Assembly (NCBI GenBank): GCA_017622845.1
Contig: JAGAQJ010000022.1
Span: 1 to 64,000 of the forward strand
From: Lachnospiraceae bacterium
GTDB taxonomy: Bacteria > Bacillota > Clostridia > Lachnospirales > Lachnospiraceae
Length of the DNA stretch: 64,000 bases
Reading direction: 5' to 3'
Shown in pieces: positions 1 to 64,000 of the stretch (position 1 is its first letter; every line of letters starts with the position of its first letter). The notes beneath the pieces are model-generated. The model saw only the letters and a program-made list of their open reading frames with translations, searched no databases and was not told the DNA's origin. Position numbers and translations under genes: made by a program.

Positions 1-99
1 CCGCTACGCCTCATTCCTTCGCCTTGCAGACTGAAAATTTATTCTGCACCAAACATATAGGTAATTAAAATGGATTATACTTGCCATTATTTATTGTTT

Positions 100-428
100 T
101 AGATTTTCTAAATACGATAAAGTTTGTTCGTTATTAACACATTTTTTTGCTATCGATGAACAGAAAACTGCAGATAGTATCCCATAGAATGCCCGGTGGA
201 GAATGGTGATATTTCCTTATACGATGATATGCAAAGCAGGAGCAAATTTGCACGGACGCAAATTTAGGCGAGACGGAGGCATGGACGCCGACTCGAGCCG
301 GCTTAAGTCCTCATTAGAAAGCCTTAATTCATCGTATTAGGAAATTCCCATTCGGAACCAATGGCAGACAGAGGGATACTATCTGCAGTTTTCGTCCGGA
401 TAGGAATGCATAAAAGGCTGAACTGCTG
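100..428 (+). repeat. Family 1 foldback repeat (MITE-like), decayed copy
   Basis: This intergenic stretch shares long blocks with the full-length element at 32443-32788, including the inverted arms around CAGATAGTATCC (about 171-182) and GGATACTATCTG, the block GAGACGGAGGCATGGACG, and the right end GGATAGGAATGCATAAAAGG followed by a decayed end (CTGAACTGCTGC). Its left part (about 103-170) recurs in reverse orientation at about 13573-13636. No coding sequence is evident. It is noncoding repeat DNA upstream of the TetR gene; positions 1-99 show nothing recognisable. Confidence 0.7.
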
Positions 429-528
429 CGATTGGGTAATACGATTTAAAAATCATCTTGACAAATAATCCTCAGCATCATAAAATATAACAGTGATATA
501 TAACAGCGTTACAATTGGAGAAAACGGA

Positions 529-1152
529 ATGGCAAAAACAGAACAGAAAACATTAGACCTGATCCTGAAAGCTGCGATGCAGGAATTTCTTGAGAAGGGG
601 TTTCAGTCCGCATCCCTGCGGAATATTGTGAAAACAGCAGGTGTTACGACAGGTGCATTTTATGGATACTATGACAGCAAGGAAGCCTTATTTGAAGCAT
701 TGGTGGGCGAGCAGTACGATTATTTCATGAAGTGCTTCAGCGAGGCGCAGCAGGAATTTGCCCAATTGCCGTCGGAGCAGCAGCCGGATAATCTCAGCAG
801 CATTTCCGGCGATTGTATGCACGAGATGCTTTTATATGCCTATGAACATCTGAATGAATTTAAGCTGATACTCTGTCATTCCGAGGGAACGCGTTTTTCC
901 GGATTTATTGACGAGATGGTCGAGATAGAAACAAAGGGAACGCATGATTATCTGGCGGTGCTGGAGCAGTTAGGCAGACCGTCGCCGCCAATTAATGAAC
1001 GGTTGGAGCATATCTTGATTACAGGAATGTTCAACACGTTTTTTGAGCTGATTATCCATGAAATGCCGCTGGAGGAAGCGGAATACTATTTGAAGGAGAT
1101 GAGAGCTTTTTATACTGCCGGCTGGATGAAAATTATGGGGCAGTTAAACTGA
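529..1152 (+). CDS. TetR/AcrR family transcriptional regulator
   Basis: A 207-residue TetR-type repressor. The N-terminal helix-turn-helix is clear: the LILKAAMQEFLEKGF helix followed by SLRNIVKTAGVTTGAFYGYY and SKEALFEAL, the classic TetR DNA-binding segment at about residues 10-55. The rest is a helical ligand-binding domain that I cannot assign to a ligand. The start is placed at ATG 529 because GGAG lies 8 bases upstream; the longer GTG start at 493 has no ribosome site. It precedes two ABC transporter genes on the same strand and probably controls them, since TetR genes often sit beside the exporters they regulate. That link is inference. Confidence 0.9.
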   Translation: MAKTEQKTLDLILKAAMQEFLEKGFQSASLRNIVKTAGVTTGAFYGYYDSKEALFEALVGEQYDYFMKCFSEAQQEFAQLPSEQQPDNLSSISGDCMHEMLLYAYEHLNEFKLILCHSEGTRFSGFIDEMVEIETKGTHDYLAVLEQLGRPSPPINERLEHILITGMFNTFFELIIHEMPLEEAEYYLKEMRAFYTAGWMKIMGQLN

Positions 1153-1173
1153 ACAGACAATATAATTTGTATG

Positions 1174-1193
1174 AATGGAAAGTGTATGCTTTC
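1174..1193 (+). terminator. Hairpin after the TetR gene
   Basis: ATGGAAAG and CTTTCCAT form an 8-bp stem with a short loop, followed by TATATTTG. It is a weak candidate terminator for the TetR gene, without a clean T run. Confidence 0.4.
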
Positions 1194-1201
1194 CATTATA
1201 T

Positions 1202-1230
1202 TTGAGACATGGGTTAGATAACACTAATTA
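1202..1230 (+). promoter_or_regulatory. Candidate promoter with inverted repeat before the ABC pair
   Basis: TTGAGA (1202-1207) and TAATTA (1225-1230) are spaced by 17 bases. The inverted repeat TTAG-N6-CTAA (1214-1227) fills the spacer, where a repressor would block polymerase. The -10 match is poor. The site could be an operator for the TetR protein or for a metal regulator; the sequence alone does not decide. Confidence 0.35.
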
Positions 1231-1398
1231 AAATGTGAAAAAGCTAACTGACTTTCTGTGGCGTTATTTGATGCCGCGGCAGCATAGAAATGGTTGCCAA
1301 AACGAAAAAGGATATTCGGAGATAGTCCGTCAGTGCCGGCAGGCTCTGTATTCGTTTGCTATTTCTTTATATCATAAAAATTTCAAGGAGGTTTTTCA

Positions 1399-3180
1399 AT
1401 GAAAAAACAGTCTAATTTATCAAGATTGATGGATTATGCCGGAGGGCATAAGATATTGACTTATTTGTCATGGGTACTGTCAGCGATGAGTGCGCTGCTG
1501 GCGCTTGTGCCCTTTTGGTATATCTGGTGCATCCTGCATGACATACTGGAGGTTTCCCCCGACTATTCACAGGCTGTAAATGTCACGCGCTACGGATGGT
1601 CTGCCGTGTTGTTTGCAGTGATTTCGATTATCATTTACATAGCTGGTTTAATGTGTTCGCACTTAAGCGCGTTCCGGGTTGCATCAAATATCCGGAAAGA
1701 GCTGATGCGTCATATTGTGTCGCTTCCGCTTGGAATAACAGAAAAATATGGAAGCGGAAAGCTGCGCAGAATTGTAAATACGTCCAGCAATGCTACAGAG
1801 ACCTATCTTGCGCACAGGCTGCCTGACAAGGCAGGAGCGATTGCTACACCAATAGGATTATTGTTTCTACTGCTTGCCTTTGACTGGCGTTTAGGACTTT
1901 TAAGTCTTGTCCCTGTTGTGCTCGGTTTTCTGATTATGATGAAAATGACTGGAAAAGATATGGAGCAGAAAATGAAGGAATATCAAAACGCGCTCTCGGA
2001 TATGTCCAATGAAGCGGTGGAGTATGTGCGCGGCGTACCTGTGGTAAAAACGTTCGGACAGACCATTTTTTCCTTCAAACGCTTCAAAGCCACAATAGAT
2101 AATTATGAAAAGTGGGTTATTGCATACACGAAGACATTGCGTCTGCCCATGATGTTTTATACAACTGCAATCAACGGCGTGTTTGCCTTTTTGATTGCCG
2201 GAGGCATTTTTTTCACGAGAGGCGGCGTGACAAATGAATTGATGCTCAACCTGATTTTCTATATTGTAATTACGCCGGTTATTGGAACAACTTTGACGAA
2301 AATTATGTTTATGAGTGAGGACGTAATGATTGTGAATGACGCAATCAGCAGGATTGATGAAGTGCTGAATGAGAAGCCGCTTTCTGAAAGTCCGATTAAT
2401 CATACGCTGTCCGACTACTCGGTTACCCTGGAGCATGTCAGCTACAGCTATGATGGAGAAAAGAACGCCCTGAAGGACGTATCACTGTCAATCAGACAGG
2501 GACAGACCGCGGCGCTGGTAGGCGCGTCTGGCGGCGGTAAGACGACACTTGCAAATATTGTAACCAGATTTTTTGACCCACAGCAGGGACGCGTTTTGAT
2601 AGGAGATGTTGATATCCGCAATATTCCGAAGGAAACGCTGATGAATCAGGTTTCCTTTGTATTCCAAAACAGCCGCTTAATCAAAGCATCTATACTGGAA
2701 AATGTACGAATGGGCAAGCCGGACGCAACAAAAGAGGAAATTTATCATGCATTGCAGGCGGCTCAGTGTATGGATATCATCGAAAAGCTGCCAAACGGCA
2801 TCAATACGGTAGTCGGCACAAACGGCGTGTATCTGTCCGGCGGCGAGCAGCAGCGGATAGCCATTGCCCGTGCAGTTTTGAAAAATGCGCCGATTCTCAT
2901 TCTCGACGAAGCTACTGCGTTTGCCGACCCTGATAATGAAGTGCGCGTTCAGCAGGCATTATCTGCTTTGTCCAAGGGAAAAACGGTCATCATGATTGCG
3001 CACAGGCTCTCGTCAATCACGGACGCAGACTGCATTTATGTCCTGCAGGACGGTGAAATCGCCGAAAGCGGCACGCATCACGAGCTGATAGAGAAAAACG
3101 GCATTTTTGCACGGATGTGGAACAATTATTCCGAAGCGGCAGCATGGCGGATTTCTTCGAAGGATGCCGGAAAATTATAA
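1399..3180 (+). CDS. ABC transporter, fused permease/ATPase, subunit 1
   Basis: A 593-residue half-transporter with an N-terminal membrane domain of about six helices (residues 20-320) and a C-terminal ATPase. The Walker A is GASGGGKTT, the Q-loop lies in FVFQNSRL, the signature is LSGGEQQR, and Walker B reads ILILDEATAFADPDNE. The AFADPDNE D-loop, different from the usual SALD, resembles the YbtP/IrtA siderophore-transporter branch of these exporter-fold proteins. AAGGAGG lies 7 bases before the ATG. It is followed after 28 bases by a second half-transporter, so the two probably form a heterodimer. Substrate is unknown; a multidrug or metallophore role are both possible. Confidence 0.88.
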   Translation: MKKQSNLSRLMDYAGGHKILTYLSWVLSAMSALLALVPFWYIWCILHDILEVSPDYSQAVNVTRYGWSAVLFAVISIIIYIAGLMCSHLSAFRVASNIRKELMRHIVSLPLGITEKYGSGKLRRIVNTSSNATETYLAHRLPDKAGAIATPIGLLFLLLAFDWRLGLLSLVPVVLGFLIMMKMTGKDMEQKMKEYQNALSDMSNEAVEYVRGVPVVKTFGQTIFSFKRFKATIDNYEKWVIAYTKTLRLPMMFYTTAINGVFAFLIAGGIFFTRGGVTNELMLNLIFYIVITPVIGTTLTKIMFMSEDVMIVNDAISRIDEVLNEKPLSESPINHTLSDYSVTLEHVSYSYDGEKNALKDVSLSIRQGQTAALVGASGGGKTTLANIVTRFFDPQQGRVLIGDVDIRNIPKETLMNQVSFVFQNSRLIKASILENVRMGKPDATKEEIYHALQAAQCMDIIEKLPNGINTVVGTNGVYLSGGEQQRIAIARAVLKNAPILILDEATAFADPDNEVRVQQALSALSKGKTVIMIAHRLSSITDADCIYVLQDGEIAESGTHHELIEKNGIFARMWNNYSEAAAWRISSKDAGKL

Positions 3181-3208
3181 ATGAGCAGAAAGAATTGGAG
3201 GGAAAAGT

Positions 3209-4942
3209 ATGCTGATTTTAAAATTACAAAGACGTTTTGCGTTGTCAAGACAGGGAGCTGTCGACTTGATAAAGGGCTGTCTTGCCTGCGTTTTACAGGA
3301 TATATCGTTTATGCTTCCCGTCGGGCTTTTGTACTATTTTGTCCTCGACTTAATGAATGGGGGAGTGAATGGAAGCCGCATTGCTTTCTATGCAGTGGGT
3401 GTTGCAGCGTGCCTTGTCCTGATATTTATCGCGACATGGTTTCAATATAATGCTACTTATCTGGCGACCTATGTGGAAAGCGGCGTAAGGCGTATCTCCC
3501 TGGCAGAAAGCTTACGTAAAATTCCATTGTCGTTTTTTGGCAGGAAGGACCTTGCCGATTTAACGAATTCCATTATGGGCGACTGCGCAACGCTGGAAAC
3601 GGCATTTTCCCATTATGTTCCGGCTTTGGCAGGTTCCATCATTTCAACGACTTTGATAGGAATCGGTCTTTTTGTCTATGACTGGCGTATGGCGCTTGCA
3701 GCAGTATGGGTTTTGCCAATTGCCTTTACAATCACGTTGTTCTCTGCCCGTATCCAGGAGTACTTCAGCCGTAAATCCGTTGCGGCAAGTGTTGCGCTGG
3801 AAGGCGGCGTGCAGGAATGCATCGAAAGCTTACAGGATTTAAAGGCAAACAATGCAGAAGCCGGTTATCTGAAGGAGCTTGACAAAAAGATTGATGCCGT
3901 GGAAAAACGCCATATCATTTCAGAGCTTGGAACAGCCCTGTTTGTCGTTTCCTCAACGCTGATATTAAAGTTTGGGATTGCTACGGTTGCGCTTGCAGGC
4001 TCAGCTCTGCTGATTCGCGGAGAAATCACAATTCCGCTGTTTTTCATGTTTTTGCTTGTCGCTTCGAGACTGTATGCTCCGCTTGAGGGCGCGCTGCAGA
4101 ATCTTGCAGCAATCATTGCTACCAGGACTAACATCAATCGTATGAATGAAATTCTGGACCATCCTGTCCAGACAGGCAGCGATAAGCTCACCAATACAGG
4201 TTATGATATTGTGTTTGACCATGTTGGCTTTGCCTATAATACCGGAGAAACGGTTTTGAAGGATGTGTCGTTTACTGCAAAACAGGGAGAGGTCACCGCT
4301 TTGGTCGGTCCGTCCGGCGGCGGAAAAACGACCGTATCACGCCTTGCGGCGAGATTTTGGGATATCAATAAAGGAAAAATTACAGTCGGAGGCATGGACA
4401 TCTCAGAAATAGAGCCGGAAACCTTATTGTCCTTGTATTCCATTGTGTTTCAGGATGTCACGCTGTTTAATAATACCATTATGGAGAATATCAGGATAGG
4501 CAGAAAGGATGCGACGGACGAAGAAGTGATTGCTGCGGCGAGACTGGCAAATTGTGAGGAATTTGCCGCAAAGCTTCCGAATGGTTATAACAGTATGATT
4601 GGCGAAAACGGCTGCGAACTCTCAGGCGGAGAAAGGCAGCGTATCTCAATTGCCCGCGCCTTTCTCAAAAATGCTCCGATTATCCTGCTTGATGAAGCGA
4701 CGGCAAGTCTTGACGTGGAAAACGAGACACTGATACAGGCGGCGCTGTCACGGCTGATAAAGGATAAGACGGTGCTTGTAATTGCGCATCGTATGCGTAC
4801 CGTAAGCGGAGCGGATAAGGTCGTGGTGCTGTCTGACGGTACAGTTGCGGAGCAGGGTACGCCGGAGGAGCTGATGGACATAGGAAAAATTTATCCTCAC
4901 ATGGTAAAGCTGCAAAGCATGAGTCAGGATTGGGGAATTTAA
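3209..4942 (+). CDS. ABC transporter, fused permease/ATPase, subunit 2
   Basis: A 577-residue half-transporter, partner of the gene just upstream. The membrane domain covers about residues 20-315. The ATPase has Walker A GPSGGGKTT, signature LSGGERQR, Walker B IILLDEATASLD with the catalytic Glu, and the switch His in VLVIAHR. Unlike its partner it has a canonical SLD D-loop, so the pair is asymmetric, as in IrtAB/YbtPQ-type heterodimers. ATG 3209 follows TTGGAGGG. A 16-bp hairpin follows the stop and probably ends the operon. Direction of transport cannot be read from sequence. Confidence 0.88.
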   Translation: MLILKLQRRFALSRQGAVDLIKGCLACVLQDISFMLPVGLLYYFVLDLMNGGVNGSRIAFYAVGVAACLVLIFIATWFQYNATYLATYVESGVRRISLAESLRKIPLSFFGRKDLADLTNSIMGDCATLETAFSHYVPALAGSIISTTLIGIGLFVYDWRMALAAVWVLPIAFTITLFSARIQEYFSRKSVAASVALEGGVQECIESLQDLKANNAEAGYLKELDKKIDAVEKRHIISELGTALFVVSSTLILKFGIATVALAGSALLIRGEITIPLFFMFLLVASRLYAPLEGALQNLAAIIATRTNINRMNEILDHPVQTGSDKLTNTGYDIVFDHVGFAYNTGETVLKDVSFTAKQGEVTALVGPSGGGKTTVSRLAARFWDINKGKITVGGMDISEIEPETLLSLYSIVFQDVTLFNNTIMENIRIGRKDATDEEVIAAARLANCEEFAAKLPNGYNSMIGENGCELSGGERQRISIARAFLKNAPIILLDEATASLDVENETLIQAALSRLIKDKTVLVIAHRMRTVSGADKVVVLSDGTVAEQGTPEELMDIGKIYPHMVKLQSMSQDWGI

Positions 4943-4954
4943 ATATGCTGTTTT

Positions 4955-5076
4955 CTTTTCATTGAAACCGTAAAATCCAATAGTTGTCAGTACACAGAAG
5001 GGAGGCAGTCCTGTCCCGGCATAGGACTGCCTCCCTTCGTTCCGGCTGGAATAATCCATGTTACCGGAGAAGAACG
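4955..5076 (-). repeat. Family 1 repeat copy between ABC operon and padR
   Basis: Read on the minus strand this starts GGTAACATGGATTATTCC and continues with CTTCTGTGTACTGACAAC and a block close to TTTACGGTTTCAATGAA. These match the left half of the 32443-32788 element in the same order. In place of the element's GAAGGTCGGCAG stretch it carries a perfect 16-bp hairpin. Neither terminal repeat is intact. Confidence 0.65.
4997..5038 (+). terminator. 16-bp perfect hairpin downstream of the ABC pair
   Basis: GAAGGGAGGCAGTCCT (4997-5012) pairs perfectly with AGGACTGCCTCCCTTC (5023-5038) across a 10-base loop. It lies 54 bases after the ABC stop codon and inside a family 1 repeat. It has no T run, so rho-independent termination is uncertain, but such a stem would at least act as a 3' boundary or block. 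Confidence 0.5.
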
Positions 5077-5094
5077 TTTTCTTGCTCGATTGTA

Positions 5095-5154
5095 TTGACA
5101 TATATAGATTGTCGATATATAATAAAAACCAACATATATAGATTATCTATATAT
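5095..5154 (+). promoter_or_regulatory. padR promoter with two palindromic operators
   Basis: A near-ideal promoter: TTGACA (5095-5100), 17-base spacer, TATAAT (5118-5123). Two copies of one palindrome overlap and follow it. Site 1 (5100-5120) lies across the spacer and matches 8 of 10 pairs. Site 2 (5134-5154) is perfect: ATATATAGAT, central T, ATCTATATAT. Centres are 34 bp apart, near three helical turns. The arrangement fits autorepression by the PadR protein encoded 28 bases further on. Confidence 0.75.
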
Positions 5155-5181
5155 CAATTTAATAGAAGGGAAGTTGATTTT

Positions 5182-5511
5182 ATGGCAATTGATAAGTCGC
5201 TGATTTCGGGAAGTACATCGATGTTAATTCTACGGCTGCTGGAGGACAAGGATATGTACGGATACGAGATGATTGAGACGCTGGAACAGAAATCCAAGAA
5301 TGTATTTACGCTGAAGGCAGGGACGCTTTATCCGCTGCTGCATTCGCTTGAGGAGAAGCATTATCTGAAATCTTATGAAAATGAAGTCAATGGAAAGCTG
5401 CGGAAGTATTACAGCATTACAAAGGAAGGAAAAAAGTATCTCAAATCAAAAAAAGAAGAATGGCAGGAATATGAGGCGGCTGTTTTAAATGTGCTTTGTG
5501 CATCAGTGTGA
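5182..5511 (+). CDS. PadR family transcriptional regulator
   Basis: A 109-residue PadR-type winged-helix repressor. The motifs are typical: STSMLILRLLEDKDMYGYEM, LKAGTLYPLLHSLEEK, and the wing with GKLRKYYSITKEGKKYL. It ends soon after the winged helix, as short PadR proteins do. The ATG at 5182 follows GAAGGGAAG; the upstream reading frame runs through promoter DNA and is not used. It is probably autoregulated through the two palindromes just upstream and co-transcribed with the next gene 26 bases on. PadR genes are commonly followed by genes for small membrane proteins with an N-terminal helical signalling domain, as here. Confidence 0.93.
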   Translation: MAIDKSLISGSTSMLILRLLEDKDMYGYEMIETLEQKSKNVFTLKAGTLYPLLHSLEEKHYLKSYENEVNGKLRKYYSITKEGKKYLKSKKEEWQEYEAAVLNVLCASV

Positions 5512-5537
5512 GCCGGAAGGCATAAGGGAAAGGAAGC

Positions 5538-6866
5538 GTGATAACATTGGAGGAATTTTTAAAGAGCCTGACGGAACAGATACGATGTGTGAAAGCACGT
5601 GAGGGGGTGGCGCATGAGCTGTCCGACCATATTTTAGATCAGGCGCAGGCATATGAAAAATCAGGGATTGAGCACGAGAAAGCCGTGGAAATGGCAGTGC
5701 GTGAGATGGGCGACCCTGTGGAAATCGGCGTGTCCCTTGACAGAATACACCGTCCGCAGATTGACTGGAAAATGATTCTGCTGACATTTGCGTTAAGCAT
5801 TGCAGGATTATTTGTGATACAGCTTATGTATGGTCCGGAGAGACCGTCTGTATTTGGAAAACAGCTTATTTACACGATTGCAGGGTTTGCAGTGATAGCA
5901 GGCGTCAATTTCGTTGACTACAGCATTATCGGACGTTTTGGGTATGCGATATATGCGGTGCTGACGATTGCATTTTGGATAGGGCGGATGCTGCTCCCGA
6001 CGATGAACGGACGCGTGCCTGCAATGTCCATGCTGGTATATCTGTATCTTCCTGCATTTGCAGGCGTACTATATCGGCTTCGCAGGAGAGGATATGGTGC
6101 CGTTATGAAAAGTATAATCGTCATTATGGCTACAACGTTGTTTGTACTGGTGCTTTCAGACAGCATTACCGTTGTACTGAACATTTTCCTGATATGCATG
6201 CTGATGCTTATCATTGCAATCAATAAAAATATGTTTTGCGTAAACAAGAAGTATATGAAAATTATGACAGCAGGAATTGCGCTCTTTCCATTTCCGGCAG
6301 CCGTTTTATATTTCAGTATATGCGGCGCGGCATATCAGAAGGAAAGAATGCATGCGTTTTTTAACCCATACCGGTATGAAACAAGCTATGGATATATTTA
6401 TGCGAGGATCAGGGATATGCTGCAAGGCGCCAAGCTGATCGGTCCTGGCACAGGTGCGGATTTCAGTAATGAATTGACTCTGAACAGCGGCTTAATTCCT
6501 TTGCAGCTAATCTATTCTTATGGTCTGATCGCAGGAGCGGTTTTGCTGGCGCTGTTTGTCCTGTTTGTGATGCGTGCCATGAAAATCGTGCGCTGTCAGA
6601 AAAACCAGCTTGGCATTCTGGTGTCGGCATCGTGTTTTCTCGTTATAACGGTAAATTGCCTTGAAGGAATTTTAATGAATATGGGATTATGCCCTGTCAC
6701 GACAGTTTCCATTCCGTTTCTGACTTACGGGGGCAGTGCGGCGCTTGTGTATGCAGTGTTAATCGGACTGTTGATGAGCGTACACCGTTATGAAAAGGTC
6801 ATTACGGCGGATACATCTGAGTATCAACCCAAATGGCGGATTCAGGTCAGGCTGGAAAAGAGGTAA
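5538..6866 (+). CDS. FtsW/RodA/SpoVE-like membrane protein with N-terminal HAAS-type domain
   Basis: A 442-residue protein. Residues 1-75 form a soluble helical region (FLKSLTEQIRCVKAREGVAHELSDHI and EMGDPVEIG motifs) typical of the HAAS/DUF1700 domain found next to PadR regulators. The rest is a polytopic SEDS-family protein of about ten helices, with the C-terminal TVSIPFLTYGGSAALVYAVLIG segment matching the FtsW/RodA signature PFISYGGS. SEDS proteins polymerise peptidoglycan glycan strands; whether this divergent member is active is unknown. The GTG start at 5538 follows AAAGGAAG; a TTG at 5546 is an alternative. It probably answers to the PadR repressor. Confidence 0.82.
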   Translation: MITLEEFLKSLTEQIRCVKAREGVAHELSDHILDQAQAYEKSGIEHEKAVEMAVREMGDPVEIGVSLDRIHRPQIDWKMILLTFALSIAGLFVIQLMYGPERPSVFGKQLIYTIAGFAVIAGVNFVDYSIIGRFGYAIYAVLTIAFWIGRMLLPTMNGRVPAMSMLVYLYLPAFAGVLYRLRRRGYGAVMKSIIVIMATTLFVLVLSDSITVVLNIFLICMLMLIIAINKNMFCVNKKYMKIMTAGIALFPFPAAVLYFSICGAAYQKERMHAFFNPYRYETSYGYIYARIRDMLQGAKLIGPGTGADFSNELTLNSGLIPLQLIYSYGLIAGAVLLALFVLFVMRAMKIVRCQKNQLGILVSASCFLVITVNCLEGILMNMGLCPVTTVSIPFLTYGGSAALVYAVLIGLLMSVHRYEKVITADTSEYQPKWRIQVRLEKR

Positions 6867-7081
6867 CAGTTCCGGCACAATGCCTAAAAAAGAGCGGCTG
6901 TTTTCAATTGCAAGCTGAGTATGACAGTATCGGCAAAGAACAGACCAAGACCGCCACAGAATTAGCGTATGCCGAGGTAATCAGTTACAATGAAAAGAAC
7001 CTTGAACGAGAGCTTCAGAACGAGAGCCGACAGCATAACAGGCAACAGGGCAGAGTGAAACGGAAGGAGAAAGAAATATAA
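6833..7081 (+). pseudogene. Unclassified ORF fragment, probably a remnant
   Basis: An open frame of 82 codons overlaps the end of the FtsW-like gene. Only the second half looks protein-like, a charged helical stretch around KTATELAYAEVISYNEKNLE. It has no ribosome site of its own. I do not recognise the family; it may be the tail of a mobile-element gene whose start has been lost. Confidence 0.25.
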
Positions 7082-7162
7082 CGGAAATTTGATAGAAATA
7101 TGAATGTGATTATGGTATGATTTTAGCTGAATAATTTGAATATTTGGGGGACGCGTTTTTAT

Positions 7163-7576
7163 ATGGATTATAAAGAAAATATTTTATGTTACGAAGATTA
7201 TTGCAGGCTTAGAGAAAGCGTTGAGTGGTTAAATTTTTCAAAGGTACAGACAGAGAAATCACTCAATAATAGTTTATATACAGTAGTTGCAGTGAAAGAT
7301 AATCAAGCTGTTGGAATGGGAAGATTGATTGGTGACGGAATATATTACATAATAGTTGATGTTGTGGTACAGCCTGCCTGTCAGAAAATGGGTATCGGTA
7401 GTAAAATAGTTGATATGATCATTGAATATGTCGAAAGGGAAACACCAGGCGGAGGGCGTTCCAGTATACAGTTGATTGCAGAAAAGGGGAAAGAAGCATT
7501 TTATAAGAAAAGAGGATTTAAAATAATTCCTCACGAATTTTGTGGTTCAGGTATGCAGAAAGTTATTCGTAAGTAA
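7163..7576 (+). CDS. GNAT family N-acetyltransferase
   Basis: A 137-residue acetyltransferase of the GNAT fold. The acetyl-CoA binding region is visible as VVVQPACQKMGIGSKIVDMII (Q-x-x-G-I-G motif A, about residues 74-95), with AVGMGRLIGDG before it and the C-terminal FYKKRGFKI motif B. The acceptor is unknown. The start is set at ATG 7163 because the protein then begins at the usual point and GGGGG lies upstream; spacing is long (12). A strong hairpin terminator follows. Base composition is more AT-rich than the neighbouring ABC genes, in keeping with an accessory region. Confidence 0.88.
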   Translation: MDYKENILCYEDYCRLRESVEWLNFSKVQTEKSLNNSLYTVVAVKDNQAVGMGRLIGDGIYYIIVDVVVQPACQKMGIGSKIVDMIIEYVERETPGGGRSSIQLIAEKGKEAFYKKRGFKIIPHEFCGSGMQKVIRK

Positions 7577-7633
7577 AATTAAATTTATTAGCTTACTATT
7601 GCGTAGTCACAATCAAATAATTCACATAGCATC

Positions 7634-7670
7634 AGAGCGTATAGAAAATCAGTCTATGCGCTCTATTTTT
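7634..7670 (+). terminator. Intrinsic terminator after the GNAT gene
   Basis: AGAGCGTATAGA (7634-7645) pairs with TCTATGCGCTCT (7653-7664), 11 of 12 Watson-Crick plus one G-T pair, followed by ATTTTT. Confidence 0.75.
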
Positions 7671-7894
7671 ATGGAAAGGAGCAGATTTATGAGCAAAAAC
7701 AGCAGGGCAGGGCAAAGAACTCGCCGACAGCCGCAAAAATAATTTATGTAGGCACTGAAAAAATGGAAACGGTATTCAGGCGGATAAGACCCGGAACGGA
7801 TATAATGGGTTGATTGCTTGCGGTGGGAAGATGTGCTATACTTGCAATCAATAAATTTTTAATTTGAATTTGTTAGCTGCGAGGAGGGCTTGAT
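7671..7894 (+). other. Spacer with a very short ORF remnant
   Basis: AAAGGAG before ATG 7689 opens a 17-codon frame (MSKNSRAGQRTRRQPQK). It looks like the truncated start of a mobile-element gene. Otherwise this is a likely 5' region for the next gene, with GAGGAGG at 7881-7887. Confidence 0.25.
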
Positions 7895-8422
7895 ATGTAC
7901 AAATATTTGGATGACTGTGAACCGGTTTCATTGAAAGAATTAGATATCAGACAATTTATTATGCTTCAAGAGAGCGATAATCCCTTAGTCAAGATTCGTT
8001 TTTTCCTGGATACCGCTTATTTGAAACGGGATTTTATCCTGGATTTGGTGATTTGGAATCTGTCCGAAGATAACTTGGAGCAAACTAAGAAGGTAGTTTA
8101 CTATGTCCTGAATAATTTTGGCAAACTTTTTGAGACTGGTTGGACAGCTCTTTATTATTATCTGTGCGGGGTTGATTCCAATGTGAAAGAACACACAATG
8201 CAAGAATTTTTTGTAGAGCAGGTGGATTTTGAGAACCCCTATTACACCATTCAATTGGAAATGAACTGTGACCATTTGGAGGATGGACAGGCTCGATATT
8301 GCTTTGTTGTGGCAACTGCCTGTGACTATCGCAAATGGATGATTGCTGATGATAATATGAGGGTTTACATGACTGGAAAAAGGCTTGTGGGTTTAACGAT
8401 GACAATGATGACTGCCAAATGA
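7895..8422 (+). CDS. Hypothetical protein, possibly frameshifted at its 3' end
   Basis: A 175-residue protein that I do not recognise. ATG 7895 follows GAGGAGG at good spacing. It has no signal peptide or membrane helix and is rich in aromatic residues (FLDTAYLKRDFILDLVIWNL, GWTALYYYL). Size and lone setting in an accessory patch recall immunity-like DUF families, but this is only an impression. Near 8390 the next frame reads GFNDDNDDCQMMGDLKECGM and runs to about 8486, looking more protein-like than the annotated MTMMTAK end, so a frameshift is possible. A third frame (8438-8542) ends in a plausible tail, KKMEQSGFEFAEPFEETR, perhaps from another decayed gene. Confidence 0.6.
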   Translation: MYKYLDDCEPVSLKELDIRQFIMLQESDNPLVKIRFFLDTAYLKRDFILDLVIWNLSEDNLEQTKKVVYYVLNNFGKLFETGWTALYYYLCGVDSNVKEHTMQEFFVEQVDFENPYYTIQLEMNCDHLEDGQARYCFVVATACDYRKWMIADDNMRVYMTGKRLVGLTMTMMTAK

Positions 8423-8551
8423 TGGGGGATTTGAAAGAGTGCGGGATGTTCTACGAGATGGGTTCCCAACTGGCTGAGGGCTTATAAAAAAATGGAGCAA
8501 AGCGGATTTGAATTTGCAGAACCTTTTGAGGAAACACGCTAAACTTCCTCT

Positions 8552-8656
8552 CGCTGTTCGTCCATGGAATCCTCTTTCTTTACCTGTCCTTCTGCTGACA
8601 CCCTTACGTATCCCAAAACATTTACACTGCTGTTTTTCATGTGATGAACCTCGCCT
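8552..8656 (-). pseudogene. Fragment of a serine recombinase 5' end
   Basis: On the minus strand from ATG 8640 this reads MKNSSVNVLGYVRVSAEGQ and then KKEDSMDEQREE before a stop. It is a diverged copy of the first ~33 codons of the recombinase remnant at 9346-9948 (there MKNNSVNVFGYVRVSTEGQ). The catalytic-Ser region YVRVS is present, but the rest of the gene is missing. Confidence 0.8.
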
Positions 8657-8668
8657 TTCCTCAAAGTT

Positions 8669-8747
8669 GTAACAGTTTGGCCTTTTATGTATTCCTATCT
8701 GCCGCCCTTCGTCCAGGCTAAAATAATCCATAAGGCTGAACTGTTAC
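8669..8747. mobile_element. Family 1 MITE, 79-bp internally deleted copy
   Basis: Starts GTAACAGTTTGGCC and ends GGCTGAACTGTTAC, the two inverted ends of the family (11 of 14 or better), with only about 50 bp of the interior left. Both near-end blocks are retained (TTATGTATTCCTAT and TAAAATAATCC). Flanking octamers TCAAAGTT and CCAAAGCT agree at 6 of 8 positions, possibly a worn target duplication. Confidence 0.7.
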
Positions 8748-8787
8748 CCAAAGCTGAGTCAAAAGCTGAGTCACCCCCTTTTTAAGC

Positions 8788-8816
8788 TTGTTTCAGCTAT
8801 ATTCCTCTGATATAAT
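8788..8816 (+). promoter_or_regulatory. Promoter of the small hydrophobic ORF
   Basis: TTGTTT (8788-8793), 17-base spacer, TATAAT (8811-8816). The predicted RNA would start near GGTGCTACC at 8823 and carry a 5' leader of about 120 bases with a perfect CAGAGGG/CCCTCTG hairpin (8860-8880). Confidence 0.6.
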
Positions 8817-8823
8817 AATTACG

Positions 8824-8854
8824 GTGCTACCAATAACGGGTATGCGGTTAGCCC
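8824..8854 (+). repeat. Left member of inverted repeat flanking the small-ORF locus
   Basis: GTGCTACC and CGGTTAGCCC, separated by 13 bases. The same two blocks, 7 bases apart, occur in inverted orientation at 9093-9117. Each lies just downstream of a promoter that points inward, so both predicted RNAs share their 5' sequence. Confidence 0.7.
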
Positions 8855-8942
8855 TCTTACAGAGGGACTGTGACCCTCTGATTACATAGAAACCTTTTTG
8901 AACTGTCGAAAAGGGAATAAAGTGCGAAAGAGGGTGTTGCCA

Positions 8943-9041
8943 ATGTTGACACTGGAAGGTCTGATAGCAGTAGTCAGTCTTGTACTGACCGCATTCGGAC
9001 TTGGATATGCCATCGGAAGTAATGACAAAACACAAAAATAA
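8943..9041 (+). CDS. 32-residue hydrophobic peptide, candidate type I toxin (holin-like)
   Basis: MLTLEGLIAVVSLVLTAF followed by GLGYAIGSNDKTQK: one membrane-spanning helix (about residues 5-23) and a short polar, charged C-tail. GAGGGTG lies 8-14 bases upstream of the ATG. The stop codon lies inside the left arm of a bidirectional terminator. Size, single helix, long structured leader and convergent antisense promoter are the usual layout of type I toxins of the TxpA/Fst/holin-like kind in Firmicutes. Toxicity is inferred, not shown; it could be another small membrane peptide. Confidence 0.6.
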   Translation: MLTLEGLIAVVSLVLTAFGLGYAIGSNDKTQK

Positions 9042-9076
9042 CCGCCACAGCCTGACAAACTTAGCGGTTATTTTTT
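9037..9076. terminator. Bidirectional terminator between convergent transcripts
   Basis: AATAACCGC (9037-9045) pairs with GCGGTTATT (9064-9072); TTTTAT follows on the plus strand and TTTTTG on the minus strand. It would end both the small-ORF mRNA and the antisense RNA. Confidence 0.8.
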
Positions 9077-9092
9077 ATAGCTAACAATTTGT

Positions 9093-9117
9093 GGGCTAAC
9101 CGTATATTCGGTAGCAC
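9093..9117 (-). repeat. Right member of inverted repeat flanking the small-ORF locus
   Basis: Minus strand: GTGCTACC, 7 bases, CGGTTAGCCC. It is the inverted partner of 8824-8854. Confidence 0.7.
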
Positions 9118-9129
9118 TTCTTTACGTTT

Positions 9130-9159
9130 ATTATAGTATTTGCAGTTAAAGAATGTCAA
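9130..9159 (-). promoter_or_regulatory. Antisense promoter
   Basis: On the minus strand TTGACA (9159-9154), 18-base spacer, TATAAT (9135-9130): both hexamers are perfect consensus. It reads towards the small hydrophobic ORF. Confidence 0.7.
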
Positions 9160-9164
9160 CCTTT

Positions 9165-9345
9165 CTAAAATAAATTCTCCAACAAAATCATTTCCTGCAC
9201 TTTTTCGTCACCGAGTACATGGGAATATAAATCCATAGTCATGCTGATATTGGAATGACCAAGTATTGTTTTCAGGACTTGGGGCTTCATTCCTTTTTGA
9301 ATAGCTCTTGTAGCAAATGCGTGGCGCAGGGTATGACATAAGCTG
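9165..9345 (-). pseudogene. C-terminal remnant of a tyrosine recombinase (phage integrase)
   Basis: In a different minus-strand frame from the serine recombinase that runs into it, this stretch encodes CHTLRHAFATRAIQKGMK, then VLKTILGHSNISMTMDLYSH and a VLGDEKVQEMILLENLF end, stop at 9165-9167. This is the catalytic C-terminus of a tyrosine integrase, with HTLRH, GHS and the LYSHV tyrosine box intact. The N-terminal and core parts are gone; the fragment begins abruptly at the junction near 9345. Confidence 0.88.
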
Positions 9346-9948
9346 TTTTAATTGAAATACCCTTTGTACCGCCTTTGCTTCTTCTGTATGTATGCATAAC
9401 TTCCTGTGACCGTTAGGGCAGTAGTAGCCGAACGGAATGCCGCCCCCTGCATATCCGCCGCCCTTGGCTTTCTGCAACCTGCCGCGTCTGAGCTTTAAAG
9501 TGATTTCCATCGTCTCATATACGTCCAGCACTTCAAACATACTGTTGACAAAGAACTCGTTTGGATTTTGCGTGTAGATAGAGTAGTTTGGTCTGTCAAT
9601 CGCTTTTACATCCACATTATTCTTTTTCAGTTCCCTTTGTATCAATACCTTAGCCATGTCTGACCGCCACATTCTGTTTGTAGTCAGCGTTACAATATAT
9701 TGGATTTTACTTTCCTTTAAACATGCCAGCATATCTAACAGACCGTCGCGCTCAAGACTCATTTCGTCTTCATTGGCTTTTGCTCCGCTGATGCCTTCAT
9801 CTTTATAAAGATGCACCAAGTTGTAGCTGTTATCCTTGCAGTACTTTTCAATTTCTTCGCACTGTTCGTCTATGGAATACCCCTTCTTTACCTGTCCTTC
9901 TGTTGATACCCTTACGTATCCAAATACATTTACACTGTTGTTTTTCAT
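9346..9948 (-). pseudogene. Truncated serine recombinase (N-terminal part)
   Basis: About 200 codons from ATG 9948, with GGAGGT 7 bases upstream. The resolvase domain is intact: VFGYVRVSTEGQ with the catalytic Ser near residue 14, KDEGISGAKA, and TLTTNRMWRSDMAK. The start of the recombinase domain follows (GGGIPFGYYCPNGHRKLC). Large serine recombinases normally run 450-550 residues, so well over half is missing; the frame then passes out of register into a tyrosine integrase remnant. It is most likely inactive, although the dimerising catalytic domain could still be made. Confidence 0.85.
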
Positions 9949-10096
9949 GACATGAACCTCCATTATAAATAATATTTTTATAACAGCAATTCAAATTCCT
10001 GTTGTAAACAGGGTCGAAAACAGATAAACCTTTTGTCTCTCTTTATCAAACCGTATCAGCCTTTCCCAAAAGTTGAGTCAAAAGTTGAGTCAAGCC

Positions 10097-10124
10097 TTGA
10101 CATTCTCCTCAATTCCAGTATAAT
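10097..10124 (+). promoter_or_regulatory. queT promoter
   Basis: TTGACA (10097-10102), 16-base spacer, TATAAT (10119-10124), about 45 bases before the riboswitch. Confidence 0.75.
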
Positions 10125-10170
10125 AAACCTTTGGAAAAGCCCGTAAAATCAAGGTTTTTCCCAAAATAAC

Positions 10171-10213
10171 GGTGAGTTCGAGACCTTCCTCACCTAAAAC
10201 AAAACTAAAGGAG
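10171..10213 (+). ncRNA. preQ1-I riboswitch
   Basis: Stem GGTGAG (10171-10176) and CTCACC (10189-10194) encloses the loop TTCGAGACCTTC, followed by the A-rich tail TAAAACAAAACTAAAGGAG. This is the preQ1 class I layout: short stem, C-containing loop and an A-rich tail that folds back into the stem minor groove as an H-type pseudoknot. The tail runs straight into the AAAGGAG ribosome site (10207-10213), so ligand binding should hide it and lower translation of queT. The gene downstream fits: a queuosine-precursor transporter. Confidence 0.85.
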
Positions 10214-10221
10214 AATAGAAT

Positions 10222-10716
10222 ATGAAAGAACAAAACAAAAACCACTATGTACTGTCAATGGTACAGGCGGCAATGATTGCTGCTATTTATGTTGTACTTA
10301 CCTTCGCGGCGAATGCGTTCGGACTTGCCAATTATGCAGTTCAGGTCCGATTTTCCGAGGCTTTGACCATTCTGCCGTATTTTACGCCTGCTGCAATTCC
10401 GGGACTGTTTGTCGGGTGTCTGCTGAGCAATATTCTGACAGGATGTATGCCGCTAGATGTCGTATTCGGAAGTCTCGCGACCCTGATTGGCGCCTGCGGA
10501 ACATATGCGCTGCGCAGGTATAAATGGCTTGCACCAGTACCGCCGATTGTCGCTAATACAATTGTTGTACCGTTTGTACTTGCCTATGTGTACCAATTTG
10601 AAGGCTCCATTCCTTATTTTATGCTGACTGTTGGTGCAGGAGAGATCATTTCATGCGGAGTTCTTGGAATGATTCTGCTTTTTGCACTGAATAAATACGC
10701 AAAAAGAATTTTTTAA
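10222..10716 (+). CDS. queT: QueT family queuosine precursor transporter (ECF S component)
   Basis: A 164-residue membrane protein with about five or six helices. It matches QueT (COG4708): VQAAMIAAIYVVLTFAAN at the N-terminus, then VQVRFSEALTILPYFTPAAIPGLFVGC and the LGMILLFALN end. QueT proteins are substrate-binding S components of energy-coupling-factor importers for preQ1 or related 7-deazaguanines used in tRNA queuosine synthesis; they use a shared EcfAAT module encoded elsewhere. ATG 10222 is 8 bases after AAAGGAG. Regulation by the preQ1 riboswitch directly upstream strongly supports the call. Confidence 0.95.
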   Translation: MKEQNKNHYVLSMVQAAMIAAIYVVLTFAANAFGLANYAVQVRFSEALTILPYFTPAAIPGLFVGCLLSNILTGCMPLDVVFGSLATLIGACGTYALRRYKWLAPVPPIVANTIVVPFVLAYVYQFEGSIPYFMLTVGAGEIISCGVLGMILLFALNKYAKRIF

Positions 10717-10759
10717 GAGGAATTGCAAATAAAACTGTAAGTAAATAAAATTCAATGAG

Positions 10760-10809
10760 AGGACAACCGTTAAATGCATGGAAATAAATGCTGTCGGTTG
10801 TCCTTTTTG
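10760..10809 (+). terminator. Intrinsic terminator of queT
   Basis: AGGACAACCG (10760-10769) pairs perfectly with CGGTTGTCCT (10795-10804), followed by TTTTT. Confidence 0.85.
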
Positions 10810-11108
10810 CTGCCCGTATTCAGGTCATGCGGAAACGCTTTATGGAATCAAACCCATGTGCCGCGGATTAACCTTAGTCTTCTGACAAATGTCATTTTTA
10901 ACAGAATGGCTAAGCTGTAACTTTGAAATTTTATCAATACAGGGAGCCATAAGGCTGAAGTGCTGCATTTGCAAAAGTAGTGATTTCGTGTATTAAGTAA
11001 TGAAAAAAAGTGAATCCTATTTCTGTAAAAGTAATTCTTCAACTAGCTGTTTAAAACCATACTTTCTGTAGGTGAAAATGGCAGCAGTTACAGGAAAGGC
11101 AGTAAAAT
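10810..11108. other. Intergenic region before the OPT gene
   Basis: No gene seen. It holds a solo copy of the family 1 end motif (AAGGCTGAAGTGCTGC, near 10950). A promoter for the OPT gene is presumably here but I see no clear one; the ATG at 11109 is preceded by AGGAAAGGCAG. Confidence 0.4.
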
Positions 11109-13007
11109 ATGGACAATGACAAAAATTTTAAGCCCTATATTCCGGCTGGGCAAGTGACATCGGAGTTTACAGTGACATCAGTGGTAACAGGAATCCTTCT
11201 GGCAGTCGTATTCGGCGCTGCAAATGCATATTTGGGACTGCGTGTAGGCATGACAGTATCGGCATCTATTCCGGCAGCAGTAGTTTCCATGGGAATCCTG
11301 AGAATTCTTATGAAAAGAAATTCAATCCTTGAAAGCAATATGGTACAGACAATCGGCTCTGCGGGCGAGTCGCTTGCGGCAGGAGCTATTTTTACCATGC
11401 CTGTGCTCTTTCTGTGGGCAAAGGAGGGGGTAAGTGACAGTCCCAGCCTTCTTACGGTATCGCTGATTGCGCTTTTAGGAGGTCTTTTAGGAGTATTGTT
11501 CATGGTGCCGCTTCGCAATGCTTTGATTGTAAAAGAGCATGGAAATCTTCCATACCCCGAAGGTACTGCCTGTGCCGAGGTGCTGCTTGCAGGGGAAGAG
11601 GGAGGCGCTTCCGCAAAAGCTGTCTTTTCAGGAATGGGAATATCAGCCCTGATTAAGCTTGTGACAGATGGCTTCAAGATAATCCCAAGTACAATTGCAG
11701 TACCGGTGAGAGCGCTCAAAACAGAATTTTCGACAGAGATTTATCCGGCGCTTCTGGGAGTCGGATATATCTGCGGCGCAAGGATTTCATCTTATCTTCT
11801 GGCAGGCGGCATCTTAGGGTGGTTTGTCCTGATTCCTGCGATTGTATCGTTTGGCGGTGATACTATATTGTATCCTGCCCAAGATTCTATTGCGCAGATG
11901 TATGCCGCCAATGGAGCAAGCGCCATATGGAGCAGCTATGTACGGTATATCGGAGCCGGCGCGGTAGCAGCAGGCGGCATCATCAGCCTTGTCAAATCTC
12001 TTCCGCTGATTGCCGCAACCTTCAGCGATACCATAAAGGGTTTTAGGGAGAACAAGTCGGACGGACAAAATAAAATGGTAAGAACACAGCAGGACTTGGA
12101 TATAAGGTTTGTTGTGATATCGGTTATCGCGCTGATTATCGCAATCGCAGTGTTTCCTGATGTTCCGGTTTCCTTTCTGGGTGCGCTTCTGATTGCTGTG
12201 TTTGGATTTTTCTTTTCTACAGTTTCCTCAAGAATGGTAGGGCTCGTAGGCGGAAGCAATAATCCGGTATCCGGCATGGCAATTGCAACACTTCTGTTTG
12301 CCACAATGGCGCTCAAAGCAACAGGAGACAGCGGTGTGCATGGCATGACAGGCGCAATCGCAATCGGTTCCATCATCTGCATTGTTGCGGCGATGTCAGG
12401 AGATACCTCACAGGATTTAAAAACAGGCTATATCCTTGGCGCCACGCCAAAACGCCAGCAGATTGGAGAGCTGATTGGCGCGACCGTATCAGCAGTTACC
12501 ATAGGAGGCGTATTGATACTGCTGGACTCGGCATGGGGCTTTGGCACCACGGAGTTATCGGCGCCGCAGGCAACACTGATGAAAATGATTGTGGAAGGCG
12601 TCATGAATGGGAACCTTCCATGGGCACTTGTATTTATTGGCGTTTTTATTGCCGTTGTCATAGAAATTTTGGGGATTCCGGTGCTGCCTGTAGCAATCGG
12701 TCTGTATCTGCCATTAGAGCTTTCCGTGCCTATTATGATTGGCGGACTGGTCAGACTGGCAGTATCAAAAAGAGCTGACAATAAAGATATGGAAAGTGAA
12801 ACAGGAGGCGGAATCTTATTCTGCTCCGGGCTGATTGCAGGCGAAGGACTTGTCGGCATTCTGCTTGCCGTACTGGCTGTACTGGGCGTTGCGGACGCGA
12901 TTGATTTCTCAAAGACTGTTTCCCTGGGACCGGCAGGAGGGCTGGCAGTTCTGGCGGCTGCTGCATTGCTGACAGCAGGCTATTCGAGAACGAAAAATAA
13001 GCAATGA
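11109..13007 (+). CDS. OPT family oligopeptide transporter
   Basis: A 632-residue polytopic membrane protein with about 16 helices. The N-terminus (YIPAGQVTSEFTVTSVVTGI, then FGAANAYLGLRVGMTVSASIPAAV) and the SNNPVSGM and SGDTSQDLKTGYILGATP motifs identify the bacterial OPT/YSL branch. Family members import oligopeptides, and plant YSL relatives import metal chelates, probably coupled to protons. Length is normal for the bacterial group. A PqqD-like gene lies 64 bases downstream on the same strand. A peptide substrate is most likely. Confidence 0.93.
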   Translation: MDNDKNFKPYIPAGQVTSEFTVTSVVTGILLAVVFGAANAYLGLRVGMTVSASIPAAVVSMGILRILMKRNSILESNMVQTIGSAGESLAAGAIFTMPVLFLWAKEGVSDSPSLLTVSLIALLGGLLGVLFMVPLRNALIVKEHGNLPYPEGTACAEVLLAGEEGGASAKAVFSGMGISALIKLVTDGFKIIPSTIAVPVRALKTEFSTEIYPALLGVGYICGARISSYLLAGGILGWFVLIPAIVSFGGDTILYPAQDSIAQMYAANGASAIWSSYVRYIGAGAVAAGGIISLVKSLPLIAATFSDTIKGFRENKSDGQNKMVRTQQDLDIRFVVISVIALIIAIAVFPDVPVSFLGALLIAVFGFFFSTVSSRMVGLVGGSNNPVSGMAIATLLFATMALKATGDSGVHGMTGAIAIGSIICIVAAMSGDTSQDLKTGYILGATPKRQQIGELIGATVSAVTIGGVLILLDSAWGFGTTELSAPQATLMKMIVEGVMNGNLPWALVFIGVFIAVVIEILGIPVLPVAIGLYLPLELSVPIMIGGLVRLAVSKRADNKDMESETGGGILFCSGLIAGEGLVGILLAVLAVLGVADAIDFSKTVSLGPAGGLAVLAAAALLTAGYSRTKNKQ

Positions 13008-13071
13008 ACTGCGTGCAGGACAGCAGCTCTGTGAATATGACCGGGACAATAAAAAAATAAAGGAATTTTAT

Positions 13072-13401
13072 ATGAAGGACAATTATCTTGATTTCATTCC
13101 TGTAAGATGCGGGAAAGTGAAGTATGAGACAGACGAAAAGGCGCAGGTCATACTGGTTGTGGAGCATAAAGGTATTTTTGACAAAATTGCCCAGACCTTT
13201 TTTCGCAAGCCCAGGTGTTCTTATATTCATCTTGACACGCTCGGCAGCTTTGTGTGGCTGCATCTGGACGGGAAAAAAACGGTGTATGAGATATCTGGTG
13301 CAGTAAAAGAGGAATTTGGCGACAAGGCAGAGCCGCTCTACAAGCGGCTCGCATCATATATGCGGACGCTGGAGACGTGCGGACTGGTGGAGATGAAATA
13401 A
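13072..13401 (+). CDS. PqqD family protein
   Basis: A 109-residue protein that ends in a PqqD-like winged-helix fold: SYIHLDTLGSFVWLHLDGKKTVYEI, then EEFGDKAEPLYKRLASYMRTLETCGLVEMK. PqqD-like domains bind leader peptides for radical SAM enzymes in peptide modification, but many stand alone, and no radical SAM or precursor gene is visible here. AAAGGA precedes ATG 13072. Closeness to the OPT transporter suggests co-transcription; a peptide-handling link is speculation. Confidence 0.85.
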   Translation: MKDNYLDFIPVRCGKVKYETDEKAQVILVVEHKGIFDKIAQTFFRKPRCSYIHLDTLGSFVWLHLDGKKTVYEISGAVKEEFGDKAEPLYKRLASYMRTLETCGLVEMK

Positions 13402-13484
13402 TTTCTTCATCAGTCACAACGGCTACTCCGACTCCGACAGTACATAATCTTCCCTATCCCGAATATCTGTATAAATCATTGCCT

Positions 13485-13739
13485 TTCTGTATGCTGACAA
13501 CTGTATGATTTTACGGTTTCAACGAACAGAAAACGGCAGATAGCATCCTTCCGACTGCCATCTGCCGTTTTTTGTTCATCGAAAGCAAAAAACTGTGTTA
13601 ATAACGAACAAACTTTATCGTATTTAGAAAATCTAGAACAGGAAATAATGGCAAGCTTTAAGATGGAAAACAAGCAGTTGTTCATACGACTGCCGACCTT
13701 TGTCCTGATTAAAATAATCCATACGGCTGAATTGTTACC
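13485..13739 (-). repeat. Family 1 repeat copy, rearranged
   Basis: Contains TGCTGACAACTGT, TTTTACGGTTTCAACGAACAG, a 17-base inverted pair around AACGGCAGATAG/CATCTGCCGTT, a reversed block shared with 103-170, and the end CATACGGCTGAATTGTTAC (13721-13739), which is the family's left end in reverse. No clear opposite end is found. No gene is visible in 13402-13786. Confidence 0.6.
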
Positions 13740-13828
13740 AAATCTCGCCTTATTTCCTAAAAAATAATATACAATCTGCAAAAAAAATGTTACTATTTTA
13801 TAATAGGCAAAATATTTACAGTAATCAT

Positions 13829-13872
13829 AAAATGTACATTAAAGCCTGCACTGAAGCTTTCGTGCACATTTT
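13829..13872 (+). promoter_or_regulatory. Leader hairpin before the FapA gene
   Basis: A 17-bp imperfect stem (14 of 17 paired), 13829-13845 with 13856-13872, whose 3' arm ends directly before the GAGAGGCGGTGG ribosome site of the next gene. TATAAT lies upstream near 13797. A translational role is possible. Confidence 0.35.
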
Positions 13873-13891
13873 GAGAGGCGGTGGAATCATC

Positions 13892-16084
13892 ATGGACATA
13901 AAAGAAACAGAAGCGGAACTGCTGAAGGAAGGCTTTAAGAGGGATCAGATTAATGAAATTGTAGAAGGAATGAAAGCAGGGATTGATACTTCAATCTATC
14001 GGAACAAAGAGTATTTTGCAATTCAGATGCTTCAAATTCGTCTGGGATTGACAGAAGGCATTCCGGTTGAAAAGTATGCTGCGACAAAATATGACTGGTT
14101 TCAGATGGAAGAAATCCGAAAAGGACTGCTGGCAGGTGTAAATGTTGATGTTTATGCTTTTCCTGACATACCGTATGACACAATGCGCCAGCTTCGAAAG
14201 GGGCTTCAGAAGGGGATTGATCTGTCGGCATACCGCAAATTAAATGCGGGAGTCCTTCGCGAGCTGCGCAAGGCATTAATATCACGGGTCAACATTATAA
14301 AATATATTAAAGAGGGCTATGACACGGATCAGTTAAAGGAAATCCGCATAGGACTGGAAAAGGGGCTGAATATTGAGCCGTACCTGCAGAAGGAATTTCG
14401 CGGCGCAGTGATTGCCGAGATTTGCAGGGGGCTGGAAAGAGGACTGGACGTGTCCATCTATGCGAAGCCGGATTACAGCTGGCAGCAGATGCGCGAAATC
14501 CGCCGCGGCCTGGAGAAAAGAATTGATGTCTCGACGTATACGGACAGCTATTATCAGTGGCGGCAAATGAAGGAAATCCGTCTGGGACTGGAAAGCGGCA
14601 TCGATGTAAGCAGCTACAACACGCTGATGTATACGGCTTCTGACATGAAAAAGAAGCGTCTTGCATTAATGGGTTATACTGATGAGAATGATACCGCCAG
14701 GAAGGCACTGTATCAGGAGACAGTTGATGAGAAGTCCCTGCATATTTCCATCACGGTCAGTGATGATGAGATGGAGGCATACCTGACTGTCACTGAGGCA
14801 GGCGGCAAATTTGATAAACGCAAGCTTCTGCTCGCCTTAAATCAGTGCGGCATTCGGTTTGGAATTTTGGATGAGGAGCTTGAAAAATTAGTTGACGGGG
14901 TGAAGATGAAATCTCCGTTTGTGATTGCAAGAGGAACAGAACCGGGTAAGGGAACAGACGGCTGGTATGAGTTCTTTTTTAAGACGAAGAAAGAGAGATC
15001 ACCGAAGCTGCTGGAGGACGGCTCTGTGGACTACAAGAATACAGAATGGTTTGAGGTAGTAGAGCGCGGACAGAAGATTGCATATTACCATCAGGCGGCG
15101 CGCGGGAAAAATGGTCTGTCCGTATTAGGCAGAGTGATTCCGGCAAAAAAGGGAAAAGAAAAGAACATGCTTTCCGGAAAGGGATTCGTGCTGCTTCCGG
15201 ACCAGAGAACGTATCTGGCTGCTGAAAAGGGTGTAGTCGATCTCAGGGGAGATTATCTGGAGGTTTCAAAACTCTTGGTTATGGAAGACATGACGATAGC
15301 TTCCGGCAAGGTAGACTTTGACGGTTCGGTGCACATTATGGGAAATGTAGGGAACGGAACCCTTGTAAGAGCAACCGGAGATATTATTATTGACGGATTT
15401 GTAGAAGCAGCCAACATCGAAAGCGGCGGAATGATTATTCTGCGTCAGGGAGTCAATGCCTTCTCCAACGGCATAATTCGTGCGGAAAATGACGTCAACG
15501 GCAAATTCTTTGAAGCCGTTAAGGTTTACTCGAATGGAAATATTCAGGCAAACTACTGTATGAATTCTGAGCTGTATGCGGAAGGAAAAGTAATGATTAC
15601 CGGTGTTACGGGAACCTTTATCGGCGGAAAGGCATGTGCTGCGCAGGGCTTTCAGGCATATAATGTAGGAAATTATGTGGGGATTCCCACATTTTTGAAT
15701 CTGGGAGTAAATGATATTATTCTCAGAAAGTACAGCAGTATCCATGAGGAATTGAGAGAGGTAGAGGAGCAGCTTACAATTTTAAGAAATGCCTATGCAG
15801 ATTTCCGGCAAAAGTATTCTCCGGAAATCCGCAATACCATGCCGATGTACCTGAAAATAGAAAATGCTATTTTTACAAAAGAAAAGCAGCAGGATAAATT
15901 GGAGTTTATGAAATATAAGCTGGAAGAAAAAATGCGCGGTATGCAGAAGGCCCGTGCTGTGATTCAGGGAAATGTTTATGAGGGAGTCTTTGTAGAAATA
16001 AACGGATTGAGATGGAACGCCAGGGCGCTTCGGAACGTAACAATAAGAAAGGCAAATAAGCAGATTGTCGTATATACGAATTAA
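13892..16084 (+). CDS. FapA family (DUF342) protein with N-terminal repeat array
   Basis: A 730-residue protein in two parts. Residues ~10-275 hold about nine copies of a 25-28 residue repeat, consensus Q-M-x-E-I-R-x-G-L-x-x-G-I-D-V-S-x-Y, for example QMREIRRGLEKRIDVSTY. Residues ~290-730 are the FapA/DUF342 region: an N-terminal segment, a right-handed beta-solenoid of glycine-rich turns (GSVHIMGNVGNGTLVRATGD), and a C-terminal coiled coil (KYSSIHEELREVEEQLTILR) with a final small domain. FapA-type proteins are linked to flagella, pili or cell division but their action is poorly known. ATG 13892 is chosen over the longer frame because a GAGAGG site and a leader hairpin precede it. The next gene, an HD-GYP response regulator, starts 17 bases on. 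Confidence 0.88.
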   Translation: MDIKETEAELLKEGFKRDQINEIVEGMKAGIDTSIYRNKEYFAIQMLQIRLGLTEGIPVEKYAATKYDWFQMEEIRKGLLAGVNVDVYAFPDIPYDTMRQLRKGLQKGIDLSAYRKLNAGVLRELRKALISRVNIIKYIKEGYDTDQLKEIRIGLEKGLNIEPYLQKEFRGAVIAEICRGLERGLDVSIYAKPDYSWQQMREIRRGLEKRIDVSTYTDSYYQWRQMKEIRLGLESGIDVSSYNTLMYTASDMKKKRLALMGYTDENDTARKALYQETVDEKSLHISITVSDDEMEAYLTVTEAGGKFDKRKLLLALNQCGIRFGILDEELEKLVDGVKMKSPFVIARGTEPGKGTDGWYEFFFKTKKERSPKLLEDGSVDYKNTEWFEVVERGQKIAYYHQAARGKNGLSVLGRVIPAKKGKEKNMLSGKGFVLLPDQRTYLAAEKGVVDLRGDYLEVSKLLVMEDMTIASGKVDFDGSVHIMGNVGNGTLVRATGDIIIDGFVEAANIESGGMIILRQGVNAFSNGIIRAENDVNGKFFEAVKVYSNGNIQANYCMNSELYAEGKVMITGVTGTFIGGKACAAQGFQAYNVGNYVGIPTFLNLGVNDIILRKYSSIHEELREVEEQLTILRNAYADFRQKYSPEIRNTMPMYLKIENAIFTKEKQQDKLEFMKYKLEEKMRGMQKARAVIQGNVYEGVFVEINGLRWNARALRNVTIRKANKQIVVYTN

Positions 16085-16101
16085 AAGGGAAGGGAACAGA
16101 T

Positions 16102-17187
16102 ATGCGTAATAAAGTTTTAATTGTTGATGATGCAGAATTGAATCGGGAAATGCTCGATATGATACTCAGAGAAGATTATGGCATCATACAAGCGGAAAAC
16201 GGAAAGGAAGCATTAAAAAAACTGAAAGAGCATCACAACGAAATTGTAGTAGTGCTTTTGGACCTGATTATGCCCGAAATGGACGGTTATCAAGTGATGG
16301 ACGTCATGAAGAATAAAGGCTGGATTGAGAAAATTCCAATATTGATTATCAGCGGTGAAATCGCTATTGAGACAGAGAAGAAATGCTTCGATTACGGTGT
16401 GTCGGATTTCATCCGCAAGCCGTTTGACAACAGCCTTGTGCGAAAACGTGTGACCAATGTGGTGAAATTATTTCAGTATCAGAATGACTTGGAGGAAAAA
16501 GTAAGAAAGCAGACAAAGACGTTAAGAAAACAGTATGAGCTGTTAAAGCTGCAGGCAGAAAAGCTTAGGGAAAGCAATGAACAAATTATTGATATCTTCG
16601 GAACCGTTGTGGAATACAGAAATCTGGAGAGCGGTGAACATATTAGGCGCGTCAAGGGATTTACGGAGATTTTAGCAAGACAGGTCATGCTGGAATATCC
16701 GGAATACGGTCTGACAGAGGAAAAAATCAATATTATTACACTTGCAAGCTCGCTTCATGATATCGGAAAAATTGCAATACCGGACAGTATTCTTTTAAAG
16801 CCGGGAAAGCTGACAGACAGAGAATATGAATATATGAAATCCCACACAACGAGAGGATGTGAGCTGTTAGACAACTTTAAAAATGCATGGAATGCCCGGT
16901 ATCAGGAGGTAGGTCGTGAAATCTGCCGTCATCATCATGAGCGTTACGACGGGAAAGGGTATCCGGACGGTCTGGTGGGAGAAGAAATACCGATTTCCGC
17001 ACAGATTGTCTCTGTGGCAGATGTATATGACGCGCTGGTCAGCGAGCGGGTATATAAGAAAGCATATTCCAAGGAAGAAGCATTTCATATGATTATCAAC
17101 GGAGAGTGCGGAATGTTCTCTCCCAAATTGCTGGAATGCCTACGAAATGTGAGGAAGCAGTTTGAGGAACTGGCGGATAAGATGTAA
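16102..17187 (+). CDS. Response regulator with HD-GYP domain (c-di-GMP phosphodiesterase type)
   Basis: A 361-residue two-domain protein. The receiver domain (1-120) has DD at 9-10, phospho-acceptor Asp54 in VLLDLIMPEMDG, and the SGE and IRKPFD motifs. A coiled-coil linker (about 125-165) follows. The HD-GYP domain (about 165-350) keeps HDIGKIAIPD, the HHERYDGKGYPDGL signature, and DVYDALVSERVYK. Such enzymes hydrolyse cyclic di-GMP or cyclic GMP-AMP. No histidine kinase is adjacent. The tight spacing to the FapA gene suggests a two-gene operon coupling an envelope-associated protein to second-messenger breakdown. Confidence 0.94.
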   Translation: MRNKVLIVDDAELNREMLDMILREDYGIIQAENGKEALKKLKEHHNEIVVVLLDLIMPEMDGYQVMDVMKNKGWIEKIPILIISGEIAIETEKKCFDYGVSDFIRKPFDNSLVRKRVTNVVKLFQYQNDLEEKVRKQTKTLRKQYELLKLQAEKLRESNEQIIDIFGTVVEYRNLESGEHIRRVKGFTEILARQVMLEYPEYGLTEEKINIITLASSLHDIGKIAIPDSILLKPGKLTDREYEYMKSHTTRGCELLDNFKNAWNARYQEVGREICRHHHERYDGKGYPDGLVGEEIPISAQIVSVADVYDALVSERVYKKAYSKEEAFHMIINGECGMFSPKLLECLRNVRKQFEELADKM

Positions 17188-17271
17188 AAGCTATACCATT
17201 TCCGCTGTCGGATTGGGTTGCGGCAACAGGCAGGTCATACCATAAAGCAATAAAAAGCAGTTAAATATAAA

Positions 17272-17299
17272 AAGGAATTGGCATCATTACCAATTCCTT
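17272..17299 (-). terminator. Intrinsic terminator of tRNA-Pro
   Basis: AAGGAATTGG and CCAATTCCTT form a 10-bp stem with an 8-base loop; on the minus strand it is followed by TTTTTATA. It may also serve the HD-GYP gene converging from the left. Confidence 0.8.
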
Positions 17300-17311
17300 A
17301 CTCTCCTAAAA

Positions 17312-17385
17312 TCGTTGCGACAAGATTCGAACTTGCGACCTCTGCGTCCCGAACGCAGCGCTCTACCAAACTGAGCCACGCAACG
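17312..17385 (-). tRNA. tRNA-Pro (anticodon CGG)
   Basis: Minus strand: acceptor CGTTGCG pairs with CGCAACG, discriminator A. The anticodon arm is CTGCG-TTCGGGA-CGCAG, giving anticodon CGG. The D arm (GGCTCAGTTTGGTAGAGC) and T arm with GTTCGAATC are normal. CCA is not encoded. Confidence 0.95.
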
Positions 17386-17472
17386 AAAACCGCTCTTTCG
17401 AACGAGCACGTTTATATTATAATCGATTTTCAAAATATTTCAAGTGTTTTTTGCAGATTCTTTTAAAATTCT

Positions 17473-17655
17473 GTAACAGTTCAGCCGTATGGATATTTAA
17501 TTCAGGACGAAGGTCGGCAGTTCGATACCGGTACAGGCGATTGAACTCCGAATGCGAATTTTCTAATGGGTAATGCCAAAGTCTTTGAATGCGTCCGCGA
17601 CCGGACTCTACGCGCCGTCCATGGACGCGTTTCGTCCGGACAGGAATGCATCATC
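17473..17655 (+). repeat. Family 1 repeat copy, right end lost
   Basis: Begins with the intact left end GTAACAGTTCAGCCGTATGG and continues CAGGACGAAGGTCGGCAG, as in the 32443 copy. The middle differs, and TTTCGTCCGGACAGGAATGCAT near 17629-17650 marks the approach to the right end, which then stops short of the terminal repeat, next to the MocR stop codon. Confidence 0.65.
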
Positions 17656-17658
17656 GGG

Positions 17659-19005
17659 CTATCCATTACCCTCAACTGTCGCTTCCTTTAATAACCTCAC
17701 TGCATCAGGAAAGCGCTCCGCCGGAACTTCACAGCACGAAAGAGCAATATGTGCATAACCTTCATTTTTGGAGGAAGTCTTGTGGATAGAAAACACCGAA
17801 ATCCCCTTTTCCCTTGCTCTGTCGCGCAGCTCATCTCCATTCATCCTGCATTTGAGCTTCATATGCACCAGAAAAACCGATTCCCCCATATAGATTTGAG
17901 CCTGATTACCAAAAGCCTCCTCCAAAAGCGTCGATAATGTTTTGGCCTTATTCGAATATAAACGTTTCAGCTTCCGAATCTGGCTGTCTAAGTGTCCGTC
18001 GCGCAGAAACTGGCATAGTGCAAGCTGTTCTGACTTGGAAGCAGTCTGATTGTAGAGTGCCTTTTTTTGTTCATATAACGGCAGCAGAGAGTCGGGCAGT
18101 ATCATAAAGCTCAGACGGATAGAGGGCAGAAGGAGCTTGGAGAAGGTGCTCAGGTATACGACATTTTCACCGCCGGCAAGCCCCTGCAGGCATGGAATCG
18201 GCTTGGTGAAGTAACGAAATTCATTGTCATAATCGTCTTCAATAATCAGTCTGTCATGTGCAGCACATTCCTTTAAAAGCTCCAGCCTCTTCTGCACGCT
18301 CATAACATCTCCCAGTGAGGTCATATGGGATGGCGTCATGTAGAGCACATTGGCATTTTCCTTATCCTTTTCCACGTCAAAGCCATAATCCTCGAAGATT
18401 ACCATACCCTGAGCAAAGCGTGAATCGTGAAAGCACACATTTTTCCGCTCCCGGATAAGCGGACACAGGATATTCATGAGGGTTTGAGAACCGGCTCCGA
18501 TAATAATATTTTCGGGACGGCACACAGCATTCCGCTTGTTAATGACATAATTGCATATGACTTCGCGAAGCTCATACTCGCCCTGCGGTTCGCCGTAAGT
18601 GAGCATACGCCCGTCCTGGCGCAGAGTACTTTTGATATAGCGTCTCCACAAGTTAAAGTCGAAGCTGTCTGCATCTACATTATTTGATGTAAAATTATAT
18701 TGTATTTCGGGAGAGGACGAGCTGCCTGCCTTTGTGCCCGGATTATCCTTATGAGAGGTATTTTTTACCGTCCTTCCTGTTACATAGTAACCGCTCTGCG
18801 GTTTGGAAATAATATAACCATCAGCCGCCAGACACAGGTAAGCAGTCTCTATAGTGGTGCGGCTAAGTCCCAATTGCTGTGCGCAGCGTCTTATGGAAGG
18901 CATCTTAGTGCCCGGCATTAGACGGCTGGTGACAATCAGATTCTTATAATATTCATATACCTGCAGATATCGGGTTGAATGACCGGAATGCAAATCAAGG
19001 TTCAA
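17659..19005 (-). CDS. MocR-type regulator (GntR DNA-binding plus aminotransferase-like domain)
   Basis: A 448-residue protein. The N-terminal GntR winged helix is at about 10-80 (VYEYYKNLIVTSRLMPGTKMPSIRRCAQQLGLSRTTIETAY). The rest is a fold-type I PLP aminotransferase domain (NIIIGAGSQTLMNI, IIEDDYDNEFRY, and STFSKLLLPSIRLSFMILP with the PLP Lys). MocR proteins such as PdxR and GabR bind PLP or an adduct and regulate vitamin B6, GABA or amino-acid genes. The start is TTG 19005, since AAGGAG lies 7 bases upstream; the longer open frame runs through a repeat element. It is divergent from the ABC pair at 19364. No B6 gene is adjacent, so its target is unknown. Confidence 0.9.
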   Translation of the reverse strand: MNLDLHSGHSTRYLQVYEYYKNLIVTSRLMPGTKMPSIRRCAQQLGLSRTTIETAYLCLAADGYIISKPQSGYYVTGRTVKNTSHKDNPGTKAGSSSSPEIQYNFTSNNVDADSFDFNLWRRYIKSTLRQDGRMLTYGEPQGEYELREVICNYVINKRNAVCRPENIIIGAGSQTLMNILCPLIRERKNVCFHDSRFAQGMVIFEDYGFDVEKDKENANVLYMTPSHMTSLGDVMSVQKRLELLKECAAHDRLIIEDDYDNEFRYFTKPIPCLQGLAGGENVVYLSTFSKLLLPSIRLSFMILPDSLLPLYEQKKALYNQTASKSEQLALCQFLRDGHLDSQIRKLKRLYSNKAKTLSTLLEEAFGNQAQIYMGESVFLVHMKLKCRMNGDELRDRAREKGISVFSIHKTSSKNEGYAHIALSCCEVPAERFPDAVRLLKEATVEGNG

Positions 19006-19033
19006 GGTTGTTCTCCTTTCGGGAATATGATAT

Positions 19034-19170
19034 AATGTACGCGCAAGCAATGAGCAGTGCCGTCTGCTGAATGGCAAAACGGCTGCTTGCAGACGTTTTT
19101 GCCATTCAGCAGACGGATAGGGCGAAGCCCGTGAACGAAAAAATGCAAAGCATTTTTGAGTGACACTGCG
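19034..19170 (+). ncRNA. Structured repeat element, copy 1 (multi-stem RNA candidate)
   Basis: Four nested or adjacent stems. P1 is GCAGTG (19054-19059) with CACTGC (19164-19169). P2 is a perfect 20-bp stem, 19060-19079 with 19097-19116, 17-base loop. P3 is GGGC-GAA-GCCC (19120-19130). P4 is AAAAATGC with GCATTTTT (19139-19157). A TATAAT precedes it at 19031. A second copy with compensatory changes is at 48712-48827. It lies in the MocR/ABC divergent region, reading towards the ABC genes. Confidence 0.6.
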
Positions 19171-19363
19171 GAATTGATGAAGCAGCAGACGGATACTTGT
19201 TTTTCGGCTGCATAGATGCGTGGTATACAAACTGACCTCTATGTTTGATTGATATTATGATGATAGTACCACGACAGACGGAAATTTGCAATGAGTATGG
19301 CTGATCATCCGTTTAGCCATGCCCATTCTTATCGCGCACTTGGGGAAAGGAGATTTTACTTTC

Positions 19364-21097
19364 ATGAAATGTGTAGTAAAGTACATGAAGGATTATAAAA
19401 AGGAAAGTATATTGGCGCCGCTTTTTAAAATGCTGGAAGCTTCCTTTGAGCTGATGGTACCGCTTGTCATGGCGGCAATTATCGACAATGGCATTGAAAA
19501 TAACGACACACCTTATATTTTAAAAATGGGTGCGGTGCTGGTGCTTCTGGCAGCAGTGGGGCTTATCAGTGCGGTGACAGCCCAGTATTTCAGCGCAAGG
19601 GCGGCAGTCGGCTTTGCCACAAAGCTTAGAAATGCATTGTTTGCGCATATACAAGGTCTATCCTATACAGAGCTTGACACCGTAGGTACCAACACGCTGA
19701 TTACACGTATGACCAGTGATGTCAACCAGCTGCAGGGAGGTGTCAATATGACGCTCCGGCTGCTGCTTCGCTCTCCGTTTATTGTGTTTGGCGCTATGAT
19801 TATGGCATTTACGGTTGATGTGAAGGCGGCGATAATCTTTGTGGTGGCGATTCCGCTGCTTGCAGTTGTTGTATTTGGAATTATGATTGTGAGCATGCCT
19901 TTATATAAAAAGGTTCAGGCAGCGCTTGACAAAATCCTCGGAAGAACACGTGAAAATCTTGCCGGTGCCCGTGTCATCCGCGCTTTTTGCAACGAGGAGT
20001 CCGAGACAGCGGATTTTGAGAAGGAAAATGAGCTGCTTCTTAACACACAGGTCTTTGTCGGGAAGATATCTGCAGCCATGAATCCCGTTACGTATATTAT
20101 TATCAATATTGCGCTGGTTGTGCTGTTATGGACAGGCGCTGTCCGTGTTGACAATGGCATCATTACCCGTGGTGCGGTGGTTGCATTGGTAAACTATATG
20201 TCACAGATTCTTGTGGAGCTTGTGAAATTAGCGAATCTGATTATTCAGCTTACAAAGGCGCTTGCCTGCGCCAAGCGTGTAGATGCGGTGTTTGAAGTAA
20301 CCTCAAGCATGGAAAACGGCAGCGTTACAGAGCTTTGCACATCAGGTGAGGAGGCAGTCGCATTTGACCATGTATGCCTTACCTACAGCGGAGGCGGAGA
20401 CGAGTCGCTGACTGATATCAATTTTTCTGTGAAAAAGGGTGAAACCATTGGTATCATAGGCGGTACGGGTTCGGGCAAAACGTCTGTTGTCAATCTGATT
20501 CCGCGCTTTTATGATGCGACAAAGGGAGTTGTGCGCATCAACGGAAGGAATATCAAGGAATATGATATTGAGACGCTTCGCAGTCAAATCGGCGTCGTTC
20601 CGCAGAAGGCAGTATTATTTAAGGGAACAATTAGGGAAAATCTGATGTGGGGAAATGAAAATGCCACAGACGAGGATATTGAGAATGCCCTTAATGTTTC
20701 ACAGGCAAAGGAATTTGTGGATACGAAGGACGGAAGGCTGGATTTCAAGGTTGCGCAGGGAGGTAAAAATCTTTCCGGAGGTCAGAAGCAGCGCCTTACG
20801 ATTGCACGTGCAATTGTGAGACGTCCGCAGATACTGATACTTGATGACAGTGCATCGGCACTTGATTTTGCCACGGATGCCAGGCTCAGGCAGGCAATTA
20901 AAGGTATGGAAAATGACATGACTGTCATAATTGTGTCTCAGCGTGCAGCATCCATTCAGTATGCAGACAAAATTATTGTGATGGACGACGGCACAGTGGC
21001 AGGCATCGGGACACATGAGGAGCTGCTTGCAGGCAATGAAATTTATCAGGAAATCTATTACTCTCAATTCCCTGATAAAAAGGAAAGTGCGATGTAA
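19364..21097 (+). CDS. ABC exporter half-transporter with degenerate ATPase site
   Basis: A 577-residue exporter-type half-transporter: six-helix membrane domain (about 15-310) and ATPase domain. Walker A is GGTGSGKTS, signature LSGGQKQRL, and Walker B is ILILDDSASALD, where the catalytic Glu is replaced by Asp; the switch position reads VSQRAAS with Gln instead of His. Both changes mark the degenerate-site subunit of heterodimeric exporters (TM287/TM288, BmrCD, EfrAB type). The start is ATG 19364, with GGAAAGGAG 11 bases upstream, rather than the ATG at 19319. The partner with a full active site follows at 21175. A multidrug or peptide export role is likely but the substrate is unknown. Confidence 0.92.
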   Translation: MKCVVKYMKDYKKESILAPLFKMLEASFELMVPLVMAAIIDNGIENNDTPYILKMGAVLVLLAAVGLISAVTAQYFSARAAVGFATKLRNALFAHIQGLSYTELDTVGTNTLITRMTSDVNQLQGGVNMTLRLLLRSPFIVFGAMIMAFTVDVKAAIIFVVAIPLLAVVVFGIMIVSMPLYKKVQAALDKILGRTRENLAGARVIRAFCNEESETADFEKENELLLNTQVFVGKISAAMNPVTYIIINIALVVLLWTGAVRVDNGIITRGAVVALVNYMSQILVELVKLANLIIQLTKALACAKRVDAVFEVTSSMENGSVTELCTSGEEAVAFDHVCLTYSGGGDESLTDINFSVKKGETIGIIGGTGSGKTSVVNLIPRFYDATKGVVRINGRNIKEYDIETLRSQIGVVPQKAVLFKGTIRENLMWGNENATDEDIENALNVSQAKEFVDTKDGRLDFKVAQGGKNLSGGQKQRLTIARAIVRRPQILILDDSASALDFATDARLRQAIKGMENDMTVIIVSQRAASIQYADKIIVMDDGTVAGIGTHEELLAGNEIYQEIYYSQFPDKKESAM

Positions 21098-21174
21098 GTC
21101 AGATGGTCAGTCCGCAACAGGAAGCCATAAGGCGGAACGGTTACGTTTTCTGTAGTATATAGAGGAACATGATA

Positions 21175-22965
21175 ATGAAAGAAAAGAAGAAATCAATTGA
21201 TAAAGTATCCAATAAGGATATCATAAAAAAGGTTTTAAATTATATAGGCAGGTATAAAATTTTCCTGTTTTTTTCCATTTTGTCTGCGGCAGTGTCCGTG
21301 ATTCTCACCTTATATATACCAATTCTTACAGGTGAGGCAGTGGACTGCATTATTGGTGCCGGAGCAGTAGATTTTGCAGGAATTTTGGATATACTGAAAA
21401 AGATGGCAGTGATTATCATTCTAACTGCTGTCGTGCAGTGGCTTATGAATACCTGCAACAACAAAATCGCTTACCAGGTTGTGCGCGATGTGCGGGATGA
21501 GGCATTTAAAAAGCTTCAGATATTGCCGCTCAAATATATTGACGGTCATTCACACGGTGACATTGTGAGCCGTATTATTGCTGATGTAGACCAGTTTTCA
21601 GATGGTTTGCTTATGGGATTTACACAGCTTTTTACCGGTGTTGTGACGATTGTGGGAACGTTGGTATTTATGTTTTCCATTAATGTATCAACAACGATTG
21701 TTGTTGTAATTCTGACACCACTGTCATTTTTTATCGCAGGCTTTATTGCAAAGAGGACGTTCAGCATGTCGAAGCTTCAATCAGAGACAAGAGGAGAGCA
21801 GACGGCGCTGATAGATGAAATGATAGGAAATGAAAAGGTGGTAAAGGCATTTAACCATGAAGACAAAGTTATGGAGCAGTTTGAGGAGATTAACGGCAGG
21901 CTTGAAAAGGCAAGCGTAAAGGCGATTTTCTTTTCCTCCCTTACCAATCCCTGTACACGATTTGTAAACAGCCTTGTCTATGCAGGTGTCGGTATTCTCG
22001 GTGCATTCCTTGCCATAAGAGGCCGCATCAGTGTAGGACAGCTTACCAGCTTTTTGAGCTATGCAAATCAATATACAAAGCCCTTTAATGAGATATCGGG
22101 TGTTGTAACAGAGCTTCAGACAGCGCTTGCCTGTGCAGGCAGAGTATTTGAATTTATTGAGGAGGAGCCTCAGATTCCCGATGCAGATAATGCGGCGGCT
22201 TTAAAAGAGCCGAAGGGACAAATCAAGATGGAGCATGTAAGCTTTTCCTACAGCCCGGATAAGAAGCTCATACAAGATTTTAATCTTGAAGTAAAGCCGG
22301 GACAGCGCGTAGCAATTGTGGGACCTACGGGATGCGGCAAAACTACTGTCATAAATCTGCTGATGCGGTTCTATGATATTAATAGCGGAAGTATTCAAAT
22401 AGACGGTGTGGATATCAGGGATATGACAAGAAAAAGCTTGCGGGACAGCTTTGGTATGGTGCTTCAGGAAACATGGCTCCACGCAGGTACGATTCGTGAA
22501 AATATTGTGATGGGCAAGCCGGATGCTACGGACGATGAGGTGATTGCAGCGGCAAAGGCGGCGCATGCGCACAGCTTTATCAAGCGTCTGCCGATGGGGT
22601 ATGATACGGTAATCACGGAGGACGGCGGAAGTCTTTCACAGGGACAGAAGCAGCTTCTATGCATCACCAGAGTCATGCTGTGCCTGCCGCCGATGCTGAT
22701 ACTCGATGAGGCGACTTCGTCCATTGATACACGTACCGAAATTAAGATTTCGCAGGCATTTAATACCATGATGAAGGGCAGAACCAGTTTTATCGTAGCG
22801 CATAGACTATCTACCATCAGAGAAGCGGATATTATCCTTGTTATGAAGGATGGAAATATCATTGAACAAGGCAGCCATGAAACGCTGCTTAAAAAAGAAA
22901 ACGGATTTTACGCGAAGCTCTATCAGAGTCAATTTGAATTAGCTGAAAGCAGTGCGTCTCCATAA
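21175..22965 (+). CDS. ABC exporter half-transporter, catalytically complete partner
   Basis: A 596-residue half-transporter. The membrane domain covers about 20-320. The ATPase has Walker A GPTGCGKTT, Walker B MLILDEATSSID with the catalytic Glu, and switch His in FIVAHR. Its signature is LSQGQKQLL rather than LSGGQ, as often seen in the consensus-Walker half of heterodimeric exporters. ATG 21175 lies 8 bases after AGAGGAA; ATG 21169 is too close to it. It pairs with the upstream gene to give one degenerate and one competent ATP site. A long palindrome spans the stop codon. Confidence 0.92.
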   Translation: MKEKKKSIDKVSNKDIIKKVLNYIGRYKIFLFFSILSAAVSVILTLYIPILTGEAVDCIIGAGAVDFAGILDILKKMAVIIILTAVVQWLMNTCNNKIAYQVVRDVRDEAFKKLQILPLKYIDGHSHGDIVSRIIADVDQFSDGLLMGFTQLFTGVVTIVGTLVFMFSINVSTTIVVVILTPLSFFIAGFIAKRTFSMSKLQSETRGEQTALIDEMIGNEKVVKAFNHEDKVMEQFEEINGRLEKASVKAIFFSSLTNPCTRFVNSLVYAGVGILGAFLAIRGRISVGQLTSFLSYANQYTKPFNEISGVVTELQTALACAGRVFEFIEEEPQIPDADNAAALKEPKGQIKMEHVSFSYSPDKKLIQDFNLEVKPGQRVAIVGPTGCGKTTVINLLMRFYDINSGSIQIDGVDIRDMTRKSLRDSFGMVLQETWLHAGTIRENIVMGKPDATDDEVIAAAKAAHAHSFIKRLPMGYDTVITEDGGSLSQGQKQLLCITRVMLCLPPMLILDEATSSIDTRTEIKISQAFNTMMKGRTSFIVAHRLSTIREADIILVMKDGNIIEQGSHETLLKKENGFYAKLYQSQFELAESSASP

Positions 22966-23018
22966 TATGATTTCCTGTGTGAGCTAGCTCACAGACAGGA
23001 AAATCATATCATGGAGAC
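22956..23018 (+). terminator. Long palindrome across the ABC stop codon
   Basis: GTCTCCAT at 22956 pairs with ATGGAGAC at 23011-23018, and inner arms ATATGATTT, CCTGT and TGAGCT pair up to a centre at GAGCTAGCTC: about 30 pairs with few bulges. No T run follows. It probably protects or ends the transcript. Confidence 0.55.
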
Positions 23019-23022
23019 ATGG

Positions 23023-23106
23023 TGCGCCAGCCCACAGCGAGATGGAGCAAAGCGGAATAGAGCTGTCACTGCTGTAAACATGCCGGACAGACGGGAGCTT
23101 GCTCAC
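23023..23106 (+). repeat. 84-bp direct repeat, copy A
   Basis: Begins TGCGCCAGCCCACAGCGAG and ends GACGGGAGCTTGCTCAC. Copy B at 23239-23322 differs at about three positions. No coding role is apparent. Confidence 0.85.
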
Positions 23107-23238
23107 TAAGGGAAATTTGTACAATTATTTCTATAGGGCGGACGCCCGACATGAAATAAGTTGTCGGAAAGAACAAATATTATTATTAAAAATGTACAAT
23201 CCGACAACTTATGAATGGGCAGGGCTGAACTGTTACTT
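23107..23238. repeat. Family 3 palindromic repeat between the 84-bp repeats
   Basis: Contains ATAAGTTGTCGG and CCGACAACTTAT as inverted arms, the block TTTCTATAGGGCGGACGCCC shared with 46527-46645 in reverse, and a right end GGGCTGAACTGTTAC close to the family 1 terminus. A related end block (CTTATGAATGGGCAGGGCTG) also occurs at about 41086-41105. Confidence 0.65.
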
Positions 23239-23322
23239 TGCGCCAGCCCACAGCGAGATGGAGCAAAGCGGAATAGAGCTGTCACTGCTGTAAATATGCC
23301 AGACAGACGGGAGCTTGCTTAC
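23239..23322 (+). repeat. 84-bp direct repeat, copy B
   Basis: Second copy of 23023-23106, ending just before the mraY-like gene. The offset between copies is 216 bp. Confidence 0.85.
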
Positions 23323-23348
23323 CTGCAGGAATAACGGAGGTTAAAACG

Positions 23349-24314
23349 ATGATAAATAATTTTTTAAAGGTATCGGATTATGGTATCTTAGGCTTTTTGG
23401 GAGTGGCATTTGCCTTTTTGGCTACCAGCCTTTTGCTTGGAACAGGAATGAATAAGCTTCCCAGGGACCATGGGCGTGAGTTTGCTCATGATGGAGGATT
23501 ATCTGCAGGAAAGCCGCGCGGCGCTGGATTCGTATTTATCCTTGTGTTTGTGCTGGCGGCGCTGCTTTTCGGAAATGTTGACAGGGAAATCCTGATTTAT
23601 CTGATTCTCACAGTGGCAGCCATGATGACGGGATATCTTGATGACTGTGCAAAGGTGTCATGGGGAGAGCTTAGAAAAGGACTGCTTGACCTTGTGATTG
23701 CAATTATGACAGCAGTCACAATGGTAAATTTCAACGGAAGTGATGTGACGATTGAGCTGACAGGTCAGGTGTTGACGCTCAGCCCGGTTGTCTATATTAT
23801 CCTTGCGGTAATTCTTGTGTGGGGCTCTATCAATGTGACAAACTGTGCGGATGGCGTAGACGGCTTATCAGGTACATTGGCGATCATAACCTTGTCTACG
23901 ATCTATATGATTATGAACAGAAGGGAGACAGCGCCGGAATTTTCTTATCTGATTCTGCTGTTTATTGCGTGTATCCTTGGATATCTGTGGTTTAATGCGA
24001 CACCGAGCCGCCTGCTGATGGGAGATGCAGGTTCCCGCGCGATGGGACTCTTTATCGCGATTGCCATTATGAAGACAGGAAGTCCGTTTTTGTACCTTCT
24101 GGTTGCATTTATGCTGATGGTAGATGGCGGAATCGGACTTGTGAAGGTATCGCTCCTTCGGTTTTTTAAGATTAAAATTCTCACAAAAGTGAGAACGCCG
24201 CTTCATGACCATGTGCGCAAAAATCTGGGTTGGTCCAATGCACAGACAGTATTCAAGTTTGCAATTATACAGATTGCGATTTCGGCAGCGGTTGTATGGC
24301 TTGTAGCGATGTAG
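23349..24314 (+). CDS. mraY: MraY-like phospho-sugar transferase (glycosyltransferase family 4)
   Basis: A 321-residue membrane protein with about ten helices. The family motifs are clear: PRGAGFVFI near residue 57, GYLDDCAKV with the paired Asp residues, NVTNCADGVDGLSGT, LMGDAGSRAMG, and the C-terminal RTPLHDHVRKNLGWS. MraY moves phospho-MurNAc-pentapeptide from UDP to undecaprenyl phosphate to make lipid I. Here it stands alone, outside a division and cell wall cluster, which is known in Lachnospiraceae. GGAGG precedes ATG 23349. The His-rich PLHDHV loop supports MraY over WecA or TagO. Confidence 0.88.
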   Translation: MINNFLKVSDYGILGFLGVAFAFLATSLLLGTGMNKLPRDHGREFAHDGGLSAGKPRGAGFVFILVFVLAALLFGNVDREILIYLILTVAAMMTGYLDDCAKVSWGELRKGLLDLVIAIMTAVTMVNFNGSDVTIELTGQVLTLSPVVYIILAVILVWGSINVTNCADGVDGLSGTLAIITLSTIYMIMNRRETAPEFSYLILLFIACILGYLWFNATPSRLLMGDAGSRAMGLFIAIAIMKTGSPFLYLLVAFMLMVDGGIGLVKVSLLRFFKIKILTKVRTPLHDHVRKNLGWSNAQTVFKFAIIQIAISAAVVWLVAM

Positions 24315-24343
24315 TTCATTGAAGCGGTGAGGGGGAGTCGGTT

Positions 24344-24490
24344 ATGGCAAATGAAGATAAGAAAGATTTCAATGCAATGCTTTATGATAGCAAGGATATG
24401 CCAAAGTTCCAGACAATTGCAGATGAAAAAAGTCAAAAATTTATTCGTAGATACAGAAAGGAAATGCAAAATGCAGAAAATAACCCCTGA
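24344..24490 (+). CDS. 48-residue small ORF, possibly a truncated gene
   Basis: GAGGGGGAG lies 7 bases before ATG 24344, a very strong ribosome site. The product starts MANEDKKDFNAMLYDSKDMP and ends in a basic stretch RRYRKEMQNAENNP. The first ~30 residues look like the conserved start of a longer protein (I have an uncertain impression of an MGMT-like family), after which the frame is replaced. It overlaps the PPOX start by 20 bases, so translational coupling is possible. Confidence 0.4.
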   Translation: MANEDKKDFNAMLYDSKDMPKFQTIADEKSQKFIRRYRKEMQNAENNP

Positions 24491-24920
24491 AACAGAAAAG
24501 ATTATGACAGAACGTTTTGGCAAAGACAGTATTATTGCATTGGCAACCGATGAAAATGGCATGCCATTTGTCCGCAATGTAGACGGATTTTATGAAGACG
24601 GAGCATTTTATGTAATTACATATGCACTTTCCGATAAAATGAAGCAGATAGAGAAAAATCCCAATGTTGCGATTGCAGGCGATTGGTTTACAGCACACGG
24701 AAAAGGCATCAATCTTGGGTATTTCGGTAAAAGTGAGAATAAATGTATCGCTGAGAAATTAAAAAAAGCTTTTGAAGCCTGGATAGACAATGGTCATAAT
24801 AATTTTGATGATGAAAACACCTGCATTCTTTGCATTCAGCTTACAACAGGAGTCCTGTTCTCCCATGGGACAAGGTATGATATAGATTTTACAAAGGATA
24901 TGGATAATATCGAAAAATAA
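24471..24920 (+). CDS. Pyridoxamine 5'-phosphate oxidase family protein
   Basis: A 149-residue split-barrel flavoprotein of the PPOX/FMN-binding superfamily. Typical features are the N-terminal helix, SIIALATDENGMPFVRNVDGFYEDGAFYVITY (two strands of the barrel), KMKQIEKNPNVAIAGDWF, and GINLGYFG. These small proteins bind FMN or F420-like cofactors; most are not true PdxH. Chosen start ATG 24471 follows AAAGGAAA. Upstream in-frame sequence belongs to the small ORF that overlaps it. Confidence 0.82.
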   Translation: MQKITPETEKIMTERFGKDSIIALATDENGMPFVRNVDGFYEDGAFYVITYALSDKMKQIEKNPNVAIAGDWFTAHGKGINLGYFGKSENKCIAEKLKKAFEAWIDNGHNNFDDENTCILCIQLTTGVLFSHGTRYDIDFTKDMDNIEK

Positions 24921-24922
24921 TA

Positions 24923-24952
24923 GTAATTGTTCAGTACAGCACTATGCACTTG
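24923..24952 (+). repeat. Family 2 end fragment
   Basis: GTAATTGTTCAGTACAGCAC then TATGCACTTGC repeats the left end of 41139-41271, two bases after the PPOX stop. The rest of the element is absent. 24953-25097 shows no gene but has GTGTGCTG/CAGCACAC-like pairing near 25045-25060. Confidence 0.7.
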
Positions 24953-25097
24953 CGCCTCTTTCATAGATATGTTTACACTGGCGTACTGTCTGGCTGATAT
25001 TCAGACAAATCTCCTTGCTTAATTTTCCGGATATCAATCAGACAGCACACTGGTGTGCTGCAAAAACTACATATTGTTATTTACAAAGACCATATTA

Positions 25098-26021
25098 TTA
25101 AATCAATTGTAAAACCTCAGCTTCCAGCTCTTGCAATTCTTTAAGTGATAATGTCGGGACATAATCTGCAATTTCCTCAAGTGACAATTTTCCCATTTTT
25201 ATCATTCTTTTTGCCGTTTCTCTGGCATTTTCCTGTGCAGCTTCGTAGCGTTCGCTTTTGATATAAGACTTTATTATCTGTTCTTCGTCAAACAAACTCA
25301 TCATGATTGTTACAACCTCCTTTTCTCTGCTTTCCAGATATTCCTTCAATATATTGTTGTCCTTACAGATGCGTATTGTTTCCGTGGCTGCCTGCTTTGT
25401 CATGCCGTAAAGCCTTGTCTGTTCATTAAAGACCTTACAGAAAACAATGTATTGGTTTATAATATCGTTCTTATTGCTTTCATATATTATTTTGGCTTTT
25501 ACTTCAATATCAATATCTGCACCTTCAAAAAATTCTTTTGACAAAGATATAATATCAGGTTTTTTACCCCTTGTACCTGTATAAATTACGTATAACTCAG
25601 GTTTAGGCATCTTAAGCTTTTTGCTTTTGTAAAGATTTTGGCTGGTTCGCTCAAAATATTCATGATAACTTTGTGCCAAATACAACAATATTCTAATTAA
25701 AATATTCACTGTCCATGTAGATTGCGCCTCTATCAGTATCATTAACTTGTTATTGGCAATAAAGCCTAAATCGTTATACAGATTATCTGTTAATACATTT
25801 TCTATAGTCACATCTGTTAATGAGTCCTCTGTTGCAGTGGTATCCTCTGGATGGAGTGTTTTATATAGCTTCAATAAATAACTTTTATCTTGAAAAAGGT
25901 CTAAAAATACACTATTTTTTGCAGTACGCTTTATTTTGATTTCTTGTGTCTGCACCCGATGTTTTGCGCTACTTTGCACTGTGTCACCCCGGTTTCTTAT
26001 AATTTGTTTGCCCCTGTACAC
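25098..26021 (-). CDS. Rpn/PD-(D/E)XK nuclease family transposase-like protein
   Basis: A 307-residue protein of the COG5464 Rpn group (recombination-promoting nuclease, formerly YhgA-like transposase). The N-terminal nuclease fold shows SVFLDLFQDKSYLLKLYKTL, then LYNDLGFIANNKLMILIEAQST with the D...E-x-Q core of the PD-(D/E)XK_2 domain. The C-terminal helical part ends ENARETAKRMIKMGKLSLEEIADY, typical of the family. Family members make double-strand cuts and raise recA-independent recombination. They are common in Lachnospiraceae, often many per genome. The exact start is unsure (GTG 26021 without a clear ribosome site). AT-rich compared with neighbours. Confidence 0.85.
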   Translation of the reverse strand: MYRGKQIIRNRGDTVQSSAKHRVQTQEIKIKRTAKNSVFLDLFQDKSYLLKLYKTLHPEDTTATEDSLTDVTIENVLTDNLYNDLGFIANNKLMILIEAQSTWTVNILIRILLYLAQSYHEYFERTSQNLYKSKKLKMPKPELYVIYTGTRGKKPDIISLSKEFFEGADIDIEVKAKIIYESNKNDIINQYIVFCKVFNEQTRLYGMTKQAATETIRICKDNNILKEYLESREKEVVTIMMSLFDEEQIIKSYIKSERYEAAQENARETAKRMIKMGKLSLEEIADYVPTLSLKELQELEAEVLQLI

Positions 26022-26134
26022 TGACGCTACAGAAGATAAATATAGATTACTCTTATGACATCTTAATTATACAAAAAAAAAATTATATTTACAATAAACT
26101 TGATATGAAAATTCGTAACTGTTCAGCCATCCCC

Positions 26135-26162
26135 TAAAGTTTTCCCCAAAAAACTCCGACAT
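26135..26162 (+). promoter_or_regulatory. Candidate sigma-28 (SigD/FliA) promoter
   Basis: TAAA (26135-26138), 16 bases, TCCGACAT (26155-26162), close to the flagellar consensus TAAA-N15-GCCGATAA. It lies 70 bases before the first gene of the flagellar operon. Confidence 0.6.
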
Positions 26163-26232
26163 ATATTATAACAAATCAGGTATTATAATGCTTATGGCAG
26201 TAATGGATTAACAGAAAGAGTAGGGAATGTGT

Positions 26233-29200
26233 ATGAATATCACTATCGATACGCAGTTCTCCGCCTCTGGTCCGGCAAATACCGAAATTACGACAACTAC
26301 ATATAAACCAGCCGCACAGGGTACAGGAACCGTATCGCAAAGCGGCTGCATGCAAGACATCGCTGATAAAGTTATGGATAACGAAGCATATAAGGGTCAC
26401 GGACTGACCGCAGATGAGATTATGCAGCAGGCGTCAAATTCTGACGCCCATACCCAAAAAGACTTTATGATAGTGATGTCTTCGTGCGTTTCAGGGGAAG
26501 ACCTTCAGAAGATGCAGGATGAAGGCTTCCGCCCGGGAAGCACAGACGTAGAGACTTATGTAAATATCGTAGATAAGATAAAGGTAACGCTGGCACAGGC
26601 AGGAGTTGAGGTCGCAGGCTACAATGATGACCTGGACGTGGAGACAATTGAACAGATAACAGGAAGCAAAGTGGATGCCAATGAGCTGGTGGATAAGCTT
26701 TCAGACGCATTGCAAAAAAATGACATACCTGTCACAAACGAAAATATTACAGAGCTGGTAAAGGCTGTTATGGAGGCATCAGGCATCGGAGAGCTGTCAG
26801 AAGATGCCATAAAGTATCTGGTGGTAAACCGGAAGGCGCCCACGATAGAAAATATTTATAAAGCACAGTACTCGAGCGCTGACAGTATCAGACAGTCACA
26901 GGGCTACTACAGCGAAGGCGTGGGAAATTACGGAAAATATTACGCCAGGAAAGCGGACAGCATCAACTGGGATAATCTGAAAAATCAGTTGGAAGCAGTC
27001 GTAAAGCAGGCAGGGCTTGATGCGAATCAGGACATGAAGGCACAGGCAATAGAGAATGCAAAGTGGCTTGTGGAATCAGGAATTGAGCTGAATGCCGGGA
27101 ATCTTACGATGGTTACGGCGCTCAAAAATCTGCCGCTTCCTATGAATCAGAGCGATATCGCGGATTTGTGTGTTGCAGCTATGGAAAACGGCAAGTCGCC
27201 CACAAAGGCAGATATGACAGGTGAACAGTCTGTCGTGCAGCAGGCGCAGGAGGTTAAGGAACAGGTTGAGCAGATATCGGATGAAGCAGTCCGCATGGTT
27301 GCTGACTCCGGTAAGGATATGAATATCAAAAATCTGTCACAGGCTCAAAAGCAGCTTGAGGAACAGACGGTAAGCGCGGCAGACCGGAATGCGTCAACGG
27401 ATAACGCTTCTCTGAATGGAGCTTCCGCAGAGGACGCTTCCTTAAAAGAGGTACAGGCAAGACGGCAGCTCGAAGAAATCAGACTTATCATGACTGAGGA
27501 AGCAAACAGGCATTTGTTAAAGGCAGGCATTTCGATTGATACGACAGAGCTTTCAACACTTGTGGAGGCATTAAAAACAGCGGAGAGCAGAATCAAAGCG
27601 TCGCTGTTCCAGGGTGCGGATGCTGCTGAGAATACGCAGCGGGCACTGATATATGAGGAGACGCTGACAAAGACAAAAGAGCTTGCAGACATGCCGGCAG
27701 CCGTACTTGGGAAGCTGATGTCAAGCGTGCGCAGCAGTACGCTTCTTCACATACATGAGGCAGGAAAGGAGCTGCAAAACGAGCTTCAGCAGAATGACGG
27801 ACAAAATTCAACTCAGAATCAGCAGGGCAGGGCGCAGGAAGCATATGAGACTCTGATGACAGAGCCGAGAAAAGATTTGGGAGACAAGATTACAAAAGCC
27901 TTCCGGAACATTGATGACATTCTGACAGACATGGGACTGGAGACAAACGAGGCAAACAGGCGCGCAGTGAGAATTCTCGGCTACAACAGCATGGATATCA
28001 CAGAAGAAAATATCAATACTGTCAAAGCGGCGGACAGTCAGGTAACCTCCGTCATCAGCAGAATGACTCCGGCAGCCACGCTTCAGATGATACGAGAGCA
28101 GAAAAATCCTCTTGAAATGACGATGGAGGAGCTGGACGAATACCTTAACAGCAAGGAGTCAGAGCCGACAGCCGATGCGGAAAAATATTCAAAATTCCTG
28201 CAGAGACTTGACAGGAGTAAAGGCATCAGCGAGGAGGAACGTGAAGCCTATATCGGTATTTACAGAATGTTCCGCCAAATTGAGAAATCGGACGGAGCAG
28301 TGATTGGAAGCCTTGTAGCAGCAGGTGCGCAGATGAATTTCAAGAATATGCTCTCCGCGGTGAGGACAGCAGCCGGAAAAAATATGGATGTGCGCATAGA
28401 TGACGGGTTTGGCGGTCTTGAAAGCCTCATAACAAAGGGAAAGGCAATTGATGAGCAAATCAATACAGGTTATCAGAATTCTGCTGAAAGCAGTTCCGAA
28501 GAGCAGGATACACAGGAACAGGAAAAATACTATGCAAGACGTTCCGGTGAGATTAATGATGAGCTTGCCAATAAGACAGACCTTGAGAGACTTGACAGTA
28601 CGAGGATTACGGCTGAAACCACAATGGAACAGTTTGCAGATACACTAAAAATGACACGGGTGTCAGAAAACAGCGAAGCTGCCAGACAGGAAAGAGCAGA
28701 AAACCTCAAGAATTTTCAGAATACTATGCATGAGGCGGAGCAAATCGATGAGCAGATTATTGAGTCGCTGATAGCATATGGGCAGCCGATTAGCGTCGAT
28801 AACATACAGGCAGCTTCCATGCTGATATTTGAAAGAGGCTCTCTTTTCAGACAGGTGATATCTAATTCCGTTTCAACAGAAAATGCAGACGAGTCGCCAG
28901 AGGCAGTGTCAGACAGCGATGATGGGGATAACGCAGTATTGGAGCAGGCAGATCATTTTGTGGAGAGCCTGAGTGATACGAAGCAGGCGCAAATGACCTA
29001 TCAGGAGCTTATCAGTGAAGCGAACAAAGCAGTTGAGAGCATGATGTATGCAGGCGGTGCTTCGCGTCTTGACGTAAAGGCAGCAAAAGCATTATACAAG
29101 GGCTTGTCGCTTGCAGGAAATCTGGCAAGAGAGGAAAACTACGAGGTTCCCATGAATATTAAGGGTGAAATTACCTCGGTCAATCTGAAAATATACCATA

Positions 29201-29541
29201 ATGCGTCGCAGGTCGGAAAGGTTGCCGTGACGCTTGATACAGAGAAGCTCGGAAAAGTTGCGGCGGAGTTTGATGTTACGGCAAACCGCATATCGGGAAT
29301 GGTTGTATATGAGAACAAGGCAGAGAAGACAGAATTGGAACAGCTTGAGCAGCAGGTAAGAGCGGAGCTTACTGCAAATGGAGAAAAGCAAGTCAGCATT
29401 AGTCTGGTACATACAAAGTCTGTTGACTTAAACAAATTCGGACAGGACAGGTCGGCAGGCAATACGGAGGTGCAGACTCCAACCAGTGAGCTTTATCAGA
29501 CTGCAAAGGCATTTTTAACAGCACTCAAAGAAATTGCCTGA
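26233..29541 (+). CDS. Large FliK-like flagellar protein (DUF6240 type)
   Basis: A 1102-residue, mostly helical, Glu/Asn/Gln-rich secreted-type protein without signal peptide. It contains repeated helical units of similar design (for example LDVETIEQITGSKVDANELVDKL, EDAIKYLVVNRKAPTIENI, LVESGIELNAGNLTMV), each with a V-x-x-x-x-x-I-T-x-x-N pattern. The C-terminal ~130 residues (EVPMNIKGEITSVNLKIY, KVAVTLDTEKLGKVAAEF, LEQLEQQVRAEL) look like the FliK hook-length-control domain. The gene directly precedes flagellin and is much longer than typical FliK. Start ATG 26233 chosen over 26227. Likely role: flagellar export or hook-length control, by position and C-terminal similarity. Confidence 0.75.
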   Translation: MNITIDTQFSASGPANTEITTTTYKPAAQGTGTVSQSGCMQDIADKVMDNEAYKGHGLTADEIMQQASNSDAHTQKDFMIVMSSCVSGEDLQKMQDEGFRPGSTDVETYVNIVDKIKVTLAQAGVEVAGYNDDLDVETIEQITGSKVDANELVDKLSDALQKNDIPVTNENITELVKAVMEASGIGELSEDAIKYLVVNRKAPTIENIYKAQYSSADSIRQSQGYYSEGVGNYGKYYARKADSINWDNLKNQLEAVVKQAGLDANQDMKAQAIENAKWLVESGIELNAGNLTMVTALKNLPLPMNQSDIADLCVAAMENGKSPTKADMTGEQSVVQQAQEVKEQVEQISDEAVRMVADSGKDMNIKNLSQAQKQLEEQTVSAADRNASTDNASLNGASAEDASLKEVQARRQLEEIRLIMTEEANRHLLKAGISIDTTELSTLVEALKTAESRIKASLFQGADAAENTQRALIYEETLTKTKELADMPAAVLGKLMSSVRSSTLLHIHEAGKELQNELQQNDGQNSTQNQQGRAQEAYETLMTEPRKDLGDKITKAFRNIDDILTDMGLETNEANRRAVRILGYNSMDITEENINTVKAADSQVTSVISRMTPAATLQMIREQKNPLEMTMEELDEYLNSKESEPTADAEKYSKFLQRLDRSKGISEEEREAYIGIYRMFRQIEKSDGAVIGSLVAAGAQMNFKNMLSAVRTAAGKNMDVRIDDGFGGLESLITKGKAIDEQINTGYQNSAESSSEEQDTQEQEKYYARRSGEINDELANKTDLERLDSTRITAETTMEQFADTLKMTRVSENSEAARQERAENLKNFQNTMHEAEQIDEQIIESLIAYGQPISVDNIQAASMLIFERGSLFRQVISNSVSTENADESPEAVSDSDDGDNAVLEQADHFVESLSDTKQAQMTYQELISEANKAVESMMYAGGASRLDVKAAKALYKGLSLAGNLAREENYEVPMNIKGEITSVNLKIYHNASQVGKVAVTLDTEKLGKVAAEFDVTANRISGMVVYENKAEKTELEQLEQQVRAELTANGEKQVSISLVHTKSVDLNKFGQDRSAGNTEVQTPTSELYQTAKAFLTALKEIA

Positions 29542-29572
29542 GTGAAAAGGATACAGGAAAAGAGGACAACAT

Positions 29573-31237
29573 ATGAGAATTAATTATAATGTTTCATCAA
29601 TTATAGCAAGAAATGCATTGAATAATAACGATATGAGACTGTCAAACTCTACCCAGAGGTTATCGAGCGGATATAAAATCAACAGTGCGGCAGATGATGC
29701 GGCAGGACTTGCCATAGCGAGAAAGATGAACGCGCAGATTAAGAGTCTGCAGCAGGCAAACAAAAACTCCAATGACGGACTTTCTGTTGTAAACACTGCT
29801 GACGGCGCAATGGCGGAAATGCACGATATTCTGCAGAGAATGAATGAGCTTGCGGTTCAGTCTGCAAACGGTACCAACTCCGATTCGGACAGAGAGCAGA
29901 TTCAAAAGGAAATTGACGAGCTGGTAGAGGAGATGGACAGAATTGCAGATACTACACAGTTTAACGCGCAGAATCTTCTGGATGGAAGCTTTGCCTATAA
30001 GGGTTTTACCAATACAGAGAATGTTAAAGTGATGTCGTACAGCGAAGGTGTGGCAAGCGGTACTTATGCCATCGGTATGCTGACCTATTATCATTATGAA
30101 GATACCATTACTTACGCAAATCAGGAGAAGGAAGTGAAACACAAGGAACGCTACGAGGCAAGCAGCCCGGATGATGTGCAGAAGATGCTGGTTACAAGCA
30201 CCTCTGTCAGCCAGTATGCAGCCATTGACGGCATTAAAGCTTTTCCGGAAGGCTCTAAGGTAATTCTGGAAGACGAGAATATTGTTATAAAGGCTGAGAA
30301 TGACTTTGAAATAAAAATCACCATGAACAGCCGTGAGCCGATAAACACAGGCATCACGACCACGACAGTCGCATCCAATATTACCGTCAACAATTATCGC
30401 AATGTTATAGTGGAGAATACTGCCACCAATGAGCGCTACAATATCTCAGAGCTGAATATTTATGAGGAAGAGGACGAAAACGGCAATATAACCAGTAAGT
30501 GTTATACCAGCATTGAGGATGATAATGGCAGGGATTTGCGGGATGATTTTGCGGGGCTGTTTGAGAAGCAGTATCCGGATTGCGATATCGAAATTACAAA
30601 TCTAAGCTACAGCAACGGACAATTCACAGTAGAGTTTGTACCGACAGATTTGAAAACAAATACTACCTTGCAGCCGGAGACACTTACCTTTGAGCTTTAT
30701 CAGGAGAAAAACGAGTACGGCAATGTTGTAGATACAAAGACTCTGGACGATTATTGGTATTCAACGACAGAGACGAGGAAGACAACCTATACACTTGGTC
30801 AGAACAGTGCAGATGACTGCATTGCCTTAAATATGACAGGCATGGGTGCAATGAAGATTCAGGTTGGAGCAAACGAAGGGCAGCAGATTGAGATAGAAAT
30901 TCCGGCGCTCAATACCGTTAATCTGGGAATAGACGACCTTGATGTCAGCACGGAGGATTCGGCAACTGAGGCAATTGATATCATAGGCAATGCGATTAAC
31001 CAGTTATCCGGCGTGCGGGCAAAGATTGGCGCGATTTCAAATCGTATCGAGCATACGATTACAAACCTCAATACAACGGAAGAAAACATGACAGCCTCCT
31101 ACTCGCGCATCATGGATGTGGATATGGCGACAGAGATGACAGAGTATTCTACGGTACAGGTACTTGTTCAGGCTTCAACCTCCATGCTTGCACAGGCAAA
31201 TGAGAGACCGCAGCAGGTACTGCAGCTTTTACAGTAA
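29573..31237 (+). CDS. fliC: Flagellin
   Basis: A 554-residue filament protein. The N-terminal D0/D1 region (1-140) is canonical: MRINYNVSSIIARNALNNN, RLSSGYKINSAADDAAGLAI and the TLR5-binding type stretch LQRMNELAVQSANGT. The C-terminal D1/D0 (about 445-554) has NRIEHTITNLNTTEENMTAS, RIMDVDMATEM and the end ANERPQQVLQLLQ. The middle ~300 residues are an insert without obvious repeats, acidic and Thr/Asn-rich, probably surface D2/D3 domains. GAGG-type ribosome site upstream. It lies 31 bases after the FliK-like gene and before fliS, so it is probably also driven by the sigma-28 promoter. Confidence 0.96.
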   Translation: MRINYNVSSIIARNALNNNDMRLSNSTQRLSSGYKINSAADDAAGLAIARKMNAQIKSLQQANKNSNDGLSVVNTADGAMAEMHDILQRMNELAVQSANGTNSDSDREQIQKEIDELVEEMDRIADTTQFNAQNLLDGSFAYKGFTNTENVKVMSYSEGVASGTYAIGMLTYYHYEDTITYANQEKEVKHKERYEASSPDDVQKMLVTSTSVSQYAAIDGIKAFPEGSKVILEDENIVIKAENDFEIKITMNSREPINTGITTTTVASNITVNNYRNVIVENTATNERYNISELNIYEEEDENGNITSKCYTSIEDDNGRDLRDDFAGLFEKQYPDCDIEITNLSYSNGQFTVEFVPTDLKTNTTLQPETLTFELYQEKNEYGNVVDTKTLDDYWYSTTETRKTTYTLGQNSADDCIALNMTGMGAMKIQVGANEGQQIEIEIPALNTVNLGIDDLDVSTEDSATEAIDIIGNAINQLSGVRAKIGAISNRIEHTITNLNTTEENMTASYSRIMDVDMATEMTEYSTVQVLVQASTSMLAQANERPQQVLQLLQ

Positions 31238-31319
31238 TCCTATATGTGTGCTTTTTATACGCACATGATGCATTGGGCAGGCGCAGACCTGCCTGATGAA
31301 TGGAAAGGTCAGGGATAAC

Positions 31320-31796
31320 ATGACAAAGGAAATGAAACAGATTTTTACAAGACGCATTACGCAGGCAAACCGCACGCAGTTGGTAGTCGTGGTGTATGAT
31401 ATGCTGTTAGCTTATCTTGAAGAGGGCATGAAAGCATATGAGACGGACAATAAACAGGAATTTGACAGAAACCTGAATCTTGCCAGAAGCTGCATTGCAG
31501 AGCTTAGAAGCAGCTTGAATTTTGAGTATGATTTGTCAAAAAATCTTTTTTCCATTTATGCATTTGCCGACCGCGAGCTTGCCGGCGACATTTATGGTGC
31601 AAAGACAGATAATATTGATGCAATCATCAAAATGTTTCAAAAGCTGCGGGACGCATACCACACGATAAGCAAGGAAGATGACTCAGAACCGCTTATGGAG
31701 AATATTCAGGACGTATATGCAGGCTACACCTACGGAAAAACAGATGTCAATGAAAGTCTTGTAAACTATGGAGCACAGAGAGGCTACTGCGTGTAG
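31320..31796 (+). CDS. fliS: Flagellar export chaperone FliS
   Basis: A 158-residue all-helical protein matching FliS: TRRITQANRTQLVVVVYDMLLAYLEEGMKAYE, FDRNLNLARSCIAELRSSLNFEYDLSKNLFSIYAF, and a C-terminal YGKTDVNES tail. FliS binds the flagellin C-terminus in the cytosol and prevents early polymerisation. It directly follows flagellin, as usual. ATG 31320 has GGAAAGGTCAGGG upstream; the ATG at 31296 has no site. A convergent terminator follows. Confidence 0.9.
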   Translation: MTKEMKQIFTRRITQANRTQLVVVVYDMLLAYLEEGMKAYETDNKQEFDRNLNLARSCIAELRSSLNFEYDLSKNLFSIYAFADRELAGDIYGAKTDNIDAIIKMFQKLRDAYHTISKEDDSEPLMENIQDVYAGYTYGKTDVNESLVNYGAQRGYCV

Positions 31797-31805
31797 CATT
31801 CATCT

Positions 31806-31844
31806 GTTTCGTCCGGCATTGATTCAGGCAATGCCGGACGAAAC
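31806..31844. terminator. Convergent hairpin between fliS and the DUF2508 gene
   Basis: GTTTCGTCCGGCATTG (31806-31821) pairs perfectly over 16 bp with CAATGCCGGACGAAAC (31829-31844), loop of 7. It overlaps neither gene; its second arm ends 5 bases before the minus-strand stop. Confidence 0.75.
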
Positions 31845-31848
31845 TGCG

Positions 31849-32166
31849 TTATACAAGCGGCTGCTGGCAGGTTAAGGCTTCTGCCTCATATAGTTCGGGG
31901 GTGTCAGAACAATATTCCTCATATAGCTGCATTTGCTCCGCCTGCTGAAGCAGAAAGCGGTAGCGCTTCAGGGCAGAATTTACCTCATATATATAACAGT
32001 CTATCAGGTCGGGGTCTGTCACATTATCAAAGCCGGAGTAAGCTGTTTCAAGTGCGCATTGTGTTTTGCGGATGTCGGCAAGCAGCATATCGCGCGGTGT
32101 AAGAGGTGCGGAATCCGTGTTAACCGCCGGATTAAGTATACCTTTCAGACTGAAATATGTTTTCAT
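31849..32166 (-). CDS. DUF2508 (YaaL-like) family protein
   Basis: A 105-residue helical protein. The core LLADIRKTQCALETAYSGFDNVTDPDLIDCYIYEVNSALKRYRFLL matches the DUF2508/YaaL pattern (two helices joined at V-x-D-P-D-L-I-D). In Bacillus yaaL lies next to recR; its function is unknown. The start is ATG 32166, 7 bases after AAAGGA on the minus strand. It converges on fliS. Confidence 0.85.
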   Translation of the reverse strand: MKTYFSLKGILNPAVNTDSAPLTPRDMLLADIRKTQCALETAYSGFDNVTDPDLIDCYIYEVNSALKRYRFLLQQAEQMQLYEEYCSDTPELYEAEALTCQQPLV

Positions 32167-32232
32167 AGGGATGTCCTTTCTCACTTTCATGATAATTATA
32201 GTTAATGGAATGCAGTGATATCCTGTTATCAT

Positions 32233-32434
32233 TAGTATAGATAAGAACAGGAAAAATTATGCATTCCATACAAAAAATAATATCATTTTATATATCAAAC
32301 ACAGCGCCAGTGAACACTGACGCTGTCTGCCTGAGAGCGGTAAGGTTACTTGTAATTTATGGGAATCAGCACTGCCTGTTTCGCCATCTGCTGCGTTGTC
32401 GTCAATCGCCGTATCCACCGCTTCTTCATATGTC
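32233..32434 (-). pseudogene. Spacer with probable Rpn-family gene remnant
   Basis: On the minus strand the sequence crossing the MITE target reads ARIMTYEEAVDTAID, resembling the middle of Rpn/PD-(D/E)XK proteins, then departs from that family. A hairpin with GCGCCAGTGAACACTGACGC lies near 32304-32323. The element at 32443 is inserted in this remnant. Confidence 0.35.
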
Positions 32435-32442
32435 ATAATCCG

Positions 32443-32788
32443 GTAACAGTTCAGCCGTATGGATTATTTTAATCAGGACGAAGGTCGGCAGTCGTATGCC
32501 GCCCTTCTGTGTACTGACAACAGTTCGATTTTATGGTTTCACTGAACAGAAGACGGCAGATAGTATCCTGCAGGGTGCTTGGTGGAGAATGGTGATATTT
32601 CTTTATACGATGATACATGCAACAGGTTGGAGACGGAGGCATGGACGCCGACTCGAGCCGGCGCCGTTTTCATTAGAAAGCCTTGATTCATCGTATTAGG
32701 AAATTCCCATTTGAAACCAATGGCAGCCGGAGGGATACTATCTGCCGTTTTCGTCCGGATAGGAATGCATAAAAGGCTGAACTGTTAC
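32443..32788. mobile_element. Family 1 MITE, full-length copy with 8-bp target duplication
   Basis: Ends are GTAACAGTTCAGCC (32443-32456) and GGCTGAACTGTTAC (32775-32788), perfect 14-bp inverted repeats. ATAATCCG flanks both sides (32435-32442 and 32789-32796), a perfect 8-bp target duplication. The interior has further inverted arms: CGGCAGATAGTATCC (32554-32568) with GGATACTATCTGCCG (32733-32747), and TTATACGATGA with TCATCGTATTA. It has no transposase and would need one in trans. The length of duplication fits families such as ISL3, IS6 or IS256. Confidence 0.85.
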
Positions 32789-32900
32789 ATAATCCGTGCA
32801 AAGGTTTATATCAAAATTTACAAATAATTTAAAATATTGTCTATAAAAATGTGAAAATGTCACAATAAAAAAATAGTTGTGCTAATTTTTACATTTCGAG

Positions 32901-32928
32901 TGGACAATATTTTTTTAATTGCTATAAT
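32901..32928 (+). promoter_or_regulatory. Promoter of the tad pilus cluster
   Basis: TGGACA (32901-32906), 16-base spacer, TATAAT (32923-32928), in an AT-rich stretch, with a leader of about 120 bases before the first gene. Confidence 0.6.
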
Positions 32929-33057
32929 CATAAAATGTCAGGTGGAGGAAAGCAGTCTGGCAGTCAACCGGTTTTCGGTAATATAATCTGCAGCATTTTG
33001 TTTCATTCATTGCTGCAATATCCCAAACAATAATTGTAATAAGGAAGGACGTAAAAT

Positions 33058-33558
33058 ATGGGAATTCTCATAGGTGTGTTTTGTGCTGCCGTTTTTTGCG
33101 ACTGGCGTTTTTACAGAATCCCAAATCTATGTATTGCTGTCGGAGCAGCATCAGGATTTTATATGACATATGTGTCATATTCTGTTCCAGGTCTTCTGGA
33201 AACAGCATCAAGTATGCTTTTGATTTTTATGGCATTCTATCCGTTTTATCTGTTAGGAGGGATTGGTGCAGGTGATGTGAAGCTTTTTATGATGATGTGC
33301 TGCTATGCAAGAGGTGGGATGCTGATTCGCTATCTGCTTGTCACAATGATTTTGGCATCAGTGATGTCCGCATTGAAAATGCTCTTGTTTGCAGAGAGCA
33401 GGAAGCGTCTTTTCTATCTGGGAAGATATTTGAGGAAAGCAGTGCTTACCGGAGCGATTGATACATATCAGATTGATAAGACACAAAAAAGATGTCTGAT
33501 ACGCTTATCCATACCTGCATTCATCAGTCTGCTGCTCATGTGCACTGGCGTGTATTAG
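33058..33558 (+). CDS. cpaA: Prepilin peptidase (A24 family, TadV/CpaA type)
   Basis: A 166-residue membrane aspartic protease with about six helices. The two catalytic Asp motifs are seen: DWRFYRIPNL (first Asp, about residue 14) and GIGAGDVKLFMM (second, GxGD, about residue 76). It cleaves the leader of Flp-type prepilins at the membrane. It opens the tad cluster; a second A24 peptidase lies near its end at 41312. AAGGA precedes the ATG. Confidence 0.9.
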   Translation: MGILIGVFCAAVFCDWRFYRIPNLCIAVGAASGFYMTYVSYSVPGLLETASSMLLIFMAFYPFYLLGGIGAGDVKLFMMMCCYARGGMLIRYLLVTMILASVMSALKMLLFAESRKRLFYLGRYLRKAVLTGAIDTYQIDKTQKRCLIRLSIPAFISLLLMCTGVY

Positions 33559-33612
33559 CACAGCAGCATCCTGACAGCAGACTGCCGACAATAAAGGAGG
33601 AATACAGTGATT

Positions 33613-34629
33613 ATGGGTACAAGACAATTTGCCGTCTGTGATAATGACAGAGAGTATCTGAGAATGTTTCAGGCATACCTGCAGAAGCAAAATCCGGCTG
33701 ATTATGAAATCGTAGTATTTGACACCGTTAATCAGGCATTAGCGGCAAGCTGTGAGAATGCTTTTGAAATACTGCTGGTCGGAGAAAAGATTTATGACAA
33801 GAATGTCATAAAAATAAAAGCGACAAAGGTTTTTATCCTGCAGGAGGACGGACTCAGCGGTATTACGCAATACAGTATGATTGCAAAATATCAGTCAATG
33901 GAAAAACTGATTGCGCAGGTGTTGGATGAGTTTGCACTGGACGACAGCTTTAACAGTGTGGGGAGATGCGGAAAAAATAAAACTAGCCTTTTGAGCTTTT
34001 ATGCTCCTGACAGACAGAAAGGACAGAGTGCAGCAGCGCTTGGTGCGGCGCAGGTGTTGGCAGATATGGGAAATAAGGTGTTATATATCAATCTTCTGCC
34101 CTTTACCGGATTTGAGGAGCTTTTGCGGACAAGCTATGAGTCTGATGTAACAGATTTCCTGTATTTTGTACTGAATCATTCAGACAAACTGCTCTATAAG
34201 CTCAACAGCATCAAGCAATGTGTGCATGGAGTGGACTATCTGCCGCCTGTGCTGGATTATGCGGACCTGCTGCACATCAGTGGGCAAGACTGGGAGCGTA
34301 TGATGGACACGCTTTTGTACAGCAGCGATTATACCCATATTGTGATGGATTTATCGGAGACCTGTCAGGGCTTTTACCATATATTAGGCAGAAGCGACAG
34401 AATTTATCTTTTAACGGATTGCGACACGTCATATGGGAGAGCGATGCTGTCCCACTACAAAAAGCTTTTAAAAGAAAAAGATTATGGAGTGCTGCTGGAC
34501 AATTCCATAGAGTTTTCGCTTCCAAGCGGCTGGGAGCATCATAGTGAAAGGCTGGAAAACATTTCAGTGTCTCCGGTTGGCGTCTGCATGAAGGGCGTGC
34601 TTGACATGTGCGGAATGTGTGAAAAATAA
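33613..34629 (+). CDS. TadZ/CpaE-like pilus protein with degenerate P-loop
   Basis: A 338-residue protein: an N-terminal receiver-like segment (about 1-110, AVCDNDREYLRMFQAYLQ) followed by a MinD/ParA-type ATPase fold (about 120-335). The deviant Walker A expected as KGGxGKT reads DRQKGQSAAALG, without the Gly-Lys-Thr. The switch region YTHIVMDLSETC is kept in outline. TadZ proteins place the pilus machine and some lack ATPase activity. AAAGGAGG supports either GTG 33607 or ATG 33613. Position between the peptidase and CpaF supports the call. Confidence 0.8.
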   Translation: MGTRQFAVCDNDREYLRMFQAYLQKQNPADYEIVVFDTVNQALAASCENAFEILLVGEKIYDKNVIKIKATKVFILQEDGLSGITQYSMIAKYQSMEKLIAQVLDEFALDDSFNSVGRCGKNKTSLLSFYAPDRQKGQSAAALGAAQVLADMGNKVLYINLLPFTGFEELLRTSYESDVTDFLYFVLNHSDKLLYKLNSIKQCVHGVDYLPPVLDYADLLHISGQDWERMMDTLLYSSDYTHIVMDLSETCQGFYHILGRSDRIYLLTDCDTSYGRAMLSHYKKLLKEKDYGVLLDNSIEFSLPSGWEHHSERLENISVSPVGVCMKGVLDMCGMCEK

Positions 34630-34717
34630 ATGACGAGGTAGTTTTGCATGGTTTGATATTTGTGGCAGGAAGTCGTAGGGCTGAATTGCTGTGCCTTTGG
34701 CAGGAGTGGAGATTCAT

Positions 34718-35995
34718 ATGAGCAGATATGAGGAATGTAAACGCTGTATTCTTGATGTCATAAGGGAGAAAATCGACCTCTCAAGAGAAGTCGAAGATAC
34801 AGAGATACAGGATATGGTTGATGAGCTGGTCGTCAGCACAGGCAGAAAGTACGCCTTGTCTTTGAAAGAAAGGCAGGAGCTTGGAAAAAGTGTATTTCAT
34901 TCGATACGCAAGCTGGATATTCTGCAGGAGCTTGTAGACAGCAGCGAAGTGACAGAGATTATGATTAACGGAACGGAGAGCATTTTTATTGAGAAGGCAG
35001 GGCGCATCTGTCAGTGGGATAAGCGCTTTGAGACAAAAGAAAAGCTTGAAAATGTGATACAGCAGATTGTTGCAAAATGCAATCGTGTAGTGAATGAAGC
35101 ATCACCCATTGTTGATGCCAGACTGGAAAATGGTTCGCGTGTCAATATCGTACTGGCTCCGGTAGCGTTAAACGGTCCTATTGTCACAATTCGAAGATTT
35201 CCGGATACGCCAATAACCATGGAGGATTTGATAAGCTATGGTTCCATCACAAGACAGGCGGCAGAGGAGCTGAAAAGACTTGTCGTTGCAGGCTATAACA
35301 TAGTCATCAGCGGAGGAACAGGCTCAGGGAAGACAACATTTTTGAATGCATTGTCACATGATATTCCGAAGACAGAGCGCATTATTACGATAGAGGACTC
35401 GGCGGAGCTGCAGTTACAGGAGATTCCCAATCTGGTGCGGCTTGAGACGAGAAATGCAAATGCAGACGGTGCAAAGGCAATCACCATACGCGACCTGATT
35501 AAATCAGCCCTGCGTATGAGACCGGACCGCATTATTGTCGGGGAAGTCAGAGGAAGTGAGGCGATAGACATGCTTCAGGCATTGAATACCGGACACGATG
35601 GTTCCTTAAGCACCGGACATGCTAATTCGTCAAAGGATATGCTGACCCGTTTAGAGACGATGGTTCTTATGGGAATGGACCTTCCGCTGACGGCAGTAAG
35701 ACGTCAGATTGCTTCCGGAGTAGATATTATTGTCCACCTTGGCAGATTGAGAGACAAGTCAAGACGTGTCCTTGAAATCACGGAAGTATTGGGATTTGAA
35801 AAGGAAGAAATCCGGACAGCGCCGCTTTATGAATTTCAGGAATCCGGCGAGCAAAACAGCATCGTAATGGGTGAGCTTGTTAAGGTAAATGTGCTGGCAC
35901 ATACAGGGAAGCTTAGGGCTTCTGGAATTAATGAAACAATCTACAGCAAAATGGAGAATAAAGATGAAGCAGATTCATTGCAGGAAAAATATTAG
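34718..35995 (+). CDS. cpaF: CpaF/TadA secretion ATPase
   Basis: A 425-residue hexameric secretion ATPase that drives Flp pilus assembly at the inner face of the membrane. Walker A is SGGTGSGKTTFLNAL, the Asp box follows as IITIEDSAELQL, Walker B region is RPDRIIVGEVRGSEAIDMLQAL, and the His box TGHDGSLSTGHANSS is intact. The N-terminal helical part (SRYEECKRCILDVIREKID) is typical. ATG 34718 has GGAGTGGAG upstream. It overlaps the next gene by 32 bases, indicating coupled translation. Confidence 0.95.
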   Translation: MSRYEECKRCILDVIREKIDLSREVEDTEIQDMVDELVVSTGRKYALSLKERQELGKSVFHSIRKLDILQELVDSSEVTEIMINGTESIFIEKAGRICQWDKRFETKEKLENVIQQIVAKCNRVVNEASPIVDARLENGSRVNIVLAPVALNGPIVTIRRFPDTPITMEDLISYGSITRQAAEELKRLVVAGYNIVISGGTGSGKTTFLNALSHDIPKTERIITIEDSAELQLQEIPNLVRLETRNANADGAKAITIRDLIKSALRMRPDRIIVGEVRGSEAIDMLQALNTGHDGSLSTGHANSSKDMLTRLETMVLMGMDLPLTAVRRQIASGVDIIVHLGRLRDKSRRVLEITEVLGFEKEEIRTAPLYEFQESGEQNSIVMGELVKVNVLAHTGKLRASGINETIYSKMENKDEADSLQEKY

Positions 35996-36767
35996 TATCA
36001 GAGAAAACAGGAGCAGGCTGCCTCCTGAGACGGATTACGCAAGTTATAAGCTAAGCAGACAGGAAACTGTTGTACATCTTTTGCTTGGAGCTGCGTTTAT
36101 AGCGGTAATAAGTCGGCTTTTTTATGACAGCATCATTGCATGGTTACTGATGATGCCCTTTGTCTTTCTTTCCATAAAGGATAAGAGCAAAGCGCTGTGC
36201 CGAAAGCGAAAACGTGCATTGGAAGCTGCGTTTCGGGAGGTAATTCTTAGCGTATCCGCAAACCTTCAGGCAGGCTACAGCGTGGAAAATGCATTCCGTG
36301 AGGCATACAAGGATATTGTAATTTTATTTGGAAAAGAGTCATTGATGGCAGAAGAACTGCGTCTTATATTAAGAAAGCTGGACAACAATGAGCAGCTGGA
36401 AGCGGCATTGCGGAATCTGGCGGAAAGAAGCGGTGTACAGGACATCAAAGATTTTGCAGACATATTTCAGATTGCAAAAAGAGGGAGCGGAAATATCCGC
36501 AGCATTATAGCAAACACTGCGGATATTATCGGCGGCAAGCAGGAGGTCAGGAGAGAGATTGAGACGGTGGTCAGTGAAAAGAAATTAGAGCAGCAGATTA
36601 TGAGATATATACCGTTTCTGATTATGATTTACATTTCCTTTACCACAAAGGGGTATTTTGAAAGCCTGTATCACAATCCGCCGGGCTGGCTGATTGCGAC
36701 AGTATCCTTGATTGTATATGCTGCTGCGTGCCGTTTGTCTGATGCAATTTTAGACATAGAGATATAA
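35964..36767 (+). CDS. tadB: TadB-like type II secretion F-domain protein
   Basis: A 267-residue membrane protein with two N-terminal helices (VVHLLLGAAFIAVISRLFY, SIIAWLLMMPFVFLSI), a cytosolic T2SF domain (AFREVILSVSANLQAGYSVENAF, RSGVQDIKDFADIFQIAKRGSGNI), and two C-terminal helices. It forms the inner-membrane platform of the pilus with TadC and contacts CpaF. ATG 35964 with GGAGAATAAAG upstream lies inside the cpaF 3' end; an earlier in-frame start is unlikely. Confidence 0.88.
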   Translation: MKQIHCRKNISIRENRSRLPPETDYASYKLSRQETVVHLLLGAAFIAVISRLFYDSIIAWLLMMPFVFLSIKDKSKALCRKRKRALEAAFREVILSVSANLQAGYSVENAFREAYKDIVILFGKESLMAEELRLILRKLDNNEQLEAALRNLAERSGVQDIKDFADIFQIAKRGSGNIRSIIANTADIIGGKQEVRREIETVVSEKKLEQQIMRYIPFLIMIYISFTTKGYFESLYHNPPGWLIATVSLIVYAAACRLSDAILDIEI

Positions 36768-36788
36768 ATCAGGAAGGAGGTGATATTT

Positions 36789-38135
36789 TTGGGAGAAGTG
36801 CTTGGGAGATGGCTGTATAAAAGACTGGAACATATGGGGACAAAAACCGGCAGAATTTTATATAACAATGCTGTCAGGGAGGATTTGCAGACCTTAGAGC
36901 CTGCAGGAAATACAGCAAAAAGACAGAAGGAGTATGTGATTAAAAAGCTTTCCATCTGTATTACAATTGTGGTTTTCGGTGTGATTTTTTCGGTTGCTTT
37001 GTGGATAAAAGAAGGAATCGGGACAAGGATTGTTGATAACTGCCTTAGCCGTAATCCATATGGTGAGGGCACAAGGCACGTCACACTGGCAGCAGATGAT
37101 GGTGAACATACCTATGATATTTCTGTTGACCTTGAGGAAAAATCTTATACACAGGAGGAGCTGGCAAAGCTGGCGCAAACGGCAGTTCCTGTTCTGGAAG
37201 ACTGCATTCTGGGCAGAAATCAGAGCTTTGACAAAGTGGAGTATGATATGAAGCTTGCAGAAAGCCTTGAGAATTATCCGTTTGACATAAGGTGGCGCGT
37301 TGATGAGGAATATATGGATTATGAAGGCAGGCTTGTAAAAGACAAGCTGGAGACTCCTCAGCTTATGGAACTGACAGCAGTATTAACTTGTGAGACATTC
37401 GAGCTGGAACACTGCATGGCAATCAGAATATACAGTAAGGCGGAGCAGCCCGGACAGTCAGAGCTGATAGCAAGACAGGTATGTGACGCGGAGAGCATCA
37501 GCCGTGAGTCGGAAAATATGGCACTTCCGTCAGAAATTGGGAATCGGAGGATTAGCTGGAGTTATCAAAGAGATTATAACGGACTGCTGTTTCTGGCAGT
37601 GACTCCAATCCTGGCAGTATTTGTATTTCTTAGTCGTGACAGGGACTTACACCGGCAGGTTGAGGATAGAAAGGAACAAATGTGCATGGATTATCCTGAG
37701 ATTGTAAGTGAGCTTGCATTATTGATAGGAGCAGGAATGGCAGTGCCGAATGCATGGAATAAGATTGCAGAGGATTATAAGAGCAAAAGAAATCAGAACG
37801 GAAGAAAAAGATATGCTTATGAAGAGATGCTTTTGACAGTCTATGAGATGAAGAGCGGCGTCACGCAGGCAGAAGCATATGAACATTTTGGACGGCGGTG
37901 CCGCATTTCGAGCTATAACAAGCTTTCTGCCATACTGTCACAAAATATAAAAAAGGGAGCAGGAAGTCTTCCGCAATTGCTTAGAGAGGAAGCATCAGCC
38001 GCCTTTGAGGAGAGAAAGCATGCGGCGAGAAAATTAGGGGAGAAGGCAGGAACAAAGCTGCTGGTCCCAATGATGATGCTGTTGGGAATCACAATGGTTA
38101 TGATTATGGTTCCTGCATTCAAAACTTTACTGTAG
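36789..38135 (+). CDS. tadC: TadC-like platform protein with inserted extracytoplasmic domain
   Basis: A 448-residue protein. After a short cytosolic N-terminus and one helix (about 54-72, IVVFGVIFSVALWI), about 190 residues (75-265) without membrane segments are predicted outside, beginning with GIGTRIVDNCLSRNPYGEG. Helix two (LLFLAVTPILAVFVFL) leads to a cytosolic T2SF-like domain (MDYPEIVSELALLIGAGMAV, IKKGAGSLPQLLREEASAAF) and a last helix (LVPMMMLLGITMVMIMVPAF). Ordinary TadC is about 300 residues and lacks the large insert. The start is TTG 36789, six bases after GGAAGGAGGTGA; GTG 36780 would overlap that site. Confidence 0.8.
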   Translation: MGEVLGRWLYKRLEHMGTKTGRILYNNAVREDLQTLEPAGNTAKRQKEYVIKKLSICITIVVFGVIFSVALWIKEGIGTRIVDNCLSRNPYGEGTRHVTLAADDGEHTYDISVDLEEKSYTQEELAKLAQTAVPVLEDCILGRNQSFDKVEYDMKLAESLENYPFDIRWRVDEEYMDYEGRLVKDKLETPQLMELTAVLTCETFELEHCMAIRIYSKAEQPGQSELIARQVCDAESISRESENMALPSEIGNRRISWSYQRDYNGLLFLAVTPILAVFVFLSRDRDLHRQVEDRKEQMCMDYPEIVSELALLIGAGMAVPNAWNKIAEDYKSKRNQNGRKRYAYEEMLLTVYEMKSGVTQAEAYEHFGRRCRISSYNKLSAILSQNIKKGAGSLPQLLREEASAAFEERKHAARKLGEKAGTKLLVPMMMLLGITMVMIMVPAFKTLL

Positions 38136-38310
38136 TCAGAAAGAAGCCGGATGCAGAAGCAAAATCCATAAAATTGAATAATGTTTGAGAGGCGCTTATG
38201 CCAAGGACAGGTATGCCTGCGCCAAGACAGGAAATAGAGAAACTAATATAACAAAAACAGAATCATAAAAATAGAAAAAGTAATTCAAAGAGAAGAAAGG
38301 AAATATTAAC

Positions 38311-38478
38311 ATGAGAAATTTCAAAAGCTTTATAAAAGAAGAAGACGGAATGGGAACAGTCGAAATTGTGCTGATTATGGTTGTGCTTATCGCGCTTGTA
38401 GCGCTTTTTAAGGACAGCATCAAAAAGTTGGTGGAAACAATTCTGAAAAAGATTTCAACAAATGCAAATAAAATATAA
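38311..38478 (+). CDS. Flp1-type IVb pilin
   Basis: A 55-residue prepilin: MRNFKSFIKEEDGMGTVEIV leader and start of the helix, then hydrophobic LIMVVLIALVALF and a basic amphipathic tail (KDSIKKLVETILKKIS). The G-M-G-T-V-E region matches the Flp prepilin cut site with Glu at +5. AAAGGAAA precedes ATG 38311. It is the likely pilus subunit, processed by one of the two A24 peptidases in the cluster. 38136-38310 contains no gene. Confidence 0.9.
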   Translation: MRNFKSFIKEEDGMGTVEIVLIMVVLIALVALFKDSIKKLVETILKKISTNANKI

Positions 38479-38491
38479 GCGGTAGAAGCAA

Positions 38492-39970
38492 ATGGTTACA
38501 AGGTTCAGGTTATTAAAAAAAGCTGAAGGAGCATACCTGACTGTATACCTTTCCCTGATATTCGGCATTGTCCTGTCGCTGCTGCTTGCTCTGATTGAGG
38601 GAGCAGCGATAGGAGCTGTCAGGGCGCAGGCAGAGCTTGTGGCTGACTTGGGGCTGGATTCCGTTTTTGCAGAGTATCACAGAGAAATTCTTAATCAATA
38701 TGAGTTGTTTTTTATTGATTCTTCATATGGCGGCGCCAATGGAGGTGTGGGTATGGTGGAAGCACATTTATCTGATTATATGAGCTATAATATGAATCCT
38801 GAAAAAGAATTGCTGATGCTGGGAGAAGAGACATTGTTGAAATTGGAGAATCCCTATCTGGAAATTCAGGAGGTATCTTATGCGAGCGATGATGATTGTA
38901 TGGTATGGAAAGCACAGGCAGTTGCATATATGAAAGCAGTCTATGGAGGGGATATCATTTCAAGAGTAAAGGAACATATGGATACAGTCGAAAGCAATGG
39001 ACTTACGGATAGGGATGTGGCGGCTGAGGTGTCAGAGCAGAAAAGGAAGTTTGAGGAGGCACTGGCTGAAAATCAAATCATAGAGTTTGGCGGAGAAAGT
39101 GAGGAGGGTTATTCTTATCAGAAGGTGTCAGGTGTGTTTGATGAGCTGATAGGGGGAGGCCTGCTGATGCTGGTGCTTCCTCAAGATGATACGGTTTCGG
39201 GTGCAATAATGGATGAAGGTCCTTACTTTTCAAGCCGTATGAAAAATGGAAAAATCAATCAGGGCATCGGACTTCATGAGGGAATGGAGCGTCCCGACGG
39301 AATGATAGAGGAACTGATATATGGAGAGTATTTGATGAAAATGTGCGGCTGCTACACACAGCCAAAAGAACAGGGGCTTCTGAAATACCAGATTGAATAC
39401 ATTTTATATGGGAAAAACAGTGATGCAGCAAACCTTAGAAGCAGCGTCGAACTTTTATTTGGACTTCGGGCAGCATCAAATCTGACCAGCATATTTATGG
39501 ATTCGAAGAAAAAATCAGAGGCGGAAGCAGCGGCGACTGCGCTGTGCAGTCTGCTGGCTGTTCCGCAGCTCTCAGAAGCGCTGACTGCAATCTTAATAAG
39601 TGTGTGGGCGCTTGCGGAGGCAGCGGTAGATGTACATCAGCTTTTAGACGGAGGAAGAGTTCCTCTTACGAAAAAAAATCATGAGTGGAATACCAGTCTG
39701 ACTGGTTTGTTCAGCGGAAACCTGTTTGGCGGAGGTAAAAATATGACAGGTCTGTCATATCAGGATTACCTGAGAGTGTTCTTAGGAATTATGGATAAAA
39801 ATGACAAAGCAGTGAGAAGTCTTGATGTTGTGGAAATGGATATCAGGCAGACCGAAGGAAACGAAAGCTTTCGAATAGACAGATGCATTGATTTCATGAA
39901 GGTGAACTTTGGCTTTGCAGATTCGTCAGGGCATGACTTTGTGTTTCAGAAAAGGATGTGTTATGAGTAA
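38492..39970 (+). CDS. DUF5702 domain pilus-associated protein (TadG-like)
   Basis: A 492-residue protein with one N-terminal membrane helix (GAYLTVYLSLIFGIVLSLLLALIEGAAIGAV, about 12-42) and a large extracytoplasmic part. The first ~80 residues match the DUF5702 signature with GLDSVFAEYHREILNQYELFF. It is a minor-pilin or TadG-like protein found regularly in Gram-positive tad clusters; no enzyme motif is visible. It starts 13 bases after the Flp gene. Confidence 0.82.
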   Translation: MVTRFRLLKKAEGAYLTVYLSLIFGIVLSLLLALIEGAAIGAVRAQAELVADLGLDSVFAEYHREILNQYELFFIDSSYGGANGGVGMVEAHLSDYMSYNMNPEKELLMLGEETLLKLENPYLEIQEVSYASDDDCMVWKAQAVAYMKAVYGGDIISRVKEHMDTVESNGLTDRDVAAEVSEQKRKFEEALAENQIIEFGGESEEGYSYQKVSGVFDELIGGGLLMLVLPQDDTVSGAIMDEGPYFSSRMKNGKINQGIGLHEGMERPDGMIEELIYGEYLMKMCGCYTQPKEQGLLKYQIEYILYGKNSDAANLRSSVELLFGLRAASNLTSIFMDSKKKSEAEAAATALCSLLAVPQLSEALTAILISVWALAEAAVDVHQLLDGGRVPLTKKNHEWNTSLTGLFSGNLFGGGKNMTGLSYQDYLRVFLGIMDKNDKAVRSLDVVEMDIRQTEGNESFRIDRCIDFMKVNFGFADSSGHDFVFQKRMCYE

Positions 39971-40184
39971 ACAGCAGATATCTGCAAGTTCGTGTACTGT
40001 CTGATAGAAATCTGAGAAAAACTCTGCAAAATCATTTTATTGGCAAGGCATAGTAAAGAAGAGATGCAGCAAAAAATCAGCGATACACAAAGAAGGAATA
40101 GGAGGATGTTCTTTGGAATGTTGTAGTTTGGATGCAGACATTAAAAATATGCAGTATAAAAATATATGTAAGAAGGGAGGAGCC

Positions 40185-41039
40185 ATGCTCTCTGTATTAA
40201 ATCAATTACATCACAAAACTTCAGCACAAAAAAGAATGTCCTCCTGTTCCTTTGACGGCATGAAAGCCAGTATGACAGTGGAGGCGTGCTTTGTTCTGCC
40301 ATTTTTCCTCTTTGCATTTCTGAATATGATATCAATCATAGAGTTGTACCGACTGCAGGGCAACATGTCTGCTGCTATGCATGCTGCGGCAAAAGAAATG
40401 GCAGTATACGGCTATGAGTATCAGGAAATCAAGGGTTCACCGGCAGGCGTTGCAGAGTCTCTTGGACTTACTTATCTGTATGCTTCCAATCAGGTAAAAA
40501 GAAGGCTTGGGACAGACTATCTTGACAGTTCTCCGATAGCAGGAGGCGCTTCCTCAATAAGCTGGTTGAAATCCTCTGTTATGCAGGAGAATGATTGTAT
40601 TGATCTTGTTGCAGAGTATCGGATACAACCGCCTGCTGCGATAGTCGGTTACCATGAACGGTTCCTATATAACAGAATCCGCACAAGAGCGTGGACCGGT
40701 TATGATAATACCGAAGGCAGTGGAGACAATACCGGAGAGGAAATCGTGTACATCACACCGGAGGGGAAGGTATATCACAAGACGAGAGGATGTACATATT
40801 TGAAACAGTCGTTGTCAGCAGTGGATATGAGCTTTATGGAAACAGAGCGCAATCAAAATGGTCAAAAGTACTATCCTTGTGAAGAATGCGGAGCTGCCTG
40901 TAAGGATACTGTGTATATTTCAAATTATGGAAATAAGATGCACTCCTCACTAAGCTGCAGTAAGCTAAAAAGGACAATTCTTGCAGTGCCGATATCGCAG
41001 ACGGAAGGGAGAGCGCCGTGCAGTAAATGCGGCAGGTAA
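40185..41039 (+). CDS. TadE-like minor pilin with two C-terminal metal-binding-type motifs
   Basis: A 284-residue protein. The prepilin-like segment lies at about 24-55 (MKASMTVEACFVLPFFLFAFL), as in TadE. The middle is a normal TadE-type domain. The C-terminus (about 190-284) holds two repeats of V-Y-I-x-x-x-G-x-x-x-H-x(4)-C-x-x-L ... P-C-x-x-C-G: KVYHKTRGCTYL with YPCEECG, and NKMHSSLSCSKL with APCSKCG. Each has one His and three Cys, fit for a zinc site. Such tails occur on extracellular Firmicute proteins. ATG 40185 follows AAGGGAGGAG. Confidence 0.82.
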   Translation: MLSVLNQLHHKTSAQKRMSSCSFDGMKASMTVEACFVLPFFLFAFLNMISIIELYRLQGNMSAAMHAAAKEMAVYGYEYQEIKGSPAGVAESLGLTYLYASNQVKRRLGTDYLDSSPIAGGASSISWLKSSVMQENDCIDLVAEYRIQPPAAIVGYHERFLYNRIRTRAWTGYDNTEGSGDNTGEEIVYITPEGKVYHKTRGCTYLKQSLSAVDMSFMETERNQNGQKYYPCEECGAACKDTVYISNYGNKMHSSLSCSKLKRTILAVPISQTEGRAPCSKCGR

Positions 41040-41138
41040 AATTCGTCTGCTTTTGCAACGACGCAAAAAATGTATAATCCGACATCTTATGAATGGGCAG
41101 GGCTGAACTGTCACATATTGATAACAGTTTTGTAAAAG

Positions 41139-41271
41139 GTAATTGTTCAGTACAGCACTACGCACTTGCTGCGGAGTGCGTGAGAATGTGTCAATTGCGT
41201 TAGGCATCAAGTCACCAAGAAGTGGTTTTGCATGACTTGATGACGTAACTATGAGGGTACTGAATAGTTAC
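41139..41271. mobile_element. Family 2 MITE with 8-bp target duplication
   Basis: Ends GTAATTGTTCAGTAC and GTACTGAATAGTTAC (13 of 15 paired). TGTAAAAG flanks both sides (41131-41138 and 41272-41279), a perfect 8-bp duplication. Internal hairpins are CGCACT...AGTGCG (41161-41179) and CAAGTCA...TGACTTG. The second copy at 47869-47996 is about 90% identical. No coding capacity. Confidence 0.85.
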
Positions 41272-41311
41272 TGTAAAAGAAAGATAGGATAGATAAGAAA
41301 GGAGTCATGAT

Positions 41312-41743
41312 ATGAATCATATGATATACGACGTGTTTATTGTGGTAATAGGCATTCTGATTTTTGTGGCAGGAATTACAGATATCAGAAAAAAACAGAT
41401 TAACAGAGGGTTTCTGCTGGTATTAATGCTGGTGTGTTTTGCAGCAATTCCGTTTAAAGAAGATTCAGGCATATTTGATGCAGTGGGCGGATTTCTGATA
41501 GGATTGTGCGCGATAGGCATATCCATGATGAGCAGGGAACAGATAGGAAGGGGTGATGGGCTTGTCATTGCAGCTATTGGGCTGGTGCTTGGAGTGCGCA
41601 GATGTATGACAGCAATATTTGCAGCTTCCTTTATTATGTGCATGATAGCAATTGTAGTATTGCTTCTAAAAAGAGGAAACAGGCATACACGGCTTCCGTT
41701 TTTGCCGGCTGTATTTGTAGGGTATGTATTATGCGCCGGATAA
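41312..41743 (+). CDS. Prepilin peptidase, second A24 family copy
   Basis: A 143-residue membrane protein. Catalytic motifs are ITDIRKKQINRG (Asp near 26) and GRGDGLVIAAIG (GxGD, Asp near 77). It is shorter than the copy at 33058 and differs in sequence, so the cluster has two peptidases, perhaps one for Flp and one for the TadE-like minor pilins. AAAGGAGTC precedes ATG 41312. It overlaps the next gene by 13 bases. Confidence 0.88.
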   Translation: MNHMIYDVFIVVIGILIFVAGITDIRKKQINRGFLLVLMLVCFAAIPFKEDSGIFDAVGGFLIGLCAIGISMMSREQIGRGDGLVIAAIGLVLGVRRCMTAIFAASFIMCMIAIVVLLLKRGNRHTRLPFLPAVFVGYVLCAG

Positions 41744-42252
41744 ATATTTTCTTAAGGAAAAAGCTTTTCACATTATTCGCATTACAACGAAGAAGAGTCG
41801 GGCGTCATGATAAAAGATATGAAAGCGCATATTTTACTGTGGAAGCAGCGCTGATTTTTCCAACGGTAATGCTTTTTACGGCAGTAATGATATTTTTGGC
41901 TTTTTACAGCTATGACAGGTGCATATTAGAGCATAGTGCATATGAGGCAGCGCTTAGAGGGACAGGCAGTCATATCAAAACAGCCGAAGAAGCATATACA
42001 CAGGCACGTACGGCAGCAGGCAGGCTTGTGGAAGAAAAGCTGTTTGCTGTAAAAGACTTTCATTACAGTATCTCAGTAGAAGCCAATCATGTGACAGTAA
42101 GCTATCACTGTATTGTGAATATGCCTTTTGTCACATGGCTTACGGAATATGTATCTGATGTGGATATGGCGCTTGATATCAGCCGAAGTGCAAACAGAAA
42201 CCGACCGCCAAGAACGATTCGTGACTGCAGGATAATTAATAATGGAATATAA
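41731..42252 (+). CDS. TadE-like minor pilin
   Basis: A 173-residue protein with a basic N-terminus, a prepilin-type segment (SAYFTVEAALIFPTVMLFTAVMIFLAFYSY, about 32-61) with the Glu at the expected position, and a soluble extracellular domain. Its start codon ATG 41731 overlaps the end of the peptidase gene, which indicates coupling; the longer upstream frame is a shadow of that gene. The C-terminal codons (RNRPPRTIRDCRIINNG) are the template of the tandem duplication that follows. Confidence 0.82.
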   Translation: MRRINIFLRKKLFTLFALQRRRVGRHDKRYESAYFTVEAALIFPTVMLFTAVMIFLAFYSYDRCILEHSAYEAALRGTGSHIKTAEEAYTQARTAAGRLVEEKLFAVKDFHYSISVEANHVTVSYHCIVNMPFVTWLTEYVSDVDMALDISRSANRNRPPRTIRDCRIINNGI

Positions 42253-42409
42253 GCTGAATCTCAGCAAAAGCGCAGAAAAACCGACCACAAGAACAATACG
42301 CGGCAGCAGGAAAATAAAAAACGGAGGATAAGCTGAATCTCAGCAAAAGCGCAGAAAAACCGACTGACAAGAACAATACGCGGCAGCAGGAAAATAAGTA
42401 ATGGAGGAT
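42250..42409 (+). repeat. Tandem 80-bp duplication after the TadE-like gene
   Basis: Two copies of about 80 bp (42250-42328 and 42329-42409), nearly identical: each has CTCAGCAAAAGCGCAGAAAA, then CAAGAACAATACGCGGCAGC and AGGAAAATAA, and each ends with a GGAGGA. The last coding ~50 bases of the TadE-like gene are a diverged third copy. The second GGAGGA is the ribosome site of the FHA gene. Confidence 0.8.
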
Positions 42410-42413
42410 AAAA

Positions 42414-43907
42414 TTGAAACAGGAGATACCGAATATAAGCTATGAGAGAAGTATGAATCATAATTATCTGATTTTGAGCACCTGTGATTATTTTGGAAAA
42501 AAAGATGCCGGATGCAGGGATTACCGTACAAAAATGCTTTTGGAAAACCAAATTCCGGGCTTGCTGCCCGTGACACACAGACAGATAAATGGGGAGAGCA
42601 GATATTATTATGAGATTAATTCTCTGCAGTCATTAGACAGGCTTTATGATAAAAACGGGCTTGGGTATGATGCGCTTAGAAGGCTGCTGTTTGGATGCGT
42701 AAGCCTGTTTGACAGGCTTGAGGAATACTTGCTCGATGGCTCGCAGATTATCATAAAGCCGGAACTGATTTATATGAATGTGGATAAAATGGAACCGTAT
42801 TTTGTCTGCTATCCTGAATATGAAGGTGATGTGCGGCTCGGCTTTATGGAATTTATTGATATGCTGCTTACCAGGCTTGACCATACAGATGAACAGGCAG
42901 TTATGATTGGGTATCAGGTATACAGATATACCAGAAATCCTAATTATGTCATAAGTGAGGTAGCACGTATCATAGAGTCGGATATTGTAACAATGACAAA
43001 GAAAGAACCAAGTCTGCAGAAGTATTCCGCTGATGAACAAGAGATTTCTTCAACAAAGAAAAGCTGTTATGCTGTATATACAGATAACAGATATATTCAG
43101 GAAGAGGATTTATACTATAAGCCGAAGAGAGAAGAGATTTATGAGGAAGAGGAACAACAGTCAGAAAAAAATAGTCAAAAAACAAAAGCAAAAAATATAG
43201 CCGATTTGGCGGGTGGGACATTCTGTGTCTTTGTATCCTTGTGTGCAGGTATTATTATACTGGGAGCCAGAGTTTTAAAAACCTTTCAGTTAAGTGAAAG
43301 CAATGAGCTGTATTTATATGGGGCGCTGGGTATGGCAATGATGGCAGCTGCTTTGTTTTTTTCCTGTTATATCAAGAAAAGAAAACAGGATAAAGAGTTG
43401 GAAAGGCTGAGAGATAACGGGGATACGGATTGCTGCTGTGATAAGGAACCGCTGGATGAGGAATATGAATATTTCAAAAGCAGAGAATCAGTTCAAAAGA
43501 AGCAGAATATAAAGGAAACAGCGGAAAAAGTGTCTATTAGCAGAAGTGCTTCACATAGAAGTGTTTTACGGGAATCATATGATGATACGGAATGTCTGGG
43601 AGGGCAGAGTGTGGAGGAAAGAGTGCTGTGCGGCAGAATAAATGGAAAGGAAGTCAGCGTTTCTCTGGATAAACTTCCGATGATTGTAGGGAAACTGCCA
43701 AGTGTATCGGATTTTGTTATAAATGACACGGCTGTCAGTAAAATGCATGCACGCTTTGAGGAGCATGATGGAAAAGTTTATGTGTGTGATTTAAACTCAA
43801 CCAACGGAACCGTGCGGAATGGGGTTTTGCTGGGAGTGAATCAGTCTGTAGCGCTGGAACCGGGGGACAGGCTCAGATTTGGCAGAACGTGTTTTACATA
43901 CTGTTAA
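42414..43907 (+). CDS. DUF6382/FHA domain protein
   Basis: A 497-residue protein. Residues 1-190 match the DUF6382 module that accompanies tad clusters (YLILSTCDYFGKKDAG, GYDALRRLLFGCVSLFDRLEEYLL, YPEYEGDVRLGFMEFIDMLL). A linker and two helices follow (AGGTFCVFVSLCAGIIILGA, YLYGALGMAMMAAALFFSCY). The C-terminal FHA domain (about 405-495) has LPMIVGKLPSVSDFVIND, VSKMHARFE and the NSTNGTVRNG loop, so it binds phospho-threonine. The start is TTG 42414, six bases after GGAGG. It suggests Ser/Thr-kinase control of the pilus machine, though no kinase is encoded nearby. Confidence 0.85.
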   Translation: MKQEIPNISYERSMNHNYLILSTCDYFGKKDAGCRDYRTKMLLENQIPGLLPVTHRQINGESRYYYEINSLQSLDRLYDKNGLGYDALRRLLFGCVSLFDRLEEYLLDGSQIIIKPELIYMNVDKMEPYFVCYPEYEGDVRLGFMEFIDMLLTRLDHTDEQAVMIGYQVYRYTRNPNYVISEVARIIESDIVTMTKKEPSLQKYSADEQEISSTKKSCYAVYTDNRYIQEEDLYYKPKREEIYEEEEQQSEKNSQKTKAKNIADLAGGTFCVFVSLCAGIIILGARVLKTFQLSESNELYLYGALGMAMMAAALFFSCYIKKRKQDKELERLRDNGDTDCCCDKEPLDEEYEYFKSRESVQKKQNIKETAEKVSISRSASHRSVLRESYDDTECLGGQSVEERVLCGRINGKEVSVSLDKLPMIVGKLPSVSDFVINDTAVSKMHARFEEHDGKVYVCDLNSTNGTVRNGVLLGVNQSVALEPGDRLRFGRTCFTYC

Positions 43908-43931
43908 TCAGGGCAGATGGCTAATTCCTAT

Positions 43932-43961
43932 TTGACAATATAATTCGGATTGAGATATACT
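43932..43961 (+). promoter_or_regulatory. Promoter of the rhomboid gene
   Basis: TTGACA (43932-43937), 18-base spacer, TATACT (43956-43961). It starts a new transcription unit after the pilus cluster. Confidence 0.65.
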
Positions 43962-44060
43962 CTTCATACAACAAGATATTCATTTCGCCTGTGGTCTATG
44001 TGCGTCCGCACAGCCTGTGGAAAGCGATGTTCAGCTACACTCTAAGGAGGAATAAAATCG

Positions 44061-44672
44061 GTGAATGAGGAAAACGTATTAACATGGAGAGACTATTACG
44101 TCACTTTACTGATTCTTTTTGCAAATATAATTGGATTCATTTTATGTACACAAATGGGTGAAGTAGTGTATAATGTTGGTAGTATGAATGCAGAAAAGAT
44201 TCTTGCGGACGGACAGTATTACAGACTGCTGTCTTCCATGTTTCTGCATGCGGATATCGGGCATATTGTCAGCAACATGATTTTTCTGGCAGGGCTTGGC
44301 CAGATGATTGAGCATGCGATTGGTCATGCCGGATTTGCAGTGCTGTATCTGCTTTCCGGACTCGGTGCAGGTATCTGTTCCATGTTTTATTCTGTTATTA
44401 CAGGGGAGCTGTACAATTCAGTCGGTGCAAGCGGTGCTGTATTTGGGCTTATCGGAGCGCTCTTTATTCTTGTGGTAGTTCATAACGGAACCTTTGGAAG
44501 TGTTTCTATAGGCAGGCTTGTTTTTGCAGTTGCTTATATGATCTATACCGGCGCAAATTCCGAGAGCGTTGACAACGCGGCACATGTCGGAGGATTGGTG
44601 TGTGGAATACTGATTATGGCAGTTATGAATGTTATTATGGTGTTCCGCAAGCCATATCATGTTCAAAAATAG
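44061..44672 (+). CDS. Rhomboid family intramembrane serine protease
   Basis: A 203-residue six-helix rhomboid. The oxyanion region is FLHADIGHIVSNMIFL, the catalytic Ser is in VGASGAVFGLIGALF (about residue 125), and the catalytic His in AAHVGGLVCGILI. Rhomboids cut membrane proteins within or next to their helices. GTG 44061 follows AAGGAGG. No substrate is evident; location after the pilus genes may be chance, since its own promoter precedes it. Confidence 0.92.
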   Translation: MNEENVLTWRDYYVTLLILFANIIGFILCTQMGEVVYNVGSMNAEKILADGQYYRLLSSMFLHADIGHIVSNMIFLAGLGQMIEHAIGHAGFAVLYLLSGLGAGICSMFYSVITGELYNSVGASGAVFGLIGALFILVVVHNGTFGSVSIGRLVFAVAYMIYTGANSESVDNAAHVGGLVCGILIMAVMNVIMVFRKPYHVQK

Positions 44673-44847
44673 GCTGCTGTTTACCCGTACATCAAAGTAG
44701 AGAGAATCATGCGCCAAAATGCTTGTTCTTTAGCAATTTTGTGCGCATAAACAGTGCTGTTTACGTCTCAGGCAGCAAAATCAGACAGGGCGTGAACAAA
44801 AATAGTTACAATGATAAAGTAATAATATCAATGGGAGGATACAGAGG

Positions 44848-45837
44848 GTGAAAATTAACATTTATTATGGTGGAAGAGGTCTGATCGGCGATCCGACATT
44901 ATATGTGTTAAACAAGATACAGGAGGTACTTCATGAACTGAATGTTAATGTGGAACGGTATGATTTATACGAGTTTAAGAACAATATTGTGACACTTCCG
45001 CAGACCTTAAAGGATTCTGACGGTGTGATATTGGCAACGACAGTAGAATGGTACGGCATCGGCGGATATATGCAGCAGTTTTTGGATGCCTGCTGGCTGT
45101 ACGGAGATAAGGAAAGAATATCCAAGACATATATGTGCCCGATTGTCATGTCCACTACGTATGGTGAAAGAGACGCCATGATGAGCCTGACAGAGGCATG
45201 GGAAATTCTTGGAGGCCGTCCGGTAACAGGAATCTGCGGATATGTTGCAGATGTGTCAGAACTGGAGCAGAATACAGGCTATGCAAGAGTGATAGAAAAA
45301 CGTACAGAGGATATGTACCGATCTATTAATCAAAAGATACCAGTATTTCCAAACAGCAATCAGGCAGTAAAACAAAAGATTTCGTTTACACAGAGTTTGA
45401 ATCTGACACCGCAGGAAGCAGAGCAGCTGTCTGAGCTTGCCAGTGATGATTTATATGTACAGAAACAAAAGGAAGATATTCAAGAGCTTGCCAGCATGTT
45501 TAAAGACCTTCTGAATGTCAAGGAGCCTGACAATGATATGTTTTTGCAGGCCTTAAAGGATCATTTTCGCCCGCAGCCCGGATTTCGTGCGGTGTACAAA
45601 TTTAATATATCCGAATCAAAAAAACCGCTTATCGTAAAAGTGGATCAGGCAAAGATGGAGTGCTATTATGGTGAGACTGACAGCTTTGATGTGGAAATGC
45701 AGATATCTGCGGATATTATGAATGAGATTGTACAGGGGCGTATGACTTTCCAAAGAGCATTTATGTCAGGCGATATGAAAATGAAGGGCGATTTCAAGGT
45801 GCTTCGAACATTGGATTTAATTTATGTATTTTTGTAG
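44848..45837 (+). CDS. Flavodoxin-like plus SCP2 sterol-carrier-type fusion protein
   Basis: A 329-residue protein. The N-terminal ~160 residues have an NADPH-dependent FMN reductase/flavodoxin fold (INIYYGGRGLIGDPTLYVLNKI, VILATTVEWYGIGGYMQQFLDA, PIVMSTTYGE). The C-terminal ~100 residues are an SCP2-type domain (FRAVYKFNISESKKPLIVKVDQ, ISADIMNEIVQGRMTFQRAFMSGDMKMKGDF), which binds lipids or hydrophobic ligands. Such fusions occur across Clostridia; the reaction is unknown. GTG 44848 follows GGGAGGATACAGAGG. Confidence 0.82.
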   Translation: MKINIYYGGRGLIGDPTLYVLNKIQEVLHELNVNVERYDLYEFKNNIVTLPQTLKDSDGVILATTVEWYGIGGYMQQFLDACWLYGDKERISKTYMCPIVMSTTYGERDAMMSLTEAWEILGGRPVTGICGYVADVSELEQNTGYARVIEKRTEDMYRSINQKIPVFPNSNQAVKQKISFTQSLNLTPQEAEQLSELASDDLYVQKQKEDIQELASMFKDLLNVKEPDNDMFLQALKDHFRPQPGFRAVYKFNISESKKPLIVKVDQAKMECYYGETDSFDVEMQISADIMNEIVQGRMTFQRAFMSGDMKMKGDFKVLRTLDLIYVFL

Positions 45838-45996
45838 ATTACAACAGCAGGCTTATGGAGGCAGATATGGGGCAGCCATTACGATATCCTTTACCTTGAC
45901 AGGGAGTGGGCAGTAAATTGGCTGGTACAAGCTGCTAAGTTATAAACAGGCAGGGCTGGGTACAATAGTAAAATGTAATAGAATGGAGATTAAAAG

Positions 45997-46407
45997 ATGA
46001 AAGACGAAAACTGTATTTTTTGTAAAATTGCAAACGGTGAGATACCATCAAGGACTTTATTTGAGGACGATGACTTTAGGGTCATCCTTGATTTGAATCC
46101 GGCAACAAAAGGACATGCATTGATTTTACCTAAGAATCATTACAAAAACCTGTATGAAATTGAAGATGAAACGGCTTCAAAAGTACTTCCTCTTGCAAAG
46201 AAAATGGTGATAACCATGACAGAAAAGCTTGGGTGCGACGGTTTCAATTTGATTCAGAATAACAATGAGGTGGCAGGGCAGACAGTATTTCATTTCCATA
46301 TGCATCTAATTCCAAGATACAATGATGACAATCAGAATTTTGTGATGAAGCCGAATGAGATGTCGGGGGAAGAACTCGATGCAGTCAGGGATAAGATTGT
46401 AAAATAA
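45997..46407 (+). CDS. HIT family nucleotide hydrolase
   Basis: A 136-residue histidine-triad protein. It starts NCIFCKIANGEIPSRTLFEDD with the zinc-type CxxC, has HALILPKNHYKNL, and ends in the catalytic triad HFHMHLIPRY. These HINT-like enzymes hydrolyse nucleotide phosphoramidates or dinucleotides. TGGAG precedes the ATG. It stands alone; the 270 bases after it hold only a repeat. Confidence 0.95.
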   Translation: MKDENCIFCKIANGEIPSRTLFEDDDFRVILDLNPATKGHALILPKNHYKNLYEIEDETASKVLPLAKKMVITMTEKLGCDGFNLIQNNNEVAGQTVFHFHMHLIPRYNDDNQNFVMKPNEMSGEELDAVRDKIVK

Positions 46408-46526
46408 GCAGAACAGTTTGATATATCAATTATACTTGCCGATTATGCACGAAAGGACAAATGATGAATCAATACCGCTGGGCAGCTGAATAAAATACGC
46501 AGGCAAGATATCCGGAAAAAGGAGTG

Positions 46527-46645
46527 GTTCAGCCATGCCCATTCATAAGTTGTCGGGCGTCCGCCCTATAGAAATGATTGTACAACCTGACCTTAGTGAG
46601 AAGCTCTCACGGTCATTTTGTACAATTATTCCTGCATGGCTGAAC
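46527..46645. repeat. Family 3 palindromic repeat, intact ends
   Basis: GTTCAGCCATGC (46527-46538) and GCATGGCTGAAC (46634-46645) are perfect 12-bp inverted ends. Inside are the block GGGCGTCCGCCCTATAGAAA shared with 23107-23238 and an inner inverted pair ATTGTACAA/TTGTACAAT. No target duplication is seen. Confidence 0.7.
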
Positions 46646-46677
46646 GGCTGCTTTCATATAGCTGCAGGCTGAATTTT

Positions 46678-47763
46678 TTATTTGCTTTTTAAAGATTTTT
46701 GAGCTGCGGCCTCTTCGATTAAATCTGCAATCGTATCAATGGAATCTCTTATTTTGCTGTTTTGCATGGCATCAATATAAGTCTGCCTTGTAAAGTACAG
46801 TTCATGTACTTTTTCTGTCAATGTGACAGCAGTGAGATAATCCTCATCAGCAACCATGGAAAAGCCTTGTGCTTCGAAACTCTTTGCATTTAAAATCTGG
46901 TCGCCGCGGCTTGCATGGGCAGGAAGCGGTATCAAAAGACTCGGCTTCCTGAGAGCCAGAAGCTCACAAATGGCATTAGCGCCGGCGCGTGATATGACAA
47001 TATCAGCCATTGCAAACAAATCTTTTAAATCTTCCTTGACGTATTCAAACTGCTTGTAGCCTTTGGTGCTGAGCAGCAGATTATCTATCTTTTCCTTGCC
47101 GCAGATATGCACAATCTGAAAATCTTCAAGAAGCTTTGGAAGCGCTTCGCGAACCAGCTTATTCACGCCGGCAGCGCCAAGACTTCCGCCAATGACCATG
47201 ATGACGGGCTTTGCAGTATGAAAGCCGCACATCTCCAAGCCTTTTTGCCTGCTTCCTTTGGTCAGCTCCTCACGGATGGGTGAGCCGGTAAGCACTGCTT
47301 TTTCGGCAGGAAGCTTCTGCATCGTTTCAGGGAAATTGCAGCAGACCTTCCAGGCAACGGGAATGCACAGGTTGTTGGCAAGTCCCGGGGTCATGTCGGA
47401 TTCGTGGATAATACATGGAATTTTTAAGGAAGCGGCGGCACGGACAACAGGCACGCTCACAAATCCCCCTTTACTGAACACGACATCCGGTTTTAATGTT
47501 TTCAGGATTTTTTTAGCCTCTGCAAATCCCTTGATTACACGAAAAGGATCGCTGAAATTTTTAACATCAAAATACCTTCTGAGCTTTCCTGTAGAAATGC
47601 CGTAATATGGAATATGATAATCTTCCATCAGCTTTTTCTCAATGCCGTCATAGGAGCCGATATAATGGATGTCATAGCCCATGCTCTTAAGCTTGGGGAA
47701 CAGAGCAATATTTGGAGTCACATGACCGGCAGTACCGCCGCCGGTAAAGACGATGCGTTTCAT
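46678..47763 (-). CDS. murG: MurG UDP-GlcNAc transferase
   Basis: A 361-residue GT28 enzyme that adds GlcNAc to lipid I to make lipid II at the inner membrane face. N-terminal loop MKRIVFTGGGTAGHVTPNIAL with both Gly loops, IIHESDMTPGLANN, IMVIGGSLGAAGVNKLVREA (third Gly loop), and ADIVISRAGANAICELLALRKPSLLIPLP with the donor-binding region are all present. GGAGG precedes the ATG at 47763. Like the mraY-like gene at 23349, it lies outside a dcw cluster. Overall length is normal. Confidence 0.95.
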   Translation of the reverse strand: MKRIVFTGGGTAGHVTPNIALFPKLKSMGYDIHYIGSYDGIEKKLMEDYHIPYYGISTGKLRRYFDVKNFSDPFRVIKGFAEAKKILKTLKPDVVFSKGGFVSVPVVRAAASLKIPCIIHESDMTPGLANNLCIPVAWKVCCNFPETMQKLPAEKAVLTGSPIREELTKGSRQKGLEMCGFHTAKPVIMVIGGSLGAAGVNKLVREALPKLLEDFQIVHICGKEKIDNLLLSTKGYKQFEYVKEDLKDLFAMADIVISRAGANAICELLALRKPSLLIPLPAHASRGDQILNAKSFEAQGFSMVADEDYLTAVTLTEKVHELYFTRQTYIDAMQNSKIRDSIDTIADLIEEAAAQKSLKSK

Positions 47764-47868
47764 AATTAAAAGCCTCCGCTTCTTTATTTATAATAATAGT
47801 ATATTCAAAATTTCTTCTGCAACAAAAGCAATAAAAAACTTTTTTATTTCCTGCTGTATTTATTTTTA

Positions 47869-47996
47869 GTAATTGTTCAGTACAGCACTACGCACTTGCT
47901 GCGGAGTGCGTGAGAATGCGTAAATTGCGCCAGGAATCAAGTCACCGAGAAGTGGTTTTGCATGACTTGATGACGTAACTATAAGGATATAGTTAC
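47869..47996. mobile_element. Family 2 MITE, second copy
   Basis: Left end GTAATTGTTCAGTAC is intact; the right end is shortened to GGATATAGTTAC. Flanks TATTTTTA (47861-47868) and GATTTTTA (47997-48004) agree at 7 of 8 bases, a nearly intact target duplication that includes the stop codon of the TSCPD gene. Confidence 0.8.
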
Positions 47997-48001
47997 GATT
48001 T

Positions 48002-48256
48002 TTACCCTGAAATAGACTGCTGCTTATATTGCTCCAGTGCGCGCGCAAGCTGGTCAGGACAAGAAGTATTTTTAAAACCGCATTTGATTCCCTTAAGCTT
48101 CGAGATGGCATCGTCAACCTTCATACCGCAGACAAGAGCTGATATTCCCTTTAGATTTCCGTTGCAGCCGCCGGTAAATGCCACTGATTTTATTGTATCT
48201 CCCTCAACTTCAAAATCAATAAGCTGAGAGCATGTGCCGCTTGTTTTATATTTCAT
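48002..48256 (-). CDS. TSCPD domain protein (TIGR03905 type)
   Basis: An 84-residue protein with YKTSGTCSQLIDFEVEGDTIKSVAFTGGCNGNLKGI and the TSCPDQLARAL motif that names the family. Related domains occur at the C-terminus of some ribonucleotide reductases; stand-alone copies have four conserved Cys and may bind metal. Function unknown. AAAGGTAAGGTG lies before ATG 48256. A family 2 MITE is inserted exactly at its 3' end. Confidence 0.9.
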   Translation of the reverse strand: MKYKTSGTCSQLIDFEVEGDTIKSVAFTGGCNGNLKGISALVCGMKVDDAISKLKGIKCGFKNTSCPDQLARALEQYKQQSISG

Positions 48257-48320
48257 AGCTTACACCTTACCTTTCGTATTAGTCTAAAAAGATTTTATCA
48301 GTCTAAACAAGTGAAGTCAA

Positions 48321-48374
48321 TAAGTAACTGTTCCGCACAGCACTTTGCATTTGCTGTAAAGTGCATGGAAAATA
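48321..48374 (+). repeat. Family 2 related fragment, degenerate
   Basis: GTAACTGTTCCGCACAGCAC then TTTGCATTTGCTGTAAAGTGCATG follows the family 2 left half with many changes, including compensatory ones in the small hairpin. Confidence 0.5.
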
Positions 48375-48481
48375 CACACTTTGTCGGGTACATGCCTCCA
48401 CGCAGCATTTTGTAAATTGAGGGTATCCGTAATGATATAAGTGGTGGAGCGTTATGCCGGCAAAGAAAAGGGATATCACAG

Positions 48482-48618
48482 GGAGCAGTTCGGTCTTATG
48501 GATTTGTGTACTGACAACTGTTGCGTTTTATGGTTTCAATGAGCAGAAAACGGCAGCCGGAGGGATACTATCTGCCGTTTTCGTCCGGATAGGAATGCAT
48601 AAAAGGCTGAACTGTTAC
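48482..48618 (+). mobile_element. Family 1 MITE, 137-bp deleted copy
   Basis: Left end decayed (GGAGCAGTTCGGTCTTATGG), then TGTGTACTGACAACTGTTG, GTTTTATGGTTTCAATGAGC, GGATACTATCTGCCG, and an intact right end GGCTGAACTGTTAC (48605-48618). The centre of the full-length element is missing. Confidence 0.7.
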
Positions 48619-48658
48619 CATCACAGCACAAAAAAACAAAATAGTCATTACAACTGTC

Positions 48659-48687
48659 TTGTCAGGTGTAATGATATATGTTATACT
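48659..48687 (+). promoter_or_regulatory. nadA operon promoter with possible NiaR site
   Basis: TTGTCA (48659-48664), 17-base spacer, TATACT (48682-48687). The stretch CTGTCTTGTCAGGTGTAA over the -35 has the GACA/TGTC character of NiaR operators as I recall them; niaR is the last gene of this operon. Confidence 0.5.
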
Positions 48688-48711
48688 GCAACAAATACCG
48701 GTATATTATGA

Positions 48712-48827
48712 ATAATGTACACGAAAGCAATGAGGAGTGCCGGCTGCTGCCTGGCAAAACGGCAGCCTGCAGATGCTTTTGCCAGGCAGCAGCCGGATAG
48801 GGCGAAGCCCGTGAACAGTGACACTGC
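48712..48827 (+). ncRNA. Structured repeat element, copy 2 (nadA leader)
   Basis: Same layout as 19034-19170: conserved entry ATAATGTAC, P1 AGTG/CACT (48736-48739, 48822-48825), P2 perfect 20-bp stem (48740-48759 with 48777-48796), P3 GGGC-GAA-GCCC (48800-48810). P4 is missing. Three P2 base pairs differ from copy 1, all compensated. It lies between the nadA promoter and the nadA start, so it is probably transcribed in the nad leader. Confidence 0.6.
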
Positions 48828-48897
48828 GAAGTACATGATATCACGAGCGGCGAATGGCGATATACAATATACCGAATGGATAAAACGGAGGGTAAGC

Positions 48898-49806
48898 ATG
48901 ACAAAACAAGAAGAAATTTCGATGCTGAAAAAGGAAAAGGATGCAGTGCTTCTGGCACACTACTACGTCTGTCCTGAGGTTCAGGAGATTGCCGATTACA
49001 TAGGAGATTCGTATTTCTTAAGTAAAAAGGCTGTGGATATGCCGCACAAGACAATTGTTTTCTGCGGAGTATCGTTTATGGGAGAGAGCGCAAAGCTCTT
49101 AAATCCTGAGAAAACGGTGTTAATGCCTGACGCTGGGGCAGATTGCCCGATGGCGCATATGGTGTCTGAGGAGACTGTGAAAAGAGCAAGAGCACAATAT
49201 GAGGATTTAGCGGTTGTATGCTACATTAACTCGACAGCCAAGATTAAATCATGGTCTGATGTCTGCGTAACCTCTGCAAATGCGGTAAAGATTGTTAAAA
49301 ATTTGCCAAATAAAAATATTTTGTTTATACCAGATAGGAATCTGGCACATTTTGTGGCAGAACAGGTGCCGGAGAAAACTTTTATCTACAATGAGGGATA
49401 CTGTCCGGTGCATGAGCACATGAAGGCGGAGGAAATCAAGGAGCTTAAAAATATGCATCCGATGGCAAAGGTACTGGTGCACCCCGAATGCAACAGTGAG
49501 ATTTTAAAGCTTGCTGATTATATTGGTTCGACCAGCGGCATTATTGATTTTGCAAAAAACAGCCCCGATAAAGAATTTATTATCGGAACAGAATCGGGAG
49601 TCCGCTATGCCTTGCAGAAGACAAGACAAGACGCTGAATTTTTCTTCCCTAAGACAGAGCCGATCTGTACAGATATGAAAAAGGTAACATTGGATAACAT
49701 CATCGAGGTACTGAAAAACGGCAGCAATGAAGTAACAGGAAGCAATCAGCAGACTGACGATGCGGCTAAGCAGACGCTTACAAGGATGCTTGAACTTGCA
49801 AAATAA
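48898..49806 (+). CDS. nadA: Quinolinate synthase
   Basis: A 302-residue 4Fe-4S enzyme that condenses iminoaspartate with dihydroxyacetone phosphate to quinolinate. Cluster Cys residues are in FCGVSFMGES, VHPECNSEI, and PICTDMKK near the C-terminus. Other landmarks are LLAHYYVCPEVQEIADYIGDS and IIGTESGVRYAL. ATG 48898 follows ACGGAGGG; the longer open frame upstream runs through the structured repeat and is not coding. It heads nadA-nadB-nadC-niaR. Confidence 0.96.
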   Translation: MTKQEEISMLKKEKDAVLLAHYYVCPEVQEIADYIGDSYFLSKKAVDMPHKTIVFCGVSFMGESAKLLNPEKTVLMPDAGADCPMAHMVSEETVKRARAQYEDLAVVCYINSTAKIKSWSDVCVTSANAVKIVKNLPNKNILFIPDRNLAHFVAEQVPEKTFIYNEGYCPVHEHMKAEEIKELKNMHPMAKVLVHPECNSEILKLADYIGSTSGIIDFAKNSPDKEFIIGTESGVRYALQKTRQDAEFFFPKTEPICTDMKKVTLDNIIEVLKNGSNEVTGSNQQTDDAAKQTLTRMLELAK

Positions 49807-49869
49807 GCAGGGTAAAGTGATGTTGCTGTTCAGACAGGACTTAGCATTTACGGATAAGTCTGTCGGAGA

Positions 49870-50009
49870 ATATATTATAAAAAGCAAGGACAGCTTTATA
49901 TAATCAGATGCACGGAGCAAAGGATAACTTTTGATAAGCTATATTATAAAAAGCAAAGGACAGCTTTATATAATCAGATGCACGGAGCAAAGGATAACTT
50001 TTGATATGC
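49870..50009 (+). repeat. Two-copy 70-bp tandem duplication between nadA and nadB
   Basis: Copy 1 49870-49939, copy 2 49940-50009, nearly identical. Each carries GGACAGCTTTATATAATC, CAGATGCACGGAGCAAAGG and ATAACTTTTGATA. The function is unknown; it is too short and too few to be an array. Confidence 0.85.
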
Positions 50010-50078
50010 TATATTGCAGGCATGCTGCCGGAGCAGGGTACAGTAACATTCAGCTATGGAAAGGGCATGGTTATAAAG

Positions 50079-51269
50079 ATGACAAAAGAATTGTATTATG
50101 ATGTAGTCATTGCCGGATGCGGCGTGGCAGGGCTTTACACAGCGCTTTCCCTGCCGCGAAACACAAACATTCTCATGCTGTCAAAGGAGGATATTGCAAG
50201 CTGCGACTCGATGCTTGCACAAGGCGGTATCTGTGTCCTTCGTGATGAAAATGACTTTGATGCGTATTTTGAAGATACGATGCGGGCAGGCCACTATGAA
50301 AATCGAAAAGAGAGTGTGGAAATCATGATTCATTCCAGCAGAGATATTATCAATCATCTGTTGGAGTTAGGGGTGCGCTTTGAGAAAAATGAGGACGGAA
50401 GCCTTGCCTACACAAGAGAGGGAGCGCACTCAAAACCTAGAATCTGTTTTCACAAGGATATTACAGGCGAGGAAATTACAACTACCTTGCTGTCGCATGT
50501 AAAAAAGCTTGAAAATGTCACAATTATGGAGTACACGACGATGACAGATATTATTGAGAAAGATGGCATCTGTATCGGAATGAAAGCAATGACAAAGGAT
50601 AAGGACCTCCTGTACATATATGCCTCTGATACGGTTATGGCGACAGGAGGAATCGGCGGACTCTATGAACATTCCACCAATTTTCCGCTGCTGACAGGAG
50701 ATGCCTGCCGCATTGCCAGGGAGCATGGAGTAGCGCTTGAGCATATGGATTATGTGCAGATACACCCTACCTGCCTGTACAGCACAAAGCCGGGAAGAAG
50801 CTTTTTGATTTCGGAGTCTGCAAGAGGCGAGGGTGCGATTATACTGAATCATAAGGGGGAACGATTTGTGGACGAGCTGCTTCCGAGGGACGTGGTGACA
50901 GAAGCAATCGAAAAGGAAATGGAGAAGGAAGGCACCCGGTATGAGTACCTCTCTTTTGAAAAAGTGCCGGAGAACATTATTAAAGAACATTTTCCTAATA
51001 TTTATCAAAAATGTCTTGAGGAGGGCTATGATTTGCTCAAGGAGCCGATTCCTATTGTACCGGCGCAGCATTATTTTATGGGAGGTGTCCATGTTGACAG
51101 GGATTCACAGACGACAATGGAGCATTTGTACGCAGTAGGAGAGACAAGCTGCAATGGTGTCCATGGCAAGAACAGACTTGCCAGCAACAGTTTGCTGGAA
51201 AGCCTTGTATTTGCAAGACGTGCAGCGGCAAAAATAAGTAATTATACAAAGGAATCGATTAAAAGCTGA
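50079..51269 (+). CDS. nadB: L-aspartate oxidase, short form
   Basis: A 396-residue FAD enzyme oxidising L-aspartate to iminoaspartate for NadA. The FAD loop is DVVIAGCGVAGLYTAL, followed by SCDSMLAQGGICVL, the HxxR-type active site around GAHSKPRICFHKD, the HPTCLYS segment, and PAQHYFMGGVHVDRDSQTTMEHLYAVGE plus HGKNRLASNSLLESLVF. Canonical NadB is about 530 residues; this one stops after the capping and FAD domains and lacks the C-terminal three-helix part, as seen in other Clostridia. ATG 50067 is an alternative start; neither has ideal spacing to GGAAAGGG. Confidence 0.94.
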   Translation: MTKELYYDVVIAGCGVAGLYTALSLPRNTNILMLSKEDIASCDSMLAQGGICVLRDENDFDAYFEDTMRAGHYENRKESVEIMIHSSRDIINHLLELGVRFEKNEDGSLAYTREGAHSKPRICFHKDITGEEITTTLLSHVKKLENVTIMEYTTMTDIIEKDGICIGMKAMTKDKDLLYIYASDTVMATGGIGGLYEHSTNFPLLTGDACRIAREHGVALEHMDYVQIHPTCLYSTKPGRSFLISESARGEGAIILNHKGERFVDELLPRDVVTEAIEKEMEKEGTRYEYLSFEKVPENIIKEHFPNIYQKCLEEGYDLLKEPIPIVPAQHYFMGGVHVDRDSQTTMEHLYAVGETSCNGVHGKNRLASNSLLESLVFARRAAAKISNYTKESIKS

Positions 51270-51332
51270 ATGCAGTATTGAAAACCAAAGACTTATAGTA
51301 ACAAAAACCAAATTGAGAAAGGAAGAATAAAA

Positions 51333-52187
51333 ATGAACCCAATTACAATGCAGCTTGTGGCTGATAAATACATTAAAATGGCATTAGAGGAGGATATCAA
51401 TAACGAGGATGTGTCAACCAATGCTGTGATGCCGGAATATAAAAAAGGTGAGGTACAATTGATTTGTAAGGAAGACGGCATCATTGCCGGGCTTCAGATT
51501 TTTGAACGCGTATTCACACTGCTTGACCCTGACACAAAGGTTGCCTTTAAGGTAAAAGACGGCGATGAGGTCAAAAAAGGCGAGCTTTTGGCAGTTGTCA
51601 CGGGTGATATCCGTGTCCTTCTTTCCGGTGAGCGCACAGCACTGAATTATCTGCAGCGTTTAAGCGGCATTGCGACGTATACGCACAATGTGGCAAAGCT
51701 TTTGGAGGGAACAAAGACGAAGCTTCTTGACACCAGAAAGACAACTCCCGGTATGCGTGTGTTTGAAAAATACGCAGTACGTGTAGGAGGAGGATGCAAT
51801 CACAGATACAATCTGTCAGACGGGGTTCTGCTGAAGGATAATCATATTGATGCCGCAGGCGGCGTCAAGCAGGCAGTTGAGGCGGCAAGAGCATATGCAC
51901 CGTTTGTGAGAAAGATTGAGGTGGAGACAGAAAACCTTGATATGGTAAAAGAGGCAGTAGAAGCAGGAGCGGATATTATCATGCTTGACAACATGACACC
52001 CGAGGTAATGGCAGAGGCAGTCCGCATCATAAACGGCAGGGCAGAGACAGAGTGCTCCGGCAATATCACAAAGGAAAATATTAATACAATTACAAGCTTG
52101 GGCGTAGACTATGTATCAAGCGGTGCGCTGACACATTCTGCTCCGATATTGGATATTAGTCTGAAGCATTTGAAGGTTTTAGTGTAA
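51333..52187 (+). CDS. nadC: Nicotinate-nucleotide pyrophosphorylase (carboxylating)
   Basis: A 284-residue enzyme converting quinolinate and PRPP to nicotinate mononucleotide. Motifs are DINNEDVSTNAV, SGERTALNYLQRLSGIATYT, LLDTRKTTPGMRVFEKYAVRVGGGCNHR and LKDNHI, then VEVETEN and IIMLDNM towards the end. GAAAGGAAG precedes the ATG. Third gene of the nad operon. Confidence 0.97.
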   Translation: MNPITMQLVADKYIKMALEEDINNEDVSTNAVMPEYKKGEVQLICKEDGIIAGLQIFERVFTLLDPDTKVAFKVKDGDEVKKGELLAVVTGDIRVLLSGERTALNYLQRLSGIATYTHNVAKLLEGTKTKLLDTRKTTPGMRVFEKYAVRVGGGCNHRYNLSDGVLLKDNHIDAAGGVKQAVEAARAYAPFVRKIEVETENLDMVKEAVEAGADIIMLDNMTPEVMAEAVRIINGRAETECSGNITKENINTITSLGVDYVSSGALTHSAPILDISLKHLKVLV

Positions 52188-52214
52188 ACAGTGAAGCAAT
52201 GAAGGGAGAGCACG

Positions 52215-52769
52215 ATGGAGAAGGAATTGACTGGAACTGAGAGAAGAAAGCTGCTGCTATCCATGATGAGACAATCAAAAATTCCCATGTCTGGCAGTGC
52301 TCTGGGTAAGAAAACAGGTGTAAGCCGTCAGGTTGTCGTACAGGATATAGCGCTCCTTCGCACAGAAGGATATCCCATTATGTCCACAACCAAAGGGTAC
52401 TATCTGGAGGAGCCGGACAGCAATCAGAGTGTGCGTACTATCAAGGTATTTCACACCAATGAACAGGTGGAGGACGAACTTAATACAATTGTCGACCTTG
52501 GAGGGACTGTGCTTGATGTGATGGTCAATCACAGAGCTTACGGAAAAATGTCTGCTGCATTAAATATCAAAAGCAGGCGGGATGTGCAGACCTTTGTGGA
52601 CAATATTAACTCGGGAAAATCAACACCCCTGCTGAACGTTACCTCAGGCTATCATTTTCATAAAATCAGTGCGGACAATGAGGATATTCTGGATGAGATT
52701 GAGGAGGCGCTTGCCCAAAAGGGATATCTTGCAGAGCTTCTGCCTTATGAGGAGGATATTAGGGAATAA
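52215..52769 (+). CDS. niaR: NiaR-type NAD biosynthesis repressor (HTH plus 3H domain)
   Basis: A 184-residue repressor. The N-terminal winged helix (about 8-65) has RRKLLLSMMRQSKIPMSGSALG and SRQVVVQDIALLRTEGYPI. The 3H domain (about 80-175) keeps its His residues in VFHTNEQVEDELNTIVDLGG, VMVNHRAYG and SGYHFHKI. NiaR binds nicotinate as co-repressor and shuts off NAD synthesis or niacin uptake genes. It ends the operon it most likely controls. Its stop overlaps the next open frame, but that gene starts later at 52826. Confidence 0.93.
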   Translation: MEKELTGTERRKLLLSMMRQSKIPMSGSALGKKTGVSRQVVVQDIALLRTEGYPIMSTTKGYYLEEPDSNQSVRTIKVFHTNEQVEDELNTIVDLGGTVLDVMVNHRAYGKMSAALNIKSRRDVQTFVDNINSGKSTPLLNVTSGYHFHKISADNEDILDEIEEALAQKGYLAELLPYEEDIRE

Positions 52770-52825
52770 TGCAGCTGTTCGTAATGCTTGCTGACAACTT
52801 TCCGGTATTCAAATGGAGGTGCGAT

Positions 52826-53797
52826 ATGTTAAAAAAATATTTTATTATCTTATTAATAATTATTTTGAGCGCAGTGCTGATATCATGCCGGAAAGAAAGC
52901 TCTTTGAAATGTTCCTACCCGTTAAAACAGATTATGATGTGTGATGCAGAAACGGGATGGGCGCTAAGCATAGAAAATGAAATCCTTTTTACACAGAACG
53001 GTATAGAAAATTTTAAGCCGATAAAACAGATGACAGATATCAACGAGTATACAGATGGTTTTATGAGTGCTTCATTTCTTGATGAACAGACGGCATATGT
53101 AACCTATTTTGCACCGGGTAATGAGTATTTGGCTGTAGAATACACAAGGAATGGCGGAGATGATTGGAACCAGACCTTAATAAAGTATGCAAATTATGCT
53201 CAAATTTGTGATGCCGGAAGTGCTTTTATTAGTTTTGCAGATGATAAAAACGGATATCTTTTGTATTGTTCGACACCAAGTCTTGGACAAATGACAAAGC
53301 TGTTATTTTATACAAAAGATGGGGGAGAAAATTTTCTGTTTGCGGGGAATTTGACGGACAAGATTGAAGGATACCCACAGGGAGTAACATTTGCAAACGA
53401 AAAAATCGGATATATTGCAGTAACATATCACGGAAATGCTCATTACATGTATATGACATCAGACGGAGCAGAAACCTGGGAAAGCATAGAGGTGTCTGCC
53501 CAGAGCGAGAAGGTCAATTATATAGATGGGTTTTCTCCCGTTTTTTCTGCCCGGAATAAGCAAGAGGGAATGCTGGTATTAAAGGAAGTATCAGGGGAGC
53601 AGACAACATATAAAGCTTTTCTTACAAGCGACATGGGAAACACATGGGAGGAAAAAGGAGAGATAACATGCAGTTCCTTGCTTGGTTATTCCCTGGTCAG
53701 CAATGCGCAGTTTTACCTGATTGATGGGATGGGGAGCGTACAAGCCATAGGGCATCAGGAGAGCCTGAAACAAGCAAAAAAGAATCTGGTAAAATAA
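52826..53797 (+). CDS. Lipoprotein with Asp-box/BNR-like repeats (YCF48-type propeller)
   Basis: A 323-residue secreted lipoprotein. The signal peptide MLKKYFIILLIIILSAVLIS ends in the lipobox LISC (Cys 21). At least four S/T-x-D-x-G-x-x-W/F Asp-box-like motifs recur, YTRNGGDDWNQT, YTKDGGENFLFAG, MTSDGAETWESIE and LTSDMGNTWEEKG, at roughly even spacing, the mark of a beta-propeller. Sialidases and YCF48-like proteins share this fold; no sialidase catalytic residues are evident. ATG 52826 follows ATGGAGGT. It may be co-transcribed with niaR. Confidence 0.82.
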   Translation: MLKKYFIILLIIILSAVLISCRKESSLKCSYPLKQIMMCDAETGWALSIENEILFTQNGIENFKPIKQMTDINEYTDGFMSASFLDEQTAYVTYFAPGNEYLAVEYTRNGGDDWNQTLIKYANYAQICDAGSAFISFADDKNGYLLYCSTPSLGQMTKLLFYTKDGGENFLFAGNLTDKIEGYPQGVTFANEKIGYIAVTYHGNAHYMYMTSDGAETWESIEVSAQSEKVNYIDGFSPVFSARNKQEGMLVLKEVSGEQTTYKAFLTSDMGNTWEEKGEITCSSLLGYSLVSNAQFYLIDGMGSVQAIGHQESLKQAKKNLVK

Positions 53798-53801
53798 TAG
53801 C

Positions 53802-55505
53802 CTATTCTTTGTTTAAGCTTGTGTTAATTTTGACAAGAACGTAAGTTCCCATTCCCTTTGTGCTATGAAAAGTAAGTCCATAATCTGCTCCATAATATAA
53901 CTGGATTCTCTGATGTACATTTTTCACGCCATATCCGTTACTGCTTTTTGTAAGAATCTGGCTGCATTCTTCTTCAGACATTCCGCACCCATTGTCCATG
54001 ATTTTGAAAAAAATATCCTGATTTTCCTGATAGCAGGAAACAGACAAGATTGCTTTTCCGGGAAGCTCACGATGGTCAAGACCATGAATGATGGCATTTT
54101 CTGCAAGAGGCTGAATCAACAAATTAGGAATCGAATAGTCCAATATACTGTTATCAATGTCATATATTACATCAAAAGATTGTGAATGCATCATCTGCTG
54201 AATCGCAATATAGGATTTTGTGTTTTCCAATTCAGAGGCAATGGTAGTTATTTGCTGGCCTTTGTTCAGCATGGTTCTGTAAAAGGTTGAGAGAAGCCTT
54301 GCCATTTGGCTGATATCGTTTTGACCGGCGATAATTGCCTTGCTGTTTATCAGGGAAAGGCTGTTGTACAGAAAATGAGGATTGATTTGGGATTGGAGAA
54401 TTTCAATCTCATATTTCTGCTGTCTGATTTTGGAAAGAAGGACTTCATTTACCAGATTGTTTAAGGTATATACCATTTTTTTAAAGGAACAAATCAATTG
54501 TCCGATTTCGTCTGTGCTGTTAGAGAAAATTTCAATTTCGTAATTTCCCTGTTCTACCTGCTCCATACTTGAAGATAGTTTTTCAATTGGTAAGACAATA
54601 ATTTTTGAAAGCAAGGTGCTTATAAAGAATATAAGAACAATGCATAACAGAATCATAGCTAAAACAACATAAGTAATATTAATGGCAGCGGCAGATATGG
54701 AATGGGCAGGTCGGCAGAGGAAGGCAGTCCAACCGAAATTGGACAAGGTTTCCGTTTTTGTAATGTAATCGGAAGGTTCATCATTTAAAAGAAGATCAAG
54801 TGATATTTCAGAATCGGAATATCGCTCATCTAAATTGGTATACTGATACATCTGTCCGCCTGATGAATCAGTCAGCAGAAATCCATAATTATTCTGAAAA
54901 AGATTATTTGCCGAAAGCATGGTGGATTCAAAATTAATAGTCATACAAATAATGCTGGTATACGGTACATAATTATAGTGCATCTGGCAGATGAGATAGA
55001 TAGTTTGTCCATCTTCAGACAGGGAAAAAAATGGTGAAGTGGTACTGCAGGCCTGCTCGAACCATTTTTTTCCCTGAGCGTCTGTAAGGGGACGCAGAGT
55101 ATTGCCATGAGGATAGATGTAGGTTTCCGTATAGATAGTAATTGCTGTAATGTCTGTGTTGAGAGACCGAATGGTTAAAAATAAAGGATCAATGGTGTCA
55201 CGGTAAGTTAAATACATCTCAAAATTGGAATCATATTTTTGGGAAAGTGCAAGACGGATATTTTCATTCCATGTAATCAGATTCATTGTAGAAAGATAGG
55301 AATCTAATTTATAATCCAATTGCATGACTTCCTGGTGAAGAGTTTCCTGAATAGCGGTTTCTTCACGCTCAATGAGCAAAGACCTCATTTTTGTATACGC
55401 AAATAATCCTAGTAAAGCAATAGGAATTAAGCTTATGACCATGCTGACTGTAATAATTTTTTTCTGAAATTTTAAGTTTCTAAATTTTTGTTTGAAACGT
55501 TTCAT
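53802..55505 (-). CDS. yesM: YesM-type sensor histidine kinase
   Basis: A 567-residue kinase: helix one (IITVSMVISLIPIALLGLFAY, about 16-36), a ~240-residue extracellular Cache-like sensor, helix two (INITYVVLAMILLCIVLIFFI), HAMP (LSKIIVLPIEKLSSSMEQVEQG), His-kinase helix LQSQINPHFLYNSLSLI with the phospho-acceptor His in NPHFLYN, and an ATPase domain (PLAENAIIHGLDHRE, MDNGCGMS). ATG 55505 with GAGGTG upstream is preferred. It is encoded with the YesN regulator and faces the sugar ABC importer, which it probably controls in response to an extracellular saccharide. Confidence 0.93.
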   Translation of the reverse strand: MKRFKQKFRNLKFQKKIITVSMVISLIPIALLGLFAYTKMRSLLIEREETAIQETLHQEVMQLDYKLDSYLSTMNLITWNENIRLALSQKYDSNFEMYLTYRDTIDPLFLTIRSLNTDITAITIYTETYIYPHGNTLRPLTDAQGKKWFEQACSTTSPFFSLSEDGQTIYLICQMHYNYVPYTSIICMTINFESTMLSANNLFQNNYGFLLTDSSGGQMYQYTNLDERYSDSEISLDLLLNDEPSDYITKTETLSNFGWTAFLCRPAHSISAAAINITYVVLAMILLCIVLIFFISTLLSKIIVLPIEKLSSSMEQVEQGNYEIEIFSNSTDEIGQLICSFKKMVYTLNNLVNEVLLSKIRQQKYEIEILQSQINPHFLYNSLSLINSKAIIAGQNDISQMARLLSTFYRTMLNKGQQITTIASELENTKSYIAIQQMMHSQSFDVIYDIDNSILDYSIPNLLIQPLAENAIIHGLDHRELPGKAILSVSCYQENQDIFFKIMDNGCGMSEEECSQILTKSSNGYGVKNVHQRIQLYYGADYGLTFHSTKGMGTYVLVKINTSLNKE

Positions 55506-55516
55506 CTTAAGACACC

Positions 55517-56629
55517 TCATGATTTTGACTCTCCCTGCCGGAAACGCTCCGGTGTTGTGCCAAACAATTTTTGAAAGCTCTTGCAGAAGTAAGAGGTATT
55601 TGGGTAGCCTACAGCCTGACTGATATCAGTAACTTTCATATTTGTATTCAGTAAAAGTTCCTGTGCTTTTTCCATCCGAATCTGCTTAATGTATTTGTTG
55701 AGGGTACAGCCTGTAATCTGGGCAAATACATTACTCAGGTAATTGGGATTCAGATAAACTAAATCCGCCAGAGTATTTAAGGTCAGGTCCTCCCTATAGT
55801 GCATACGGATATATTGCTGTACCTGATATATGGCATAATTGGGGGCATTTTGCTCCTGCTCAAACGCTTTCACAACAAGTGATAAATAGGATTCAATCAG
55901 CTTGACGATATCAGAAAAATGGCGGAAGCTGTAGATTTCCTTGGCAGCATTCTGCAGGCATTCATCAGACTGTGTGGGAATCGCAGAAATGAGCATTTTC
56001 AATAGTGTGGTACATACATAACGGATATAAATGTGTGAAAGATTCGGAATATCAGCATATTGCTCCAGCAGAGTGTGTACATGCATTGATAATTGTTCCG
56101 GCTGTTTCATTTTAATAGCTGCCTCGATATTGCGCAGCATAAGGTTTGTAGTATCATCGATGGATATTTGCTCAGAACTTTCGGCTGGCAATTCACGGAC
56201 AACATCATGAAAATGTTCCTCAATGTATTGTTCTGATTTGGAAAACTCAAGTTTGTGTGAATCCAGCCGGCTGACTATTTCCATTATAATTTTATGAAAT
56301 TCAGTGGGATCTACAGGCTTTAAAATATAATTCACAGCCTTTAGCGACAAGGCAGCCTTTACATACGAAAAGTCATCATACCCGCTGAAGAATAATACTT
56401 CAATATCGGGATTTTTTTCTTTGACTGTGCTGACAAGGTCAATGCCGTTTATGAAAGGCATTTGGATATCGGATAATAAAACATCTACATGATTGCTTGT
56501 CAGCAGTTCTAAAGCATCACGTCCGTTGGGAGCCTCCAGAATATGAAATGTATATTCAAAATCCTTTAATAAAAAGCGGATAAGGGTGCGCTCATCTGTT
56601 TCATCGTCCGCAATTAATAATGTATACAT
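55517..56629 (-). CDS. yesN: YesN-type response regulator (receiver plus AraC domain)
   Basis: A 370-residue regulator. The receiver (1-125) has DDE at 8-10, Asp54 in VLLSDIQMPFING and Lys in LKPVDPTEF. A ~130-residue linker follows. The C-terminal AraC/XylS domain (about 265-365) has two helix-turn-helices: LTLNTLADLVYLNPNYLSNVF and VTDISQAVGYPNTSYFCKSFQKLFGTTPERFR. It is divergent from the importer operon starting at 56838 and likely activates it. Confidence 0.94.
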   Translation of the reverse strand: MYTLLIADDETDERTLIRFLLKDFEYTFHILEAPNGRDALELLTSNHVDVLLSDIQMPFINGIDLVSTVKEKNPDIEVLFFSGYDDFSYVKAALSLKAVNYILKPVDPTEFHKIIMEIVSRLDSHKLEFSKSEQYIEEHFHDVVRELPAESSEQISIDDTTNLMLRNIEAAIKMKQPEQLSMHVHTLLEQYADIPNLSHIYIRYVCTTLLKMLISAIPTQSDECLQNAAKEIYSFRHFSDIVKLIESYLSLVVKAFEQEQNAPNYAIYQVQQYIRMHYREDLTLNTLADLVYLNPNYLSNVFAQITGCTLNKYIKQIRMEKAQELLLNTNMKVTDISQAVGYPNTSYFCKSFQKLFGTTPERFRQGESKS

Positions 56630-56755
56630 ACAAAAACTCCTCTTTTCATGAAGTATTTTACTGTTCAGGAGTGATTATAGCATAGAAAAAATGCAGGTAC
56701 AATCGGCTCAAAATGAAGAACTGTAAAATGTTTCATAAATATGAAAAATGTTATA

Positions 56756-56806
56756 TTTACTCCTTTAAGCACAAAATTATATACTAAGTTTATCAACGTT
56801 GCAACG
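56756..56806 (+). promoter_or_regulatory. Importer operon promoter and palindrome
   Basis: TTTACT (56756-56761), 18 bases, TATACT (56780-56785), then the perfect palindrome CGTTGCAACG (56797-56806) just past the expected start point. An operator is possible; its regulator is unknown. Confidence 0.4.
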
Positions 56807-56837
56807 GTTCGGTAAATTAATGATGGAGGATACAGAG

Positions 56838-58526
56838 ATGAACAAAGGTTTTATATTTAAGCTGACAGAAATAGCAGCTGTTTCCCTTTTACTGTCAATG
56901 ACTGGCTGCTCTTCAAAGGAAACACCGACAAACACGCAGGAAAAAGAGACTGCAGGCAGCAGCGAAGAAGGAACGACAGCAGCTTCTGCGTATACAGTAT
57001 CTATGGGAAGACAGACGCTGCAGAACGTTACCTTTCCGGATGGGGATACTTACGAGGATAATGCATATATCAGAATGGCGGAAAAGGAGTTAAACATAGA
57101 CATTATAGATGAATTTGAAGCAAACGGAGATGACTATGACAGACAGGTTTCCCTTGCTTTATCGGCAGGAGAGATTCCGGATATCATGAAGGTAGTAAGT
57201 CTGGATGAACTGCAGGAACTTTATGAGAATGATTTGATTGCAGATTTGACAGATGTTTATGAGGAATATGCAAGCGACTACCTGAAATCACTTTATGATT
57301 CTTATGAAGGAAGAGCGATAGCGAACGTGACAATTGACGGCAAAATGATGGCGCTGCCCGGAACAAACGGGGATGCAGGTCCGAGCATCGTATGGATTCG
57401 AAGCGACTGGATGGAGCAGCTTGGACTGAGCATTGATGAGGATAATGACAATTGTATCACAATAGAAGATTTGGAAATGGTTGCAAAAGAGTTTATGGAT
57501 AAGAATCCTGAAAATGCAGAAAACGTGGTGGGCATTGCATTTGCACCGTGGCTGACAAGCAGTGATCCGGATGGTACATTCAGTATGAATTCAATCGCGT
57601 ATGCATTAGGTGCATTTCCAAAAACATGGATGGAGAAAGATGGAACTGTAATTTATGGCTCCACTACAGAGGAGATGAAGCAGGCCCTTACATTGGTTTC
57701 CGGATGGTTTCAGAATGGAATTCTTGATCCGCAGGTCGGAACAAGAACCTGGGATGATATTACAGCGCTCCTGGCAAACGGACAATGCGGAATTACCTTT
57801 GGTACATGGCATATTCCTGACTGGCTGCTGAATAATGTTTATGCACTGAATAATAATGCGGTATTTGAGGCGTATACTTTGATGGACGCAAATGGAAAGG
57901 TAAACTGTAAGCACAATGATGCCACAAGCGGATATATTGTTGTAAGTAAAGAATTTGAGCATCCTGAAGTGGCAATACAGATTGCGAATCTGTTTTATGA
58001 TGAACTTGTAAATTCACGGGAACTTTTGGAGGAGTATCCGGAAGTAGCGGATTATGTAGCAAATGGTGTGGACGGTTCCAGCAGACCTTTTAATATTGAA
58101 GTAAATTCGTATACTTCCCTTTTGGATGACTATGCGAATCTGAAACAATGCTTAAACGGTGAAATTACTGTTGACGAAGTAAAGACTTCTGAGCAGCGGT
58201 CAAATGCAACCAGCATTTTAGCATATCTGGAAGGAAATGGCGATGCTACCGGATGGTCAAAATACCACTCAAGATCAAAAGGTGTGGAGTTGATTCAATC
58301 TTTAACCGAGAATGATCAGTTTAACTGGCTGACTCCTGTTTTCCCGCAGACAACGCCTACAATGGAGACAAACCTTGCGAATCTTGATAAGCTGGAGGAA
58401 GAAAGCTTTATTAAAATGGTAACCGGCGAGATCGATGTGGAAAGCGGTTTTGAGCAGTTTGTGACATCATGGAATGACCAGGGAGGCGCTCAGATTATTA
58501 AAGAGATTTCAGAACAATTACAGTAG
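56838..58526 (+). CDS. Extracellular solute-binding lipoprotein (oligosaccharide ABC importer)
   Basis: A 562-residue binding protein. Signal peptide and lipobox are TEIAAVSLLLSMTGCSSKE (Cys about 22), then a Ser/Thr/Glu-rich linker. The body matches the LplA-type family 1 binding proteins: a first domain with DYDRQVSLALSAGEIPDIMKV, a calcium-binding-like loop DEDNDNCITIEDL, and Trp-rich strands (AFPKTWMEKDGTVIYG). It captures a carbohydrate for the two permeases that follow. GGAGGATACAGAG precedes ATG 56838. No ATPase gene is present; a shared MsmX-like ATPase is likely. Confidence 0.9.
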   Translation: MNKGFIFKLTEIAAVSLLLSMTGCSSKETPTNTQEKETAGSSEEGTTAASAYTVSMGRQTLQNVTFPDGDTYEDNAYIRMAEKELNIDIIDEFEANGDDYDRQVSLALSAGEIPDIMKVVSLDELQELYENDLIADLTDVYEEYASDYLKSLYDSYEGRAIANVTIDGKMMALPGTNGDAGPSIVWIRSDWMEQLGLSIDEDNDNCITIEDLEMVAKEFMDKNPENAENVVGIAFAPWLTSSDPDGTFSMNSIAYALGAFPKTWMEKDGTVIYGSTTEEMKQALTLVSGWFQNGILDPQVGTRTWDDITALLANGQCGITFGTWHIPDWLLNNVYALNNNAVFEAYTLMDANGKVNCKHNDATSGYIVVSKEFEHPEVAIQIANLFYDELVNSRELLEEYPEVADYVANGVDGSSRPFNIEVNSYTSLLDDYANLKQCLNGEITVDEVKTSEQRSNATSILAYLEGNGDATGWSKYHSRSKGVELIQSLTENDQFNWLTPVFPQTTPTMETNLANLDKLEEESFIKMVTGEIDVESGFEQFVTSWNDQGGAQIIKEISEQLQ

Positions 58527-58534
58527 ACCGCAAA

Positions 58535-58565
58535 ATACAGCCATGTCTGGGCGGCATGGCTGTAT
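58535..58565 (+). terminator. Intercistronic hairpin after the binding-protein gene
   Basis: ATACAGCCATG (58535-58545) pairs perfectly with CATGGCTGTAT (58555-58565). No T run. Such hairpins commonly let the binding protein be made in excess over the permeases. Confidence 0.6.
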
Positions 58566-58616
58566 GAAATCTTAACATGTAAATGATTGTACATAATTGC
58601 AGAATGGAGATTTCTT

Positions 58617-59537
58617 ATGGAAGGTATCAAAAATAAAAAAAGATCATCAGTAAAAAGACGCTCTGAATTGTCATATCATTTTATGGTATTTCCCGGGTTA
58701 TTTTTCCTGATTTTGTTTAGTTATATTCCTATGGTTGGCGTTATCATGGCATTTCAGGATTTTGTTCCGGCCAAGGGATTGTTCGGGTCGGAGTTTGTTG
58801 GTTTGAAGCACTTTATCTATATGTTCCAATTGCCGGATATCGGGAAGATCATTAGAAACACAGTAGTAATTGCACTTGGAAAAATGATATTAGGAATGAT
58901 CATTGCCATTGCATTTGCAATATTGCTGAATGAAATCCGCATAAAATTTATGAAAAAAACTGTTCAGACAATCGTTTATCTCCCCCATTTCTTGTCATGG
59001 GTTGTATTGGCATCTGTAGTTACAAATCTGTTTGGACTGGACGGCTCTGTAAATCAGATTTTTACTTCTATCGGGCTTGATAAAATTAATTTTCTTGGAA
59101 GCAGCAAGGCGTTTCCATGGTTAATTATAGGAACAGACGTTTGGAAAGAGTTTGGTTATAGCTCTGTTGTATATCTTGCTGCAATCACATCCATTGATCC
59201 GGGTTTGCATGAAGCAGCAACAATGGATGGAGCTTCATGGTGGAAGCGGGTATGGAATGTGACAATACCCGGAATGCTGCCGATTATTCTTTTGATGACC
59301 GCTATGAATCTAACCAGTATACTCAGTGCGGGGTTTGATCAGATTTATAACTTATATTCACCGATTGTATATGAGACAGGTGATGTATTGGATACCTATG
59401 TATACCGTATCGGATTGGTAGGAAGGCAATATAGTTTTGGTGCAGCAGTAGGTCTATGCCGTTCTGTGGTAGGAATGGTGCTTCTTTTGTCGGCAAATTC
59501 ATTGACAAAGAAGCTGACGGATCAGAAGATTTTTTAG
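58617..59537 (+). CDS. Sugar ABC transporter permease, LplB type
   Basis: A 306-residue permease with six helices. The EAA loop is HEAATMDGASWWKRVWNVTIPGMLP. The N-terminus (FMVFPGLFFLILFSYIPMVGVIMAFQDF) is typical of the LplB branch. Partner of the permease at 59550. ATG 58617 follows TGGAGA; the longer frame has no site. Confidence 0.93.
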   Translation: MEGIKNKKRSSVKRRSELSYHFMVFPGLFFLILFSYIPMVGVIMAFQDFVPAKGLFGSEFVGLKHFIYMFQLPDIGKIIRNTVVIALGKMILGMIIAIAFAILLNEIRIKFMKKTVQTIVYLPHFLSWVVLASVVTNLFGLDGSVNQIFTSIGLDKINFLGSSKAFPWLIIGTDVWKEFGYSSVVYLAAITSIDPGLHEAATMDGASWWKRVWNVTIPGMLPIILLMTAMNLTSILSAGFDQIYNLYSPIVYETGDVLDTYVYRIGLVGRQYSFGAAVGLCRSVVGMVLLLSANSLTKKLTDQKIF

Positions 59538-59549
59538 GAGGTGAACCGG

Positions 59550-60443
59550 ATGGTTGAGAATAAAAGTTTTCATTCCAAGGTGAGGGTGACAGTTATATAT
59601 GGCATTGTATTATTGCTGGGTATTAGCTGTCTGCTTCCATTGCTCAATATTTTGGCAATTTCATTTAGCGGAAGCGCTGCTGTGTCTGCAAACAGAGTCG
59701 GTGTGCTTCCCGTTGATTTCACATTGACTGCTTATAATAAAATCCTCTCTGATAGTCAGTTTTGGCATTCCTTTATGATTTCAGTAATCAGAGTTGCTCT
59801 TGCGCTGATTCTTAATCTTGCAGTAACCGTACCCATGGCCTATGCGATGACGAAAAGCAAAAAAGAATTTCGCGCCAGAAATATTTATATGAACCTGTTG
59901 ATTTTTGCAATGCTGTTCAATGGAGGAATGATACCCACTTATATTTTAGTGAGAAATCTGGGATTATTGAATACGATCTGGGCATTGGTACTGCCGGGTG
60001 CGCTTCCTATTTTTAATGTTATTCTGCTGATGAATTTCTTTTTAGGGATTCCAAAATCCTTGGAGGAAGCAGCATTAATAGATGGCGCTAATCCCTTTCA
60101 AGTCCTGCTTAAAATTATGATACCTTGTGCCAAACCGTGTCTGGCAACGGTATCCTTGTTTAGTATCGTGGGAAGCTGGAATGATTTTTTCAGCGGACTG
60201 ATTTATATGCAGAAAGTGGATAAGTACCCAATCATGACTTACATACAATCCCTGAATGTGGATATTCAGGAACTGCTTAAAAGCGGCGCGTCAAGCAGTA
60301 CGCTGGAAAATGTAACGGAGCTTTCCAACAGGAACCTGAATGCAGCCAAAATTGTCGTGGCAGTAATTCCTCTTTTGATGATTTACCCAATACTGCAGAA
60401 ATATCTGATTACCGGAATGGTAATGGGCTCTGTAAAGGAATAG
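59550..60443 (+). CDS. Sugar ABC transporter permease, YtcP/LplC type
   Basis: A 297-residue permease with six helices and the EAA loop EEAALIDGANPFQVLLKIMIPCAKP. The ISFSGSAAVSANRVGVLPVDFTLTAY region after helix one is typical of the LplC/YtcP branch. AGGAGG overlaps the previous stop region and favours ATG 59550 over GTG 59541. Both permeases need a shared cytosolic ATPase encoded elsewhere. Confidence 0.93.
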   Translation: MVENKSFHSKVRVTVIYGIVLLLGISCLLPLLNILAISFSGSAAVSANRVGVLPVDFTLTAYNKILSDSQFWHSFMISVIRVALALILNLAVTVPMAYAMTKSKKEFRARNIYMNLLIFAMLFNGGMIPTYILVRNLGLLNTIWALVLPGALPIFNVILLMNFFLGIPKSLEEAALIDGANPFQVLLKIMIPCAKPCLATVSLFSIVGSWNDFFSGLIYMQKVDKYPIMTYIQSLNVDIQELLKSGASSSTLENVTELSNRNLNAAKIVVAVIPLLMIYPILQKYLITGMVMGSVKE

Positions 60444-60461
60444 GAACGGATAACAGTAAAA

Positions 60462-62375
60462 ATGAAAAGAAACAGGAAAAAATGGAGCGTTGCAGGGATT
60501 TGCGTTTTGCTCATTACTTTTGCAGTAATAATTGGTTTCCATGTAAACAGCAGGAGAGGAAAATACGAAGTGGGGCAATTGGAAATTGTTATTGACGGAT
60601 CAGATAAAGCAAGATATTTTCCGGGAGAACAAGCAGTAATAACAGCGACTGCCAGAAATTTACTGCAGGAGAAGGCTGATCATATTCTGCTGAAAATGGA
60701 CGTATACCATTTGGAACAGGCAGTATATTCACAGCAGCAAAGTCTTGTTTTTGAACCGGAAGAAGACAGGAAGGTATCTTTGACCTGGCAGGCGCCGGAG
60801 ACGGATTATCAGGGTTATTTAATCTGTTTGGAATTGACAGATGACAAAGGGAATGTTATTGCAGGGGACACGATAGGCATTGATGTTTCCTCTGACTGGG
60901 TAAAGTTTCCGCGATATGGATATTTGTGTAATTACGGAGAAGAGGAAAACACGGAAGAAAAAATTGCCCGGATGAACCGGTATCACATCAATGCTATTGA
61001 ATATTATGACTGGCACGCTCTGCATCATGAACCGCTGCCGGAGGATATTACCAAACAGTCGCTTGGAGTATGGGAAGACTGGTCAGGACGCAGAATTTAT
61101 GGAGAAACTGTAAAGAATTATATTGACAATGCCCATGACAGGAATATGGTCAATATGGCATATAACATGATTTATGCCGGAACAGACAGCTTTGTAAAGG
61201 ATTCCGATGGAAATCCCACAGAAGCGGCAGACTGGCAGATTTACTTTGCACCGGATAACGAACGGGGTGAAGGAGTGTTTACATTTCAGATGGGTTCCTC
61301 CCCCTCAGGGAATGGAAATCTGTATTTCATGAATCCTTTGAATCCCTCATGGCAGGAATATATCTTTTCACAGGAGAATCATGTTTTTGAGGTGCTTGAT
61401 TTTGACGGATGGCATGGCGATACCGTAGGTGACTGGGGAAAGATGACAGATGCTTTCGGGAATCCGCTAGGGGTTGGAGAGCAGGGAGAGCCGATTTATG
61501 AGGTGAAAGAGACTTACAGGCAGTTTTTGAATGCTGCGAAGGAAGCTTTGGGCGGGCGTTATTTATCTTTTAATCCGGTAGGAGCACAAGGGATAAATCA
61601 GGTGAATACAAGTAATGCAGATGTCCTTTATACAGAATTTTGGCCATGGGATCAGGACAGAAACGGAGAGCTGTATGATACATATCAGTCTTTGGTAACA
61701 GAAGTCGAGAGGACAATGGAAGAAAGTAAACCGTACTCTATTGATGAAAAGGGTAAATCGCTTGTAGTCAAAGCATATATCAATTATTACAAGACTACGG
61801 GAACAATGAATGCTCCAGGCGTACTGCTATGCGATGCAGCAGTATATGCAGCAGGGGGTTCAAGGCTCGAAATAGGAAACGGAAACAATATGCTTCATGT
61901 AGAATATTACCCGGATGATGCTATTCCCATGGGCGATGTGCTGCAGGAGTATATGGTAAAGATGGCAGACTTTACGGTGGCTTATGAAAATCTTTTAAGG
62001 GATGGGCAGTTTACGACAGAAAACAGAGTGGAAATTGCAGATTATCAAGTGAGCAAAGACGGGCAGAGCGATACAATATGGGCATATACCAGAACGGATC
62101 AGATACATGAAATTCTTCATCTGATTAATCTGCTCGGAACAGATAACGAATGGCGTGATGAGAGAGGAAAAAAAGAAGCCCCGATATATGCAGAAGATTT
62201 AAAAGTAAAGTATTATACAGATAAAGAGATTACGCAGGTTTATATGGCTTCCTTCTCTTATGAGGATGGCAGGAGCATAGAATTGTCATTTGAAGAAGGG
62301 GAAGATTTAAACGGCAGATATATTGAATTTGCTGTTCCTGCGCTGGAATATTGGTGTATGGTTTACATGAAGTAA
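60462..62375 (+). CDS. Glycoside hydrolase family 66 enzyme (dextranase or cycloisomaltooligosaccharide-forming type)
   Basis: A 637-residue enzyme with an N-terminal membrane anchor or signal (WSVAGICVLLITFAVIIGFHV, about 8-28) and no lipobox. An N-terminal beta domain (about 35-140) precedes a TIM barrel. GH66 landmarks are PRYGYLCNYGEEE, INAIEYYDWHALHHEPLP, GNLYFMNPLNPSWQEYIF, FDGWHGDTVGDWG with the likely nucleophile Asp, and DVLYTEFWPWDQ with the likely acid/base Glu. These enzymes act on alpha-1,6-glucan (dextran). It ends the importer operon, which points to dextran or isomaltooligosaccharides as substrate. The long insert of CITase forms is not seen, so dextranase is favoured. Confidence 0.88.
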   Translation: MKRNRKKWSVAGICVLLITFAVIIGFHVNSRRGKYEVGQLEIVIDGSDKARYFPGEQAVITATARNLLQEKADHILLKMDVYHLEQAVYSQQQSLVFEPEEDRKVSLTWQAPETDYQGYLICLELTDDKGNVIAGDTIGIDVSSDWVKFPRYGYLCNYGEEENTEEKIARMNRYHINAIEYYDWHALHHEPLPEDITKQSLGVWEDWSGRRIYGETVKNYIDNAHDRNMVNMAYNMIYAGTDSFVKDSDGNPTEAADWQIYFAPDNERGEGVFTFQMGSSPSGNGNLYFMNPLNPSWQEYIFSQENHVFEVLDFDGWHGDTVGDWGKMTDAFGNPLGVGEQGEPIYEVKETYRQFLNAAKEALGGRYLSFNPVGAQGINQVNTSNADVLYTEFWPWDQDRNGELYDTYQSLVTEVERTMEESKPYSIDEKGKSLVVKAYINYYKTTGTMNAPGVLLCDAAVYAAGGSRLEIGNGNNMLHVEYYPDDAIPMGDVLQEYMVKMADFTVAYENLLRDGQFTTENRVEIADYQVSKDGQSDTIWAYTRTDQIHEILHLINLLGTDNEWRDERGKKEAPIYAEDLKVKYYTDKEITQVYMASFSYEDGRSIELSFEEGEDLNGRYIEFAVPALEYWCMVYMK

Positions 62376-62454
62376 GTGCGGCAAAAAGATGTAAAACAGA
62401 CATTGTTTCGGAAACTGTATGAGGCTGGAATGTATTGGAAGGGTCGGTGTTCGC

Positions 62455-64000
62455 ATGAAGAGAAAGAGAAAAGACAATACAGGTTCAAAGAGAAAAAGAA
62501 GCATTAAAGGAACATTGATGAAAGCATTTTTAGTTCCCATTTTATTAATTGTCATACTGGGAACGGTTTCTTATATTACGGCTTCAGATACAATTCAATC
62601 AAAAGTGGAAGAATCATCGAAGAGCAATGTATTAGCTATGAGCATGTATTGCGACCTGCTTTTGAACAATGTATCATCGAAATCGCTGGAAAAGGTAACC
62701 GGAAGCACTATGACTTCCTATTATGAAGCTTTTTTTAAACAGAGCGGGGCTGAAGGAACGAAATTATGGAATGATGCGAAGACTGACCTTATCCAGACTT
62801 GTGCAAGTGTAAGCTATATTTATAGTTATCATATCATACCGGAAAAAGGAGAGCCGATAACTTCCTCTTCTCAGAAAATGGGAAAAAACGCATATCAGGA
62901 ATTTATGGAGTCGAACGAAGGAAAAACAATCACAGAGCAAAATTTAAAGAAAGGCTGGTTTGGATATCACTCATGGATTGATGAGGAATTATCGATATCA
63001 GATGACAGATATGCGCTGACTTACATTCAGAGGTTTTCAAGTGCGAATACATATCTTGTTTTAGATGTTAAAATGGAAACAGTGGATGAGATATTGGCAC
63101 GGATTGATCTGGGGAATCATGCAATAAAAGCATTGATATCACCGGACGGAAGAGAAGTTGTCCGTATCCAGCAGGAAGACGGAGATATCAAATATGAACA
63201 AAATGATGGCGAAAACGTTTTTTTAGATAAAGATTTTTATATAGAAAGCAGAAATGCAGAAGAGGGCTGTAAGTATGTAGAAGCAGCAGGAAAAAAATAT
63301 TTATATGTGTATGCTCCTGTGGGAAATACAGGAGTCATGCTGTGCGGATTGGTTCCGCAGGAAAATATTGTTGGTGAAATACTTTTTATTCGGAATTTAA
63401 GCATTTTTATGGTTGTGCTTGCCGCCATTATTGCATTTATCATTGGCAGTAAAATAGCATCCGGCATAGGAAGTACAGTGCATGATGTGACAAAAAGTCT
63501 GAATGAAGTCGCCAAGGGAGATTTTACGCAGGTCTTTCAGGTAAAGAGGAAGGATGAATTTCAGATTTTATCCAAAGGGCTGAACGATATGCTATCGGGC
63601 ATGAAGTCTATCATTGAAAATATGCGTAAGTTTGGAAACGGTGTAGTAGAAATGGCAGACGAAGCGGCTGAGCAGTCGAATGTGCTGAAAGATGCTATAA
63701 AAGATATTTCAATCGCAGTGGATGAAGTGACAGACGGAATGCAGGATCAGGTCGGCGTGGTAGAAACAGGAAATAACAAAATGGCTGAATTTGCGGAAAA
63801 AATAAGAAATGTCTGCGATAAAGCGGAAAATATGGAAGATACAATTTATAAAACGACTGAGGCTGCAAAACAGGGAGATGAAATCGTAAATGATTTACAT
63901 GGAAAATCTGAGCTTACAATAGAAATTACCAAGACGCTTGTCATGCAAATCAATAATGTTCAGCAGAAATCTTCCGAAATCGAAAGTTTTGTGACAATCA
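62455..64000 (+). CDS. Methyl-accepting chemotaxis protein, partial (runs off the window)
   Basis: The first 515 codons are open to the window edge. A basic N-terminus and helix one (FLVPILLIVILGTVSYITA, about 24-42), an extracellular sensor of about 270 residues with a Cache-like pattern (YVEAAGKKYLYVYAPVGNTGVML), helix two (LSIFMVVLAAIIAFIIGSKIA), a HAMP (VHDVTKSLNEVAKGDFTQVFQVKRKDEFQIL) and the start of the signalling coiled coil. GGAAGGG lies upstream of ATG 62455. Next to the dextranase operon, it may sense a related sugar, and fits the flagellar genes elsewhere in the window. Confidence 0.9.
   Translation, partial: MKRKRKDNTGSKRKRSIKGTLMKAFLVPILLIVILGTVSYITASDTIQSKVEESSKSNVLAMSMYCDLLLNNVSSKSLEKVTGSTMTSYYEAFFKQSGAEGTKLWNDAKTDLIQTCASVSYIYSYHIIPEKGEPITSSSQKMGKNAYQEFMESNEGKTITEQNLKKGWFGYHSWIDEELSISDDRYALTYIQRFSSANTYLVLDVKMETVDEILARIDLGNHAIKALISPDGREVVRIQQEDGDIKYEQNDGENVFLDKDFYIESRNAEEGCKYVEAAGKKYLYVYAPVGNTGVMLCGLVPQENIVGEILFIRNLSIFMVVLAAIIAFIIGSKIASGIGSTVHDVTKSLNEVAKGDFTQVFQVKRKDEFQILSKGLNDMLSGMKSIIENMRKFGNGVVEMADEAAEQSNVLKDAIKDISIAVDEVTDGMQDQVGVVETGNNKMAEFAEKIRNVCDKAENMEDTIYKTTEAAKQGDEIVNDLHGKSELTIEITKTLVMQINNVQQKSSEIESFVTI

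Follow-up and report, generated by a model that had tools for sequence, protein, structure and literature searches.

In the type I toxin-antitoxin systems TxpA/RatA and BsrG/SR4, the antisense RNAs RatA and SR4 overlap the toxin mRNA at its 3' end. The Fst/par locus of pAD1 combines a membrane peptide of about 33 residues with convergent promoters, a two-way terminator common to both RNAs, a Shine-Dalgarno sequence hidden by leader structure, and repeats present in both RNAs; as described in PMC7472228, these repeats are direct in the DNA, so that toxin mRNA and antitoxin RNA are complementary there, blocking the start codon. For the CD-RCd systems of C. difficile, a small membrane toxin with a charged C-terminus and a convergent antisense RNA overlapping the toxin transcript are reported (PMC6563280, PMC7699646). 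A mapped transcription start for a holin-like toxin on pSOL is given in PMC9045289.

The locus considered here occupies positions 8788–9159 of a 64-kb stretch of DNA from a Lachnospiraceae bacterium (this whole stretch being referred to below as the window). An earlier note on this DNA, made from the letters themselves, had read the locus as a type I toxin-antitoxin system, and the promoters, leader, 32-codon peptide gene, two-way terminator and convergent minus-strand consensus promoter that it described were all confirmed in the sequence. On the plus strand, the predicted toxin promoter TTGTTT-17-TATAAT (8788–8816, with TTGTTT at 8788–8793, a 17-nt spacer and TATAAT at 8811–8816) was read by eye; it is absent from the promoter-scan list and is weaker than its antisense counterpart. 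The 120-nt leader begins with two blocks that were located by repeat search and family alignments, namely block 1, GGTGCTACC (8823–8831), and block 2, GCGGTTAGCCC, which continues into an anti-Shine-Dalgarno TCTT (8844–8858, seen also in folds). There follow a hairpin designated H2 (CAGAGGG-ACTGTGA-CCCTCTG, 8860–8880), for which both folds and A-U/G-C covariation speak, and the Shine-Dalgarno sequence AAGAGGG (8928–8934), which pairs with 8851–8858 in the predicted fold (−41.6 kcal/mol for the leader, z −3.8). The predicted toxin, a hydrophobic single-helix peptide of 32 residues with the sequence MLTLEGLIAVVSLVLTAFGLGYAIGSNDKTQK, is encoded at 8943–9041 (stop codon counted in), as judged from the open reading frame, its relatives and the selection acting on it; the window's own genome holds one copy.

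The first arm of the two-way terminator (9034–9075, from repeats and folds) overlaps the last codons of the peptide and its stop; its two arms, 9034–9045 and 9064–9075, match at 12 of 12 positions, and since the terminator scan accepts loops of up to 8 nt, this terminator, with its loop of 18 nt, was not listed by the scan. On the minus strand lies the predicted antisense (antitoxin) RNA (9030–9118; folds, complementarity and an RNA model), with its own block 1, AGTGCTACC (9110–9118), and block 2, CGGTTAGCCC (9093–9102), again from repeat search and alignments. The promoter scan places ahead of it TTGACA-18-TATAAT (9130–9159, minus strand), which has 12 of 12 consensus bases, although the same 2.2 kb contains another 12/12 site at 10097 and 13 promoter-like sites in all against 4.6 expected.

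The claim that the blocks are shared as inverted repeats was also confirmed, both repeats being exact: GTGCTACC at 8824–8831 and 9110–9117, and CGGTTAGCCC at 8845–8854 and 9093–9102, so that both predicted RNAs carry these two sequences near their 5' ends. The count of CGGTTAGCCC is unremarkable by itself, as its two matches in 64 kb at up to one mismatch (there is no third) compare with 1.32 expected by chance; for GTGCTACC there are three matches against 0.86 expected, the extra one being at 42959. The window by itself is only suggestive; it is the family alignments that lift the locus far above chance. As regards its surroundings, the start of a serine recombinase gene together with its upstream sequence is present twice, flanking the locus (8540–8775 and 9208–10100), and a Resolvase domain was found in the second copy. 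Elsewhere in the window, two TwoAYGGAY RNA motifs score above the Rfam gathering threshold (194–360 and 32580–32719).

How does this arrangement compare with those already described? Predicted convergent RNAs with a shared two-way terminator and, in predicted folds, a leader that hides the Shine-Dalgarno sequence are both found here as in Fst/par. A match to that peptide family is not: no Fst model appeared among the peptide matches when 29, 40 and 40 members were scanned, and unlike Fst the window's peptide is without a PXXXG motif. Nor are there direct repeats giving complementarity near the start codon; in contrast to Fst/par the repeats are inverted, the RNAs are identical at them, and it is identity, not complementarity, that is tracked among relatives. 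In this respect the earlier note, which had contrasted identical with complementary 5' blocks, was right, and the locus would act like a type I system but is not a member of Fst/par. With TxpA/RatA, BsrG/SR4 and CD-RCd it has in common a small membrane toxin with a charged C-terminus and a convergent antisense RNA overlapping the toxin transcript (both predicted here); it differs from them in that the peptide matches no toxin model and in that the antisense RNA is very short and opens with a hairpin whose sequence is identical to the 5' block of the mRNA. It is general features alone that link it to the C. difficile systems, and the antisense RNA model, run against 50,000 of the 50,930 bases of the C. 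difficile phage phiCD27, gave nothing significant (best E 0.51). The putative holin-like toxins of Pfam family Hol_Tox (PF16935) are not matched by the window's peptide; peptides similar to them do occur at certain other loci of this RNA chassis (see below). Rfam searches over the locus gave sub-threshold matches only, none at gathering score; a microRNA-like match (in locus L125) and one to Clostridiales-1 (E 0.06, beside L134) were judged unrelated.

Relatives of the peptide are numerous. In genome_contigs there are 431, and the best 80 of these, which were retrieved, have titles that mostly name Lachnospiraceae or its genera, the few others including Ruminococcaceae, Clostridiaceae and one Gastranaerophilales. 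Matches were found in 112 of 299 Lachnospiraceae genomes at E ≤ 1, of which the weakest, within long open frames, look like chance, and the peptide profile found at least 9 of the 391 genomes of a class-wide sample (up to 20 candidates scored per genome), the matches listed being all from Lachnospiraceae. Copy number varies between genomes, tandem copies occur, some copies lie at contig ends, and 17 viral contigs carry the peptide. The earlier note had regarded recombinase debris as a typical setting for such a locus; this was not supported, as the 20 ORFs scanned in the neighbourhood of 12 randomly chosen relatives comprised one integrase and several housekeeping genes, with seven falling in no Pfam family. 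Within sister pairs, changes at the three codon positions number 173, 67 and 416, and this dominance of the third position, together with a nonsynonymous/synonymous rate ratio of about 0.10 (strong purifying selection), establishes that the ORF is coding. Neither the window's peptide nor other members gave a convincing match in Pfam, NCBIfam, PHROGs or the PDB; the lowest E-values among 40 members were 0.00025 (Proton_antipo_N), 0.0023 (BcsF model) and 0.005, and that for the profile was 0.077.

For comparative work 167 loci were assembled (30 from the family-genome search, 80 from genome_contigs and 57 peptides from further searches), of which 136 had both blocks, 131 had them at the expected distances and 129 also had a short coding sequence; removal of loci at least 95% alike then left 114, so that 53 of the 167 were dropped ahead of the statistics. 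These 114 non-redundant loci have the same anatomy. On the sense side the common layout runs from the promoter through GGTGCTACC-n-CGGTAGG-CGGTTAGYCC, hairpin H2 with the loop ACTGTGA, TTTACATAGAAA, a hairpin H3 and the Shine-Dalgarno sequence to a peptide ending in K-rich codons and a terminator that includes the stop codon, while the opposite strand has GGTGCTACCGATAGACGGTTAGYCC, a linker and the terminator. Conservation of the peptide together with its flanking repeats, which had been named beforehand as a refutation test, was therefore borne out in a large family. On the sense side, 40 of the 114 loci have a 6/6 TATAAT 3–14 nt ahead of the block, compared with 3 of 114 after shuffling, and on the antisense side a −10 motif of 5–6/6 is found in 72 of 113 relatives (23 of 113 when shuffled). 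By a simple rule, the terminator is flanked by T-tracts at either end in 80 of 114. The A-rich codons that close the gene (KTQK, KK) also supply the U-tract of the antisense terminator, a double use that may account for the conserved C-terminus of the peptide. In many close pairs homology spans the locus from promoter to promoter, past both blocks.

Folding of these RNAs gives a consistent, if not uniform, picture. The consensus fold of 24 leaders comprises a hairpin H1, the anti-Shine-Dalgarno:Shine-Dalgarno helix, H2 and H3, with compensatory change in 7 of 20 pairs, and in it the Shine-Dalgarno sequence is paired with the segment downstream of block 2; the antisense RNA has a consensus fold of a 5' hairpin plus the terminator, with 7 of 19 pairs compensated. 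In single-sequence folds of 46 leaders the mean pairing probability of the Shine-Dalgarno sequence exceeds 0.6 in 44, yet it is paired with the anti-Shine-Dalgarno segment (probability >0.5) in only 25, most of the rest pairing it with the 3' arm of H2 instead. A co-change scan made the Shine-Dalgarno base S104 the best partner of the anti-Shine-Dalgarno base S37 (p 1e-4, uncorrected, among 17,578 pairs), and covariation in this helix is slight (excess pairing 0.04). In predicted folds, at all events, the leader hides the Shine-Dalgarno sequence by pairing it.

Some loci carry additional elements. A LexA-like box, defined as at least 8 of the 10 bases of the LexA-box consensus CGAAC-N4-GTTCG, occurs at the toxin promoters of 22 of 114 loci (18 of 2280 shuffles) and at the antisense promoters of 1 of 114 (26 of 2280 shuffles); it is absent from the window's locus, and if real, such boxes in about one-fifth of the aligned loci would link them to DNA damage. 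A pattern search found that H2 is interrupted by some 50 nt of structured sequence (a hairpin, then CGACCGAAGTGAAACGGAGAC-like sequence) in 8 of the 167 loci (L033, L045, L068, L080, L084, L151, L163 and L183), and a ninth case, L167, has the same kind of insert closer to the start codon than H2; it looks as if the RNA fold could accommodate a small mobile hairpin. In 27 of the 114 loci (e.g. L056, L058 and L064) there is a second hairpin, of the GGGCATCTGC...GCAGATGCCC type, immediately upstream of the antisense block, which probably gives a longer antisense RNA.

The RNA parts of the locus reach further than its peptide. A covariance model of the leader matches 31 of 120 Lachnospiraceae genomes, including some (G035, G085, G087, G102 and G104) that have no peptide match. 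Among 14 loci found with it, two encode peptides of the window's type (LIAV), five encode SDYE peptides (MSDYEMLSIVLMILGIVVTILIAYINHTKK and close variants), one a VTY peptide (MVTYDELFQLGLLIVAIIGLVYKLTKK) and four other tiny hydrophobic peptides; one gave no match that could be read, and another lacked a convincing ORF. The antisense RNA model matches 146 of 299 Lachnospiraceae genomes, 81 of 391 in the class sample (13 Lachnospiraceae, 2 from the rest of the order and 66 from the rest of the class) and 18 of 299 in a phylum sample, of which 13 belong to other classes. These figures set a ceiling on the number of true loci: with so short a model the E-values are approximate, some of the weak matches are false, and even a terminator alone can be matched (as on contig C68 of the window's own genome, E 1.4e-6). 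Of four other-class loci that were read, three have a tiny hydrophobic ORF and a stretch of 7–9 nt in common with the leader, one of these ORFs being LIAV-like (MALEFAMALLAFGIACFSLGYTLGKDLNKQK), while one locus (L381) looks false. Under a fixed ORF rule, 60 further loci of the family gave an ORF in 30 (about seven judged spurious) and none in 30, and 40 class-wide matches gave one in 36, some of them doubtful. The peptides found on this chassis include the LIAV, SDYE and VTY types and peptides of 20–25 residues such as MEYVYIIIFMIVFITLIESIKK; profile comparison found nothing to connect LIAV with SDYE and linked LIAV only weakly to VTY (probability 24%). Against the Hol_Tox model, one VTY peptide exceeded the cut-off (26.1 against 23.3 bits), three fell below it and two had no match; these came from two sets of ten chassis relatives, one set with the peptide over the cut-off and two below (21.3 and 18.5 bits), the other with one below (22.1 bits). 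Beside these different peptides the blocks persist in diverged form. The predicted chassis, then, is widespread in many Clostridia and some relatives and carries several dissimilar peptides, one of them Hol_Tox-like.

Several individual loci may be recorded here. The window's own genome encodes, at G000:C38:49725–49799 (about 1400–1670 of L377), a peptide that passes the Pfam cut-off for Hol_Tox; its leader (AGGTGGTAGCCTCC) and the opposite strand downstream of it (AAGTGGTTGACCTCC) share 5'-block-like sequence that is unlike the window's blocks. It also holds (L276/L277, G000:C68:8343–8483) a near copy of the chassis terminator that the antisense model matches on both strands, with no recognisable toxin, possibly a relic. 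Tandem matches to the antisense model, with a tiny ORF, occur in genomes from other families of the class (four within 1.6 kb in L357 of G446, three within 1.0 kb in L358 of G619), and a genome of another class, G893, has thirteen matches, which may represent a different repeat because L381, a locus of the same family, looks false.

Taking all this together, we consider it probable, with some room for doubt, that the locus encodes a type I toxin-antitoxin pair, carried on a widespread RNA chassis whose shared 5' ends co-evolve. The peptide gene is small, hydrophobic in its product and under purifying selection, and as a sequence prediction a cis-encoded antisense RNA with its own promoter overlaps its mRNA; comparison of the sequences shows a conserved, coding locus with promoter motifs at either side, a terminator, a leader fold and the concerted 5'-end identity discussed below. 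In the proposed scheme the plus-strand RNA would encode a 32-residue single-span membrane peptide, its leader would pair the ribosome binding site (mostly with the segment after the shared block), and a short convergent RNA from a strong promoter would end in the same terminator as the toxin mRNA. The earlier note expected pairing between the two RNAs to be limited to the terminator hairpin; this was not supported, the predicted antisense RNA being perfectly complementary to about the last 50 nt of the toxin mRNA, taking in the last codons and the stop as well as the terminator. Given this stretch, silencing through a 3' duplex is the natural reading: the duplex would block the toxin mRNA or trigger its decay, as in TxpA/RatA and BsrG/SR4. 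The RNA facing the tiny predicted membrane toxin probably silences it, and the type I interpretation holds up as a prediction, since the peptide and the blocks have been retained jointly across a large family; transcription and toxicity are predicted in the same sense.

There remains the matter of the two 5' ends. Using a tree of the coding sequence plus the leader outside the blocks, 49 independent sister pairs were found to contain 35 concerted in-register changes (the same two bases in both RNAs), whereas permutation of antisense ends among pairs of similar distance averaged 8.5 and never exceeded 24 in 2000 rounds, and shifting the register by 1–4 gave 0 to 9. The coupling is less than strict: of 924 position pairs, 49 had changed in both RNAs, 73 in the sense RNA alone and 49 in the antisense RNA alone. 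At four of the 14 sense positions tested (S12, S13, S32 and S35), it is the antisense base in register that co-changes best out of up to 311 columns; the remaining ten have other best partners. Over 18 positions the excess identity is 1.90, against an excess complementarity of the blocks of 0.07–0.16, and it is seen also at positions unpaired in predicted folds. In a set of 88 loci of all peptide types (40 sampled from the 114, 21 of 30 family-wide and 27 class-wide, the latter two groups picked by a Shine-Dalgarno score of at least 5), an antisense 5' end has in common with the leader of its own locus a longest stretch of, on average, 8.6 nt, compared with 6.6 nt for other loci's leaders (6.1 to 7.3 within group) and 5.6 nt for shuffled ends. 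These comparisons indicate that identity of the 5' ends is itself maintained in evolution.

Several candidate roles for this identity were rejected or gave no signal. It was initially expected that the antisense block would act in trans on the Shine-Dalgarno sequence with cognate specificity; this is not supported, as own-locus duplex energies are no better than cross-locus ones (mean rank 0.496 over the 88 loci), and the leader itself has hardly any cognate preference for the Shine-Dalgarno sequence (mean rank 0.449 in the same set). When the 5' part of the antisense RNA was scanned for duplexes with six regions of the mRNA in up to 114 loci, none came out ahead (mean z 0.12 to −0.53). The idea that block 2 pairs within the coding region (at CTGACCGCAT in the window) was discarded, the codons there varying among relatives. 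For an exchange of hairpin arms between the RNAs, complementarity is high and tracking is hardly above chance, with columns that vary little. Pairing of mRNA block 2 (GGCGGUUA) with a terminator arm (UAACCGCC) is compatible with the variation in stop codons (loci with C in block 2 have TAG in 14 of 14; those with T have TAA in 51, TAG in 44 and TGA in 4, uncorrected for kinship), which wobble pairs make uninformative. The role readings that remain are competition with the mRNA's own 5' strand, pairing with a terminator arm, a common protein, and mutational homogenisation.

The last of these would make the identity a by-product: template switching or gene conversion between inverted repeats, here some 240 nt apart, would keep the blocks alike without any function, and the excess of identity over complementarity, extending to unpaired positions, speaks for it. 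Against it, the stretch between the blocks stays different (...GGTAGG in the sense RNA, mostly GATAGA in the antisense), so that conversion tracts would need to be shorter than about 10 nt, and the blocks persist, diverged, beside different peptides; we regard this account as unlikely, if by no means negligible. Alternatively, the blocks could mark the ends of a mobile element as its terminal inverted repeats, or serve as DNA operators bound by one shared regulator. Their position near both predicted transcription starts would then be explained, as would the several copies at contig ends, where repeated elements tend to fall. That explanation seems very doubtful, however: homology in many close pairs passes the blocks and continues through both promoters, the distance from block to promoter varies because of the extra upstream hairpin in 27 of 114 loci, and compensatory pairs in the antisense hairpin point to RNA.

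A different objection concerns the peptide, which could be a small regulatory or signalling membrane peptide under cis-antisense RNA control rather than a toxin. The weak similarities found in Pfam point to membrane segments that are non-toxic (Proton_antipo_N in 7 of 40 members, best E 0.00025; BcsF in 11 of 40, best E 0.005), and several relatives adjoin housekeeping genes; but the same chassis bears Hol_Tox-like peptides and several dissimilar tiny helices, and the variable copy number, tandem copies and 17 viral contigs also weigh against it, so that we think it rather improbable.

Returning to the type I interpretation, a possible reading of the matched ends, held tentatively and at somewhat less than even confidence, is that the antitoxin RNA copies the 5' end of the toxin mRNA, the matched ends forming a locus-specific identity code on a widespread chassis with interchangeable toxins. 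The antitoxin's copy might, for example, compete with or replace the mRNA 5' strand in the switch that hides the Shine-Dalgarno sequence, and such a code would keep paralogous pairs within one genome apart; any role of the identical ends is, of course, a prediction. A description of a layout with identical 5' ends was not found in the literature searched, which left most subscription papers outside, and searches with peptide strings found no paper.

To our knowledge, few type I systems have been described in gut Clostridia outside C. difficile. The recurrence of this layout in many gut Clostridia with several different toxins suggests a widespread toxin switch and, if that is true, a single RNA architecture governs a large and unfamiliar set of toxin-antitoxin pairs in these bacteria, departing from Fst/par with its complementary repeats in toxin mRNA and antitoxin. 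Toxins would then have been swapped beneath a conserved regulator, and the family would offer a direct way to ask what two identical RNA ends do for one another.
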